Shown in pieces: positions 1 to 48,665 of a stretch of DNA of 48,665 bases. Positions within the stretch are counted from its first letter, which is position 1, and every line of letters starts with the position of its first letter. The stretch covers positions 894,856-943,520 of the forward strand of contig NZ_LT732526.1 of NCBI RefSeq assembly GCF_900155545.1. The letters run 5' to 3'. The notes under the pieces were generated by a model. The model saw nothing but the letters and a program-made list of their open reading frames with translations, was not told where the DNA came from and made no database searches. The DNA is from Clostridium sp. Marseille-P2415 (lineage in GTDB: Bacteria > Bacillota > Clostridia > Lachnospirales > Lachnospiraceae). The position numbers and the translations under genes were made by a program.

Positions 1-1
1 G

Positions 2-433
2 GGTTTTAAAAACCGCCAGCAGATTTACCGTACGGGCGGTATGACCGTGATCGATGATACTTATAATGCCAGCCCGGTATCCATGAAGGCGGGGCTTGAA
101 GTTCTGGGTTCCATCACAAAGGCAGAAAGGCGGATTGCCGTACTGGCTGATATGAAAGAACTTGGAGAGAGATCTCCGGAATTCCATTATGAAATCGGAG
201 AATATATTGCAGAGCACCCGGTTGATGAGGTGGTGACTCTTGGAGAACTGGCAGGAGAAATCGCCAGAGCGGTGAAGGAAAAAGCCCCTGGTATCCTGGT
301 TAGGGAATTTATGGAACAGGGCCCTCTTGTGGCTTACTTAAAAACGGAATTAAAAGAAGGAGACTGTGTGCTTTTTAAGGGCTCCAACAGCATGAAACTT
401 GGCAGGGTGGCCGAGGAGTTTTACCAGCTCTGA
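2..433 (+). CDS. murF: MurF, UDP-MurNAc-tripeptide:D-Ala-D-Ala ligase, C-terminal part (5' end outside window)
   Basis: The frame is open from base 2, so the gene starts before the window; about 143 residues remain. MurF adds D-Ala-D-Ala to the UDP-MurNAc-tripeptide in the cytoplasm, the last soluble step of the peptidoglycan precursor. Seen: the Mur ligase signature DDTYNASPVSMKAGL near the start of the fragment, the linker ADMKELGERS, and the terminal FKGSNSMKLGRVAEEF, typical of the MurF C-terminal domain (KGSxxMxLE in homologues). The N-terminal and ATP-binding P-loop parts are missing because of the window edge, not a mutation. The TGA stop is followed three bases later by a tandem repeat that separates it from priA. 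Confidence 0.93.
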   Translation, partial: GFKNRQQIYRTGGMTVIDDTYNASPVSMKAGLEVLGSITKAERRIAVLADMKELGERSPEFHYEIGEYIAEHPVDEVVTLGELAGEIARAVKEKAPGILVREFMEQGPLVAYLKTELKEGDCVLFKGSNSMKLGRVAEEFYQL

Positions 434-436
434 TGA

Positions 437-487
437 CACCCTTCGGGTATACCTTTATGCAAAAAAACATGGGCGGGAAGGAGGAAA
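437..487 (+). repeat. Intercistronic two-hairpin repeat, copy 1 (decayed)
   Basis: First of a tandem pair between murF and priA. It begins CACCCTTCGGG, continues TATACCTTTATGC and ends GGGAAGGAGGAAA. The first hairpin (ACCC-TTC-GGGT) is intact. The left arm of the second hairpin has lost its CC (GC-AAAAAAACA-TGGGC), so that stem is broken. It keeps a good AAGGAGG but has no start codon after it, because copy 2 follows at once. Confidence 0.85.
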
Positions 488-539
488 CACCCTTCGGGTA
501 TACCTTTATGCCCAAAAAGCGTGGGCGGGAAAGAGGAAA
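488..539 (+). repeat. Intercistronic two-hairpin repeat, copy 2 (supplies the priA ribosome binding site)
   Basis: Second tandem unit, 52 bp. Hairpin 1 is ACCC-TTC-GGGT; hairpin 2 is GCCCA-AAAAGCG-TGGGC with an A-rich 7-nt loop. The tail GGGAAAGAGGAAA contains the Shine-Dalgarno sequence AGAGG, five bases before the priA ATG at 542. The same layout recurs at 4231, 5034, 6386 and 13309. Confidence 0.9.
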
Positions 540-541
540 CT

Positions 542-2770
542 ATGGCAGAACGATTTGCACGGATTATCATTGACATTTCCCATGAAAAAGTTGACAGAAC
601 CTTTGATTACCGGATTCCTTCCGGGCTGCTTGACAAAGTTGCTGTTGGATCTCTGGTTACGATCCCTTTTGGAAAAGGGAATTCCATTAGGAAAGGATAT
701 GTGGTCGGCATTACCGCCCATGCAGATTATGATCCGGATAAAATTAAGAATATAGCAGGGATCGTAACGGATGGCGTGACGGCGGAGTCCCTGCTTATTT
801 CACTGGCATGGTGGCTGAAGGAGCAGTACGGCTCTACCATGAACCAGGCGTTAAAGACAGTGCTTCCGGTAAGGCAGAAGGTGAAACCAAAGGAGAAAAA
901 GGTACTCCGCTGCCTTCTGGGGCAGGAAGCGCTTACAAACGCCCTAGCCGAGGCGGAGAAAAAGAACTATAAAGCCAGGATACGCCTCTTTCAGGCATTT
1001 TTAGAAGCCCCTGCCATTCCATATGAGATCGCGGTAAACCAGATGAACTTATCTGCTTCTACCTTAAAGCCCATGATTGAAAAAAATTATGTAATTCTTG
1101 AATCCGAGGAAGTTTACAGAGACCCAATTAAAGTTGAAACAAAAGAGAGAAACAAGGTGCTTTTAAACCCGGAACAGCAGGCCATTGTAGACAGTTTCTG
1201 CCGGGATTATGGGGAACAGATCAGAAGGACTTATCTGATTCACGGCATCACCGGCAGCGGTAAGACGGAAGTTTATATGGAACTGATCCAAAAAGTCATA
1301 GAAGACGGAAAACAGGTCATTGTTCTCATCCCGGAAATTGCTCTGACCTATCAGACTGTTATGAGATTTTACGGAAGATTCGGAAACCGGGTGTCCATCA
1401 TGAATTCCCGTTTGTCGGCAGGGGAACGTTATGATCAGTTTGAACGGGCCAGAAATGGAGATGTGGATATTATGATCGGTCCGCGCTCGGCTTTATTCAC
1501 TCCCTTTTCCAGACTTGGCCTGATTCTGATAGACGAAGAACACGAGGGAGCTTATAAAAGCGAGGTAGTTCCAAGGTATCATGCCAGAGATGTGGCCGTT
1601 AAAAGGGCGGCTATGCAGGGCGCATCCCTGGTCTTGGGCTCGGCGACTCCGTCACTGGAAGCGTATACCAGAGCCCTTCGGGGAGATTACCAGCTTTTTC
1701 ATCTTAGGTCACGGGCAAAGAAAGACAGCTCTCTTGCTGCTGTTTCTGTGGTGGATCTAAGGCAGGAATTAAAAGAAGGAAATAAGTCCATCTTCAGCCG
1801 GAAGCTAAAAATGCTGATCGAGGACCGTCTTGAAAAACGGGAGCAGATCATGCTGTTCATGAACCGGAGAGGCTATGCGAACTTTGTATCCTGCCGCTCC
1901 TGTGGGGAGGCTATCCGCTGTCCCCACTGCGATGTGACCCTGACCCTTCACAACAACAGCCGCCTGGTGTGCCATTATTGCGGTCATTCCATACCGGTGC
2001 CGGAACGCTGTCCTTCCTGCGGGTCTCCTTACATTGCAAATTTTGGAGCGGGAACCCAGAAGATTGAACAGATGACAAAAAAGATGTTCCCTGCTGCCAG
2101 AATCCTGCGCATGGATCTTGATACCACCTCAAAAAAAGGCGGACACGAAGAGATCCTGTCTGCTTTTTCCGAGGGAGAGGCGGACATCCTCATCGGAACC
2201 CAGATGATTGTGAAGGGGCATGATTTTCCGGATGTGACCCTGGTAGGTGTCCTGGCGGCGGACTTGTCTTTAAACACCCCGGACTACCGTTCGGCAGAAC
2301 GGACGTTCCAGCTTTTAACCCAGGCAGCCGGAAGAGCCGGACGGGATTTTCGGCATGGAGATGTGATCATTCAGACCTATAACCCGGAACATTACAGCAT
2401 TGTAACGGCTGCAAACCAGGATTATGAGGCGTTTTACCAGCAGGAGATGGCATACCGGCGCCTCATGAAATATCCCCCTGCAAGCGGCCTTCTGACGGTT
2501 CAGTTTTCTTCCCGGCAGGAAAGCTGTCTGACGGACACTGCGGCGGCAGTAACCAGGTATATCGGCCCCATGGCGGAACGGGAAATGGTGCAGACCATTG
2601 GCCCGGTGGAAGCCTCGGTTTACAAAATTAATGATATCTATAGAAAAATTTTATACTTGAAACAGGAAAACTATGATATACTAATAAAAATCAGGAATCA
2701 TATCGATGGTTTTTCAGAAAGCCATCCGGAGCTGTTTGAGCAGGTTATGATACAATACGATTTTTCATAA
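542..2770 (+). CDS. priA: PriA, primosomal replication-restart helicase (742 aa)
   Basis: PriA binds abandoned forks and D-loops and reloads the replicative helicase; it is a 3'-to-5' SF2 DNA helicase. Seen: N-terminal DNA-binding part (residues 1-110), Walker A GITGSGKTEVY at about 235-245, Walker B-type DEEH at about 331-334, SATPS further on, and a cysteine cluster of four CxxC pairs between about 451 and 493 that binds two zinc ions. The later helicase motifs are present (GTQMIVKGHDFP, QAAGRAGR). Length is normal for Firmicutes. I start at ATG 542 because AGAGG lies five bases upstream; an in-frame GTG at 521 falls inside the repeat and has no such site. A coaBC-type gene, often upstream of priA, is absent here. 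Confidence 0.96.
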   Translation: MAERFARIIIDISHEKVDRTFDYRIPSGLLDKVAVGSLVTIPFGKGNSIRKGYVVGITAHADYDPDKIKNIAGIVTDGVTAESLLISLAWWLKEQYGSTMNQALKTVLPVRQKVKPKEKKVLRCLLGQEALTNALAEAEKKNYKARIRLFQAFLEAPAIPYEIAVNQMNLSASTLKPMIEKNYVILESEEVYRDPIKVETKERNKVLLNPEQQAIVDSFCRDYGEQIRRTYLIHGITGSGKTEVYMELIQKVIEDGKQVIVLIPEIALTYQTVMRFYGRFGNRVSIMNSRLSAGERYDQFERARNGDVDIMIGPRSALFTPFSRLGLILIDEEHEGAYKSEVVPRYHARDVAVKRAAMQGASLVLGSATPSLEAYTRALRGDYQLFHLRSRAKKDSSLAAVSVVDLRQELKEGNKSIFSRKLKMLIEDRLEKREQIMLFMNRRGYANFVSCRSCGEAIRCPHCDVTLTLHNNSRLVCHYCGHSIPVPERCPSCGSPYIANFGAGTQKIEQMTKKMFPAARILRMDLDTTSKKGGHEEILSAFSEGEADILIGTQMIVKGHDFPDVTLVGVLAADLSLNTPDYRSAERTFQLLTQAAGRAGRDFRHGDVIIQTYNPEHYSIVTAANQDYEAFYQQEMAYRRLMKYPPASGLLTVQFSSRQESCLTDTAAAVTRYIGPMAEREMVQTIGPVEASVYKINDIYRKILYLKQENYDILIKIRNHIDGFSESHPELFEQVMIQYDFS

Positions 2771-2789
2771 ATGAGAGGATAAAAGATAA

Positions 2790-3281
2790 ATGGCAATTAG
2801 AAAGATCAGAACCATCGGAGATGAAATTTTAAGAAAGCACTGCAAACCTGTAAAGGAAATTACCCCCAGGATCACCGAATTGATTGCGGATATGTTTGAA
2901 ACCATGTACGATTCCAACGGAGTTGGGCTTGCGGCTCCTCAGGTGGGGATTTTAAAGCAGATTGTTATAATAGACGTGGAAGATGGCAACCGGTATGTTC
3001 TCATTAATCCGGAAATCGTGGAGACAAGCGGAAGCCAGACCGGTCCCGAGGGCTGCTTAAGTGTGCCCGGAAAATCCGGAACAGTTACAAGACCCAATTA
3101 TGTAAAAGTAAAGGCCTTTGATGCAGAGATGAAGCCATTTGAATTAGAAGGGGAAGAACTGTTAGCGCGGGCCATCTGCCATGAATGTGACCATTTAAAC
3201 GGTGATTTATATGTGGACAAGGTGGAAGGCGAACTGGAGGATGTCACCTTGGAAGAGGAAGAATCGGAGGTAGAAGAGTAA
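2790..3281 (+). CDS. def: Peptide deformylase (163 aa)
   Basis: Removes the formyl group from the N-terminal Met of new proteins; a metal-dependent cytoplasmic enzyme acting at the ribosome exit. All three family motifs are present: GVGLAAPQVG (residues 44-53), EGCLS (87-91, Cys metal ligand) and HECDH (131-135, two His ligands and the catalytic Glu). The C-terminal tail is very acidic (LEEEESEVEE), as in some Clostridia. An AGAGG precedes the ATG. Only two bases separate its stop from fmt, the enzyme that adds the formyl group to the initiator tRNA, so the pair is surely co-transcribed, as in most bacteria. Confidence 0.97.
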   Translation: MAIRKIRTIGDEILRKHCKPVKEITPRITELIADMFETMYDSNGVGLAAPQVGILKQIVIIDVEDGNRYVLINPEIVETSGSQTGPEGCLSVPGKSGTVTRPNYVKVKAFDAEMKPFELEGEELLARAICHECDHLNGDLYVDKVEGELEDVTLEEEESEVEE

Positions 3282-3283
3282 TT

Positions 3284-4228
3284 ATGCGAATTATATTTAT
3301 GGGAACGCCTGATTTTTCCGTTCCCGCTCTTGAGGCTTTGGTGGGAGCCGGGCATGAAGTCATTGCAGTCGTGACTCAGCCGGATAAACCCAAGGGAAGA
3401 GGGAAGGAAGTCCAGATGACTCCGGTAAAGGAAAAGGCATTGGAATACCAAATTCCCGTTTACCAGCCGGTTAAGGCCAGAGATCCGGAGTTTGTTAAAA
3501 TTCTTACGGATATGGAACCGGAAGCAATCGTGGTGGCTGCTTTTGGGCAGCTTCTGCCAAAGAGCATTCTCGATATCCCCCGTTACGGCTGTTTGAATAT
3601 CCACGCTTCCCTGCTTCCGAAATACCGCGGCGCGTCCCCGATCCAGTATGCAGTCATAAACGGGGAAAAAGAGAGCGGAATTACGACTATGATGATGGCG
3701 GAGACCCTGGATACCGGGGATATGCTGGACCAGGAAGCTGTTATTCTAGATGAGAAGGAGACCGGAGGCAGTCTACATGATAAGCTGAGCGAAATCGGAG
3801 GCAGGCTTATTTTAAAAACCTTAAAAAAAATGGAAGAAGGAACCGCAGTCAGGACTCCCCAGGATGATTCAAATACCTGCTATGTAGGGATGATAAAAAA
3901 ATCCATGGGAGATATCGACTGGTCCATGGATGCGGAATCCATTGAGCGCCTGATCCGGGGCTTAAATCCATGGCCCAGCGCTTATACGGGATGGAATGGA
4001 AAGGTGATGAAGCTCTGGGAAGCAAAGGTGGTGGAGAAAGAGTATGAAGGAGTGTATGGCCAGGTGGTGGAAGTTGGCCGGGACTGCATGATTGTAAAGA
4101 CGGGAAAAGGCGGCTTATCCATCCGCGAGTTGCAGCTGCAGGGAAAAAAGCGCATGGATATCGGAGCATTTCTGCGCGGATATCAGGTTTCAGAAGGAAC
4201 TGTTTTGAAACAACTTGAGCAAAAATGA
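3284..4228 (+). CDS. fmt: Methionyl-tRNA formyltransferase (314 aa)
   Basis: Transfers a formyl group from 10-formyl-THF to Met-tRNA(fMet) for translation start. Seen: N-terminal MRIIFMGTPDFSVPAL, the formyltransferase core NIHASLLPKYRGASPI with N105 and H107, and D143 in DTGDML, matching the Asn-His-Asp catalytic set of the family. The C-terminal OB-fold domain (about 210-314, GLNPWPSAYT onward) binds the tRNA. Length is standard. It follows def by two bases. Its TGA is followed three bases later by repeat copy 3, which separates it from the yugP-like gene. Confidence 0.97.
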   Translation: MRIIFMGTPDFSVPALEALVGAGHEVIAVVTQPDKPKGRGKEVQMTPVKEKALEYQIPVYQPVKARDPEFVKILTDMEPEAIVVAAFGQLLPKSILDIPRYGCLNIHASLLPKYRGASPIQYAVINGEKESGITTMMMAETLDTGDMLDQEAVILDEKETGGSLHDKLSEIGGRLILKTLKKMEEGTAVRTPQDDSNTCYVGMIKKSMGDIDWSMDAESIERLIRGLNPWPSAYTGWNGKVMKLWEAKVVEKEYEGVYGQVVEVGRDCMIVKTGKGGLSIRELQLQGKKRMDIGAFLRGYQVSEGTVLKQLEQK

Positions 4229-4230
4229 AA

Positions 4231-4286
4231 TACCCTGCGGGTATACCTTTATGCCCAAGAAACGTGGGCAGTAATAATGAAAGGAG
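4231..4286 (+). repeat. Intercistronic two-hairpin repeat, copy 3
   Basis: Lies between fmt and the yugP-like gene. Hairpin 1 is the best in the family, TACCC-TGC-GGGTA (5 bp). Hairpin 2 is GCCCA-AGAAACG-TGGGC. The core TATACCTTTATGCCC is identical to copy 2. The tail differs (AGTAATAATGAAAGGAG) but still ends in a strong Shine-Dalgarno sequence (AAGGAG, nine bases before the ATG at 4296). Confidence 0.9.
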
Positions 4287-4295
4287 CATCTGATT

Positions 4296-5012
4296 ATGTT
4301 TTATGGCGGTATGATGGGATATTATCTGGATCCTACCTGGATTCTGGTCATTATCGGGGCAGTCTTGTCCATGACGGCATCTGCCAGAGTAAGCAGTACA
4401 TTCAACAAATATTCAAAGGTGAGAAGCATGTCAGGGATGACAGGAGCAGAAGCGGCAAAGCGCCTGTTGAATTCACAGGGGATTTATGATGTACAGGTAA
4501 GGCCCGTAAGCGGGCGGCTCACGGACCACTATGATCCTAAGACCAAGACGGTCAATCTGTCTGATTCTGTTTACGGATCCACATCGGTTGCGGCAATCGG
4601 TGTAGCTGCCCATGAATGCGGCCATGCCATGCAGGATCATACGGGATATGTTCCGTTAAGACTTCGGGGAGCCATTGTTCCTGCAGCCAATATCGGTTCC
4701 CAGGCGGCTCTGCCCCTCATCATTCTGGGCGTTATCATAGGCGGGATCGGTTCTCCCCTGGTCAACATAGGGCTGATCCTGTTTTCCCTGGCTGTTCTTT
4801 TCCAGCTGGTGACTCTGCCTGTGGAATTCAATGCCTCCAGCCGGGCGGTCACATTACTGGGACAGGTGGGGATTTTAGGCGATCAGGAATTAGGGCATAC
4901 CAGAAAAGTATTAGGTGCAGCGGCGCTTACTTATGTGGCCGCTTTGGCAGCAACTGTGCTTCAGCTTTTAAGACTGGTGATTTTATTTGGAGGAAGAAGG
5001 GATAATGACTAA
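4296..5012 (+). CDS. yugP: YugP-like neutral zinc metallopeptidase, membrane-bound (238 aa)
   Basis: Matches the Zn_peptidase_2 / YugP family of integral membrane proteins of uncertain substrate. Seen: an N-terminal hydrophobic segment (YYLDPTWILVIIGAVLSM), the zinc motif HECGH at residues 106-110, the following DHTGYVPLRLRG, then at least two membrane segments (about 140-175 and 205-230). The region before the motif (PVSGRLTDHYDPKTKTVNLS) is characteristic of the family. The gene sits between fmt and rsmB, and its end overlaps the rsmB start by 8 nt, so translation is probably coupled. It is bracketed by repeat copies 3 and 4. No substrate can be inferred from the sequence. Confidence 0.88.
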   Translation: MFYGGMMGYYLDPTWILVIIGAVLSMTASARVSSTFNKYSKVRSMSGMTGAEAAKRLLNSQGIYDVQVRPVSGRLTDHYDPKTKTVNLSDSVYGSTSVAAIGVAAHECGHAMQDHTGYVPLRLRGAIVPAANIGSQAALPLIILGVIIGGIGSPLVNIGLILFSLAVLFQLVTLPVEFNASSRAVTLLGQVGILGDQELGHTRKVLGAAALTYVAALAATVLQLLRLVILFGGRRDND

Positions 5013-6384
5013 AGAGACAGACAGCAGGGAAAGCCATGCAGGCATACCTTTACGCCCAGAAAACGCGGGCAGGAATAGGGAAATTATACTGGACATCCTG
5101 CTGGAAATACTGGAGCGGGGCGGCTACAGCCATATGATCCTGCGTCAGGCCTTAAATAAGTACCAGTATCTGGATAAATCGGAGCGGGCTTTCATTTCCA
5201 GGACCGTAGATGGAACAGTAGAATACTTACTCCAGATCGATTATGTCATTGATTCCTTTTCTAACATCAAGGTCAGTAAGATGAAACCCGTCATCCGTAC
5301 CATTCTGCGCATGTCGGTTTATCAGCTTCTTTATATGGACCGTGTTCCTGATTCGGCGGTGTGCAATGAAGCCGTGAAGCTTGCTGTAAAACGGAAGTTT
5401 GCCGGATTAAAGGGCTTTGTTAACGGAGTGCTGCGAAACATTTCCAGAAACAGGGAGGAATTGTGCTGGCCTGATGATTCCATTCGTTATTCCATGCCTT
5501 CCTGGATTGTATCCATGTGGGAGGAAACCTATGGCAGGGAAACGGCCGGGATTATGATGGAAGCTTTTTTAAAGAACAGCAGAACTACGGTCCGCTGTAA
5601 TTTTGCAAAGGCTTCGAAAGAAGAAATTCTCCGGAGCTTAAAAATGCAGGGAGCAGAAGTGTCGGAATCCGGTATTTCGGAAGGAATTCTTTACCTGGAA
5701 CGGTTTGATCATCTGGAAGGCCTGGAAGCGTTCCGCAAGGGATATATCCAGGTGCAGGATTTAAGTTCCAGTTTTGTGGGTGAAATTGCAGATCCGCAAA
5801 AAGGGGATTTTTGCATTGATGTCTGCGGCGCCCCGGGAGGAAAGAGCCTCCACATTGCGGATAAGCTTCATGGGACCGGTATGGTGGAAGTCCGGGACTT
5901 AAGTTATCAGAAGATCAGCATGGTACAGGAAAATATTGAACGGTGCGGTTTTAAAAATATCCGTGCAAAGGTACAGGATGCTTTGGTTTCGGATCCGGAT
6001 TCCTTTGAAAAAGCGGATATTGTAATCGCTGACCTGCCCTGCTCCGGTCTGGGTATCATAGGACGAAAACCTGATATCAAATACCGCATGACAATGAATG
6101 ATCTGGAAGCTCTGGCTTCGCTCCAGAGGGAGATTCTTTCGGTTGTACAGGCTTATGTGAAGCCGGGTGGAAAACTGGTTTTCAGTACATGTACCATAGA
6201 CAGGAAGGAAAATGAAGATAATGTACGGTGGTTCCTGGAGCATTTTCCGTTTGATTTCATAGATCTGGAAGGAAAACTGGGAGAAAAACTGAATTCAGCC
6301 ACCATGAGGCAGGGATATTTACAGCTTTTGCCAGGGATCCATCCATGTGATGGATTCTTCATTGCGGCATTTCGAAAAAGGTAG
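5005..6384 (+). CDS. rsmB: RsmB, 16S rRNA m5C967 methyltransferase (459 aa) with a repeat-encoded N-terminal insert
   Basis: SAM-dependent methyltransferase that makes m5C in 16S rRNA. Seen: a NusB-like N-terminal RNA-binding domain (residues 27-160), the SAM motif DVCGAPGGKS from 272, motif IV DLPCSGLG with C346, and motif VI STCTI with the nucleophile C396. The ATG at 5005 overlaps the upstream stop and has GGAGG at 4989; a TTG at 4987 in the same frame has no site. Residues 11-26 (HAGIPLRPENAGRNRE) are encoded by repeat copy 4, read in the same frame as the untranslated copy 6 would be. No in-frame ATG, GTG or TTG occurs between the repeat and Met44, so the insert must be translated if the NusB-like domain is complete. 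Confidence 0.94.
   Translation: MTKETDSRESHAGIPLRPENAGRNREIILDILLEILERGGYSHMILRQALNKYQYLDKSERAFISRTVDGTVEYLLQIDYVIDSFSNIKVSKMKPVIRTILRMSVYQLLYMDRVPDSAVCNEAVKLAVKRKFAGLKGFVNGVLRNISRNREELCWPDDSIRYSMPSWIVSMWEETYGRETAGIMMEAFLKNSRTTVRCNFAKASKEEILRSLKMQGAEVSESGISEGILYLERFDHLEGLEAFRKGYIQVQDLSSSFVGEIADPQKGDFCIDVCGAPGGKSLHIADKLHGTGMVEVRDLSYQKISMVQENIERCGFKNIRAKVQDALVSDPDSFEKADIVIADLPCSGLGIIGRKPDIKYRMTMNDLEALASLQREILSVVQAYVKPGGKLVFSTCTIDRKENEDNVRWFLEHFPFDFIDLEGKLGEKLNSATMRQGYLQLLPGIHPCDGFFIAAFRKR
5034..5083 (+). repeat. Intercistronic two-hairpin repeat, copy 4, inside the rsmB coding region
   Basis: The copy begins CCATGCAGGCATACC, then TTTACGCCC, an A-rich loop and GCGGGCAGG, ending AATAGGGAAA. Hairpin 1 is changed on both sides to ATGC-AG-GCAT, so pairing is kept with different bases. 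Hairpin 2 keeps GCCC / GGGC. Unlike the other copies it lies 29 bases inside an open reading frame and adds about 16 residues without breaking it. Confidence 0.8.
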
Positions 6385-6385
6385 C

Positions 6386-6457
6386 GTCCTGCAGGCATAC
6401 CTTTCCGTCCGAAAGCGGGGCGGGCCCTGCCAAAAAACGTGGGCAGAACAGAGGGAA
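6386..6457 (+). repeat. Intercistronic two-hairpin repeat, copy 5 (one and a half units)
   Basis: Lies between the rsmB stop and the rlmN start. The first unit (6386-6423) has hairpin 1 as CCTGCAGG and a diverged hairpin 2, CGTCC-GAAAGC-GGGGCG. The second unit (about 6424-6457) lacks hairpin 1 and has TGCCA-AAAAACG-TGG(G)CA followed by GAACAGAGGGAAAT. The AGAGGG of the tail, seven bases before the ATG, is the rlmN ribosome binding site. The arrangement looks like a tandem duplication that lost part of the second unit. Confidence 0.8.
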
Positions 6458-6462
6458 ATAGA

Positions 6463-7500
6463 ATGGAAAAAACAGATATAAAATCTCTTGATCTGGAGAG
6501 ACTGACATCGTATATGGTGTCCATTGGTGAAAAGCCATTCCGCGCAAAACAGCTCTACGAGTGGATGCACCGGAAGCTGGCGGCTGATTTTGATGAGATG
6601 ACCAATCTTCCCAAATCTCTGAAAGAAAAATTGCTGCAGTCAGCAGCATTTGTTTCCCTTACTGTTGTAGAGGAAAAGATATCGAAAATAGACGGAACGA
6701 GAAAATACTTATTCGGCCTTTCGGATGGGAATATCATTGAGAGCGTTCTGATGAGATATAAGCACGGGAATTCGGTATGCATTTCATCCCAGGTGGGCTG
6801 CCGTATGGGCTGCCGGTTCTGCGCCTCAACCCTTGACGGGCTGGAACGGAATTTGAGGCCGTCAGAGATGCTGGATCAGATTTACCGGATCCAGAAAATA
6901 ACTGGAGAACGGGTTTCCAATGTGGTGGTTATGGGGTCCGGGGAGCCTTTGGACAATTATGATAATCTGGTTTCGTTCATCCGTCTTCTTACCGATGAAA
7001 ACGGACTGAATATCAGCCAGCGTAACGTAACCGTATCCACCTGCGGCATTGTTCCGGAAATTTTAAGACTTGCGGAGGAAAATCTTCAGATCACTCTGGC
7101 CTTATCCCTGCATGCACCAGATGATGAGGTTCGTAAGACCCTGATGCCTGTAGCCAACCGTTACCCATTAAAGGATGTGCTGCATGCCTGTCAGACTTAT
7201 TTTGAAAAAACCGGACGGCGGCTTACATTCGAGTACAGCCTTGTAAGCGGCGTCAATGACAACCTGAATGAAGCGGCGGCACTTGCGGCTCTGTTAAAGA
7301 ACCAGCATGGACATGTCAATCTGATTCCGGTAAACCCAATCAAAGAACGGAATTACGTGCAGTCAGACCGGAAAGCCATAGAAGCTTTTAAAAATCTTCT
7401 TGAAAAAAACGGAATAAATGTTACTATAAGAAGAGAAATGGGCCGGGATATCAACGGAGCATGTGGACAGCTGAGAAAGAGCTTTTTAAGTCAGGAATAA
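6463..7500 (+). CDS. rlmN: RlmN, dual-specificity 23S rRNA / tRNA adenine C2-methyltransferase (345 aa)
   Basis: Radical SAM enzyme that makes m2A2503 in 23S rRNA and m2A37 in some tRNAs. Seen: the 4Fe-4S motif CRMGCRFC with Cys at 113, 117 and 120; the VVMGSGEPLDNYDN SAM-binding segment; SLHAPDDEVRKTLMPV; and the terminal GRDINGACGQLR with C334, the cysteine that becomes methylated during catalysis. Start ATG 6463 is set by AGAGGG; a GTG at 6439 in frame lies in the repeat hairpin. It follows rsmB, another rRNA methyltransferase, as in Bacillus subtilis. Confidence 0.97.
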   Translation: MEKTDIKSLDLERLTSYMVSIGEKPFRAKQLYEWMHRKLAADFDEMTNLPKSLKEKLLQSAAFVSLTVVEEKISKIDGTRKYLFGLSDGNIIESVLMRYKHGNSVCISSQVGCRMGCRFCASTLDGLERNLRPSEMLDQIYRIQKITGERVSNVVVMGSGEPLDNYDNLVSFIRLLTDENGLNISQRNVTVSTCGIVPEILRLAEENLQITLALSLHAPDDEVRKTLMPVANRYPLKDVLHACQTYFEKTGRRLTFEYSLVSGVNDNLNEAAALAALLKNQHGHVNLIPVNPIKERNYVQSDRKAIEAFKNLLEKNGINVTIRREMGRDINGACGQLRKSFLSQE

Positions 7501-7522
7501 AGAGGGAAGTGAGAATGAAACG

Positions 7523-8266
7523 ATGAAGGCTTGCGCTATGACAGATACTGGAAGAGTCCGAACGGCCAATCAGGATTACGTCTATGCCTCAACAGAGTCT
7601 GTGGGCGTACTGCCCAATCTTTTTTTAGTCGCAGACGGGATGGGCGGCCATCAGGCCGGGGATTACGCTTCCAGATATATTGCCGAAAATCTGGTGGCCT
7701 ATTTAAAACAGGCAAAGCCGTCCCAGATTATTCCGCTTCTTCGGGAAGGAATACAGAAGGTTAACGGTATGCTGTATCAGGAATCCTTAGAAAAGGCAGA
7801 ATTAAACGGCATGGGAACAACACTGGTAACGGCAGTTGTTGAGGACTCCACCATGTATGTTGCCAATGTAGGAGACAGCCGGCTGTATCTGGTAAGGAAT
7901 CAGTTAAAACAGATTACAAAAGATCATTCCTTCGTAGAAGAGCTGGTTTCTTTGGGCCAGCTGGAACGGGGGAGCCGGGATTACTGTGAAAAAAAGAATA
8001 TCATTACAAGAGCGGTTGGTACAGAGGATAAGCTGGAGATTGATTTTTTTGAAGTCAGCCTGGAGCCGGGGGATTATGTACTCATGTGTTCCGATGGACT
8101 CAGCAATATGCTTGAGGACGCTGAGATGGAAGAAATTATCTGCTCAGAACTGGAATTGCCGGAAAAGGCAGAAAAATTAATTACAGTAGCCAATGACAAT
8201 GGAGGAAAAGACAATATTGCTGTTGTTTTAATTGATCCGCAGATTGGCAGGGAGGTAAGCTTATGA
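7523..8266 (+). CDS. prpC: PrpC/Stp, PP2C-type Ser/Thr protein phosphatase (247 aa)
   Basis: Metal-dependent phosphatase that reverses phosphorylation by the neighbouring PrkC kinase. Seen: PP2C motifs in order RTANQDYVY, VADGMGGHQAGDYAS, GMGTTL, NVGDSRLYLV, CSDGLSNML and GGKDNIAVVLI, with the metal-binding Asp residues all kept. Length matches Stp1 / PrpC proteins. Its TGA overlaps the prkC ATG (ATGA), so the two are translationally coupled. The pair acts on ribosomal, cell-wall and germination targets in Firmicutes; the targets here are inferred only from the family. Confidence 0.96.
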   Translation: MKACAMTDTGRVRTANQDYVYASTESVGVLPNLFLVADGMGGHQAGDYASRYIAENLVAYLKQAKPSQIIPLLREGIQKVNGMLYQESLEKAELNGMGTTLVTAVVEDSTMYVANVGDSRLYLVRNQLKQITKDHSFVEELVSLGQLERGSRDYCEKKNIITRAVGTEDKLEIDFFEVSLEPGDYVLMCSDGLSNMLEDAEMEEIICSELELPEKAEKLITVANDNGGKDNIAVVLIDPQIGREVSL

Positions 8267-10410
8267 TCTTAAGACCGGGGACATTTTTACAGGACAGGTA
8301 TGAAATACTGGAGCAGATCGGTTCCGGCGGTATGTCAGATGTGTATAAGGCCCTGTGCCATAAATTAAACCGCCCCGTTGCCATAAAGGTATTAAAGGAA
8401 GAATTCAGTTCGGACAGTGGATTTGTCAGTAAGTTCAAAATGGAGGCCCAGTCGGCTGCCTGCCTTTCCCACCCGAACATTGTGAATATCTACGATGTTG
8501 TGGATGAGGGAGATCTCCATTACATTGTTATGGAGCTGATCGAAGGAATTACGTTAAAAAACTATATATCCAAAAAGGGCTGCCTGGAGGTGAAGGAAGC
8601 CATCGGGGCTGCGATTTCCGTTGCTCAGGGAATTGCAGCCGCTCATGAGCAGGGAATCATACACCGGGATATCAAGCCTCAGAACATTATTATTGCGAGA
8701 GACGGAAAGTTGAAGGTGGCGGATTTCGGGATCGCGCGGGCTGCCTCATCCCAGACACTGAACGCCACTGCCGTAGGCTCCGTACACTACATATCGCCAG
8801 AACAGGCAAGAGGCGGTTACAGCGATGTCAGAAGCGATATTTATTCCCTGGGCATCACCATGTATGAGATGGTGGCCGGCCGGGTCCCGTTTCAGGGGGA
8901 CAATACGGTAACAGTTGCCCTGGCTCATTTGGAAGACCCCATAACACCGCCCAGCTTCTATAATGAGAGCATTCCCGTAGGACTTGAAAATATCATTTTA
9001 AAATGCACCGAGAAGAAACCGGAGTACCGTTATGGAAGCATGCATGAGGTCATAACGGATTTGCGAAAGGCGCTTGTTAATCCGGACGGGGATTTTGTTC
9101 AGTACAATTCCCAGGTGGATGACTCCCAGACTGTGGTCATCGGGAAGCCCGAGCTGGAACAGATCCGTTCCGGCCGCAAGGTACAGGCAGATCCATCTGT
9201 GAACCGGAACGGGATCCGAAAACAGGAACAGCGGCCGGAAAGAAACGGCAATGCACCTGCAGGCGGCAGCAGAACCAGAAGGCAGGAGTCAGAAGATGAT
9301 ATCAATCCCAGGATTGAAAAATTGTTGACCGCTGCAGGCGTTGTCGTTGCCATCATTATTGTGATTGTACTTATTATTGTATTTTCCAAGGTGAGCGGTC
9401 TGTTCCGTTCCGGTTCCTCTAAGGAATCAGAATCAGCCTTAGAGACTTCTGCGGAAGAAACCTTAAGCGATAAGAAGGTGAAGATGCCGGATGTGCTGGG
9501 ACTGGCGGCTGATATTGCAGAACAGAAGTTAAAGGACAGCGGCGGTCTGTATATGAAAACAAGCGACTACGTGTATGACGATACGGTCGATGAAGGGGAT
9601 GTGGTATCCCAAAAGCCATCGGAAGGTACGGTGGTTGACAAGTATTCAGCCGTTTATGTCGTGATAAGCAAAGGACCGGAACATGCCACCATTGATTTGA
9701 CCCAGCTCGGTCTGGAAAAAATGGATGCCGCATCCGCAAAGACAGCTCTGGAGGACAAAGGCCTGGTAGTCAATGTGGAGCAGAAGAACAGTGATACGGT
9801 GACGGCCGGATACGTGATCAGTTTCAGTCCGAGTGAAGCGAAAGAAGGTGAGACGGTGACACTGGTCTCAAGCAGCGGGCCTGTCCTGGTGAATCCGGTT
9901 ACCGTACCGGACATTTCCGGTCAGACCCAGGAGGTTGCCATTGAAATGCTGGCTGACGTAGGACTTGTCCAGGGTACGGTCACAGAAGCAACTTCTGAGA
10001 CCGTAGCCATGGGCAGCGTCATCAGCCAGTCTGTAACAGCAGGCAGCCAGGTAGAATCAGGGACAGCTGTTAATTATGTGATCAGCAGCGGAACTGCCCA
10101 GCAGGCCAAATACAAATATCTGGCTTCCATTGACAAATCCTATTCCCTGCAGAACATCATCGGACCTGGTTCAGGCAGCACCCAGCTTACCTTAAAGATA
10201 CAGTTAAGGCAATGGGTGAATGGAAAGGATGAGGTCAGGGAGCTCATGGGTCCTGTCACTATGACAGGTGACCAGCTGCTGCCGGTATCGTTTAAAAATA
10301 TAGAAGGCGCTTACGGTGTTACAAACGGTACAGTTGAAATCGTAAATGTAGAGACAGGCGATGTGATTAATTCCTATTCCATCACATTTATCCCGGTCCC
10401 CCAATCTTAA
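8263..10410 (+). CDS. prkC: PrkC, membrane Ser/Thr kinase with PASTA repeats (715 aa)
   Basis: Senses muropeptides or lipid II through extracellular PASTA domains and phosphorylates cytoplasmic proteins; in Bacillus it signals spore germination. Seen: glycine loop GSGGMSDVYKA (20-30), catalytic K42 (VAIKVL), HRDIKPQN from 134 (D136), DFG from D154, and SPEQARGG plus RSDIYSLG later. A charged linker (about 280-345) leads to one membrane segment (about 354-378, Ile/Val rich). Three PASTA repeats follow (about 406-473, 476-545, 547-615), then a C-terminal beta-rich domain (616-715) without a motif I recognise. PASTA 2 starts with IDLTQ rather than the usual VPDL-type start. The gene overlaps prpC by 4 nt. 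Confidence 0.96.
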   Translation: MILRPGTFLQDRYEILEQIGSGGMSDVYKALCHKLNRPVAIKVLKEEFSSDSGFVSKFKMEAQSAACLSHPNIVNIYDVVDEGDLHYIVMELIEGITLKNYISKKGCLEVKEAIGAAISVAQGIAAAHEQGIIHRDIKPQNIIIARDGKLKVADFGIARAASSQTLNATAVGSVHYISPEQARGGYSDVRSDIYSLGITMYEMVAGRVPFQGDNTVTVALAHLEDPITPPSFYNESIPVGLENIILKCTEKKPEYRYGSMHEVITDLRKALVNPDGDFVQYNSQVDDSQTVVIGKPELEQIRSGRKVQADPSVNRNGIRKQEQRPERNGNAPAGGSRTRRQESEDDINPRIEKLLTAAGVVVAIIIVIVLIIVFSKVSGLFRSGSSKESESALETSAEETLSDKKVKMPDVLGLAADIAEQKLKDSGGLYMKTSDYVYDDTVDEGDVVSQKPSEGTVVDKYSAVYVVISKGPEHATIDLTQLGLEKMDAASAKTALEDKGLVVNVEQKNSDTVTAGYVISFSPSEAKEGETVTLVSSSGPVLVNPVTVPDISGQTQEVAIEMLADVGLVQGTVTEATSETVAMGSVISQSVTAGSQVESGTAVNYVISSGTAQQAKYKYLASIDKSYSLQNIIGPGSGSTQLTLKIQLRQWVNGKDEVRELMGPVTMTGDQLLPVSFKNIEGAYGVTNGTVEIVNVETGDVINSYSITFIPVPQS

Positions 10411-10420
10411 GGAATGGTAT

Positions 10421-11299
10421 ATGACAGGTAAAATTTTGAAAGGAATCGCAGGATTTTATTATGTGCACGGCACGGACGAAAATTTATATGAATGCAAGGC
10501 GAAAGGCATTTTCCGCAATAAAAATGTAAAGCCTCTGGTTGGAGATGATGTGGAAATTTCTGTTCTGGATAAACTGGAAATGAAAGGAAACATTGATCAG
10601 ATCCTGCCCAGAAAAAATGCCTTGATCCGTCCGGCCGTGGCCAATGTGGATCAGGCTCTGGTGCTTTTTTCCATTACTCATCCGGAGCCGAATTTAAATC
10701 TGCTGGACCGTTTTCTGGTCATGATGGAAGTCCAGGAGGTTCCTGTAAGTATCTGTTTTAACAAGATTGATTTAACAGGCGATGAAAAAAGACAAGCTCT
10801 CCGGGATATCTACGGGGCGGCGGGATATCCCGTATATTTTACCAGTACCTATGATAACCGGGGGATCGATGGGATCCGGACGCTGGTCCTTGGAAAAACT
10901 ACGGTTCTGGCAGGACCATCCGGAGTTGGAAAGTCATCTCTCACCAATCTTCTTTACCCCCAGGCTGAGATGGAGACTGCAAATATCAGTGAGAAAATCC
11001 AAAGAGGAAAGCATACCACCAGGCATTCCGAGCTTTTTGGCATCGGACGGGACACGTACATGATGGATACGCCGGGATTCAGTTCCATGTACATGGAGGA
11101 TATGGAGTGTATCCGTCTGAAGGACTATTTTCCGGAATTTGAACCTTATGAAGAAAACTGCAGATTTTTGGGCTGTGTTCATATTGGGGAAACCGTCTGC
11201 GGCGTAAAGAATGCAGTGGAAGAAGGAAAAATCAGTCATAGCCGATATGAGAACTACCGGCTTTTATACCAGGAACTAAAAGAAAAAAGGAGATACTAA
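10421..11299 (+). CDS. rsgA: RsgA, circularly permuted ribosome small-subunit GTPase (292 aa)
   Basis: Late 30S assembly factor; a GTPase with motifs in permuted order G4-G1-G3. Seen: an N-terminal OB fold (1-75), G4 NKIDLTG from N114, G1 GPSGVGKSS at 165-173, switch region RGKHTTRHSE, G3 DTPGFSS from D216, and a C-terminal zinc site with C247, C252, H254 and C260. Length is standard. It lies ten bases after prkC and one base before rpe; the prpC-prkC-rsgA-rpe-thiN order matches Bacillus, where RsgA (CpgA) is itself a PrkC/PrpC substrate. Confidence 0.97.
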   Translation: MTGKILKGIAGFYYVHGTDENLYECKAKGIFRNKNVKPLVGDDVEISVLDKLEMKGNIDQILPRKNALIRPAVANVDQALVLFSITHPEPNLNLLDRFLVMMEVQEVPVSICFNKIDLTGDEKRQALRDIYGAAGYPVYFTSTYDNRGIDGIRTLVLGKTTVLAGPSGVGKSSLTNLLYPQAEMETANISEKIQRGKHTTRHSELFGIGRDTYMMDTPGFSSMYMEDMECIRLKDYFPEFEPYEENCRFLGCVHIGETVCGVKNAVEEGKISHSRYENYRLLYQELKEKRRY

Positions 11300-11300
11300 T

Positions 11301-11963
11301 ATGCTAAAACTTGCCCCTTCTATATTAGCGGCGGACTTTAAAAATCTGGGACAGCAGGTGTCGGATGCAGCGGCGGCAGGCGCTCATTATATCCATCTGG
11401 ATGTGATGGATGGGGCTTTTGTTCCCAGCATTTCATTTGGAATGCCTGTGATCGGCAGCCTGCGCAGCTGCACTGACCGGGTATTCGATGTTCATATGAT
11501 GGTAGAGGAACCAGGGAGATATGTGAATGACTTAAAGGAAGCGGGAGCAGATCTCATCTGCGTACATGCCGAGGCGTGTACCCATTTGGACCGCACCGTT
11601 AACCAGATTAAGGAAGCGGGGTTAAAGACCGGGGTGGCACTTAATCCGGCAACTCCCCTGTCTGTTCTTGACTGCATTCTGGGAGAAGTGGATATGGTCT
11701 TAATCATGACCGTAAACCCAGGCTTTGGCGGACAGAAATTCATCCCATACACCCTGGATAAGGTGAGGGCGTTAAGAAGCATGTGCAGGGAACGGGGCCT
11801 TCAAACTGACATTCAGGTTGACGGAGGAGTGACCTGCGATAACGTGAGAGAGCTGATTGAAGCAGGCGCTAACGTATTTGTGGCCGGTTCAGCCGTATTC
11901 AAAGGGGATGCGGCAGCCAATACAAAGGCATTTTTAAAAATATTTGAGGAATATGAAGGGTGA
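11301..11963 (+). CDS. rpe: Ribulose-phosphate 3-epimerase (220 aa)
   Basis: Interconverts ribulose-5-P and xylulose-5-P in the pentose phosphate pathway, a TIM-barrel enzyme with one divalent metal. Seen: MLKLAPSILAADF, HLDVMDGAFVPSISFG (metal-binding His/Asp), FDVHMMVEEP, LIMTVNPGFGGQKFI and IQVDGGVT, all in the normal order, plus GSAVF near the end for phosphate binding. AAGGAG ahead of the ATG lies in the end of rsgA. Its TGA overlaps the GTG of thiN. Confidence 0.97.
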   Translation: MLKLAPSILAADFKNLGQQVSDAAAAGAHYIHLDVMDGAFVPSISFGMPVIGSLRSCTDRVFDVHMMVEEPGRYVNDLKEAGADLICVHAEACTHLDRTVNQIKEAGLKTGVALNPATPLSVLDCILGEVDMVLIMTVNPGFGGQKFIPYTLDKVRALRSMCRERGLQTDIQVDGGVTCDNVRELIEAGANVFVAGSAVFKGDAAANTKAFLKIFEEYEG

Positions 11964-12622
11964 AGAAAGAAATTACAGGTTTGATTGTTACCGGAGGCAC
12001 CATGAACTATGGATTTGCCGGCAGATTTTTGGAGAACAGGACATTTGATAAAGTGATTGCTGTGGATGGCGGGCTTGCCTCTCTCCATAAGCTTCATTTA
12101 AAGCCGGATGCGATTGTGGGAGACTTTGATACGGTGGATCCGGAAGTCTTAGCGGAATATAAAAGCTGCCCGGATGAGATTACATGGGAGATCCACAGAC
12201 CGGAAAAGGATGAAACCGATACCGAGCTGGCCCTGGATACCGCCATAAAGCTTGGCTGTACAAAATTGATTCTGCTGGGCGCCACAGGGGGGAGGATGGA
12301 CCATTTCATTGGCAATATCCATCTTCTTTATGCCTGCCTGAAAAAAGGTGTGGAGGCTGCCATTGCAGACGAAAAAAACTGGATCACGGTACTGGATCGG
12401 GGACGGACGTTTGCTGCAGAGGAGGTAAAGGGAAAATACATCTCCTTTCTTCCCTTGAGCGGGGAAGTAAAGGGGATCACTTTGACCGGTTTTAAATACC
12501 CTCTCCATAAAAAGGATATTGATATAGGAACCAGCCTCTGTATCAGCAATGAACTGACGGGCGAAAAAGGCACAATCGACTTTGATTCCGGAACGCTTAT
12601 CTGTGTGGAATCCCACGATTAA
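11960..12622 (+). CDS. thiN: Thiamine pyrophosphokinase (220 aa)
   Basis: Converts thiamine plus ATP to thiamine diphosphate. Seen: AVDGGLASLHKL, the key GDFDTVDPE acidic motif, KDETDTELALD, LGATGGRMDHFIGN, and a C-terminal beta domain that binds thiamine (SFLPLSGEVKGITLTGFKYPL is split across this region). The start is GTG 11960, which overlaps the rpe stop by four bases (GTGA); the end of rpe carries GAAGGG as a modest ribosome binding site. No thiamine riboswitch is visible in front of it, as expected for an operon-internal salvage gene. Confidence 0.95.
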   Translation: MKKEITGLIVTGGTMNYGFAGRFLENRTFDKVIAVDGGLASLHKLHLKPDAIVGDFDTVDPEVLAEYKSCPDEITWEIHRPEKDETDTELALDTAIKLGCTKLILLGATGGRMDHFIGNIHLLYACLKKGVEAAIADEKNWITVLDRGRTFAAEEVKGKYISFLPLSGEVKGITLTGFKYPLHKKDIDIGTSLCISNELTGEKGTIDFDSGTLICVESHD

Positions 12623-12718
12623 ACTGGTATGGTTTAATATATCGAAACTGGATATTTATATCACTCCACTTGCGTGCTAAGATTAGGAACAATCATAGCA
12701 TTAAGGGAGGAATTACCA

Positions 12719-13306
12719 ATGAGTAAAATGAATCAACGAATCTATAGGCTTTCACTGACCGGGCTGTTTGCAGCCATGTCCTATGTGGTATTCACGTTTC
12801 TGCAGTTTAAGATCACGCTTCCGGGCGGAGATGCCACGTCCATTCATCTCGGGAATGCCGTCTGTGTTTTGGGAGCTCTTCTGCTGGGAGGACTTTATGG
12901 TGGATTAGGCGGAGCGATCGGCATGACCATCGGGGATCTCTTTGACCCGGTTTATGTGGTTTATGCACCAAAAACTTTTCTGTTAAAATTGTGCATCGGC
13001 CTTATAACCGGATTGCTGGCCCATAGGATCGGCAGGATCAATGAATCAACCGACCAGAAGCACATACTTACCTGGACTATAATAGCGGCAGTCGGCGGCT
13101 TGCTGTTCAATGTAATTTTTGATCCTCTGGTAGGTTATTATTATAAGCTGCTCATTTTGGGAAAACCGGCGGCTGAGCTGGCACTCGCATGGAATATTGC
13201 ATCCACTTCCATCAATGCCGTGACTTCAGCCATTGTTTCCGTGATCATTTATTTACCGCTTCGAAATGCTTTGGTCAGGTCGGGATTATTCGCAAAAATT
13301 TGTTAG
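12719..13306 (+). CDS. ECF transporter substrate-binding (S) component, probably for a B6 vitamer (195 aa)
   Basis: Small membrane protein with about five or six hydrophobic segments and the S-component pattern ATSIHLGNAVCVLGALLLGG followed by GAIGMTIGDLFDP. Such proteins dock with the shared EcfT/EcfA1/EcfA2 module, which is not encoded here. The gene after it is a pyridoxal kinase, which suggests pyridoxine/pyridoxal uptake; this is inference from context, and the upstream thiN leaves thiamine as an alternative. The start is ATG 12719 with AAGGGAGG eight bases upstream; an in-frame upstream start at 12674 has no such site. The stretch 12623-12700 holds small inverted repeats (ATATC-gaaactg-GATAT; GATAT-tt-ATATC) but no clear promoter. 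Confidence 0.82.
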   Translation: MSKMNQRIYRLSLTGLFAAMSYVVFTFLQFKITLPGGDATSIHLGNAVCVLGALLLGGLYGGLGGAIGMTIGDLFDPVYVVYAPKTFLLKLCIGLITGLLAHRIGRINESTDQKHILTWTIIAAVGGLLFNVIFDPLVGYYYKLLILGKPAAELALAWNIASTSINAVTSAIVSVIIYLPLRNALVRSGLFAKIC

Positions 13307-13308
13307 GA

Positions 13309-13362
13309 AGTACCCTTCGGGGATACCTTTATGCCCAAAAAGCATGGGCGGAAAAGAGGAAA
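13309..13362 (+). repeat. Intercistronic two-hairpin repeat, copy 6
   Basis: Between the ECF component and the pyridoxal kinase. Hairpin 1 reads TACCC-TTC-GGGGA, hairpin 2 is GCCCA-AAAAGCA-TGGGC, and the tail GGAAAAGAGGAAA gives AGAGG ahead of ATG 13368. It lies almost 7 kb from the nearest other copy and shares the core ATACCTTTATGCCCAAAAAG with copy 2. Read in frame it would encode SGIPLCPKSMGGKEE, matching the insert in RsmB (AGIPLRPENAGRNRE) in frame and in pattern. Confidence 0.88.
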
Positions 13363-13367
13363 TTTTT

Positions 13368-14204
13368 ATGGCATCTGGGAAGCAACAGAAAAAAATTGCA
13401 GTCATTAATGATCTGTCGGGGTATGGCCGCTGTTCTTTGACAGTGGCTATTCCCATCCTCTCCGCCCTGAAGGTCCAGTGCTGTCCGGTTCCGACCTCGA
13501 TTCTTTCCAATCATACCGGATTTCCAAGTTATTTTTTTGATGACTATACGGATAAAATGCCTCTTTACATTGAACAGTGGAAAAAGCTGAAACTGGCGTT
13601 TGACGGGATATACAGCGGTTTTTTGGGATCAGAGGAACAGATTACGATCGTCATTGATATGATAAAAGAGTTTCGTACACCGGTAACAAAGGTAATCATT
13701 GATCCCATTATGGGTGATCACGGAAAAGCTTATCAGACGTATACGCCAAAGATGTGCAGCCGTATGAAAGAACTGGTTGGTTTTGGGGATATTGTAACAC
13801 CAAACCTGACGGAAGCCTGTATTCTGACCGGAAGGGAATACCGGACCGGCGGCTGGAAGCGTTCCGAGCTTCTAAAAATGGCAGAGGAAATAAGGAATAT
13901 GGGGCCGGAAGCAGTGGTGATCACAGGAGTAAAAGAGGGCAGCTATGTAACCAACGTAGTGGCAGATAAGAGCGGGCCGGCCGGCTTTCTGCGTTCCCTT
14001 CATGTGGGGTGTGAGCGGCCCGGAACCGGGGATGTGTTTGCTTCCATCATCGCAGCACAAACCGTAAAAGGGGTTCCCTTAAGGGAGGCGGTAAAAAAAG
14101 CGGGCTATTTTGTCAAGAACTGTATTAAAAAATCAGACGAATTAAATATTCCGGTAAATAACGGAGTGTGCTTTGAAGAGATCCTTCATTTGCTCATTCA
14201 TTGA
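13368..14204 (+). CDS. Pyridoxal / pyridoxamine kinase, ribokinase-like fold (278 aa)
   Basis: Phosphorylates B6 vitamers (pyridoxal, pyridoxamine, pyridoxine) to the 5'-phosphates, a salvage route to PLP. Seen: N-terminal VINDLSGYGRCSLTVAIPIL, where the Ser binds substrate in the PdxK/PdxY group; DPIMGDHGK; VTPNLTEACILTG; VITGVKEG; and the anion hole RPGTGDVFAS with the catalytic base D222. The start is ATG 13368, served by AGAGG in repeat copy 6; the frame is open further upstream through the repeat but has no good start there. A thiD-like hydroxymethylpyrimidine kinase is the alternative, but the N-terminal motif and length favour the pyridoxal kinase type. A clear terminator follows at 14237. 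Confidence 0.88.
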   Translation: MASGKQQKKIAVINDLSGYGRCSLTVAIPILSALKVQCCPVPTSILSNHTGFPSYFFDDYTDKMPLYIEQWKKLKLAFDGIYSGFLGSEEQITIVIDMIKEFRTPVTKVIIDPIMGDHGKAYQTYTPKMCSRMKELVGFGDIVTPNLTEACILTGREYRTGGWKRSELLKMAEEIRNMGPEAVVITGVKEGSYVTNVVADKSGPAGFLRSLHVGCERPGTGDVFASIIAAQTVKGVPLREAVKKAGYFVKNCIKKSDELNIPVNNGVCFEEILHLLIH

Positions 14205-14236
14205 TCAGAATAGGACAAGATACAGGAATTTTTAGG

Positions 14237-14263
14237 AAAAGGGCTTTTCTTTGCCCTTTTTTT
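14237..14263 (+). terminator. Rho-independent terminator after the pyridoxal kinase
   Basis: Stem AAAAGGGC / GCCCTTTT with an 8-nt T-rich loop, running into a T-run (TTTTTTT). It ends the ECF/kinase unit before serS. Confidence 0.85.
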
Positions 14264-14273
14264 GTAGTATAAT
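14245..14273 (+). promoter_or_regulatory. Possible serS promoter
   Basis: A perfect -10 TATAAT at 14268-14273 follows the terminator. The -35 candidate, TTTTCT at 14245-14250 with 17-bp spacing, is poor and overlaps the terminator. The predicted leader of about 60 nt is too short for a T-box. Confidence 0.45.
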
Positions 14274-14339
14274 CAACGGCAGATTATTATGCGGGATTAT
14301 TTCCGCGGAGAATATTGAGGAGAAACCAGGAGGAATACC

Positions 14340-15629
14340 ATGTTAGATTTAAAGTTTGTAAGAGAAAATCCTGAGATTGTAAAGGAAAATATTAAAAACA
14401 AGTTTCAGGATAGCAAGCTGCCTTTGGTCGATGAAGTCATTGAACTGGATGAGCAGAACCGCGCGGCAAAGCAGGAAGGGGATGTCTTGAGAGCTGAGCG
14501 CAACAAACTTTCCAAACTGATTGGCGCCTTGATGGGACAGGGGAAGAAGGAAGAAGCGGAGGAGATGAAGAAGAAAGTAACCGATGCTTCTGAACATCTG
14601 GCCCAGCTGGAAGAAAAGGAACGTGACCTGGAAGAAAGAATCAAAAAGATCATGATGACCATTCCGAATATCATTGATCCGAGCGTACCAATCGGAAAAG
14701 ATGACAGTGAGAATGTAGAAGTGCAGCGTTATGGCGAGCCGGTGGTCCCTGACTTCGAGGTGCCTTACCATACAGAAATCATGGAAAGCTTTGATGGAAT
14801 TGACCTTGACAGCGCAAGAAAAGTGGCCGGCAACGGTTTTTATTATCTGATGGGCGATATTGCAAGGCTTCATTCTTCCGTCATTTCTTATGCAAGGGAT
14901 TTTATGATCGTCCGCGGATTCACTTATTGCGTTCCGCCGTTCATGATCCGCAGTGAAGTAGTGACCGGTGTTATGAGCTTTGCTGAGATGGATGCCATGA
15001 TGTATAAGATCGAAGGGGAAGATTTATATCTGATCGGTACCAGTGAGCATTCCATGATCGGAAAGTTTATTGATACCATCCTTCCGGAAGAAGCACTTCC
15101 GAAGACCCTGACCAGCTACTCTCCATGCTTCCGCAAGGAGAAAGGCGCTCACGGCCTGGAGGAACGCGGCGTATACCGCATCCACCAGTTTGAAAAGCAG
15201 GAAATGATCGTTGTCTGCAGACCGGAAGAAAGCATGGACTGGTATGAGAAATTATGGCAGAATACCGTTGATCTGTTCCGTTCCCTGGATATCCCGGTAA
15301 GAACCCTGGAATGCTGTTCCGGAGATTTGGCTGACTTGAAGGTAAAGTCTGTTGATGTGGAAGCGTGGTCTCCGAGACAGAAGAAGTATTTTGAGGTTGG
15401 AAGCTGTTCCAATTTAGGCGATGCTCAGGCAAGAAGACTGAAGATCCGTGTTTCGGCAGAGGATGGCAGAAAATATTTTGCCCATACTTTAAATAATACC
15501 GTAGTCGCACCGCCAAGAATGCTGATCGCTTTCCTGGAAAATAACTTACAGGCAGACGGAGCGGTAAAAATTCCCGAAGTTTTACAGCCATATATGGGTG
15601 GTATGAAAGCACTTGTTCCGAAGAAATAA
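14340..15629 (+). CDS. serS: Seryl-tRNA synthetase (429 aa)
   Basis: Class II aminoacyl-tRNA synthetase that charges tRNA-Ser. Seen: an N-terminal coiled-coil arm (about residues 25-110, Glu/Lys rich) that grips the tRNA long variable arm; GTSEHSMIGKF; motif 2 FRKEKGAHGLEERGVYRIHQ from F264; the serine-site segment CSGDLADLK; and motif 3 NTVVAPPRMLIAFLENN with R393. Size is standard. GGAGG lies just before the ATG. It appears to be a single-gene unit between two terminators. Confidence 0.97.
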   Translation: MLDLKFVRENPEIVKENIKNKFQDSKLPLVDEVIELDEQNRAAKQEGDVLRAERNKLSKLIGALMGQGKKEEAEEMKKKVTDASEHLAQLEEKERDLEERIKKIMMTIPNIIDPSVPIGKDDSENVEVQRYGEPVVPDFEVPYHTEIMESFDGIDLDSARKVAGNGFYYLMGDIARLHSSVISYARDFMIVRGFTYCVPPFMIRSEVVTGVMSFAEMDAMMYKIEGEDLYLIGTSEHSMIGKFIDTILPEEALPKTLTSYSPCFRKEKGAHGLEERGVYRIHQFEKQEMIVVCRPEESMDWYEKLWQNTVDLFRSLDIPVRTLECCSGDLADLKVKSVDVEAWSPRQKKYFEVGSCSNLGDAQARRLKIRVSAEDGRKYFAHTLNNTVVAPPRMLIAFLENNLQADGAVKIPEVLQPYMGGMKALVPKK

Positions 15630-15657
15630 TGGATTTAATCAGGGTCCGGCTCTTTTT

Positions 15658-15678
15658 GAAGGGCAGGGCCCTTCTTTT
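15658..15678 (+). terminator. Terminator after serS
   Basis: A perfect 7-bp stem GAAGGGC / GCCCTTC with loop AGG, followed by TTTT. Confidence 0.75.
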
Positions 15679-15733
15679 AATAGGGGCGGATGCGGTTCTT
15701 TTGACATTTCGGCCGGAAAATGTACGGTTGTGG

Positions 15734-15764
15734 TTGACAAGTGGAATCATAAGTATGTTATGAT
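15734..15764 (+). promoter_or_regulatory. Promoter of the glyoxalase / hydrolase pair
   Basis: Consensus -35 TTGACA (15734-15739) and -10 TATGAT (15759-15764), 19 bp apart, slightly longer than ideal. It lies between the serS terminator and the next start codon. Confidence 0.65.
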
Positions 15765-15840
15765 AGATATGGCAGAAGGCAGATATTAGCCGAAAAAAGG
15801 TAACTTATTTGGTAAAAAAGGAAAAGGAGTGACGGAAAGC

Positions 15841-16206
15841 ATGATAGCATTTAATCATTTTAATTTCAACGTACTTGATCTGGAAAGAAGCTTAAAGTTT
15901 TATAAGGATGCCCTGGGGCTTGTACCTGTAAGGGAAAAGGCAGCGGCGGATGGCTCCTTCAAACTGGTGTTTTTGGGAGACGGTAAAAGTGATTTCACTC
16001 TGGAGCTCACTTATTTGACAGAACGGAAAGAAGCCTATAATCTGGGGGAATGCGAATTCCATTTGGCGTTTCAAACAGATGAATATGAGGAATACTATAA
16101 AAAACATAAAGAGATGGGCGTCATATGCTTTGAGAATCCGGGTATGGGCATTTATTTCATCAGTGATCCGGACGGCTACTGGATCGAAATCGTTCCGGCC
16201 AAATAA
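15841..16206 (+). CDS. Glyoxalase I-like VOC-family metalloenzyme (121 aa)
   Basis: Vicinal oxygen chelate fold, two beta-alpha-beta-beta-beta modules. The putative metal ligands of lactoylglutathione lyases are in place: H6 (FNHFNFNV), E55 (TLELTYL), H74 (EFHLAF) and E116 (WIEIVP). Length and the closing ISDPDGYWIEIV agree with GloA. The in-frame GTG at 15829 overlaps the ribosome binding site GGAG (15826-15829), so ATG 15841 is the start. Clostridia lack glutathione in most cases, so the thiol partner of methylglyoxal detoxification is open, and a related VOC isomerase role cannot be excluded. It is followed 11 bases later by an alpha/beta hydrolase in the same unit. Confidence 0.86.
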   Translation: MIAFNHFNFNVLDLERSLKFYKDALGLVPVREKAAADGSFKLVFLGDGKSDFTLELTYLTERKEAYNLGECEFHLAFQTDEYEEYYKKHKEMGVICFENPGMGIYFISDPDGYWIEIVPAK

Positions 16207-16217
16207 GGAGAAGGTCT

Positions 16218-16898
16218 GTGTATATTGAAGTCAATGGAATCACGTTATTCTATGAGATGTCAGGAAGCGGCCCGGCTGTCATTCTCGTCCATGGGAACGG
16301 AGAGGATCACGGGATTTTCAATGAAACTGCAGAACTGCTGAGAAAAGACTATACCGTTTACGCTCTGGATTCCAGAGATCATGGAAAGAGCTCCAGAGTG
16401 GAGACATTGGGTTATGATGAAATGGCGGAAGACGTAGCGGGATTTGTGAAGGCATTAAAGCTGGAAAAACCGTTTTACTGCGGATTCAGCGACGGCGGAA
16501 TCATCGGAATCCTTGCTGCAAGCAGATATCCGGATCTTTTTTCGAAGCTGGTGCTTTGCGGAGCCAATGCCTTTCCTCAGGGGCTAAAGGCCTTTTGGCT
16601 TATATTTTTCTCTCTGATCGAGAGGTTTCGCCATGACCCGAAGATCCGCATGATGCTTGAGGAACCGCAGATTACCGGAACGCAGCTGGAGAAGATCTGT
16701 ATTCCTACTCTGGTGCTTGCGGGGGAAAGGGACATGGTCCGGGAATCCCATACCCGTTATCTTGCCTCAAAAATAAAAAACAGCTGTCTCCGGATTCTTC
16801 CGGGCGAGGGGCATGGCAGTTATATTGTCCACAGCAGAAAGCTTTATCACTTCATGAAAAGGTTTCTTTTAAAACCGCTGCCGCAGGATCATGACTGA
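16218..16898 (+). CDS. Alpha/beta hydrolase (226 aa)
   Basis: Soluble alpha/beta-fold hydrolase. Seen: oxyanion-hole HGNGEDHG after VILVHG, nucleophile elbow GFSDGG with S91, D172 (AGERDM) and H199 (GEGHGS), a complete catalytic triad in the right order. It has a short or absent cap domain. The start is GTG 16218 with AAGGAG seven bases upstream. It is probably co-transcribed with the glyoxalase-like gene; a thioester hydrolase role next to a glyoxalase would be attractive but is a guess. The substrate cannot be read from the sequence. Confidence 0.87.
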   Translation: MYIEVNGITLFYEMSGSGPAVILVHGNGEDHGIFNETAELLRKDYTVYALDSRDHGKSSRVETLGYDEMAEDVAGFVKALKLEKPFYCGFSDGGIIGILAASRYPDLFSKLVLCGANAFPQGLKAFWLIFFSLIERFRHDPKIRMMLEEPQITGTQLEKICIPTLVLAGERDMVRESHTRYLASKIKNSCLRILPGEGHGSYIVHSRKLYHFMKRFLLKPLPQDHD

Positions 16899-16935
16899 CA
16901 GCCGGTAAGAAAATGTGAGTGTAAAGAAAAAATAC

Positions 16936-16964
16936 TTGACACCTTATGAAATATATTGTATAAT
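16936..16964 (+). promoter_or_regulatory. Perfect consensus sigma-A promoter of ylxM-ffh
   Basis: TTGACA (16936-16941), exactly 17 bp, TATAAT (16959-16964). Transcription would start near 16971, only about nine bases before the ylxM ATG at 16980, so the ribosome binding site AGGTGA (16970-16975) lies at the very 5' end of the RNA. Confidence 0.85.
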
Positions 16965-16979
16965 ATCACAGGTGATGAT

Positions 16980-17330
16980 ATGGAAAAGATTGCAAGGCAG
17001 GGATTATTATATGATTTCTATGGCGCTCTCTTAACGGAACACCAAAGGCATATCTATGAAGACGTAGTATTTTATGATCTGTCTTTGAGCGAGATTGCAG
17101 AAGAACAGGGAATCAGCCGCCAGGGGGTTCATGACCTGATAAAGCGGTGCAATAAGATCCTGGAGGATTATGAAGAAAAGCTTCATTTGGTGGAAAAGTT
17201 TGAACAGACGAAAAAGCTGGCCAGAGAGATCCAGAGTTTGACAAAAGAATTTGCTGTTACGAAGAACATGAATCTGATCCATCGCATCGAAGAGATATCG
17301 GGCGAAATCATCGAGCTGGAAGCTCATTAG
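16980..17330 (+). CDS. ylxM: YlxM, helix-turn-helix protein linked to the signal recognition particle (116 aa)
   Basis: YlxM / p13 family protein encoded with ffh in Firmicutes and Mollicutes; in streptococci it modulates SRP GTPase activity. Seen: [31 protein letters not shown] (in two parts: helix and recognition region), then [14 protein letters not shown], a sigma-region-4-like helix-turn-helix at about residues 22-60, and a coiled C-terminal part. The start is set at ATG 16980 after AGGTGA; the upstream frame (from 16956) lies inside the promoter. The stop is 11 bases before ffh. Confidence 0.93.
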
Positions 17331-17341
17331 GAGGGCGTTAG

Positions 17342-18691
17342 ATGGCTTTTGAGAGCTTATCCGATAAATTACAGAACGTATTTAAGAACTTGAGAGGCAA
17401 AGGGCGTTTGTCCGAAGCCGATGTAAAAACAGCTCTTAAAGAAGTCAAGATGGCTTTGCTGGAAGCCGATGTAAGCTTTAAGGTTGTAAAACAGTTTATC
17501 AGTGCTGTGCAGGAGCGGGCGATCGGACAGGATGTTCAAAACAGTCTGACTCCGGGACAGATGGTAATAAAGATTGTAAATGAAGAGCTGGTAAAGCTGA
17601 TGGGCTCTGAAATGACTGAGATTCAGTTAAAGCCTGCCAGCGATATGACCATCATTTTGATGGCAGGTCTCCAGGGTGCCGGTAAGACCACCACCACTGC
17701 CAAGATCGCCGGAAAATTAAAGGCAAAGGGCAGAAAACCGCTCCTCGTTGCCTGTGACATCTATCGTCCGGCTGCCATTAAGCAGCTGCAGATTAATGGA
17801 GAGAAGCAGGGAGTTCCGGTATTTTCCATGGGGGAAAATCACAAGCCGGCGGATATTGCAAAGGCTGCTGTCGGCTATGCAGCAAAGAATGACCAGAATG
17901 TGGTGATTCTGGATACGGCAGGCCGTCTTCACATTGATGAGGACATGATGAACGAGCTGATTGAGATCAAAGAGGCCGTAGAGGTTCATCAGACCATTCT
18001 GGTAGTTGATGCCATGACAGGACAGGATGCTGTCAATGTGGCAGGAATGTTCAACGATAAGATTGGAATTGACGGTGTCATCATTACCAAGCTGGATGGG
18101 GATACCAGGGGCGGCGCGGCGCTTTCCATCCGTGCGGTGACCGGGAAGCCGGTTCTTTATGTGGGTATGGGCGAGAAGCTTTCGGATCTGGAACAGTTCT
18201 ATCCGGACCGTATGGCATCCAGAATACTCGGTATGGGTGATATCCTTTCCCTTATTGAAAAGGCAGAAACCCAGGTAGATGAAGAAAAGGCCAAAGAGTT
18301 ATCCCAGAAGCTGCGTAAAGCGGAATTTGATTACAATGACTTCCTGGAACAGATGAGTCAGGTTAAGAAAATGGGCGGTATGGCAAGTATCATGAGCATG
18401 ATGCCCGGCATGGGACAGTTTAAGGATGCGGATATTGATGAAAAGGCTATGGACCGGGTGGAAGCGATCATTCTTTCCATGACCAATAAAGAGCGGACGA
18501 ATCCGGAGCTTATGAAGAATGCTTCCAGGAAACAGCGCGTGGCAAAAGGTGCCGGTGTGGATATCGGTGAAGTCAACCGCATTGTTAAGCAGTTTGAGCA
18601 GATGAAGAAGATGATGAAACAGCTTCCGGGCATGATAGGCGGCGGCAAGCGCCATGGCGGATTGTTTGGCAAGCTGAAATTACCGTTTTAA
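17342..18691 (+). CDS. ffh: Ffh, signal recognition particle GTPase (449 aa)
   Basis: SRP54 homologue that binds signal sequences and 4.5S/6S RNA and targets ribosomes to FtsY. Seen: N domain (1-95), P-loop GLQGAGKTTTTAKIA from 109, DTAGRLHID, TKLDGDTRGGAAL, then the methionine-rich M domain (about 300-449) with GGMASIMSMMPGM and the RNA-binding segment MTNKERTNPELM. The end GGGKRHGGLFGKLKLPF is typical. It follows ylxM by 11 bases and precedes rpsP by 89, with no terminator seen. Confidence 0.98.
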   Translation: MAFESLSDKLQNVFKNLRGKGRLSEADVKTALKEVKMALLEADVSFKVVKQFISAVQERAIGQDVQNSLTPGQMVIKIVNEELVKLMGSEMTEIQLKPASDMTIILMAGLQGAGKTTTTAKIAGKLKAKGRKPLLVACDIYRPAAIKQLQINGEKQGVPVFSMGENHKPADIAKAAVGYAAKNDQNVVILDTAGRLHIDEDMMNELIEIKEAVEVHQTILVVDAMTGQDAVNVAGMFNDKIGIDGVIITKLDGDTRGGAALSIRAVTGKPVLYVGMGEKLSDLEQFYPDRMASRILGMGDILSLIEKAETQVDEEKAKELSQKLRKAEFDYNDFLEQMSQVKKMGGMASIMSMMPGMGQFKDADIDEKAMDRVEAIILSMTNKERTNPELMKNASRKQRVAKGAGVDIGEVNRIVKQFEQMKKMMKQLPGMIGGGKRHGGLFGKLKLPF

Positions 18692-18780
18692 TCATTCAAA
18701 CCATGATGTTAGCAAGGCAGATTTCTGCGTTCGCTATAAATTAGTTTCAGAATCCAAGATTTAAGGAGGTGAATTTCACA

Positions 18781-19023
18781 ATGGCAGTAAAAATGAGATT
18801 AAAAAGAATGGGTCAGAAGAAGGCTCCTTTCTATAGAATTGTAGTTGCAGATTCCAGATCTCCAAGAGATGGTAGATTCATCGAAGAAGTTGGTTACTAT
18901 GATCCTACCACAGAACCAAGCGTAATCAAGTTTGATGAGGAGAACGCTAAAAAGTGGTTAGCAACAGGTGCTCAGCCAACAGAAGTCGTAAGCAAGCTTT
19001 TAAAGATCGCCGGTATCCAGTAG
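18781..19023 (+). CDS. rpsP: Ribosomal protein bS16 (80 aa)
   Basis: 30S assembly protein. [20 protein letters not shown] and [22 protein letters not shown] are the family signature. The ATG at 18781 follows AAGGAGGTG, a near-perfect ribosome binding site; an in-frame upstream ATG at 18769 lies too close to that site. Codon use is biased as in highly expressed genes (AGA, GGT, GAA). It is followed by the KH protein after 15 bases. Confidence 0.98.
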
Positions 19024-19038
19024 TGAGAGGTGAAGCAT

Positions 19039-19266
19039 ATGAAGGAATTAGTAGAAGTAATTGCAAGAGCACTGGTTGATAATCCGGATCAGGTTGCTGT
19101 TACTGAGACCATAAAAGACGATGAGATTATCCTCGAACTTACGGTAGCGCCTTCCGATATGGGTAAGGTAATCGGCAAACAGGGCAGGATTGCAAAAGCT
19201 ATCCGCTCTGTTGTAAAAGCAGCAGCTTCCAAAGAAGACAAAAAGGTTACTGTAGAAATCCAGTAG
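19039..19266 (+). CDS. khpA: KhpA, KH-domain RNA-binding protein (75 aa)
   Basis: Single KH domain with the GxxG loop GKQG at 46-49 (VIGKQGRIAKAIRSVVKAA). In Firmicutes KhpA pairs with KhpB/EloR and affects cell elongation and small RNAs. The gene order rpsP-khpA-rimM-trmD is conserved. The start is ATG 19039, about eight bases after AGAGG; an in-frame ATG at 19030 overlaps that site. A terminator lies right after the stop. Confidence 0.95.
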   Translation: MKELVEVIARALVDNPDQVAVTETIKDDEIILELTVAPSDMGKVIGKQGRIAKAIRSVVKAAASKEDKKVTVEIQ

Positions 19267-19270
19267 CTTA

Positions 19271-19306
19271 AAAGACCGCCGGCCTGTCGGGAAGACGGTC
19301 TTTTTT
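19271..19306 (+). terminator. Terminator after khpA
   Basis: Stem AAAGACCG / CGGTCTTT with a GC-rich 17-nt loop, then a T-run. It lies between khpA and rimM in an otherwise continuous cluster. Confidence 0.8.
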
Positions 19307-19355
19307 GGCATGATTGACTTTACTGTTGGAGGTCCATGCGTAAATGTCCAGAAAT

Positions 19356-19384
19356 AAGCCGGATAGCAATATCCGGTTTCTTTT
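19356..19384 (+). terminator. Second hairpin before rimM, possible terminator or attenuator
   Basis: A 10-bp stem AAGCCGGATA / TATCCGGTTT (one G-U pair) closed by a GCAA tetraloop and followed by CTTTT. It stands about 50 bases after the khpA terminator and 20 before the rimM start. Confidence 0.6.
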
Positions 19385-19403
19385 GTATGATATGGAGAGA
19401 TAG

Positions 19404-19913
19404 ATGGAGAATTTGTTAAGAGTCGGCGTGATTTCTTCCACCCATGGGGTTCGCGGAGAAGTAAAGGTTTATCCTACGACTGATGATATAAACCGTTTCA
19501 AAGATTTAAAAAAAGTAATTCTTGATACCGGACGGGAGCATCTGGAGCTGGAAATCCAGGGTGTAAAATTTTTTAAAAATATGGCAATCCTTAAGTTTAA
19601 AGGATATGACTCCATAAACGAGATTGAAAAATACAAGGGGAAAGACTTACTGGTCACCAGAGACCAGGCCGTAGAACTTGGGCCGGATGAAAATTTTATT
19701 GTTGATTTAATCGGGCTTCGTGTGGTCACCGAGGACGGAAGGCAATTCGGAACCTTAACGGATGTGATTAAGACAGGCGCAAATGATGTCTATGAGGTGA
19801 AAACGGCGGAAGGGAAGGAAGTCCTGTTTCCGGCAATCAGAGAATGTGTTTTAAGCGTGGATCTGGATGAAGGAACTGTCACGGTCCGCATTATGGATGG
19901 GCTTCTGGATTAA
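19404..19913 (+). CDS. rimM: RimM, 30S maturation factor (169 aa)
   Basis: Binds ribosomal protein S19 and helps mature the 16S 3' head domain. Seen: N-terminal beta barrel opening [20 protein letters not shown], and the C-terminal PRC-barrel domain with [21 protein letters not shown] and [21 protein letters not shown]. Standard length. It has GGAGAGA ahead of the ATG. No promoter is evident after the two hairpins upstream, so it may depend on read-through from rpsP. trmD follows after 22 bases. Confidence 0.97.
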
Positions 19914-19935
19914 AATAGAGGAGTGGAAATAAGAA

Positions 19936-20682
19936 ATGAATTATCATATATTGACGTTATTTCCGGAGATGGTCCAAAACGGCTTAAATACCAGCATAAT
20001 CGGAAGAGCGGCAGAAAAAGGCCTGCTCTCCATCGAAGCCATTGATATCCGGGAATATTCCACGGACAAGCACCGCCATGTGGATGATTATCCCTATGGC
20101 GGCGGAGCAGGGATGGTCATGCAGCCCATGCCGGTCTGCGATGCTTATGATGCCTTGTGTGAGAGAATCGGGAAGAAGCCCCGTGTGATCTATATGACTC
20201 CCCAGGGAAGGGTTTTTAATCAGAAGATCGCGGAGGAGCTGGCGAAGGAAGAAGACCTGGTTTTTTTATGCGGACATTATGAAGGAATTGATGAGAGAGC
20301 TTTGGAGCTGGTTGCCACGGATTATCTTTCCATCGGCGACTATGTGCTGACGGGAGGCGAGCTTCCGGCCATGGTTATGATCGACTGCATTTCCAGATTG
20401 ATCCCGGGAGTCTTAAACAACGATACCTCTGCTGAGTTTGAATCCTTCCATGATAACCTTCTGGAATACCCTCAGTATACAAGACCGGAAGAATATAGGG
20501 GGCTTAGGGTTCCGGAAGTCCTTTTATCCGGACATCATAAAAATATTGATGCCTGGAGGCGGGAGCAATCCATCAAACGGACCCTGGAACGAAGACCTGA
20601 TCTTTTAAGGGATGCGGTCCTGACAAAAAAAGAAGCGGAATATTTAAGAAAACTTGAAAATGAGCTGGAAAATCGGGAATAA
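19936..20682 (+). CDS. trmD: TrmD, tRNA (guanine37-N1)-methyltransferase (248 aa)
   Basis: Makes m1G37 in tRNAs reading CNN codons, preventing frameshifts; an essential trefoil-knot SPOUT enzyme. Seen: MNYHILTLFPEMVQ, YPYGGGAGMVMQPMP, the knot SAM site CGHYEGIDERALE and SIGDYVLTGGELPAMVMID, and LLSGHHKNIDAWRREQS. Length is normal. It ends 139 bases before rplS, which has its own promoter. Confidence 0.98.
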   Translation: MNYHILTLFPEMVQNGLNTSIIGRAAEKGLLSIEAIDIREYSTDKHRHVDDYPYGGGAGMVMQPMPVCDAYDALCERIGKKPRVIYMTPQGRVFNQKIAEELAKEEDLVFLCGHYEGIDERALELVATDYLSIGDYVLTGGELPAMVMIDCISRLIPGVLNNDTSAEFESFHDNLLEYPQYTRPEEYRGLRVPEVLLSGHHKNIDAWRREQSIKRTLERRPDLLRDAVLTKKEAEYLRKLENELENRE

Positions 20683-20698
20683 TAAAGCAAGAAAGGAC

Positions 20699-20727
20699 TT
20701 GCATTCTAAGTCCCTTTATGTTAAAAT
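20699..20727 (+). promoter_or_regulatory. Promoter of rplS
   Basis: TTGCAT (20699-20704), 17 bp, TAAAAT (20722-20727). The RNA would have a leader of about 87 nt before the rplS start. L19 leader RNAs are known in Firmicutes, but I see no strong stem here that identifies one. Confidence 0.65.
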
Positions 20728-20820
20728 ACAAAATGTTGTGATGAAAAGGCGATGGTCCTCTGTTACGGATTTCAGTATGAAGTATTAAGAACATCAAATA
20801 AAATCAAGGAGGTTCACACA

Positions 20821-21168
20821 ATGAACGAAATTATTAAGAATATCGAAGCAGCACAGTTAAAGCAGTCCGTACCGGAGTTCCACGTTGGTGATACCGTTAA
20901 GGTATACAACAAGATCAAAGAGGGAACCCGTGAAAGAATTCAGATTTTCGAAGGAACTGTCATCAAGAGACAGAATGGCGGCGCAAGAGAAACATTTACC
21001 GTAAGAAAGAATTCTAACGGGATCGGCGTTGAGAAAACCTGGCCATTGCATTCCCCTTCCGTAGATAACATCGAAGTTGTCAGAAAGGGTAAAGTAAGAA
21101 GAGCAAAACTGAATTACTTAAGAGACAGAGTAGGCAAAGCTGCTAAGGTTAAAGAATTGGTTAGATAA
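20821..21168 (+). CDS. rplS: Ribosomal protein bL19 (115 aa)
   Basis: 50S protein at the interface with the small subunit. Seen: [34 protein letters not shown], the family motif [20 protein letters not shown], and [23 protein letters not shown] 20821 follows AAGGAGG; the frame extends upstream to 20752 but that part is leader. Codon use is of the highly expressed type. A terminator follows. Confidence 0.98.
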
Positions 21169-21183
21169 TTCCGGAACAGTTGA

Positions 21184-21212
21184 GGGGGACAATGAAAATT
21201 GTCCCTTTCTTT
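21184..21212 (+). terminator. Terminator after rplS
   Basis: Stem GGGACAAT / ATTGTCCC closed by a GAAA tetraloop, then TTTCTTT. It lies 23 bases before the lepB start and probably limits flow from rplS into lepB. Confidence 0.8.
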
Positions 21213-21234
21213 AGTAGGTGGGGTGTTTGAAAAC

Positions 21235-21786
21235 ATGGATTTTTATCATAGTGAAGACAATAATAAACTCCGCCATGTCGTCAACTGGGTTGTTGACATT
21301 GTTGTAGTAATTGCATTTGCATGGTTCCTGGTCTATGCTTATGGAACACAGATTGTGGTAGCGGGTCATTCCATGATCCCTCTTCTTGCATCGGATGATG
21401 TGGTTTTGATGGACCGGCTGGTTTATGATTTTGGCCGTCCGGGCCGGTTTGATGTGGTAGTATTTCAGAGAGAAGACCAGAAAATGAATGTAAAGCGTGT
21501 CATCGGTCTGCCGGGAGAAACCGTGCAGATAAAAAACGATGAAATCTATATTGATGGCGAGAAGTTAAAAGAGCCGGCTGGCATAGGCCGGGTTTCTCTG
21601 GCCGGACTTGCGGAAAAGCCCATAAAGCTGGGGGAAGATGAATATTTTCTGTTGGGTGACAACAGAGACAGCAGCGAAGACAGCCGTTTCTCCAATATCG
21701 GAAACGTAAGCGGCAGTCAGATCCAGGGAAAAGTATGGCTCCGGATGCTGCCTTTTGTGAAGATGGAATTAATTCGTTCGAAATAG
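21235..21786 (+). CDS. lepB: Signal peptidase I (183 aa)
   Basis: Membrane serine protease that removes signal peptides on the outer face of the membrane. Seen: one N-terminal membrane segment (about residues 18-36, DIVVVIAFAWFLVYAYG), the nucleophile S46 in GHSMIP, the general base K87 in VKRVIGLPGE, and box E GDNRDSSEDSR. Length fits Gram-positive SipS-type enzymes. I take ATG 21235, with AGGTGGGG upstream; the open frame reaches back to a TTG in the terminator stem. It lies between rplS and rbgA, a position common in Clostridia. Confidence 0.95.
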   Translation: MDFYHSEDNNKLRHVVNWVVDIVVVIAFAWFLVYAYGTQIVVAGHSMIPLLASDDVVLMDRLVYDFGRPGRFDVVVFQREDQKMNVKRVIGLPGETVQIKNDEIYIDGEKLKEPAGIGRVSLAGLAEKPIKLGEDEYFLLGDNRDSSEDSRFSNIGNVSGSQIQGKVWLRMLPFVKMELIRSK

Positions 21787-21795
21787 AGGAATGTT

Positions 21796-22638
21796 ATGAA
21801 TATACAATGGTATCCAGGTCATATGACCAAAGCCAAAAGGGCTATGAAGGAAGATATCAAATTAATTGATTTGATAATAGAACTGGTGGACGCGAGAGTT
21901 CCCTTAAGCAGCCGGAATCCTGATATCGATGAATTGGGAGCAGGGAAGGCGCGCATGGTTCTGCTTAATAAATCCGATCTTGCGGATGAACGTTATAATA
22001 ATGCCTGGGCAGCCTATTTTGAATCGCAGGGCTGTCATGTTGTTAAGGTGAACTCCAGGAGCGGCGCGGGACTGAAACAGATAGGCGGCGTTGTTCAGGA
22101 GGCATGTAAGGAGAAGATTGAACGTGACCGCAGAAGAGGGATTTTAAACCGTCCGGTGCGGGCCATGGTGGTGGGAATCCCTAACGTGGGGAAGTCTACC
22201 TTTATTAATTCGTTTGCCGGAAAAGCATGTGCGAAAACAGGGAATAAACCGGGGGTGACGAAGGGAAATCAATGGATCCGGCTGAATAAGAACCTGGAGC
22301 TTCTTGATACTCCAGGAATTCTGTGGCCCAGGTTTGAGGATCAGCAGGTGGGAATCCGCCTGGCACTCATTGGTTCCATCAATGATGATATATTAAATAA
22401 GGATGAGCTGGCGATGGAACTCATCCGGTTCCTGAAAAAAGAATATCCGCAGGTACTTTCTGAGAGATATGAAATAAATACAGAGGATGAGCTGGAGGCA
22501 TTAAAGCAGGTGGCGCGGGCCAGAGGATGCCTTGCAAAGGGCGGAGAACTGGATCTGACCAAGGCTTCCAATATATTTATTGATGAATTCCGGAGCGGAA
22601 AACTGGGGCGCCTGACGCTGGAGTTTCCCTTACAATAG
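21796..22638 (+). CDS. rbgA: RbgA, 50S assembly GTPase (280 aa)
   Basis: Circularly permuted GTPase for late 50S subunit maturation. Seen: WYPGHMTKAKRAMKED (N-terminal signature), G4 NKSDL, G1 GIPNVGKST from G127, switch GNKPGVTKGNQW, G3 DTPGILWP, and a C-terminal ANTAR-like helical domain (about 200-280) that binds 23S rRNA. Standard length. It starts ten bases after lepB. A two-part GC-rich terminator follows. Confidence 0.97.
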   Translation: MNIQWYPGHMTKAKRAMKEDIKLIDLIIELVDARVPLSSRNPDIDELGAGKARMVLLNKSDLADERYNNAWAAYFESQGCHVVKVNSRSGAGLKQIGGVVQEACKEKIERDRRRGILNRPVRAMVVGIPNVGKSTFINSFAGKACAKTGNKPGVTKGNQWIRLNKNLELLDTPGILWPRFEDQQVGIRLALIGSINDDILNKDELAMELIRFLKKEYPQVLSERYEINTEDELEALKQVARARGCLAKGGELDLTKASNIFIDEFRSGKLGRLTLEFPLQ

Positions 22639-22653
22639 TCAGTATTTCAACAT

Positions 22654-22694
22654 GAGAGCCGGCTCTTTTTAATAAGGGCCGGCCCTGTTTTTTT
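22654..22694 (+). terminator. Terminator after rbgA
   Basis: Two self-complementary GC-rich blocks, AGAGCCGGCTCT and AGGGCCGGCCCT, which can also pair with each other, followed by GTTTTTTTT. Confidence 0.75.
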
Positions 22695-22737
22695 ACCTTA
22701 TCAATTAGCGAAGCGGATTGGGAATATCCGCTTTGAC
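22695..22737 (+). repeat. Short hairpin repeat B, copy 1 (before rnhB)
   Basis: Shares ACCTTAT, then TAGCGAA, then CGGATTGGGAATATCCGC and TTTGAC with the copy at 23824-23870. The core is a perfect 8-bp hairpin AAGCGGAT-TGGGAAT-ATCCGCTT. It lies three bases before the upstream candidate start (22740) of rnhB. Confidence 0.8.
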
Positions 22738-22760
22738 GAATGGAATTGGAGCGGGAAAAA

Positions 22761-23408
22761 ATGAGAAAATTAACAGAAGAAAAGCTTCGGTCAGAGCGGG
22801 AACGGCTGGAGAAAATGAAGGAATTTGAATACCGGTATGAGAAACATGTTCTGGTCTGCGGGATTGATGAGGCCGGGCGGGGACCGTTAGCAGGACCGGT
22901 TGTAGCAGGCGCGGTGATCCTGCCAAGGGATTGTGAGATCCTTTTTTTGAATGATTCAAAAAAACTGTCGGAGAAAAGGCGGGAAGAATTATTTGTTGAA
23001 ATTCAGGAAAAGGCAGAAGCTTTTGCTGTCGGAGTGATTGGAGCAGAACGGATTGATGAAATAAATATTTTGCAGGCTACCTATGAGGCTATGCGGCAGG
23101 CTATAGGCAAATTGGGCTTGGAACCGGAGGTGCTTTTAAACGATGCGGTTACGATTCCTCAAGTTACGACTCCTCAGATTCCTATCATTAAGGGGGATGC
23201 TAAGAGCGTGTCCATAGCAGCAGCCAGTATTATGGCAAAAGTTACCAGGGATCATATGATGGAAGAGTACGGTAAACTGTTTCCGGAATATGGCTTTGCA
23301 AAACATAAAGGGTATGGAACGGCTGCCCATATTGGTGCTTTGAAGGAACTTGGACCTTGTCCGATTCACAGGCGCAGCTTTATTAAGAATTTTGTGGTTA
23401 CCGGATGA
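22761..23408 (+). CDS. rnhB: Ribonuclease HII (215 aa)
   Basis: Cleaves RNA in RNA-DNA hybrids, including single ribonucleotides in DNA. Seen: GIDEAGRGPLAGPVVAGAV with the catalytic D36 and E37, NDSKKLSEKRRE, GDAKSVSIAAASIMAKVTRD, and FAKHKGYGTAAHI with PCPIHRRSF at the end. I favour ATG 22761 because GGAG at 22748 is nine bases upstream; ATG 22740 (seven residues longer) directly follows a hairpin repeat and has no site. A charged N-terminal helix precedes the catalytic domain. Its TGA overlaps an ATG in the yraN frame. Confidence 0.93.
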   Translation: MRKLTEEKLRSERERLEKMKEFEYRYEKHVLVCGIDEAGRGPLAGPVVAGAVILPRDCEILFLNDSKKLSEKRREELFVEIQEKAEAFAVGVIGAERIDEINILQATYEAMRQAIGKLGLEPEVLLNDAVTIPQVTTPQIPIIKGDAKSVSIAAASIMAKVTRDHMMEEYGKLFPEYGFAKHKGYGTAAHIGALKELGPCPIHRRSFIKNFVVTG

Positions 23409-23479
23409 TGAAAAATGCGGGTTCCGTAATGAATTTTACGGGACCTGTCCGGTTATATTGGGGAATGGGAGGATTGGTT

Positions 23480-23824
23480 TTGAGGAATCATAGAGAGATC
23501 GGGAATCAGTTTGAGGATGTGGCAGCCGCATATTTGGAGGATGTGGGGTATGTGATACTGGAACGGAATTACCGGGACCGGTTGGGGGAAATCGATATCG
23601 TTGCGAAGGATGGGAGAGACTTTGTTTTTGTTGAGGTAAAGTACCGGATGAATTTGGAAAAAGGGGATCCGGCTGAGGCAGTGCATGTTCAGAAGCAGAG
23701 GAAGATAAGGAATGTGGCCCGGGGGTATTTGTACCGGCATCATCTGGGGGAGGATGTTCCCTGCAGGTTTGATGTGGTGGCGATATTAGGGCAGGAAATC
23801 CGGCTCATTAAGGATGCATTTTAA
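23480..23824 (+). CDS. YraN / UPF0102 family nuclease-like protein (114 aa)
   Basis: Small protein of the UPF0102 family with a restriction-endonuclease-like core. Seen: GNQFEDVAAAYLEDVGYVIL, then RLGEIDIVAKDG and FVFVEVKYR, the E-x(n)-D-x(n)-ExK pattern of that fold. The frame is open from ATG 23405, which overlaps the rnhB stop (ATGA), but homologues begin close to the RNHREIGNQFE segment, and GGGAGG (23467-23472) stands seven bases before a TTG at 23480. I therefore prefer the TTG; 23405 would add 25 residues. Pairing with rnhB is common and suggests a DNA repair or recombination role, which is unproven. Confidence 0.85.
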   Translation: MRNHREIGNQFEDVAAAYLEDVGYVILERNYRDRLGEIDIVAKDGRDFVFVEVKYRMNLEKGDPAEAVHVQKQRKIRNVARGYLYRHHLGEDVPCRFDVVAILGQEIRLIKDAF

Positions 23825-23870
23825 CCTTATGAAGGAAGTAGCGAATCGGATTGGGAATATCCGCTTTGAC
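23824..23870 (+). repeat. Short hairpin repeat B, copy 2 (before pgeF)
   Basis: Same layout as the copy at 22695: ACCTTAT, an insertion of a few bases, TAGCGAA, CGGATTGGGAATATCCGC, TTTGAC. One arm base differs (AATCGGAT against ATCCGCTT), leaving one mismatch in the 8-bp stem. AGGAGGTG for pgeF follows at once. Confidence 0.8.
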
Positions 23871-23886
23871 TTAGGAGGTGTGATGG

Positions 23887-24738
23887 ATGGAAGATATATG
23901 GAAGCGTAAGGGTAAGGAGAAGGTATTGGATTATAAGGTGGTGGAGCATGTACCTTATCTGTCCTTTCCGATTTTGGAGGAAACCGGGGTGGTGAAGCAG
24001 GGGTTTTCCACGAAAATGGGGGGAGTCAGCCAGGGGAAGTTTGCTACTATGAATTTTACATTTACTAGGGGAGATAATCCGGATCATGTGATGGAGAATT
24101 ACAGGAGGATGGGAGAAGCTTTAGGGGTTGATGTGGAAAAAATGGTTTTGTCTTATCAGACTCATACGACCAATGTACGGGTGGTGACGGAAGAGGATGC
24201 AGGGAAAGGGGTTGTTAAGGAGCGGGATTATAAGGATGTGGATGGGTTGATTACGGATGTTCCCGGTATTACTTTGGTGACGTTTTATGCGGATTGTGTG
24301 CCGCTTTATTTCCTGGATCCGGTTCATAAGGCGGTTGGGCTCAGCCATTCGGGGTGGAGAGGGACTGTTAAGCGTATGGGGGCTGTTACCGTGAGGAAAA
24401 TGGAGGAGGAGTATGGGGGCAGGGCGGAGGATATGATCGCTTGTATTGGGCCTAGTATTTGTAAGGAGTGCTATGAGGTGGGGAGTGACGTTGCTGAGGA
24501 GTTTATGAGAGGGTTTGACCGGAGGTATTGGGGGGAGATATTGGGACGGAAGGGGAATGGGAAATATTTGCTGGATCTTTGGAGGGCCAATGAGATCGTG
24601 CTGCTGGAGGCAGGGGTGAGAAGGGAGAATATTCAGGTTACGGATATTTGTACCCATTGCAATCCGGATTATCTGTTTTCTCATCGGACTTCGGGGAATG
24701 AGAGAGGGAATCTGGCGGGGTTTTTGGGGGTGAAATGA
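23887..24738 (+). CDS. pgeF: PgeF/YfiH-type polyphenol oxidase-family protein (283 aa)
   Basis: Family of zinc/copper proteins first called laccases and now linked in E. coli to editing of wrong amino acids in peptidoglycan precursors; purine nucleoside phosphorylase activity is reported in others. Seen: GFSTKMGGVSQGKFATMNF, QTHTTNV with H93, FYADCVPL with C137, SHSGWRGTVKR with H154, IGPSICKECYEV, and CTHCNPDYLFSHR at the end. The three metal ligands are all present. ATG 23887 follows AGGAGGTG. Glycine codons are mostly GGG and lysine/glutamate codons mostly end in G, unlike neighbours such as rbgA or ffh. Confidence 0.93.
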   Translation: MEDIWKRKGKEKVLDYKVVEHVPYLSFPILEETGVVKQGFSTKMGGVSQGKFATMNFTFTRGDNPDHVMENYRRMGEALGVDVEKMVLSYQTHTTNVRVVTEEDAGKGVVKERDYKDVDGLITDVPGITLVTFYADCVPLYFLDPVHKAVGLSHSGWRGTVKRMGAVTVRKMEEEYGGRAEDMIACIGPSICKECYEVGSDVAEEFMRGFDRRYWGEILGRKGNGKYLLDLWRANEIVLLEAGVRRENIQVTDICTHCNPDYLFSHRTSGNERGNLAGFLGVK

Positions 24739-24792
24739 ATTAAATGAATTAAAGGATTTAAAAGATTTAAAGTTTGATTGTGCATCCCGTGA

Positions 24793-24850
24793 GGGAGCAG
24801 TGCTCCAGCTCGAATCCGCTGCGCTCCTTCTCGCTGGACGGCTGTCGCCG
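24793..24850. other. GC-rich patch of nested small inverted repeats
   Basis: After a short AT-rich stretch (24738-24780, with near repeats of GATTTAAA), a GC-rich segment carries GGAGCA-g-TGCTCC, CCAGC ... GCTGG enclosing about 23 nt, and ACGG-ctgtcg-CCGT. It has no good start codon with a ribosome binding site on either strand. It may be a repeat fragment or a structured RNA end; I cannot tell. Confidence 0.4.
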
Positions 24851-24853
24851 TAT

Positions 24854-24919
24854 GCCCATAAAAGCAAAAGAGCCAGGAAAAAAACAAGCTTTTTTCCTGG
24901 CTCTTCCGCTTTTATGGGC
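24854..24919. terminator. Very long hairpin between convergent genes, probable bidirectional terminator
   Basis: A 12-bp outer stem GCCCATAAAAGC / GCTTTTATGGGC and a 16-bp inner stem AAGAGCCAGGAAAAAA / TTTTTTCCTGGCTCTT, separated by one 2x2 mismatch and closed by a 6-nt loop. It lies between pgeF (+) and the PRPP synthase-like gene (-). The inner A-run and T-run fit terminators working both ways; the outer stem is unusually long. Confidence 0.75.
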
Positions 24920-24932
24920 GCACTGCTTGTAG

Positions 24933-26111
24933 CTATGCCATGTATTTCTTTAAAAGCTTCTGTATTTTTTCTGTTGATGAAAGTGCGGTGCTGATGGATA
25001 CGTCGTGATTTAATGAATTGACAATGGCTGCTATGTATTTACTGATATCGGCTTCTACATACCATTCCCGTTCCAGTAATTCTTTCGGACGGTAATTTAA
25101 ATTTGTTGTAACAACGCGGTCAATGTAACCCCGGCTGTAATATTCGTCAAACTTGTCCAGACCGCTGGTGAACAGGCCGAAGGTGCAGCAGACAATGACC
25201 TTATCAGCTTTGCGCTCTTTTAGTTCTTTCGCGGTATCTAACATGCTTTCGCCGGAGGATATCATGTCGTCTACGATCAGTACGGTTTTGCCTTCTACGG
25301 AGGAACCTAAGAATTCATGGTCTACAATGGGGTTGCGTCCGTCTACGACTTTGGAATAGTCGCGTCTCTTATAGAACATACCCATATCGACGCTTAAGTT
25401 GTTTGCCAGATATACTGCCCGGTCCATGGCACCTTCATCCGGGCTGATGACCATTAGATGCTCTTTGTCGATCTTTAAGTCCGAATACTGCCTTAATACG
25501 GCTTTTATAAACTGGTAGGTCGGCATAAAGTTGTCAAATCCGTTTAACGGGATGGCGTTCTGAACGCGTGGGTCGTGGGCATCGAAGGTGATGATGTTGC
25601 TGACTCCCATATGAACCAGCTCTTCCAAAGCCATAGCGCAGTCCAGGGATTCCCGTTTGGTTCTTTTGTGCTGGCGGCTTTCATATAAAAACGGCATAAT
25701 GACGCTCACCCTGTGGGCAGTCGCGCAGCATGCGCCGAGTATTCTTTTTAAATCCTGAAAATGGTCGTCCGGGGACATGTGGTTGGTATAACCATTGACC
25801 GTATAGGATATGCTGTAATTGGTGACATCCACCATCACGAAGATGTCCGTACCCCGAACAGACTCCTTGATGATGCCTTTTGCTTCTCCGCTTCCAAAAC
25901 GCGGGCAATCGCATTTAAGAAGATAAGAATCGATATCGTATCCGCGGTAGTGAAGATCGGCTTCCCGGCGCTTCAGTTCCTCGATATCATTTCTGCGGAA
26001 ACCGACAATATGGTCATTTACCATCCTGGCCAGTTCCCGGCAGCTTTCCAGCGCTGCGATCTTTAAGGGAGCAACAGGTAGCTGGTCGTTGAATACATAA
26101 TCATTTGCCAT
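24933..26111 (-). CDS. prs: Ribose-phosphate pyrophosphokinase-like protein, long divergent type (392 aa)
   Basis: PRPP synthase makes PRPP from ribose-5-P and ATP for purine, pyrimidine, His, Trp and NAD synthesis. Seen: the ATP loop region ESRQHKRTKRESLDCAMALEEL, DAHDPRVQNAIP (compare DLHAPQIQGFF of classical enzymes), SPDEGAMDRA, KRRD, and the PRPP/R5P loop VLIVDDMISSGESM with D281-D282. It is about 75 residues longer than classical Prs, with an extended N-terminus (residues 1-90 include GFRRNDIEELKRREADLHYRGYD split here by hand) and a longer C-terminus. The phosphoribosyl fold makes the assignment likely; a paralogue of changed function is possible. GGAGG lies before the ATG. It is the only minus-strand gene of the window. 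Confidence 0.82.
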   Translation of the reverse strand: MANDYVFNDQLPVAPLKIAALESCRELARMVNDHIVGFRRNDIEELKRREADLHYRGYDIDSYLLKCDCPRFGSGEAKGIIKESVRGTDIFVMVDVTNYSISYTVNGYTNHMSPDDHFQDLKRILGACCATAHRVSVIMPFLYESRQHKRTKRESLDCAMALEELVHMGVSNIITFDAHDPRVQNAIPLNGFDNFMPTYQFIKAVLRQYSDLKIDKEHLMVISPDEGAMDRAVYLANNLSVDMGMFYKRRDYSKVVDGRNPIVDHEFLGSSVEGKTVLIVDDMISSGESMLDTAKELKERKADKVIVCCTFGLFTSGLDKFDEYYSRGYIDRVVTTNLNYRPKELLEREWYVEADISKYIAAIVNSLNHDVSISTALSSTEKIQKLLKKYMA

Positions 26112-26179
26112 GACAAAGATTCCTCCATAATAAATGAACAGCCAGCCGTAAGACTGCCTGCTTTATAATCTTACATCTT

Positions 26180-26209
26180 TTTATACCATTGATTGTCAGA
26201 ATGCGTCAA
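26180..26209 (-). promoter_or_regulatory. Promoter of the PRPP synthase-like gene
   Basis: On the minus strand TTGACG (26209-26204), 18 bp, TATAAA (26185-26180). The leader to the start codon at 26111 is about 60-65 nt. It is divergent from the promoter at 26253. Confidence 0.65.
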
Positions 26210-26252
26210 TAGCCTTTTCCATATTTCAGTGAAAAAAACAAAAAAGGCTTCC

Positions 26253-26281
26253 TTTACAAAGAGAAACAATCTTGTTATGAT
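26253..26281 (+). promoter_or_regulatory. Promoter of the DUF512-der-plsY-gpsA unit
   Basis: TTTACA (26253-26258), 17 bp, TATGAT (26276-26281), about 33 bases before the ATG at 26314. Confidence 0.7.
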
Positions 26282-26313
26282 ATATAGGATAGATTCAGAA
26301 AGGTAAAATAGAA

Positions 26314-27672
26314 ATGAGCAAAAGAGGACATATCATAAAAGAAGTCGATCCCGGTTCTATCGCCTCCCAGCTGGAACTGGAGCCCGGGGATGCGGTCCTG
26401 TCCATAGACGGCCATGAACTGGAAGACATTTTTGATTATGAATATTATAGGAACAGTGAATCCATTCTCATGTTGGTGAAAAAGAAAAACGGGGAAGAAT
26501 GGGAACTGGAAATAGAAAACCAATACGAAGATCTGGGAATTACGTTTGAGAACGGCCTGATGAGTGAATACCGCTCATGCCGGAACCAATGCATCTTTTG
26601 CTTCATTGACCAGATGCCGCCTGGAATGAGGGAAACCCTCTATTTTAAGGATGATGATTCCAGGCTTTCCTTTTTACAGGGAAACTACGTGACCTTGACC
26701 AATATGAGCGATCATGATATGGAGCGCATTATCAAATTCAAACTGGCGCCGATCAACATATCGGTCCATACCACCAATCCTGCCTTACGGTGTAAGATGC
26801 TTCATAACCGGTTTGCGGGCGAGGCTCTTGATAAGATCCGGATACTTTACGAGGCAAAAGTCCCTATGAACGGGCAGATTGTATTGTGCAAGGGTGTTAA
26901 TGACGGAGCGGAGCTGGAACGGACCATAAGAGATTTATCCGGGTACCTTCCTTATATGGAGAGTGTTTCTGTAGTCCCTGTGGGGATATCCAAATACCGG
27001 GATGGCCTGTATCCTATGCAGCCGGTCACGAAAAAAGATGCAAAAGCGGTTTTGGACATCGTGGAGCGCTGGCAGAAAAAACTGTATGAAACACATGGCT
27101 GCCATTTTATCCACGCCAGTGATGAATTTTATATTATGGCCGGATTGCCCCTGCCGGAAGAAAGCCGTTATGACGGGTATATCCAGCTGGAAAACGGAGT
27201 TGGGATGCTCAGGCTTCTGGAGGAGGAGATCCGGGCTGCTTTAAAAGATATGGAAGGTGATGGCAGAACCGGGGAAATTTCCATTGCAACCGGCAGGCTT
27301 GCAGCCCCTTTCATTGAAAAGCATGCCAGGCTGATTCAGGAAAAATTTCCGGGACGGGTCATCCATATTTATCCGATTACCAATGTTTTCTTCGGCGAGC
27401 AGATTACCGTGGCCGGTTTGATTACCGGACAGGATCTGATCGGGCAGCTGAAAGGACAGATCCTGGGGGACAGGCTCCTGCTTCCGGAATGCATGTTCCG
27501 AAGCGGAGAAGAGGTGTTTCTTGATGACTTGTCCCGTCAGGATGTACAAAAGGCTTTACAAGTACAGGTAGATATTGTAAAATCAAGCGGTCAGGATTTT
27601 GTACAGGCAGTTTTAGGGCCGGTAGAAGAAAATGAGGCTTCTTATGAAGGATATGAATTAAAGGAGATATAA
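26314..27672 (+). CDS. DUF512 / PDZ radical SAM-like iron-sulfur protein (452 aa)
   Basis: Matches the DUF512 group often listed as Fe-S oxidoreductase related to NifB/MoaA. Seen: an N-terminal PDZ-like domain (about 1-75, [20 protein letters not shown] and [10 protein letters not shown]), a CRNQCIFC cluster with Cys at 89, 93 and 96, then [28 protein letters not shown], and VPVGISKYR. The C-terminal half is the DUF512 domain (about 280-440, [30 protein letters not shown]). The reaction is unknown. It is the first gene of a unit with der two bases downstream, an arrangement also common in other Clostridia. Confidence 0.88.
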
Positions 27673-27674
27673 AT

Positions 27675-29003
27675 ATGAGTAAACCAGTAGTTGCCATCGT
27701 AGGCCGCCCCAATGTGGGGAAGTCTACGCTGTTTAATGTTTTGGCCGGCGATACCATTTCTATTGTAAAGGATACGCCCGGCGTCACCAGGGACCGGATC
27801 TATGCCGACTGTACCTGGCTGGACATGAATTTTACGCTGATCGACACGGGCGGTATTGAACCTGACAGCAGTGATATCATTCTCTCTCAGATGCGGGAGC
27901 AGGCGGAAATTGCCATCGCCACAGCAGATGTCATCATTTTTATCGTAGATGTACGCCAGGGGCTTGTGGATGCGGATTCCAAGGTTGCGGACATGCTGCG
28001 GAAATCCCAGAAGCCTGTGGTGCTTGCGGTCAATAAGGTCGACAGCTTCCAGAAGTTCGGAAACGATGTGTATGAGTTTTACAATCTGGGAATCGGGGAT
28101 CCGGTCCCGGTATCCGCAGCCTCCAGGCTTGGGCTTGGGGAACTTCTTGATGAAGTGGCGAAATATTTCGATACCGCACAGATGGAAGAAGAAACGGATG
28201 ACCGGCCGAGGATTGCCATTGTAGGCAAACCAAATGTTGGAAAATCTTCTATTATAAACCAGCTTTTGGGCGAAAACCGTGTCATAGTTTCAGACATTGC
28301 AGGTACCACCAGGGATGCAGTGGATACGGAAATCGTTTACAATGATACGGAATATGTATTCATTGATACAGCAGGACTCAGACGGAAAAGCAAGATCAAA
28401 GAGGAACTGGAACGCTACAGCATTATCCGCACCGTTACGGCGGTTGAACGGGCAGATGTTGTTGTGGTGGTTATCGATGCAGAGGAAGGCGTGACCGAAC
28501 AGGATGCCAAAATAGCAGGGATTGCCCATGAACGGGGAAAAGGCATCATCGTGGCGGTAAACAAATGGGATGCCATTGAAAAGAATGATAAGACCATTTA
28601 TGAATATACGAATAAGATCAAAAATACGTTATCCTTTATGCCTTATGCGGAATTCGCGTTTATTTCCGCAAAAACCGGTTTGAGGATGAATAAGCTCTTT
28701 GAACTGATTGATATGGTCCGGGAAAACCAGACCCTGCGGGTAGCTACCGGAGTGTTAAACGAGATCATAACAGAAGCCGTGGCCCTAAAGCAGCCGCCGT
28801 CTGACAAAGGCAGACGGTTAAGGCTTTATTACATCACTCAGGTTGCAGTAAAGCCGCCGACCTTTGTAATCTTTATAAATGATAAAGAACTGACACACTT
28901 TTCTTATACAAGATATATTGAAAATAAGATTCGGGATGCATTCGGCTTCCGGGGAACATCGCTTAAGTTTATATACAGAGAACGAAGCGGAAAGGAACAG
29001 TAA
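27675..29003 (+). CDS. der: Der (EngA), double-domain ribosome-assembly GTPase (442 aa)
   Basis: 50S assembly GTPase with two tandem G domains and a KH-like end. Seen: first P-loop GRPNVGKST from residue 10, DTGGIEP, NKVD; second P-loop GKPNVGKSS from 184, [21 protein letters not shown]; and the C-terminal KH-like domain from about 350 ([18 protein letters not shown]). Length is standard. It follows the DUF512 gene by two bases and precedes plsY by one. Confidence 0.98.
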
Positions 29004-29004
29004 T

Positions 29005-29646
29005 ATGGAGAGGATTATCTGTCTGTTAGCCGGTTATTTGTGTGGACTGATACAGTCCGGTTATATTTATGGGAAGGCGCATAAAATCGATATCCGCAAT
29101 CACGGAAGCGGCAATTCCGGCACGACCAACGCCTTAAGGGTGATGGGGGCGAAGGCCGGAGCAATTGTTTTTTTGGGTGATTTTTTAAAGTCACTCCTGC
29201 CATGCCTGATCGTCCGGATTTTGTTCCGGGAGCAGCCGGAGTACGTTTATCTTCTGGTTTTGTATACGGGATTTGGTGTTATCTTGGGCCACAATTACCC
29301 TTTCTACCTTAATTTTAAAGGCGGTAAGGGCATTGCGGCCACTGCCGGGTTAATCGTGGCTGCGGATTTAAGAATGACCCTTTTGTGCCTGATTGCATTT
29401 GTATTGATCGTGGCCATTACAAGATATGTGTCTTTGGGATCTTTGGTGGTTGCAGTAATTTTCTTTGTCTGGCTGTTCCTGTTTGGAAGATTGGGGACAT
29501 ACGGTCTGGACCGGAGCCTGCTGCCGGAATTTTACATAATGGCAGCGCTCATAAGCGGTCAGGCATTCTGGCGGCACCGTGCAAATATTGGAAGGCTTGT
29601 CCGCGGCAGAGAGAATAAAATTTCCATTCATTCAGGAAAAAAATAA
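29005..29646 (+). CDS. plsY: PlsY, acyl-phosphate:glycerol-3-phosphate acyltransferase (213 aa)
   Basis: Membrane enzyme that adds the first acyl chain to glycerol-3-P for phospholipids. Seen: five to six hydrophobic segments and the three PlsY motifs HGSGNSGTTNALRVMG, GHNYPFYLNFKGGKGIA and, more weakly, ALISGQAFWRHRANIGRLVRG near the end. The start is ATG 29005; a longer open frame runs back into der but has no ribosome binding site. It is placed with gpsA, which makes its substrate, so the pair forms a phospholipid-entry module. Confidence 0.96.
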   Translation: MERIICLLAGYLCGLIQSGYIYGKAHKIDIRNHGSGNSGTTNALRVMGAKAGAIVFLGDFLKSLLPCLIVRILFREQPEYVYLLVLYTGFGVILGHNYPFYLNFKGGKGIAATAGLIVAADLRMTLLCLIAFVLIVAITRYVSLGSLVVAVIFFVWLFLFGRLGTYGLDRSLLPEFYIMAALISGQAFWRHRANIGRLVRGRENKISIHSGKK

Positions 29647-29661
29647 ATTGAGGTGAAGCAA

Positions 29662-30672
29662 ATGGCAAAAATTGGAATAGTCGGATCAGGAAGCTGGGGT
29701 ATTGCTTTGGCCTCTCTTCTATATAATAATGGACATGAGGTGATAGTCTGGTCGGCTCTTCCGGAAGAGATCTCGGAGATGAGAACGACCCACAGGCATC
29801 AAACTCTTCCGGATCTGGTGCTTCCGGAGGAAATGGTCTTTACGGAAGATCTTGAGGAAGCCATGACAGGACGGGACCTTCTGGTGACTGCAGTCCCTTC
29901 CGTATATGTGCGTTCAACCGCAAAAAAGATGAGTCCCTTCTGCCGTTATGGTCAGGTGGTCGTCAATGTGGCCAAGGGAATTGAAGAGTCGACTCTGATG
30001 ACCCTTTCCGAAATATTGGAAGAGGAGCTTCCAATGGCAGATGTGGCAGTATTATCCGGACCCAGCCATGCGGAAGAAGTAAGCAAAGGGCTTCCTACTA
30101 CCTGCGTTGCAGGTGCCCGTACCAGAAAGACAGCCGAATACATCCAGGGAATCTTTATGCATGAGATTTTCCGGGTCTATACAAGCCCGGATATCCAGGG
30201 GATCGAACTGGGAGGTTCCTTAAAGAATGTCATTGCCCTTGCTGCCGGAATCGCAGATGGATTGGGTTACGGAGATAACACAAAGGCAGCCCTGATTACA
30301 AGAGGGATTGCTGAAATATCCAGATTGGGTACCGCTATGGGCGGGAAATTCCAGACCTTCTGCGGGCTGTCGGGAATCGGGGATCTGATCGTGACCTGTG
30401 CCAGTATACACAGCCGGAACCGCAGAGCAGGAATTTTAATTGGCCAGGGAAAAACCATGGAGGAAGCTACAAAGGAAGTCAGAATGGTGGTGGAAGGTGT
30501 TTATTCCGCCAAGGCCGCACTTGCACTGGCGGAAAAGTATGGGGTCTCCATGCCGATCGTAGAACAGGTGAATGCAGTTTTATTTAAGTCCAAACCCGCA
30601 TCCGAAGCGGTAAAGGACTTAATGCTGCGGGATAAGACCATTGAAAGTTCCGATCTGCCATGGGATAAGTAA
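29662..30672 (+). CDS. gpsA: GpsA, NAD(P)-dependent glycerol-3-phosphate dehydrogenase (336 aa)
   Basis: Reduces dihydroxyacetone phosphate to sn-glycerol-3-P. Seen: N-terminal Rossmann motif KIGIVGSGSWGIALAS, VNVAKGIEE, VLSGPSHAEEVSKG, GGSLKNVIALAAGIADG with the catalytic Lys, and GDLIVTCASIHSRNRRAG. The start is ATG 29662 after GAGGTGA; the frame reaches 29653 but that is inside the site. No terminator is apparent after it; a strong promoter for livJ begins 40 bases later. Confidence 0.97.
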   Translation: MAKIGIVGSGSWGIALASLLYNNGHEVIVWSALPEEISEMRTTHRHQTLPDLVLPEEMVFTEDLEEAMTGRDLLVTAVPSVYVRSTAKKMSPFCRYGQVVVNVAKGIEESTLMTLSEILEEELPMADVAVLSGPSHAEEVSKGLPTTCVAGARTRKTAEYIQGIFMHEIFRVYTSPDIQGIELGGSLKNVIALAAGIADGLGYGDNTKAALITRGIAEISRLGTAMGGKFQTFCGLSGIGDLIVTCASIHSRNRRAGILIGQGKTMEEATKEVRMVVEGVYSAKAALALAEKYGVSMPIVEQVNAVLFKSKPASEAVKDLMLRDKTIESSDLPWDK

Positions 30673-30711
30673 AGAATTGGATTGATTTTTTTATTATTGA
30701 AACAAAATCAG

Positions 30712-30740
30712 TTGACATTTTTTAAAAGCCATTTTATTAT
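30712..30740 (+). promoter_or_regulatory. Promoter of the liv operon
   Basis: TTGACA (30712-30717), 17 bp, TATTAT (30735-30740); TATAAA at 30738 is an alternative -10 at 20 bp. The leader of about 60 nt contains the palindrome ATGAAA-ATG-TTTCAT (30779-30793) directly before the ribosome binding site. Confidence 0.7.
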
Positions 30741-30808
30741 AAAGACTATGTATGCATCAATGAAGTTCGATTGTGTATATGAAAATGTTTCATGAGGAGG
30801 AACGGATT

Positions 30809-32038
30809 ATGAAAAAATCTATGAAGAAGTTACTGAGCCTTGGCATGGCAATCGCTTTGGCAGCATCTTTAACTGCCTGCGGCGGAAGCAAGACTTCGGA
30901 GCCCACCACGGCAGCCGGTGCTGAGAGCAAAGCAGCATCAGGAGATACTACAGAAGCAGCAAAGGCTTCCGGAGAAGGCTCCTTTAAGATCGGCGGCATC
31001 GGACCGATTACCGGCAGCACAGCCATTTATGGACAGGCTGTTATGCGCGGTGCTGAACTGGCAATTAACGAGATCAACGCAAACGGCGGCATCGGCGGAG
31101 CGCAGATCGAATATAATTTCCAGGATGATGAAAATGATACGGAAAAAGCAGTAAATGCGTACAACACCTTAAAGGACTGGGGTATGCAGATGTTAGTTGG
31201 TACGGTTACTTCCGCTCCATGTATCGCAGTTGGTGCTGAGTCCAGTAACGACAATATGTTCCAGCTCACTCCATCCGGTTCTGCAGTGGACTGCGCAAAG
31301 TTTGATAACCAGTTCCGCGTATGCTTCTCCGATCCGAATCAGGGAGCAGCTTCCGCACAGTACATCGGTGAGAACAAACTGGCTACCAAAGTTGCCATTA
31401 TTTATGACAGCTCTGATGTTTATTCATCCGGTATTCACGATAAGTTCATCTCTGAAGCAGCAAATCAGGGAATTGAAGTGGTTTCCGATGAAGCATTTAC
31501 CGCTGATAATAACACAAACTTCTCTGTACAGCTTCAGAAGGCACAGGATTCAGCTGCTGAGCTTGTGTTCCTTCCAATCTACTATTCTCAGGCAGCTCTG
31601 ATCCTTGCACAGGCAAAGCAGATGGGATATGAGCCTCAGTTCTTTGGCTGCGATGGTTTGGATGGACTTCTGACTGTGGAAAATTTCGATACCTCCTTAG
31701 CTGAAAATGTAATGCTTCTGACCCCGTTCGCTGCAGATGCTCAGGATGAACTGACACAGAAATTTGTTGCCGCATTCAAGGAGAAATACGGTGAGACACC
31801 AAACCAGTTTGCTGCTGATGCTTACGATGCAGTTTATGCCATCAAGGCAGCTGCTGAAAAGGCCGGCATCACACCGGATATGGATGCTTCAGCCATTTGT
31901 GATGCTTTGAAGACTTCTATGACAGAGATCACCTTGAACGGTTTAACCGGTGAAAACATGAAATGGTCAGCAGACGGAGAGCCGGACAAGGCTCCTAAGG
32001 CTGTTAAGATTGTAAACGGTGTTTACACAGCTATGTAA
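30809..32038 (+). CDS. livJ: LivJ-type branched-chain amino acid binding lipoprotein (409 aa)
   Basis: Periplasmic-binding-type protein anchored by lipid, captures substrate for the Liv ABC importer. Seen: signal peptide with lipobox LTAC and C24, a low-complexity Thr/Ala/Glu linker (about 25-60), then a type I binding fold: IGGIGPITGSTAIYGQAVMRGAELAINEIN (split here), GGIGGAQIEY, DDENDTEKAVNAYNTL, and KVAIIYDSSDVYSSG. GAGGAGG lies eight bases before ATG 30809. Substrate is most likely Leu/Ile/Val from the linked genes; amides or other amino acids are possible for this family. Confidence 0.93.
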   Translation: MKKSMKKLLSLGMAIALAASLTACGGSKTSEPTTAAGAESKAASGDTTEAAKASGEGSFKIGGIGPITGSTAIYGQAVMRGAELAINEINANGGIGGAQIEYNFQDDENDTEKAVNAYNTLKDWGMQMLVGTVTSAPCIAVGAESSNDNMFQLTPSGSAVDCAKFDNQFRVCFSDPNQGAASAQYIGENKLATKVAIIYDSSDVYSSGIHDKFISEAANQGIEVVSDEAFTADNNTNFSVQLQKAQDSAAELVFLPIYYSQAALILAQAKQMGYEPQFFGCDGLDGLLTVENFDTSLAENVMLLTPFAADAQDELTQKFVAAFKEKYGETPNQFAADAYDAVYAIKAAAEKAGITPDMDASAICDALKTSMTEITLNGLTGENMKWSADGEPDKAPKAVKIVNGVYTAM

Positions 32039-32075
32039 TTACTGAATTATAATTCATTTGGTATATGGCCCAACG

Positions 32076-32106
32076 GAGGGTCGTCCAAGGGACGACCCTC
32101 TTCTTT
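32076..32106 (+). terminator. Terminator or attenuator between livJ and livH
   Basis: A perfect 11-bp stem GAGGGTCGTCC / GGACGACCCTC with loop AAG, followed by TTCTTT. It would give more livJ than livHMGF RNA, as binding proteins are needed in excess. Confidence 0.85.
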
Positions 32107-32216
32107 GGTATAATCAGCTTCATAAAGGCAGGAGAAGCTTTATTTTAGCGGATCAGCCGTTCGGTGAGCGGGTGCGAACCGAACTTCCTTAAAAAAAACG
32201 AATGAGGTGCGTTGGT

Positions 32217-33101
32217 ATGATGAGTTTCATATCCTATTTTATTAATGGTTTAAGCCTGGGCAGTGTTTATGCAATCATTGCTTTGGGATATACCATGGTA
32301 TATGGCATTGCCAAGATGCTTAACTTTGCTCATGGCGATGTGATCATGATTGGAGGATACGTGGTGTTCACAGTAGTCAGCACAATGGGCTTAGGACCGG
32401 TCGCTGGCATACTCCTTGCGGTTATCTTATGTACTGTATTAGGCGTGGTCATTGAGGGCGTCGCTTACCGCCCTTTGCGCATGGCAAGCCCTCTTGCAGT
32501 TCTGATTACGGCAATCGGTGTGAGCTACCTGCTTCAAAACATCGCACTGCTTGTTTTTGGTTCCAATCCGAAATCCTTTACTTCTGTTGTAACAGTACCG
32601 GCTCTTAAGCTGGCAGAAGGAAAACTCACAATTTCCGGTGAGACCATTGTTACAATTATCAGCTGTGTCATCATTATGATCGGCCTGACTGCGTTTATCA
32701 GAAAGACAAGAGCAGGACAGGCTATGCTTGCCGTATCGGAAGATAAGGGAGCTGCCCAGTTAATGGGAATCAATGTGGATGGCACCATTGCACTTACTTT
32801 TGCCATCGGATCCGCTCTGGCTGCTATTGCCGGCGCGCTTCTTTGTTCCGCGTATCCGACTCTTACCCCCTATACCGGTTCCATGCCAGGTATCAAGGCA
32901 TTCGTAGCTGCTGTATTTGGCGGGATCGGCTCCATTCCGGGAGCGTTTATCGGCGGACTTTTACTGGGCGTGATTGAAAATCTCAGCAAGGCTTATATTT
33001 CATCCCAGCTCTCTGATGCCATTGTATTTGCAGTCCTCATTGTTGTTCTTCTTGTAAAGCCTACCGGAATTTTAGGCAAGAAGATTAACGAGAAAGTATA
33101 G
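32217..33101 (+). CDS. livH: LivH-type ABC permease (294 aa)
   Basis: Membrane permease of the branched-chain amino acid importer. Seen: about eight hydrophobic segments, NGLSLGSVYAIIALGYTMVYG and KMLNFAHGDVIMIGGY near the start (family signature), YRPLRMASPLAVLITAIGVSY and AAVFGGIGSIPGAFIGGLLLG near the end. ATG 32217 is chosen because GAGGTG is seven bases upstream; the ATG at 32202 overlaps that site. Followed directly by livM. Confidence 0.95.
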   Translation: MMSFISYFINGLSLGSVYAIIALGYTMVYGIAKMLNFAHGDVIMIGGYVVFTVVSTMGLGPVAGILLAVILCTVLGVVIEGVAYRPLRMASPLAVLITAIGVSYLLQNIALLVFGSNPKSFTSVVTVPALKLAEGKLTISGETIVTIISCVIIMIGLTAFIRKTRAGQAMLAVSEDKGAAQLMGINVDGTIALTFAIGSALAAIAGALLCSAYPTLTPYTGSMPGIKAFVAAVFGGIGSIPGAFIGGLLLGVIENLSKAYISSQLSDAIVFAVLIVVLLVKPTGILGKKINEKV

Positions 33102-33110
33102 GTGGACGAC

Positions 33111-34202
33111 ATGGGAAATAATATGAAGACAAAATTCCGTCTGAATAAGACATTAAGAAGCAACATGATAACCTATGGTATCGTAGCTGCTGCCTTTATT
33201 ATAGTACAGCTGCTGGTAAATACAGGGCAGGTAAGCAGCCTGATGAAGGGCCTTCTGGTCCCGCTTTGTATTTATACCATCATGGCAGTATCCTTAAATT
33301 TAACCGTAGGAATTCTTGGGGAATTGAGCCTGGGCCATGCAGGATTCATGTGCGTTGGCGCATTTTCCAGCTCCCTGTTTTCCATATGCATGCTGGAGGC
33401 GGTTCCGAGCGCAGGAATCCGGTTCTTTTTCGCCATTTTAATCGGTGCGGCTTCGGCAGCATTAGCCGGTATTGTTGTTGGAATTCCGGTTTTAAGGCTT
33501 CGTGGGGATTATCTGGCCATTGTAACCCTGGCTTTTGGTGAAATCATCAAAAACGTGGTAAACGTTATTTACGTTGGGAAGGACTCCGGCGGACTTCACT
33601 TTTCCATGAAAAATGCTATGGCCCTTAATATGGAAAAGGAGGGAAAAGTCATTTTAAACGGAGCTCAGGGTATTACGGGGACTCCGAAGAACTCCACCTT
33701 TATGATAGGTGTGGTCCTGATTTTGATTACTCTGTTTATCGTGCTGAATTTAATCAACTCCAGGTCCGGGCGTGCCATCATGTCTGTCCGTGACAACCGT
33801 ATCGCAGCGGAATCCATTGGGATCAACATTACAAAATACAAGCTGATGGCTTTTACCATTTCCGCTTCCTTAGCAGGCGTTGCCGGAGTATTGTACTCCC
33901 ATAACCTTTCTTCCCTTACAGCGACCCAGAAGAACTTTGGATATAACCAGTCCATCATGATTCTTGTATTTGTGGTTCTTGGGGGTATCGGAAACATCCG
34001 CGGTTCTATGATAGCAGCGGTTATTTTAACTTTGCTTCCGGAGCTTTTAAGAAGCTTAAATACCTACCGTATGCTGATTTACGCCATCATTCTGATCGTT
34101 ATGATGATTTTTAACTGGAGCCCTAAATTAATAGATTTCAGGAAACGCCATTCTCTGAAACGGTATTTCCATAAGAACAAGGAAGAGAAGGGGGTTTCAT
34201 AA
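33111..34202 (+). CDS. livM: LivM-type ABC permease (363 aa)
   Basis: Second permease of the importer. Seen: a basic N-terminus, about ten hydrophobic segments, SLNLTVGILGELSLGHAGFM, the conserved RLRGDYLAIVTLAFGEI, SVRDNRIAAESIGIN (coupling-helix region that contacts the ATPase) and VVLGGIGNIRGSM. ATG 33111 has AGGTGG five bases upstream; a GTG at 33102, directly after the livH stop, is the longer alternative. The charged C-terminal tail (KRYFHKNKEEKG) is cytoplasmic. Confidence 0.94.
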   Translation: MGNNMKTKFRLNKTLRSNMITYGIVAAAFIIVQLLVNTGQVSSLMKGLLVPLCIYTIMAVSLNLTVGILGELSLGHAGFMCVGAFSSSLFSICMLEAVPSAGIRFFFAILIGAASAALAGIVVGIPVLRLRGDYLAIVTLAFGEIIKNVVNVIYVGKDSGGLHFSMKNAMALNMEKEGKVILNGAQGITGTPKNSTFMIGVVLILITLFIVLNLINSRSGRAIMSVRDNRIAAESIGINITKYKLMAFTISASLAGVAGVLYSHNLSSLTATQKNFGYNQSIMILVFVVLGGIGNIRGSMIAAVILTLLPELLRSLNTYRMLIYAIILIVMMIFNWSPKLIDFRKRHSLKRYFHKNKEEKGVS

Positions 34203-34204
34203 CC

Positions 34205-34963
34205 ATGGCATTACTGGAAATCAAAAATCTTGGTATTTCATTTGGCGGTTTACGCGCCGTGGATAATTTCAGCATTACCATTGAAAAAGGGCAGCTTTAT
34301 GGTCTCATCGGGCCAAACGGAGCCGGTAAAACCACGATTTTTAACCTTTTAACCGGTGTATACAAACCAAATGCAGGTACCATTTTTTTGGATGGAGTAA
34401 ATATAACAGGCAAAAAAACAGTGGATATCAACAGGGCAGGAATTGCAAGAACCTTTCAGAATATCCGTTTGTTTAAGGAGCTGACTGTACTTGATAATGT
34501 AAAGACCGGACTCCATAATGGCTATCCCTATTCGACTGTGACCGGAATTCTCCGCCTTCCAAAGTTCTTTAAAGTGGAAAAGGAGATGAATGAAAAAGCC
34601 GCAGAGCTTTTAAAAGTGTTTGACCTGGATAAGGAAAAGAATACGCTTGCATCCAATCTGCCTTATGGAAAACAGAGAAAACTGGAGATTGCCCGTGCCC
34701 TTGCCACAGGACCCAAGCTTTTGCTCCTTGATGAGCCGGCGGCAGGTATGAATCCCAATGAAACCACGGAGCTTATGGATACCATACGCTTTGTACGGGA
34801 TAATTTTGATATGACCATTCTGTTAATTGAGCACGATATGAAGCTTGTCTCCGGCATCTGTGAACGGCTGACCGTATTGAATTTCGGTCAGGTGCTTACC
34901 CAGGGAAAAACGGCGGATGTGCTGAATGATCCGGAAGTCATCAAGGCATATCTGGGAGAATAA
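34205..34963 (+). CDS. livG: LivG-type ABC ATPase (252 aa)
   Basis: ATP-hydrolysing subunit. Seen: Walker A GPNGAGKTT at 36-44, the LivG-specific AGIARTFQNIRLFKELTV, signature LPYGKQRKLEIARAL (the usual LSGGQ is LPYGK here, normal for LivG), Walker B LLLLDEPAAGMN, and LLIEHDMKLV with the switch His. Two bases after livM. Length is typical. Confidence 0.96.
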   Translation: MALLEIKNLGISFGGLRAVDNFSITIEKGQLYGLIGPNGAGKTTIFNLLTGVYKPNAGTIFLDGVNITGKKTVDINRAGIARTFQNIRLFKELTVLDNVKTGLHNGYPYSTVTGILRLPKFFKVEKEMNEKAAELLKVFDLDKEKNTLASNLPYGKQRKLEIARALATGPKLLLLDEPAAGMNPNETTELMDTIRFVRDNFDMTILLIEHDMKLVSGICERLTVLNFGQVLTQGKTADVLNDPEVIKAYLGE

Positions 34964-34976
34964 GGAGGCTTAAGAC

Positions 34977-35687
34977 ATGGCAATACTTGAAGTGAAAAAT
35001 CTGGAAGTATATTATGGCGTTATCAAGGCGCTTAAGGATATTTCCTTTGAAGTGAAGGAAGGAGAGATCGTTGCCTTAATCGGCGCCAACGGTGCCGGAA
35101 AGACCACGACCCTTCATACCATAACCGGTCTTTTGAAGGCAGCCTCCGGCAGCATACAGTTTGACGGCCATGATATCACGAAGATACGGGGCGATAAAGT
35201 TGTAGGCATGGGAATGGCCCATGTACCGGAAGGACGGCGTGTTTTTGCAGCCTTAAGCGTTTATGAGAATTTAAAGCTTGGCGCTTACACAAGACGGGAT
35301 AAAAATGAGATAGAAGAAACCCTGCAGATGATCTACAAACGCTTCCCCAGGCTTTTGGAGAGGAAGAATCAGCCTGCCGGAACCTTAAGCGGTGGGGAAC
35401 AGCAGATGTTAGCCATGGGGCGGGCGCTTATGAGCCATCCCAAGGTGATCGTACTGGATGAGCCATCCATGGGACTTTCTCCCATTTACGTAAATGAGAT
35501 CTTTGATATCATTCAGGAGATCAATAAGTCAGGAACCACGGTTTTACTGGTTGAACAGAATGCGAAAAAAGCGCTGTCCATTGCCAACCGTGCTTATGTT
35601 CTTGAAACCGGGGCCATTGTTTTAAGCGGTGATGCCCGTGAACTGATGAATAATGACTCCGTAAAGAAGGCATATTTAAGTGAATAA
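34977..35687 (+). CDS. livF: LivF-type ABC ATPase (236 aa)
   Basis: Second ATPase of the Liv importer, forms a heterodimer with LivG. Seen: Walker A GANGAGKTT, MGMAHVPEGRRVFAALSVYENL (LivF signature), LSGGEQQMLAMGRALM, Walker B VIVLDEPSMGL, and LLVEQNAKKAL. AAGGAGG precedes the ATG, 13 bases after livG. The last gene of the operon; two hairpins follow. Confidence 0.96.
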   Translation: MAILEVKNLEVYYGVIKALKDISFEVKEGEIVALIGANGAGKTTTLHTITGLLKAASGSIQFDGHDITKIRGDKVVGMGMAHVPEGRRVFAALSVYENLKLGAYTRRDKNEIEETLQMIYKRFPRLLERKNQPAGTLSGGEQQMLAMGRALMSHPKVIVLDEPSMGLSPIYVNEIFDIIQEINKSGTTVLLVEQNAKKALSIANRAYVLETGAIVLSGDARELMNNDSVKKAYLSE

Positions 35688-35718
35688 CAATACGGATTTT
35701 TTATAGGTGTTGGAATAG

Positions 35719-35774
35719 GAATCCCCGCAATCTCCGGTATTTAAGCAGGCGTATACAGGAGATTGCGGGGATTC
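35719..35774. repeat. Perfect 17-bp inverted repeat after livF
   Basis: Left arm GAATCCCCGCAATCTCC and right arm GGAGATTGCGGGGATTC, with a 22-nt loop that can itself pair GTAT / ATAC. No T-run follows, so it is not a classical terminator by itself; a true terminator lies 30 bases further on. Confidence 0.8.
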
Positions 35775-35803
35775 TTGCTCCGTTGATGAGAATATACCTC
35801 TGG

Positions 35804-35826
35804 AGCCGGTTGCCGGCTGTTTTTTT
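35804..35826 (+). terminator. Terminator of the liv operon
   Basis: Stem AGCCGG / CCGGCT with loop TTG, then GTTTTTTT. Confidence 0.85.
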
Positions 35827-35864
35827 ACGGGAAATCCATAAGAAACAGCATAGAAAAGAAAAGG

Positions 35865-35892
35865 GAATAATCTTTTCTCCCCTGCATATAGT
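35865..35892 (+). promoter_or_regulatory. Putative sigma-E promoter of spoIVA
   Basis: GAATAAT (35865-35871), 13 bp, CATATAGT (35885-35892), 27 bases before the start codon. In Bacillus spoIVA is transcribed by the mother-cell sigma-E, whose -10 resembles CATAnnnT. The same CATATAGT precedes yqfC. Confidence 0.7.
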
Positions 35893-35918
35893 GTAACAGC
35901 ACAGAAGGGGGAATCTTT

Positions 35919-37394
35919 ATGGACAATTATAACGTATACAATGATATCAAAGCCCGAACCAACGGAGAGATCTACATCGGAGTGGTGGGACCGGTAAGAA
36001 CAGGAAAATCGACTTTTATCAAGCGTTTTATGGAATTAATGGTTTTGCCGGGCATGGAGGATGAACACCAGAAAACTCAGACAAGGGACGAACTGCCCCA
36101 GAGTGCGGCAGGAAAAACCATCATGACTACAGAGCCGAAATTCATCCCAAAGGAAGCCGCAATCATCCGACTTGGAGACGAAATTGAGGCGAAGGTCCGT
36201 TTGATTGACTGTGTAGGCTTTATGGTGGAAGGTGCAGCCGGCCATATTGAAAACGATGAGGAACGGCTGGTGAAAACGCCCTGGTTCGATTACGAGATTC
36301 CTTTTACCAAAGCAGCAGAAATCGGGACCAGAAAGGTCATTAACGACCATTCCACCATCGGTGTGGTCATTACCACGGACGGTTCCATTGGGGAGCTGAA
36401 ACGTCCGAATTACATAGCTGCAGAAGAGCGAACGGTACAGGAACTGAAGAATCTGGGGAAACCGTTTATTATCCTGTTAAATTCTGCAAAACCATATTCC
36501 GACGAGGTAAGTGCCCTTTCTAAGGATATGAGTGATAAATACGGGGTTACGGTCATGCCCATTAACTGTGAGCAGTTAAAAAAGGATGATGTCAACAATA
36601 TCCTGGAACGGGTATTAAAGGAATTCCCTGTGACGGAAATGGATTTCTACATTCCAAAGTGGCTTGAGATCCTTCCTGCCACCCACTGGCTGAAGGCCCA
36701 GGTAATCCAGGCTGCAAAGGAAATGGTGAAAAAGGTCTCCCACATGAAGGACATAACCGCAGATCTGTTTGACGGGGCAACAGAAAGCGTCCGCTCCGTT
36801 AAAGTCCAGAACATGAATATGGCGGACGGCAGCGTCGCCGTTGCCATGGATGTGGATGACAGCTATTATTATCAGATTTTAAGCGATTACGTTGGCCTTC
36901 CGATTGAAGGGGAGTACCAGTTAATGCAGACTTTAAGCGAACTGGCAAAAATGCGGGCAGAATACGAAAAGGTCAACCAGGCTATGACCCAGGTCCGTTT
37001 GAAAGGCTATGGCGTCGTGACACCGGAGCGTTCCGAAATTATGCTAGACGAACCGGAGGTCATTAAGCACGGAAATAAATACGGCGTAAAGATGCGGGCG
37101 GAAGCTCCTTCCATTAATTTGATCAAGGCTCATATCCAGACTGAAATCGCCCCGATCGTTGGAAGCGAGCAGCAGGCGGAAGATCTGATCGCCTATATCA
37201 AGGAAAACGCAAGAGACAGCGAAGAAGGCATATGGAATACCAATATTTTTGGAAAATCCATTGAACAGATTGTGGAAGACGGCATTCAGACCAAGGTCTC
37301 CCAGCTTACGGAAGATTGTCAAATGAAGCTTCAGGACACCCTCCAAAAAATTATTAACGATAGTAATGGCGGTATGATTTGCATTATTATCTAA
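35919..37394 (+). CDS. spoIVA: SpoIVA, spore coat morphogenetic ATPase (491 aa)
   Basis: Mother-cell protein that polymerises on the outer forespore membrane as the base of the spore coat, using ATP. Seen: Walker A GPVRTGKST at 24-32, RLIDCVGFMVEGAAGH, ITTDGSIGELKR, a middle domain, and the C-terminal polymerisation tail GGMICIII, the family hallmark. Length is right for the family (about 492). GAAGGGGG lies before the ATG. It appears to be monocistronic, since the next gene has its own promoter overlapping the spoIVA end. It shows that the organism is an endospore former. Confidence 0.98.
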   Translation: MDNYNVYNDIKARTNGEIYIGVVGPVRTGKSTFIKRFMELMVLPGMEDEHQKTQTRDELPQSAAGKTIMTTEPKFIPKEAAIIRLGDEIEAKVRLIDCVGFMVEGAAGHIENDEERLVKTPWFDYEIPFTKAAEIGTRKVINDHSTIGVVITTDGSIGELKRPNYIAAEERTVQELKNLGKPFIILLNSAKPYSDEVSALSKDMSDKYGVTVMPINCEQLKKDDVNNILERVLKEFPVTEMDFYIPKWLEILPATHWLKAQVIQAAKEMVKKVSHMKDITADLFDGATESVRSVKVQNMNMADGSVAVAMDVDDSYYYQILSDYVGLPIEGEYQLMQTLSELAKMRAEYEKVNQAMTQVRLKGYGVVTPERSEIMLDEPEVIKHGNKYGVKMRAEAPSINLIKAHIQTEIAPIVGSEQQAEDLIAYIKENARDSEEGIWNTNIFGKSIEQIVEDGIQTKVSQLTEDCQMKLQDTLQKIINDSNGGMICIII

Positions 37395-37408
37395 ATGAAT
37401 GGTATAAT
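37379..37408 (+). promoter_or_regulatory. Promoter of the beta-CASP nuclease-like gene
   Basis: TTGCAT (37379-37384), 18 bp, TATAAT (37403-37408). The -35 lies in the last codons of spoIVA, so this gene can be read independently of sporulation. Confidence 0.7.
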
Positions 37409-37438
37409 AGACAAAACAGGTACAAAAGGAGGGCTTTT

Positions 37439-39040
37439 ATGAAATTGATGTTCATTGGCGCAGCCCACGAGGTTACCGGAAGCTGTCATTATCTGGAAGC
37501 TGCCGGCTTTAAAGTCCTTGTGGACTGCGGTATGGAGCAGGGGATCGATAAATTTGAAAATGTGGATTTGCCGGTCAGCTTTGCGGAAATTGATTATGTT
37601 CTTCTGACCCATGCACATATCGACCATGCAGGGATGCTTCCTTTTATCTATGCAAGAGGCTTCCGGGGACAGGTAATTTCAACCGAAGCGACCGCTGACC
37701 TTTGCGGCATTATGCTGAAGGACAGCGCCCACATTCAGGAATCTGAAACGGAATGGAAGAACCGGAAGGCCAGACGTGCCGGTATGCCGGAAGAAGAACC
37801 CCTGTATGGAATCAATGATGCCATGGGCGTATTAGAGCTTTTTCATTCCTGTAATTATGAGGAAAAGGTGGAACTGGAAGATGGCTTTACGATCCGTTTC
37901 GTAGATGTAGGGCACCTTCTCGGTTCCGCCTCTATTGAGGTTTGGATCACAGAAGGAGGAAGCTCGAAAAAAATCGTCTTTTCCGGTGATATCGGTAATA
38001 AGAATAAACCGTTGATCCGGGATCCGCAATACATAAAAGATGCGGATTATGTGGTTATGGAGTGCACCTATGGAGACCGCCTGCATGGCATGATTCCGGA
38101 CCATGTTTCAGTACTTGCCGATATGGTCCAGAGAACGCTGGACAGAGGCGGTAATGTGGTGATACCGGCTTTTGCAGTGGGCAGGACCCAGGAGCTTCTC
38201 TACATGTTCCGGCGTATTAAGGCAGAAAAACGGATTAACGGACACGAAGGGTTTGAAGTTTATGTCGACAGCCCTCTGGCAGTTGAGGCAACTCATGTAT
38301 TTAAAGATAATCTGGCAGACTGTTACGATGAAGAAACCAGGAAACTGGTAATGCAGGGCGTTAACCCCATTTCATTTCCCGGCCTGAAGCTGTCAGTAAC
38401 CAGCGAAGAATCCAAAAACATCAATTTTAATTCAAAACCGAAAGTAATTATCTCAGCGGCCGGCATGTGCGATGCAGGCCGTATCCGGCATCACTTAAAA
38501 CATAATTTATGGCGGCCGGAATGCACCGTTGTTTTTACGGGCTACCAGTCCATAGGGACGCTGGGAAGAAGCCTGATCGAGGGCTTGGGTGAGGTAAGGC
38601 TGTTTGGCGAAACCATTCAGGTGGAAGCCCATATTGAACAGATGGACGGGATGAGTTCCCACGCGGATATGGAAGGACTGATTACCTGGTTGAACGCATT
38701 TGAAAAAAAGCCCCGGCAGGTGTTTCTGGTTCACGGAGATGATCAGGTCTGCAAATCCTTTGAGCAGCTTCTGGAGGACGAATATGGATATAAAGTAAAA
38801 GCCCCCTATTCCGGCTCCGTCTATGACCTTTCTCTTGGAAGGTGGCTGAATGAAGCAGAAGGGATTGTGATCACCAAAATACCGGAAAGCCCCAAAAAGC
38901 CTGCGGGCGTTTATGGAAGGCTTTTTGCTGCAGGCGAAAGGCTCCTGCAGGTTATCCGCCATAACCAGGGCGGCGCCAATAAAGATCTTGCCAAGTTTGC
39001 GGATCAGATTAATTCTTTATGTGATAAATGGGATAGATAA
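37439..39040 (+). CDS. Metallo-beta-lactamase / beta-CASP family ribonuclease-like protein (533 aa)
   Basis: Metal-dependent hydrolase of the CPSF-73-like group that acts on RNA ends or 3' trimming in other organisms. Seen: FIGAAHEVTGSCHYLEAAG, HAHIDHAG with H58, H60, D62, H63, DVGHLLGSASIEVW, FSGDIG, the beta-CASP domain (about 200-400) with ECTYGDRLH, VIPAFAVGRTQELLY and SAAGMCDAGRIRHHL, and MDGMSSHADMEGL plus VHGDD near the end. About 70 residues at the C-terminus have no motif I know. GGAGGG lies five bases before the ATG. rnhA follows 15 bases on, giving a small RNA-processing unit. The exact substrate is open. Confidence 0.9.
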   Translation: MKLMFIGAAHEVTGSCHYLEAAGFKVLVDCGMEQGIDKFENVDLPVSFAEIDYVLLTHAHIDHAGMLPFIYARGFRGQVISTEATADLCGIMLKDSAHIQESETEWKNRKARRAGMPEEEPLYGINDAMGVLELFHSCNYEEKVELEDGFTIRFVDVGHLLGSASIEVWITEGGSSKKIVFSGDIGNKNKPLIRDPQYIKDADYVVMECTYGDRLHGMIPDHVSVLADMVQRTLDRGGNVVIPAFAVGRTQELLYMFRRIKAEKRINGHEGFEVYVDSPLAVEATHVFKDNLADCYDEETRKLVMQGVNPISFPGLKLSVTSEESKNINFNSKPKVIISAAGMCDAGRIRHHLKHNLWRPECTVVFTGYQSIGTLGRSLIEGLGEVRLFGETIQVEAHIEQMDGMSSHADMEGLITWLNAFEKKPRQVFLVHGDDQVCKSFEQLLEDEYGYKVKAPYSGSVYDLSLGRWLNEAEGIVITKIPESPKKPAGVYGRLFAAGERLLQVIRHNQGGANKDLAKFADQINSLCDKWDR

Positions 39041-39055
39041 GGAGAACAGCAGAAA

Positions 39056-39532
39056 GTGACTAAGGTACTATTATTTACCGACGGAGCTGCAAGAGGGAAC
39101 CCTGACGGGCCGGGAGGCTACGGTGCGGTTCTGCAGTTTACGGATTCCAAAGGGCAGCTCCATGAAAAAACCATGTCAGCGGGATATGAAAAGACCACAA
39201 ACAACCGCATGGAGCTCATGGCGGCCATCGCAGGTCTTGAGGCACTTACCAGGCCCTGTCAGGTGGAGCTTTATTCCGATTCCAAATACGTGACGGATGC
39301 ATTTAACCAGCACTGGATCGACAATTGGATCAAAAACAACTGGAGGAGGGGCAAAAGCGGCCCTGTAAAGAACATTGATCTGTGGGAAAGGCTGTTAAGT
39401 GCCATGGAACCCCATCGGGTAACCTTTCACTGGGTGAAGGGACATGCCGGCCATCCACAGAATGAACGGTGCGATATGCTGGCAACCAGTGCAGCGGATG
39501 GAGATGATCTGCTCATAGATGAAGGGATATAA
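39056..39532 (+). CDS. rnhA: Ribonuclease HI (158 aa)
   Basis: Degrades the RNA strand of RNA-DNA hybrids. The catalytic set is complete: D9 ([20 protein letters not shown], split by convention), E53 (NNRMELMA), D75 (YSDSKYV) and D140 (ERCDMLA). The basic handle [15 protein letters not shown] and HWVKGHAGH are also present. The start is GTG 39056 with AAGGAG 11 bases upstream. The genome therefore carries both RNase HI (here) and RNase HII (22761). The following 127 bases to the next gene show no clear promoter or hairpin. Confidence 0.96.
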
Positions 39533-39659
39533 AATGGCAGACAAAATTGCCAAAAACTTACATATCTCTTACAATGTCTTACTAAATGCGAATTCCTATT
39601 TTCTTTCTTTTTTATTTGTGATATGTTATTTCCATTAAATCAGGTTAGGATGATCGTTC

Positions 39660-40526
39660 ATGAATAAAAACAGAGGAATTTGGATTGTTATCGGGAGCAT
39701 TCTGGTCATCGGAATTCTGGTTACCTTTGCTACCGCCAGTTTTGTTAAAAGCAAGGAAAACGTTCCGGATTCTGCCCAAAATTCCGGGCTGTCAAACGCT
39801 GAAGTCCTGGATGCGCCTGAGGAAGCGAATGGCTATGGCGAGGCGCCGGAATTGTTTTCTGCGGATCTTGCAGCTCCGAAGGAGGCGCCGGAAGCAGAAG
39901 GAAAGGTGAAATCCGGGAAAGCAGATCCGGCCGCTACAGAGAGTGAGGCCAGCAGTACGGAAAACAGGCCGCTGGCGGCAGATTCAGGAGCGGAGATGAA
40001 AAGTGCTGCAAATTCCGCCCCGGCGTCTGGTGATCCCGAGACGGCTTTAAAGAGTTCCGAAGAGTCCGCTGTGACCGAACCGGTCATTACCCCCATCAGT
40101 CCGGATACCAGGTACAGGCTTTCCAATGCTGCCGATCCCACCGAAGGGGCCGCTTATTACCAGAAGCATTTGGCAGATTTAGATACACAGATTAAAAAAA
40201 TGCGGGAAGAGTCCGGGGACTCCAATACCTATTCTATGAAGGCCTTGGCGGATAAAGAACTTAAGCTGTGGAACCGGGAGCAGAACATGATTTACACCGC
40301 CGTTTCAGAGAGCCTTGATGACGAAGCCCGTAAGGAACTGGAGCTCTCTCAGCAGGCATGGATAAAAAGCAGGGATGCAAAGGCGGAAGAAGCCGCAAAA
40401 AAATACAGCGGCGGAAGCCTTGAGGGACTTGAGTATACCGCTTCACTGGCTGAATCCACAAGAGCACGGGCTTACGATCTGTTAGCGGAGTATACGGAGG
40501 TTTTCTCTTCGGGGGAAGGGCAGTAA
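39660..40526 (+). CDS. Membrane-anchored protein with C-terminal LprI-like (DUF1311) domain (288 aa)
   Basis: An N-terminal membrane segment (about residues 7-28, IWIVIGSILVIGILVTFATA) is followed by a long Ala/Glu/Ser/Pro-rich linker (about 30-165) of low complexity, and a C-terminal helical domain (about 170-285). That domain has WNREQNMIY, LELSQQAWIKSRDAKAEEAA, YSGGSLEGLEYTASL and TRARAYDLLAEY, matching the LprI/DUF1311 family (lysozyme inhibitor-like in mycobacteria; usually periplasmic). The usual cysteines of that family are absent. The domain would face outside. Function is unknown. A terminator follows immediately. Confidence 0.8.
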   Translation: MNKNRGIWIVIGSILVIGILVTFATASFVKSKENVPDSAQNSGLSNAEVLDAPEEANGYGEAPELFSADLAAPKEAPEAEGKVKSGKADPAATESEASSTENRPLAADSGAEMKSAANSAPASGDPETALKSSEESAVTEPVITPISPDTRYRLSNAADPTEGAAYYQKHLADLDTQIKKMREESGDSNTYSMKALADKELKLWNREQNMIYTAVSESLDDEARKELELSQQAWIKSRDAKAEEAAKKYSGGSLEGLEYTASLAESTRARAYDLLAEYTEVFSSGEGQ

Positions 40527-40551
40527 AAGTACGGTTTTTGCCGTACTTTTT
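40525..40551 (+). terminator. Terminator after the LprI-like gene
   Basis: Stem AAAGTACGG / CCGTACTTT with loop TTTTTG, then TT. The stem starts inside the stop codon of the gene. Confidence 0.8.
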
Positions 40552-40584
40552 CAGTTTGAATGAAAAAATTTCCATTGTAACATC

Positions 40585-40613
40585 TTGATAAATAAAATTC
40601 CTTATGATAGGAT
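40585..40613 (+). promoter_or_regulatory. Possible promoter of the small membrane gene and alaS
   Basis: TTGATA (40585-40590), 17 bp, TAGGAT (40608-40613). An overlapping TATGAT at 40603 lacks a -35 at proper distance. Confidence 0.5.
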
Positions 40614-40656
40614 AGTAAAATGAGTAATATTATATGAACTTTCGGGAGGTAAAAAT

Positions 40657-40806
40657 ATGACAGCAGTTTTTGCAAGTTTTCTGGGGACCGCAATAAAGTT
40701 CCTGTTTTTCCTGGTTGTTGCCTGGGGCGGAATTGTATGCGGCAAGAAATACAGAGATCACAAGGATGCAGGCAGAGCCGGTGAAGTGACGAAAGAGACA
40801 AAATAG
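40657..40806 (+). CDS. Small single-span membrane protein (49 aa), unknown function
   Basis: A short open frame with a very good ribosome binding site (GGGAGGT, seven bases before ATG). The product has one hydrophobic segment (about residues 4-29, with FLFFLVVAWGGIVCG) and a basic/charged tail KKYRDHKDAGRAGEVTKETK. It lies between a terminator and alaS, 18 bases before the alaS start, so the two are likely one transcript. I do not recognise the family. The size, membrane topology and fixed place before alaS make it a likely real gene. Confidence 0.72.
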   Translation: MTAVFASFLGTAIKFLFFLVVAWGGIVCGKKYRDHKDAGRAGEVTKETK

Positions 40807-40824
40807 CAAACGGAGGACAGTAAC

Positions 40825-43464
40825 GTGAAGAACTACGGTGTGAATGAACTGAGGAGAATGTTCCTTGAATTTTTTGAGAGTAAGGGACATCTGGCTATGA
40901 AAAGCTTCTCCCTGGTTCCGCATAATGATAACAGCTTGTTGTTGATCAATTCCGGTATGGCTCCCCTTAAGCCATATTTTACAGGCCAGGAGATTCCGCC
41001 GAAAAGAAGAGTGACCACCTGCCAGAAGTGTATCCGGACAGGAGATATTGAGAACGTAGGCAAGACAGCACGCCACGGTACCTTCTTTGAGATGCTCGGG
41101 AATTTTTCCTTTGGGGATTATTTTAAGAATGAAGCCATTCACTGGTCATGGGAATTTTTGACCGAGGTGATCGGACTGGATCCGGACAGGCTGTATCCAT
41201 CCGTATATCTGGAAGATGATGAGGCCTTCGGCATCTGGAATAAGGAAATCGGCATTGCTCCGGAGCGTATTTTCCGTTTTGGAAAGGAAGATAATTTCTG
41301 GGAGCACGGCGCAGGTCCATGCGGACCCTGTTCTGAGATTTACTATGACCGCGGAGAAAAGTACGGCTGCGGCAAGCCGGGCTGTACCGTTGGCTGCGAA
41401 TGCGACCGCTATATGGAAGTATGGAATAACGTATTCACACAGTTCGAGAACGACGGCCATGGCAGCTATGAAGAATTAAAGCAGAAAAATATTGATACCG
41501 GCATGGGATTAGAGCGTCTGGCCGTAGTGGTTCAGGATGTGGATTCCATCTTTGATGTGGATACCATAAAAGCTCTTTTAAACCGCGTTGCAGAGCTGGC
41601 CCATACGGAATATAAAAAGAACTCCGATGTAGATGTTTCCCTTCGCCTGATCACAGACCATGTCCGTTCCTGTACCTTTATGATATCAGACGGCATTATG
41701 CCGTCAAATGAGGGACGTGGCTATGTCCTTCGCCGACTCTTAAGAAGGGCTGCCCGCCATGGAAGGCTTCTTGGCATTGAAGGCAAGTTCCTGGCTGAGC
41801 TTTCTAAAACCGTCATTGAGCTGTCAAGGGATGGGTATCCGGAACTGGAAGAAAAGAAAGCCATGATCTTAAAGGTTCTGGCCCAGGAAGAAGACAAGTT
41901 CAATAAAACCATTGACCAGGGCCTTTCTATTTTAAATGATCTGGAAGAGGAAATGGTGAAAAAGAAGGAAACCATTCTTTCCGGTGAGAATGCATTTAAA
42001 TTATATGATACCTATGGGTTCCCTCTTGATCTGACTCTCGAGATTCTGGAAGAGAAGAATTTCAGTGTGGATGAAGAAGGCTTTCAGGCTGCCATGCAGA
42101 AGCAGCGGGAAACCGCAAGAAATGCCAGAAAGACAACCAATTACATGGGTGCGGATGTGACTGTCTATCAGTCCATTGATCCGGCTATTACAACGGAATT
42201 CGTGGGCTATGATAAGCTGACTTATGATTCCAGAATTACTGCCCTTACCACAGAGACTGATCTGGTTGAGGCGCTGACTGACGGAGAGAACGGAACTATC
42301 ATAACGGAACAGACGGTCTTTTACGGCACCATGGGCGGCCAGCAGGGAGACATTGGTTATATCGTAAGCGATAAGGGTGAATTCAAAGTAGAAGATACCA
42401 TCCATCTGCAGGGAGGAAAAATCGGCCATGTGGGAAAGATGGTTAAGGGAATGCTGCAGACCGGAGATACGGTCACATTAAAGGTATGTGAGAATACCCG
42501 TCAGAATACAGGGAAAAACCACAGTGCAACCCACCTTCTTCAGAAAGCCTTAAGAACGGTGCTTGGCAGTCATGTGGAGCAGGCCGGTTCCTTTGTAGAC
42601 GGAGACAGGCTGCGTTTCGACTTTACCCATTTTTCAGCATTGACGGCTGATGAGATTACCCAGGTGGAAAATCTTGTTAATGAGAAAATAAAGGAATCTC
42701 TTCCTGTAAAAACGGAAATCATGTCCTTAGAGGAAGCAAAAAAATCCGGTGCTATGGCACTGTTTGGTGAAAAGTACGGGAATACCGTCCGTGTTGTAAC
42801 CATGGGGGATTTCTCCACGGAACTCTGCGGAGGTACTCATATCTCCAATACCGGAGTGATAGGCTCCTTCAAGATTCTGTCCGAGACAGGTATTGCAGCC
42901 GGAGTCCGCAGAATAGAAGCTTTAACCGGAGACGGTCTGATGCATTACTATCAGGAGACGGAAAAGCAGCTTCATGAAGCGGCAAGAGCGGCTAAGACAG
43001 TTCCTTCTTCCTTAACGTCAAAGATTGAGTCCCTTTTGGAGGAGATTAAAGCGCTGCATTCTGAGAATGAGAAGTTAAAGAGCAAACTGGCCAATGATTC
43101 TCTCGGCGATGTAATGGACCAGGTGAAAGAAGTAAATGGTGTCAAGGTCCTTACTGCAAAGGTTAAGGATGTTGATATGAACGGACTTCGCAATCTGGGC
43201 GACCAGCTGAAGGATAAATTAGGGGATGGTGTGATCGTAATTGCCTCCATCCAGGAGGGAAAAGTGAACCTGATGGCTGCCGTTACGGACGAAGCCCAGA
43301 AGAAGGGAGCTCACGCAGGAAACTTGATCAAAGCAATTGCTTCCCTTGTCGGAGGAGGCGGCGGCGGACGCCCGAATATGGCTTCAGCCGGCGGTAAAAA
43401 CCCGGCCGGTGTTGATGCATGCCTTCTGAAAGTTACGGAAGTTGTAGCGGAGCAATTAAAATAA
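40825..43464 (+). CDS. alaS: Alanyl-tRNA synthetase (879 aa)
   Basis: Charges tRNA-Ala (G3-U70 identity) and edits Ser/Gly mischarging. Seen: N-terminal class II catalytic domain (RRMFLEFFESKGH, GTFFEMLGNFSFGDYFK, GAGPCGPCSEIYYDRG), a tRNA-recognition domain, the editing domain with H566, H570 (HSATH), C668 and H672 (CGGTH), and the C-terminal C-Ala domain with a coiled coil (about 690-770) and GGGGGGRPNMASAGGKNP. Full length. The start is GTG 40825, with CGGAGGAC upstream. No T-box can fit in the 18-base gap, and none is seen before the small gene. Confidence 0.98.
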   Translation: MKNYGVNELRRMFLEFFESKGHLAMKSFSLVPHNDNSLLLINSGMAPLKPYFTGQEIPPKRRVTTCQKCIRTGDIENVGKTARHGTFFEMLGNFSFGDYFKNEAIHWSWEFLTEVIGLDPDRLYPSVYLEDDEAFGIWNKEIGIAPERIFRFGKEDNFWEHGAGPCGPCSEIYYDRGEKYGCGKPGCTVGCECDRYMEVWNNVFTQFENDGHGSYEELKQKNIDTGMGLERLAVVVQDVDSIFDVDTIKALLNRVAELAHTEYKKNSDVDVSLRLITDHVRSCTFMISDGIMPSNEGRGYVLRRLLRRAARHGRLLGIEGKFLAELSKTVIELSRDGYPELEEKKAMILKVLAQEEDKFNKTIDQGLSILNDLEEEMVKKKETILSGENAFKLYDTYGFPLDLTLEILEEKNFSVDEEGFQAAMQKQRETARNARKTTNYMGADVTVYQSIDPAITTEFVGYDKLTYDSRITALTTETDLVEALTDGENGTIITEQTVFYGTMGGQQGDIGYIVSDKGEFKVEDTIHLQGGKIGHVGKMVKGMLQTGDTVTLKVCENTRQNTGKNHSATHLLQKALRTVLGSHVEQAGSFVDGDRLRFDFTHFSALTADEITQVENLVNEKIKESLPVKTEIMSLEEAKKSGAMALFGEKYGNTVRVVTMGDFSTELCGGTHISNTGVIGSFKILSETGIAAGVRRIEALTGDGLMHYYQETEKQLHEAARAAKTVPSSLTSKIESLLEEIKALHSENEKLKSKLANDSLGDVMDQVKEVNGVKVLTAKVKDVDMNGLRNLGDQLKDKLGDGVIVIASIQEGKVNLMAAVTDEAQKKGAHAGNLIKAIASLVGGGGGGRPNMASAGGKNPAGVDACLLKVTEVVAEQLK

Positions 43465-43501
43465 TGAGCCGGTCAGTTAAGAAAAATAATGAAAGTTTTT
43501 C

Positions 43502-43529
43502 TTGACGTATGGCAAAATTATGCTATAAT
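43502..43529 (+). promoter_or_regulatory. Strong promoter of rpsU
   Basis: TTGACG (43502-43507), 16 bp, TATAAT (43524-43529), with TGC directly before it as an extended -10. An A/T-only inverted repeat (AAGAAAAA / TTTTTCTT, 43479-43503) overlaps the -35 edge. Confidence 0.85.
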
Positions 43530-43605
43530 CATATCAGTGCTATAAAATACCCAAACAGTTGTATTATGCACAAGTACACAACTGGAGGGAGGTTAGGTGT
43601 GAGCT

Positions 43606-43782
43606 ATGTCAAATGTTATCGTTAAAGACAACGAGAGCTTAGATAGCGCTTTACGCAGATTCAAAAGAAACTGTGCAAAAGCAGGTATCCAGCAGGAAAT
43701 TCGTAAGAGAGAACATTACGAAAAGCCAAGCGTAAGACGTAAGAAAAAGTCTGAAGCTGCAAGAAAACGTAAATATAACTAA
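43606..43782 (+). CDS. rpsU: Ribosomal protein bS21 (58 aa)
   Basis: Small basic 30S protein near the anti-Shine-Dalgarno end of 16S rRNA. Translation from ATG 43606 gives [20 protein letters not shown], then [20 protein letters not shown], and a Lys/Arg-rich tail [13 protein letters not shown], the complete bS21 pattern. GGAGGGAGG stands upstream; a GTG at 43599 is out of frame. Own strong promoter and own terminator, so probably a single-gene unit. Confidence 0.97.
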
Positions 43783-43797
43783 TTGTTAAAGATGGAT

Positions 43798-43832
43798 CCC
43801 TGGTCCTGCTCCGGCATGACCAGGGGTTTTTT
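43798..43832 (+). terminator. Terminator of rpsU
   Basis: Stem CCCTGGTC / GACCAGGG with a 12-nt loop, followed by GTTTTTT. Confidence 0.88.
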
Positions 43833-43850
43833 CGGCTTTTTAAGGCAGTA

Positions 43851-43879
43851 GAATTTTCCAAATCTTAATTGCATATAGT
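43851..43879 (+). promoter_or_regulatory. Putative sigma-E promoter of the yqfC operon
   Basis: GAATTTT (43851-43857), 14 bp, CATATAGT (43872-43879), 33 bases before yqfC. The -10 octamer is identical to that before spoIVA. yqfC-yqfD are sigma-E genes in Bacillus. Confidence 0.65.
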
Positions 43880-43912
43880 ATAAAGGAATAGAAAGGGAAA
43901 GGCAGAAAAGAT

Positions 43913-44179
43913 ATGTTGGAGGAATCAAAAACAAAAGCAGCTTCCGCCTTAAAACTCCCGAAAGATGTGGTTCTCGGAGAGGTGCTTGTATCTTTTCTGG
44001 GACGCCATAGCGTTGTAATAGAAAATTACCGGAGCATTATTCTGTACACAGACAGTTCGATCAAGCTTCAGGCAAAAAACTGCCGGGTGACCATCGGCGG
44101 AAGCCGCCTGATGATCGAGTATTACACCAATGAAGAGATGAAAATCAACGGTTATATTAAATCCCTGGAATTTGAATGA
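43913..44179 (+). CDS. yqfC: YqfC, sporulation protein (88 aa)
   Basis: Small YabP/YqfC-family protein expressed in the mother cell during sporulation. Seen: LPKDVVLGEVLVSFLGRHSV, then VIENYRSIILYTDSSIKLQA and CRVTIGGSRLMIEYYTNEEM, a beta-rich pattern found in the family. It is followed by yqfD, its usual partner; the stop overlaps an upstream in-frame start of yqfD (44172) but the likely yqfD start is 25 bases later. The molecular role is not known. Confidence 0.94.
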   Translation: MLEESKTKAASALKLPKDVVLGEVLVSFLGRHSVVIENYRSIILYTDSSIKLQAKNCRVTIGGSRLMIEYYTNEEMKINGYIKSLEFE

Positions 44180-44204
44180 AAAGGGAAGCTGGAGGTGTAA
44201 TAAA

Positions 44205-45449
44205 GTGCTTGCATGGCTGAATCATCATTTATTCGGTTATCTTTTCGTAGAAATGACCGGTTTTTCGCCGGAACGTTTTTTTAATATGTGCAGCGTTCAT
44301 GAAATAGAATTGTGGAAGGTCATAAATACAGGCCATTCTTACCGCTTTTTCATGTCTGTGCAGGGCTTCCGTAAAATAAAGCCTCTTGTCCGTAAATCGA
44401 AGGTCAGACTTAGGATTTTGAAAAAGTTTGGACTTCCTTTTTTTTTATATCGGAACAAGAGACGAAAACTGTATGCTGCAGGGGTCGTAAGCTTTTTTTT
44501 AATTCTTTATTCCCTTTCTCTTTTTATTTGGGACATTGAATTTGATGGGAACCGGATGTATACATACGAAACGCTTCTCAAATACTGTGAATCAGAAGAA
44601 ATTCGTTATGGCATGAGAAAATCAAAGATTGACTGCGATGTCTTAGAAGAGTCTCTTCGTACGGAATTTCCGGAAATCACCTGGGTATCGGCGAGGGTAT
44701 CGGGAACGCGCCTTTTGGTTAAGATAAAAGAAAATGAAGTGTTGTCGGAGATACCTGCAAAGGATGAATCTCCCTGTGATATCGTAGCGGAAAAAGACGG
44801 GGTGATCACTTCCATGATTGTGCGCAGCGGTGTGCCGAATGCAGCCGTAGGGGATCAGGTGGAGAAAGGACAGGTGCTGGTCAGCGGTACATTACCCATC
44901 ATCGGCGACAGCGAAGAGCTGGTCAATACCCATTACGTCCGGTCCGATGCAGATATCATAGCCAGGACCGAGTATCATTTTACAAGGCAGATGCCGCTTT
45001 ACCGGAAAATCGATGTGGAAACCGGAAAGGTGAGAAAAGGACAATACTTAAAGGCTTTTCGGTATTCCTTCCTGCTCATGCGCCCAAGGCCGGAAGGAAC
45101 TTCATGGAAACTCACCATGGAAGAGGAGCAGCTTCATTTATTCCAGAATTTTTACCTGCCTGTTTATATCGGGAGAATAACGGGAAAAGAATATGTTTCC
45201 TATGAACGCCCTTATACAGAAGAAGAGAAAAAACAGTTAGCCGAAACGATGAACCAAGGCTTCAAAAAAAAATTATTGGAAAAAGGGGTACAAATTCTGG
45301 AAAATCATGTTAAAATACTAGATAATGAATCTTTATGCCAAATTGCCATAGATTTCGTGGCCGAGGAGCCTGTGGGCAGGCCGGAAGCGCTAGAGATACA
45401 AAGAACAGAGGAACCGGAGGAGACGAACAATTTAAATGAGCGTAATTGA
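44205..45449 (+). CDS. yqfD: YqfD, sporulation membrane protein (414 aa)
   Basis: Sporulation protein of the YqfD family. Seen: N-terminal FGYLFVEMTGFSPERFFNMC, one membrane segment (about residues 88-110, AAGVVSFFLILYSLSLFIW), then a large soluble part with IEFDGNRMYTYETLLKY, TWVSARVSGTRLLVKIKEN and VAEKDGVITSMIVRSG, which looks like a POTRA/FtsQ-like module outside the membrane. I choose GTG 44205, with GGAGGTG seven bases upstream; the longer frame from 44172 overlaps yqfC and lacks a site. Its end overlaps phoH by 14 nt. Confidence 0.92.
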   Translation: MLAWLNHHLFGYLFVEMTGFSPERFFNMCSVHEIELWKVINTGHSYRFFMSVQGFRKIKPLVRKSKVRLRILKKFGLPFFLYRNKRRKLYAAGVVSFFLILYSLSLFIWDIEFDGNRMYTYETLLKYCESEEIRYGMRKSKIDCDVLEESLRTEFPEITWVSARVSGTRLLVKIKENEVLSEIPAKDESPCDIVAEKDGVITSMIVRSGVPNAAVGDQVEKGQVLVSGTLPIIGDSEELVNTHYVRSDADIIARTEYHFTRQMPLYRKIDVETGKVRKGQYLKAFRYSFLLMRPRPEGTSWKLTMEEEQLHLFQNFYLPVYIGRITGKEYVSYERPYTEEEKKQLAETMNQGFKKKLLEKGVQILENHVKILDNESLCQIAIDFVAEEPVGRPEALEIQRTEEPEETNNLNERN

Positions 45450-46452
45450 GACAATCATAGATATCCCAGTTGAACACGAAAAGAACGTATGCGGGCAGTT
45501 TGACAGCTACTTGAAGAAGATAGAACGAACCCTGCATGTTACCATGATCGGACGGGATGGCGCCCTTAAGATCATAGGACCGGAACAGATGGTCCAGAAA
45601 GCAAAAAGCGTATTCAATAACCTGATTGAACTTTCCAGACGGGGAAATGCCATTACAGAACAAAATGTGGATTATGCCCTTTCTCTGTCATTTTCAAATA
45701 GCGACAGTCAGATTTTAGAAATCGATAAGGATATTATCTGCAGAACCATTAACGGAAAACCGGTGAAACCAAAGACTCTTGGCCAAAAGCAGTATGTGGA
45801 TCAGATCCGGAAGAGGATGATCGTATTCGGCATCGGGCCCGCCGGAACCGGTAAGACTTATCTGGCCATGGCTATGGCGATCCAGGCATTTAAAAACGGA
45901 GAAGTGAACCGGATCATCCTGACGAGGCCGGCCATAGAGGCAGGAGAGAAACTGGGTTTCCTGCCCGGAGATCTGCAAAGTAAAATTGATCCGTATTTAA
46001 GACCTTTATACGATGCGCTCTATCAGATCATGGGAGCGGAGAGCTATCTTCACAATGCGGAAAAGGGATTGATCGAGGTGGCTCCTCTGGCCTATATGAG
46101 GGGCCGGACTCTGGATAATGCCTATATCATTCTGGATGAAGCCCAGAATACAACTCCTGCCCAGATGAAGATGTTCCTTACGAGAATCGGCTTCGGGTCA
46201 AAGGTTATCATTACCGGTGACCAGACACAGAAGGATCTGCCTTCCGGAGCCGTATCCGGACTGGACATGGCCATACGGGTATTAAAGAGAGTTGACGACA
46301 TCAGCTTCTGTTACTTAACGAGCAGCGACGTGGTCCGTCATCCTCTGGTGCAGAAAATTGTACAAGCCTACGATGATTATGAGTCGAAAAAAAAGACCGG
46401 CGAGCGGAAGACAAAAACCATCGGTGGCAGAAAGGCGCGCAATGACGATTAA
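45436..46452 (+). CDS. PhoH-family ATPase (PhoL type, 338 aa)
   Basis: Cytoplasmic P-loop ATPase often encoded beside ybeY and linked to RNA processing. Seen: a KH-like N-terminal part (about 1-85), VDQIRKRMIVFGIGPAGTGKT with Walker A at 134-141, ILTRPAIEAGEKLGFLPGDL, APLAYMRGRTLDNAYIILDE (Walker B), and VIITGDQTQKDLP. The C-terminus is basic (KKKTGERKTKT). It overlaps yqfD (14 nt) and ybeY (11 nt), so it is probably translated from the sporulation transcript and may need another promoter during growth; none was found. Confidence 0.95.
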   Translation: MSVIETIIDIPVEHEKNVCGQFDSYLKKIERTLHVTMIGRDGALKIIGPEQMVQKAKSVFNNLIELSRRGNAITEQNVDYALSLSFSNSDSQILEIDKDIICRTINGKPVKPKTLGQKQYVDQIRKRMIVFGIGPAGTGKTYLAMAMAIQAFKNGEVNRIILTRPAIEAGEKLGFLPGDLQSKIDPYLRPLYDALYQIMGAESYLHNAEKGLIEVAPLAYMRGRTLDNAYIILDEAQNTTPAQMKMFLTRIGFGSKVIITGDQTQKDLPSGAVSGLDMAIRVLKRVDDISFCYLTSSDVVRHPLVQKIVQAYDDYESKKKTGERKTKTIGGRKARNDD

Positions 46453-46939
46453 TATTGAATATGAGGCGGAAAAAAAGCTGGATATCCCATATGAGGATAT
46501 TATAACAAGCGTGGTGGAAGAATCTCTGGTCTATGAGGACTGTCCTTATGAGTCGGAGGTCAACGTGCTGCTTACGGATGATGATTCGATCCGGCAGATC
46601 AATAAGGAATACCGGAATATTGACAGCCCCACGGATGTTCTGTCCTTCCCCATGATCAACTATGAAAAGCCCTCGGATTTTGACCGTTTGGAAGAGATGG
46701 CAAATGATTCTTTTAATCCGGAAACAGGGGAGCTTTTGCTTGGAGATATCGTTATATCAGTAGATAAGGTGGAGGAACAGGCGGAAAAATATGGGCATTC
46801 TCAAACAAGAGAACTGGCGTTTCTGGCAGCTCACAGTATGCTCCATCTGTGCGGCTATGATCACATGGAAGACGGGGAACGTGTGATCATGGAGAAGAAG
46901 CAGGAAGAAATCTTAAGCCGGGGGGGATACATGAGATGA
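46442..46939 (+). CDS. ybeY: YbeY, endoribonuclease / rRNA maturation factor (165 aa)
   Basis: Metal-dependent RNase involved in 16S rRNA 3' end maturation and ribosome quality control. Seen: TDDDSIRQINKEYRNIDSPT, DVLSFPM, LLGDIVISVDKV, and the zinc motif HSMLHLCGYDH with H131, H135 and H141. Start ATG 46442 overlaps the phoH end; the frame extends further back but within phoH. Its TGA overlaps the next ATG by four bases. Confidence 0.96.
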   Translation: MTINIEYEAEKKLDIPYEDIITSVVEESLVYEDCPYESEVNVLLTDDDSIRQINKEYRNIDSPTDVLSFPMINYEKPSDFDRLEEMANDSFNPETGELLLGDIVISVDKVEEQAEKYGHSQTRELAFLAAHSMLHLCGYDHMEDGERVIMEKKQEEILSRGGYMR

Positions 46940-48090
46940 TAAAAAAGGTATGGTTTTGGTTCGTTGGTATCATGCTGTCTGCCGTATTTTTATTTGGATG
47001 CGGCAAAAAATACGAAGAAGCGTCGGTAATAGAACGGCTGGCGGGAGCCACGGAGCCTTCGGAGACAAAAGAGATCAGGATTTACAGCAGTACAGATGCG
47101 GACGATGCTCCGGATGAAAATTCCGGTGATTACTATACCTTTGAAGAGCGCACCGAAAAAGACGGAAAGATACGCAGCTTCCTGACCGGGGAAATGGTGG
47201 ATGCTGCCATCGGAAACCGGAGGCCGGTTGCGGTTATGATGAGCAATGATAAAGCAGCGCTTCCCCAATACGGAATCAACCGGGCCGGAGTGGTCTATGA
47301 GGCACCGGTCGAAGGGGGAATGAACCGCTATATGGCGATTATAGAGGATTACGATGATCTGGACCGGATAGGCTCTGTCCGGAGCTGCCGTACTTATTAT
47401 ACATATTTTGCCCGTGAGTTTGATGCGGTCTATGCCCATTTCGGGCAGAGCACCTTTGCTAAGCCTTATCTGTCGAATGTAGACCATATCAACGGGCTGG
47501 AGGCCATAGGCGATCTGGCATATTTTCGTTCCAAGGACCGGAAATCCCCTCATAACGCTTACACGAGCGGGGACCGCTTAAAGCAGTCAATCCTTAAACT
47601 GGGCTTTTCAAAGGACTACGATCCTTCTTACCGCGGACACTACCGTTTTGCAAGGACAGGCCATGAGGTGAACTTAAAGGGAGCTTCCGGTGTTAAGGAT
47701 GCCTATAAAGTCTATCCGGGTTATGTGCTCAACAAGCCCTGGTTTGAGTATCATGAGGATGACGGCCTTTATTACCGGTACCAGTATGGGGAGCCCCATA
47801 AGGGAGATGAAGGGCAGATCAAAGTAAAAAATATTATCCTGCAGTACTGTCCCACAGCCCATTATGCCACCACAGAATATTTAAATATCAACGTGCAGGA
47901 TGATTCATATGGCTGTTACGTCACGGAAGGCCGGGCCATTCCCATAAAATGGACCAAGGAAGGGGAATTCGGCCCAACACATTATTACGACATGGAGAAT
48001 AATGAGATTATCCTGAACCAGGGGAAAACCTGGGTTTGCATTATTTCCGCACAGGATTCTCCCAATGTAGAATTTTATGGAAAACACTAG
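46936..48090 (+). CDS. DUF3048 (YerB-like) lipoprotein (384 aa)
   Basis: Secreted lipid-anchored protein. Seen: signal peptide with lipobox-like LFGC (C22), an acidic linker (about 25-75), and the DUF3048 domain: NRRPVAVMMSNDKAALPQYG, VVYEAPVEGGMNRYMAI, IGSVRSCRTYYTYFAREFDA, YAHFGQST, SPHNAYTS, and a C-terminal half with TTEYLNINVQDDSYGCY. Bacillus YerB is the reference; function is unknown. It overlaps ybeY by four bases (ATGA) and the next gene by 14 bases. Confidence 0.92.
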   Translation: MIKKVWFWFVGIMLSAVFLFGCGKKYEEASVIERLAGATEPSETKEIRIYSSTDADDAPDENSGDYYTFEERTEKDGKIRSFLTGEMVDAAIGNRRPVAVMMSNDKAALPQYGINRAGVVYEAPVEGGMNRYMAIIEDYDDLDRIGSVRSCRTYYTYFAREFDAVYAHFGQSTFAKPYLSNVDHINGLEAIGDLAYFRSKDRKSPHNAYTSGDRLKQSILKLGFSKDYDPSYRGHYRFARTGHEVNLKGASGVKDAYKVYPGYVLNKPWFEYHEDDGLYYRYQYGEPHKGDEGQIKVKNIILQYCPTAHYATTEYLNINVQDDSYGCYVTEGRAIPIKWTKEGEFGPTHYYDMENNEIILNQGKTWVCIISAQDSPNVEFYGKH

Positions 48091-48665
48091 GTCAAGCAGA
48101 AAATCAACAAAAAAGGGTGCCTCAAATTTTCTCATTCAAGGTACCATTCTTGCGGCTGCAGGCATTATCGTCCGTGTGATCGGAATGTTTTACCGCATTC
48201 CGCTGGCGGATATTTTAGGGGATGAAGGAAACGGTTATTATAGTTCCGCGTTTTCCATCTACTCCATTCTGTTGATTGTATCATCCTACAGCCTGCCGAC
48301 GGCTGTATCCAAGATGATAGCAACCAGGCTGGCAAGAAAAGAATACCGCAATTCCGTCCGGGTATTAAAGGTTTCCCTGTTTTATGGAACAGCCGTTGGC
48401 GGCATTGGCGCAGCTGTACTCTGGTTTGGAGCCGATTTATTTGCAAACCAGTTTTTAAAGATGCCTTATACCAGCTATGCACTGAAAACACTGGCACCCA
48501 CCATTTGGGTGATTGCTTATCTTGGGGTATTCCGCGGTTATTTCCAGGGGCTCGGAACCATGCTTCCTACCGCCATATCCCAGATTTTTGAACAAATCGT
48601 CAATGCGGTCATCAGCATTTATGCTGCTTCCAGGCTTTTTGAGGCGGGGCTTCATTCCCATCTGG
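48077..48665 (+). CDS. MOP-superfamily flippase (SpoVB / polysaccharide exporter type), 3' end outside window
   Basis: The frame is open from ATG 48077 to the window end (196 codons). Seen: a short basic N-terminus (MENTRSSRKSTKKGASNF), then TILAAAGIIVRVIGMFYRIP, GDEGNGYYSSAFSIYSILL, SYSLPTAVSKMIATRLA, and FRGYFQGLGTMLPTAISQIF, the pattern of SpoVB/YkvU/MurJ-like lipid-linked oligosaccharide flippases. At least four membrane segments are visible. SpoVB acts in spore cortex synthesis; paralogues act in the cell wall or capsule, so the exact role is open. The start overlaps the previous gene by 14 nt with only a weak ribosome binding site. Confidence 0.85.
   Translation, partial: MENTRSSRKSTKKGASNFLIQGTILAAAGIIVRVIGMFYRIPLADILGDEGNGYYSSAFSIYSILLIVSSYSLPTAVSKMIATRLARKEYRNSVRVLKVSLFYGTAVGGIGAAVLWFGADLFANQFLKMPYTSYALKTLAPTIWVIAYLGVFRGYFQGLGTMLPTAISQIFEQIVNAVISIYAASRLFEAGLHSHL

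Follow-up and report, generated by a model that had tools for sequence, protein, structure and literature searches.

A short two-hairpin repeat, apparently mobile, at Shine-Dalgarno positions of Lachnospiraceae genes

Results

Repeat units within the window

The window analyzed here, a stretch of 48,665 nucleotides from Clostridium sp. Marseille-P2415, carries copies of a short repeat at junctions between genes from murF to a kinase gene and, once, within rsmB. Scoring with a covariance model (R1) built from 34 sequences, four of the six window units among them, identified six units, the next-best match having an E value of 0.24. The sequence-only reading had counted seven; the repeat proved real, but the units placed at 6386 and about 6424 belong to a single long form. 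The features are as follows.

437..487, + strand: unit 1 of the two-unit murF-priA array (R1 E 5.4e-12; hairpin 2 weakened by a deletion)
488..539, + strand: unit 2 of the murF-priA array (R1 E 4.7e-18; ends in GAGGAAA)
4225..4230, + strand: flanking ATGAAA, left copy (from the sequence)
4231..4282, + strand: single unit in the gap separating the fmt stop from the start of the Zn-peptidase (PF04298) gene (R1 E 2.5e-16)
4277..4282, + strand: flanking ATGAAA, right copy (from the sequence), then GGAG
5026..5032, + strand: target AGGGAAA in rsmB, left copy (comparison with relatives)
5033..5083, + strand: 51-base insert, in frame, within the rsmB coding sequence (R1 match 5032-5083, E 7.5e-14)
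5077..5083, + strand: target AGGGAAA in rsmB, right copy (comparison with relatives)
6385..6459, + strand: long form of the unit, carrying an extra hairpin, at the rsmB-rlmN junction, about 76 bases (R1 match 6385-6457, E 6.2e-4)
13311..13362, + strand: single unit at the junction of the ECF transporter and kinase (PF08543/PF00294) genes (R1 E 1.3e-16)

By the model boundaries, the units begin 3, 2, 0, and 4 bases from the stop codons of murF, fmt, rsmB, and the ECF gene, respectively, close to the gaps of 3, 3, 2, and 3 bases reported earlier. Most units lie between a stop and a start codon, as had been claimed, but the one at 5032-5083 is inside the rsmB reading frame, where the NusB match starts at about 5074, at the 3′ end of the insert. 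The priA ATG is found at 542, two bases past unit 2, and its sense open reading frame (ORF) spans 742 amino acids. The GGAG behind the right ATGAAA copy is likely the Shine-Dalgarno (SD) sequence of the Zn-peptidase gene; unit-free relatives (loci L107 and L114-L126) harbor one GAAAGGAG at the fmt/Zn-peptidase site.

Form and pairing of the unit

The unit is about 52 bases long, frequently occurs in tandem, and consists of two hairpins followed by a GGAAA-type SD-like tail. Sequence comparison divides it into a two-hairpin core of about 45 bases and about 7 bases duplicating the target. A stop codon was counted in some sense frame in 22 of the 34 units. No terminal inverted repeats were found: the local score between the consensus ends was 5 against a shuffle mean of 4.1, and 28% of the shuffles reached 5.

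The hairpins are conserved as pairings with compensatory changes, as expected of a cis-regulatory leader RNA. In the covariation test, 49 double-change cells were counted versus 12.2 in the shuffles, with 93% paired compared to no more than 52% in slid controls; pairs showing double changes, when merely counted, did not outnumber those in the shuffles (186/500 and 53/500). Conservation extends to unpaired positions such as the CC of the linker and portions of the A-rich loop. These features favor a vertically inherited cis-regulatory RNA, that is, a protein- or ligand-binding leader whose tandem units set translation and whose apparent mobility reflects differential loss. We nevertheless consider this explanation unlikely, as other properties of the unit do not point that way. 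Folding energies are ordinary (z −0.88 for the two-unit leader, z +0.47 for the long form), the SD is more exposed than with shuffled unit cores at 22 of 37 loci, which is not significant (p 0.11), and G-U cells are not commoner than A-C cells (24 to 26), which gives no sign that the sense RNA is under selection. Within the window, no Rfam 15 family reached its gathering threshold, and E-value scans of positions 400-600 and of 4 of the 28 family loci revealed no unit-covering match that reached a gathering score; a named RNA family was thus dropped as the identity of the repeat. The earlier suggestion of a conserved RNA structure setting or regulating the translation of distal operon genes holds for the covarying pairing and the slow change of resident copies described below, but the energies, SD exposure, and G-U counts lend its regulatory part no support.

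Placement at genes

To score placement, a sense ORF of at least 60 amino acids starting −10 to 60 bases from the unit end was counted. Such a start accompanies 43/47 arrays of the home genome (15/47 on the other strand), 29/31 family arrays (6/31 on the opposite strand), and 58/62 arrays of other genera (9/62 on the opposite strand). In 37 of the 47 home arrays, the unit ends 1-19 bases ahead of the likely start codon. After insertion, an SD-like sequence still stands ahead of that codon, either the unit's GAGGAAA or a host GGAG just behind it; judging by its position, the unit's own SD might be used for translation. The downstream genes inspected, assigned through domain matches or recognized by eye, are functionally unrelated, which argues against a shared cis-regulatory RNA.

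Empty sites and target duplication

The rsmB insert is seen in one genome only and is absent in 20/20 relatives, whose site carries a single copy of AGGGAAA (6), AGGGAGA (13), or AGAGAAA (1). A copy restricted to one genome and lying within a coding sequence is at odds with an inherited leader, as is the single SD-like sequence that remains at empty sites. Across 21 loci each, the window included, the murF-priA junction had a recognizable unit in 7, a decayed one in 1, and none in 12, with 1 unreadable; the rsmB-rlmN junction was occupied in 8 and empty in 13; and the ECF-kinase junction held an intact unit in 2 and a decayed one in 1, with 16 empty and 2 unreadable. A parC-like gene start was filled in 6, unclear in 1, and empty in 17 of 24 genomes, G009 being the only filled one among eight high-copy genomes. 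These empty orthologous sites point to movement of the units.

At a small-protein gene, the site is filled in 20 of 22 readable genomes and empty in 2. The high occupancy favors an inherited leader, and the empty sites add to the evidence for movement. Here, an empty site has one AAAAAGGAAA, and a filled one is flanked on each side by AAAAAGGAAA or a closely similar sequence. The site is empty in G008, whose high-copy relatives are filled, which could reflect a precise loss instead of a site that was never filled.

The targeted sequence is purine-rich and of the GGAAA type, and before genes it occupies the SD position: G[AG]A[AG] is present in the flank of the first units in 22/27 cases in the home genome and 23/42 in the related genome G018, against a background of 9%. 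The 5′ flank of an array matches that array's own tail at −8 to −5 beyond shuffled pairing, at 0.003 of shuffles in the home genome and 0.008 in G018. In both genomes the excess begins at −7, giving an agreement of about 7 bases; a weaker excess at −14 to −11 (0.089 home, 0.030 G018) lies outside the 7-base duplication. The test used 24/47 home and 35/62 G018 arrays and left out 23 and 27, respectively, with a partial match, a unit-like flank, or an unusual tail. Two earlier versions were set aside, one with 41 arrays that included unit-like flanks and one with 28 hand-picked rows, which gave stronger values than the automated version. In other genera (37/62 arrays used), the −8 to −5 match stood at 0.60 of shuffles, a comparison that is uninformative because the tails are preset by the search pattern and decayed units make up many of the flanks. 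Target-site duplication was thus found at the rsmB and small-protein sites and, from the flank/tail match, in two genomes.

Tandem arrays and resident copies

Within the home arrays, units share an identity of 0.873, versus 0.738 between arrays, and array periods are near-constant. Unit number at one gene varies between two species, with 4 versus 2 units at ispF and 4 versus 1 at another gene; such natural series, which also include genes with none, suit tests of the effect of leader hairpins on translation. For 18 home arrays, an array also stands at the orthologous gene among the fetched G018 loci, so many sites are old, and present-day movement is only a possibility.

In the 14 of these 18 orthologous pairs that were compared, resident copies changed at 0.11 of helix columns and 0.17 of other columns, versus 0.43 at fourfold sites, and 5 of 6 double changes were compensatory. 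This slow change, which also favors a cis-regulatory RNA, indicates more constraint than expected of an inert relic, and the sequences are compatible with a possible host function for resident copies.

The homogeneous arrays with their near-constant periods would also fit an enzyme-free spread, in which template switching or gene conversion at GGAAA-type microhomologies copies one array period into the SD of another gene. The GGAAA common to array ends and targets and the lack of terminal inverted repeats are in line with this, but the tail matches the host flank out to −7, beyond the need of a shared GGAAA, and we regard this route as very unlikely.

Copy number and candidate enzymes

The home genome has 109 model matches at E≤0.01, or about 107 copies after removal of two from a scaffolding duplicate, and all 25 sampled genomes of the genus match. 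An 18-base core with up to 3 mismatches was found at 101 genome places, compared to 7 for the reversed pattern, an excess over chance. Matches occur in 44 of 334 genera in the family sample, while the home genome is the sole match in a 398-genome phylum sample searched with stricter filters. So far, the repeat has been seen in one family only, probably the Lachnospiraceae. Plasmids gave no match and the exact pattern occurred in 0 IMG/VR contigs, in collections that may lack records very near the home genome; a phage search gave one 30-base match (E 0.09). A plasmid or phage vector was dropped on these results.

Within the genus, copies range from 4 to at least 150 per genome, eight genomes having 109 to at least 150 and the other 17 having 4-42. 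An active mobilizer fits this division better than enzyme-free spread. Two enzyme families, Y1 transposase and reverse transcriptase, were tested and neither follows copy number, a result that enzyme-free spread would accommodate. Y1 matches are present in 20/25 genus genomes, and a REP-like element moved as single-stranded hairpin DNA beside a fixed target by a Y1/HUH transposase (IS200/IS605 or RAYT) would account for the hairpins, the strand-specific target, and the tandem arrays. However, no Y1 match at E≤1e-5 was found in the single-contig high-copy genomes G005 (149 units) and G008 (at least 150 units), and this enzyme was set aside as the driver. Moreover, about 7 bases appear duplicated here and, to our knowledge, that class leaves no target duplication, making such an element extremely improbable. 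Reverse transcriptase was likewise set aside, with no match in G009, which has 131 units.

Discussion

We favor, with a probability of roughly 0.72, the view that the repeat represents a family of mobile elements, very short, non-coding, non-autonomous, and lacking terminal inverted repeats, which enter an SD-like target, keep an SD in place, and are then duplicated in tandem. An enzyme acting in trans would insert the first copy, recognizing the hairpins and the SD-like target, and arrays would then expand mainly through local duplication. The sense orientation would result from the strand specificity of the target, and insertions would survive because ribosome binding is kept. More tentatively, long-resident copies may now be part of the gene leader and be kept by selection. 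A bolder version, possible though rather doubtful, is that the repeat serves as a portable module for translation initiation. In this view, an element moving as hairpin DNA or in a retroposon-like manner would find SD sequences by matching its own SD-like tail to them and bring along a self-contained leader; it would have been domesticated at many genes family-wide, with its structure under selection and unit number tuning translation.

The earlier proposal of a mobile or copied element supplying translation starts is borne out by the copy number, the sense placement before start codons, the empty orthologous sites, and the duplicated SD-like target, SD use being judged from position. The covariance-model search it recommended found the copies in the home genome and throughout the genus; a lack of further copies, random placement, and an absence of conserved pairing, which would have spoken against it, were looked for, and none of them was observed.

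Small interspersed repeats usually sit where they do little harm, whereas the present repeat enters a signal on which genes depend, and it may be tolerated because the signal is retained. It illustrates how a single genome can have the leaders of many genes rewritten, and it points to a mobilizing activity with an SD-like target choice. It also calls for care in annotation, since in-frame copies lengthen predicted proteins, as in rsmB.

A literature search, with subscription papers mostly outside its scope, found no description of the repeat. It shares target-site duplication with MITEs but not their terminal inverted repeats. REP/BIME elements with RAYT transposases are likewise short hairpin repeats in many copies; the present repeat differs in a copy number independent of Y1 genes, in its sense placement at SDs, and in its target duplication. 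Rickettsia palindromic elements can sit in frame within coding sequences, as the rsmB copy does, but it is the one clear in-frame within-gene copy here, the usual target being the SD.

MIRU occur as dispersed tandem units inside operons, in sense with neighboring genes, an arrangement that the repeat shares. MIRU insert at the start codon and couple translation via an ORF in the unit, whereas here the target is SD-like, the SD is left, and the unit usually stops short of the start codon instead of overlapping it; two covarying hairpins and a host of another phylum set it further apart. Like this repeat, MIRU are short, seem to be mobile, and target a translation-initiation signal, and the gene is probably little affected (PMC12548453).

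BOX and RUP of Streptococcus pneumoniae are short, apparently parasitic non-autonomous repeats, the middle module of BOX occurring in variable tandem copies with a predicted RNA structure and target duplication (PMC3049150). The present repeat resembles both in being short and non-autonomous, and BOX in its variable tandem copies and target duplication. The same source gives BOX boxA and boxC ends, terminal inverted repeats, and over-representation between convergent genes (PMC3049150). Compared with BOX as described there, arrays of the home genome consist of one unit type and a long form, with no boxA-boxB(n)-boxC layout and no inverted ends, and they stand mostly ahead of start codons.

Structure and copy number of the repeat

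The repeat unit reads CACCC-TNC-GGGT, ATACCNNNA, TGCCCA-7 bases-TGGGCA and ~12 purine-rich bases ending in GAGGAAA, with a three-base loop in hairpin 1 and an A-rich loop in hairpin 2. A covariance model of the unit (R1), trained on 34 indel-free units, one per array, gave 109 matches in the 5.25-Mb home genome (E ≤ 0.01), where the core pattern was present at 101 places versus 7 for the reversed pattern. As the home genome was also the only one with a match among 398 genomes of the phylum, few of them from the home family (taken as Lachnospiraceae), chance is excluded as the source of the repeat.

Six units were found in the window (home contig C9, 894856-943520) by R1 search, five of a 51/52-base form and one longer, with an additional hairpin; the sequence-only reading had counted seven, having entered this long form twice. 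The long form carries ~24 extra bases, forming the third hairpin, and in mixed arrays lies at the 5′ end or nearby, as if it were an older copy. Two of the 109 matches fall in an identical 1145-base stretch flanking a single N just upstream of the window. This duplication is probably a scaffolding artefact, the contig ends having been joined unmerged, so that the end of murF and the start of priA would be duplicated in the assembly.

L046:6316-7460, identical 1145-base stretch, with a second copy 2541 bases downstream
~L046:8856 (home contig C9, ~894855), single N
L019, L029, L035, L042, L043, long form in mixed arrays
L011, L038, L040, L047 and window 6385-6457, long form alone

Among the 34 home units, standard pairing was found in 95.0% of cells (91.3% when shuffled), and 14 cells had double changes versus 2.7 in shuffles; neither the pairs with a double change (3 versus 2.2) nor the pair types (5 versus 7.2) were in excess. 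For 41 units from other genera, whose alignment was made to R1 and is hence biased towards the model, standard pairing reached 93.0% versus 78.5% shuffled and at most 52% in slid controls, with 49 double-change cells versus 12.2 and 6 pairs with a double change versus 4.6. Across these units C-G, U-A, G-C and A-U all occur in helix 2, and the linker CC and terminal GAAA are kept in almost all aligned rows. The folding energy of the units is ordinary, and the structure is therefore supported by covariation. No terminal inverted repeats were found in the unit.

Placement and target duplication

Sense ORFs of 60 aa or more, their start codons predicted from the longest ORF, begin at −10 to +60 relative to the unit end for 43 of 47 home arrays (15/47 in antisense) and 29 of 31 other-genus arrays (6/31 in antisense), as well as for 58 of 62 arrays from a second other-genus set collected by exact-pattern search (9/62 on the other strand). 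Units are spaced by 52 (42 cases), 51 (7), 24 (6, the long form), 50 (1) or 53 (1) bases in home arrays and chiefly by 51 (34) and 50 (11) in the second set. The downstream genes examined are functionally unrelated, encoding PriA, a Zn-peptidase, RlmN and a kinase and, by eye only, including ispF, mnmA, recF, parC-like and mglA-like genes.

Should the tail be a repeat of the target, an array's 5′ flank is expected to be nearer to its own tail than to the tails of other arrays. The likeness at −8 to −5 was matched in 0.003 of shuffles for the home genome (24 of 47 arrays used) and 0.008 for G018, the second high-copy genome compared (35 of 62). The excess begins at −7 (0.71 versus 0.42 and 0.54 versus 0.33, respectively), the final four bases being an almost constant GAAA in both genomes, and a smaller one lies at −14 to −11 (matched in 0.089 and 0.030 of shuffles). 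From this onset at −7, we read the unit as ~45 bases plus ~7 repeated bases.

Filled and empty sites

Junctions of the window's operon were compared with 20 genus loci (L107-L126). The home rsmB contains AGGGAAA-insert-AGGGAAA inside the gene and in frame; the insert is missing from all 20 relatives, which carry AGGGAAA (6), AGGGAGA (13) or AGAGAAA (1, L112). The rsmB start of L112, from G008, shows a 12-base in-frame difference near the home insert position that by eye looks like the 3′ arm of hairpin 2 and may be the decayed remains of an independent insertion. Counting the window, rsmB-rlmN is filled in 8 cases and empty in 13; murF-priA has 7 recognisable units, 1 decayed, 12 empty and 1 unreadable; and ECF-kinase has 2 intact, 1 decayed, 16 empty and 2 unreadable. 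At fmt-Zn-peptidase, the home unit is intact, L108 has a diverged unit and L109-L113 have 3′ remnants, while L107 and L114-L126 showed none. In L109-L113 the remnant supplies the C-terminus of fmt, which terminates at the TGA (before TTATG) that also ends fmt in the unit-free L114-L119.

Of 22 readable genus genomes, 20 are filled and 2 empty at the start of a small-protein gene (L305-L328; a conserved, cysteine-containing protein, MRKYKNGGQ...), two more loci being cut or not found. The site reads gcgAAAAAGGAAAGGTGAG when empty and AAAAAGGAA[A]-unit-AAAAGGAAAGGTGAG, or a near variant, when filled. The filled genomes hold two unit types, so several insertions, or loss and regain, are possible at this site. 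The parC-like gene start is filled in 6 of 24 genomes (one only partly), unclear in 1 and empty in 17; G009 alone is filled among eight high-copy genomes, which suggests that one Shine-Dalgarno (SD) sequence was hit by separate insertions.

Distribution and age

R1 matched all 25 sampled genus genomes (E ≤ 0.01). Eight with rsmB at least 82% identical to that of the home genome, itself included, hold from 109 to at least 150 copies, and the remaining 17 hold 4 to 42. In the family, matches occurred in at least 51 of 397 genomes and 44 of 334 genera (E ≤ 0.001), lower bounds given the stricter filters and 14 candidates scored per genome; in the order, all 12 matching genomes of 392 belong to the home family. 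Named genome records, among which those near the home genome may be missing, held 54 exact-pattern stretches under titles such as Lachnospiraceae, Clostridia, Diplocloster, Sporofaciens musculi, Lachnoclostridium, Eubacterium and Roseburia; the assignment of the home family to Lachnospiraceae is based on these titles.

For at least 18 home arrays, the orthologous gene also carries an array in the G018 loci retrieved, and unit numbers differ between the two genomes (ispF, 4 versus 2). Over 14 comparable pairs, divergence was 0.11 in helix columns and 0.17 in other columns, a comparison that leaves out units decayed beyond recognition and so tilts towards apparent constraint; fourfold sites diverged by 0.43 (2724 sites, 18 gene pairs). 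Five of six double changes were compensatory, and single changes kept the pair in 10 cases and broke it in 9. This slow divergence fits either selection on resident copies or ongoing homogenisation.

Proposed mechanism and comparison with known repeats

We propose that a trans-acting enzyme would put the unit into a GGAAA-type site, leaving ~7 bases repeated. Since such sites before genes are SDs, units would lie in sense before start codons with the SD kept, the gene still having one after insertion; tandem duplication would follow. Matches to Y1 transposases and reverse transcriptases, the two families tested as mobiliser, did not track copy number. The home genome has ten Y1-transposase matches sharing one score and nine reverse-transcriptase matches sharing another; these probably belong to different mobile elements present in several copies. 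A small retroposon would also suit the A-rich 3′ tail, the target duplication and the lack of inverted repeats.

The nearest known system by behaviour is the MIRU, a mobile unit at start codons that probably affects the gene little (PMC12548453), and the nearest by tandem build and parasitic nature is BOX (PMC3049150). Defining features of each were tested on the repeat and found absent; we therefore place it apart from both, as a small interspersed mobile repeat distinguished by its SD target, its lack of inverted ends and its covarying two-hairpin core.
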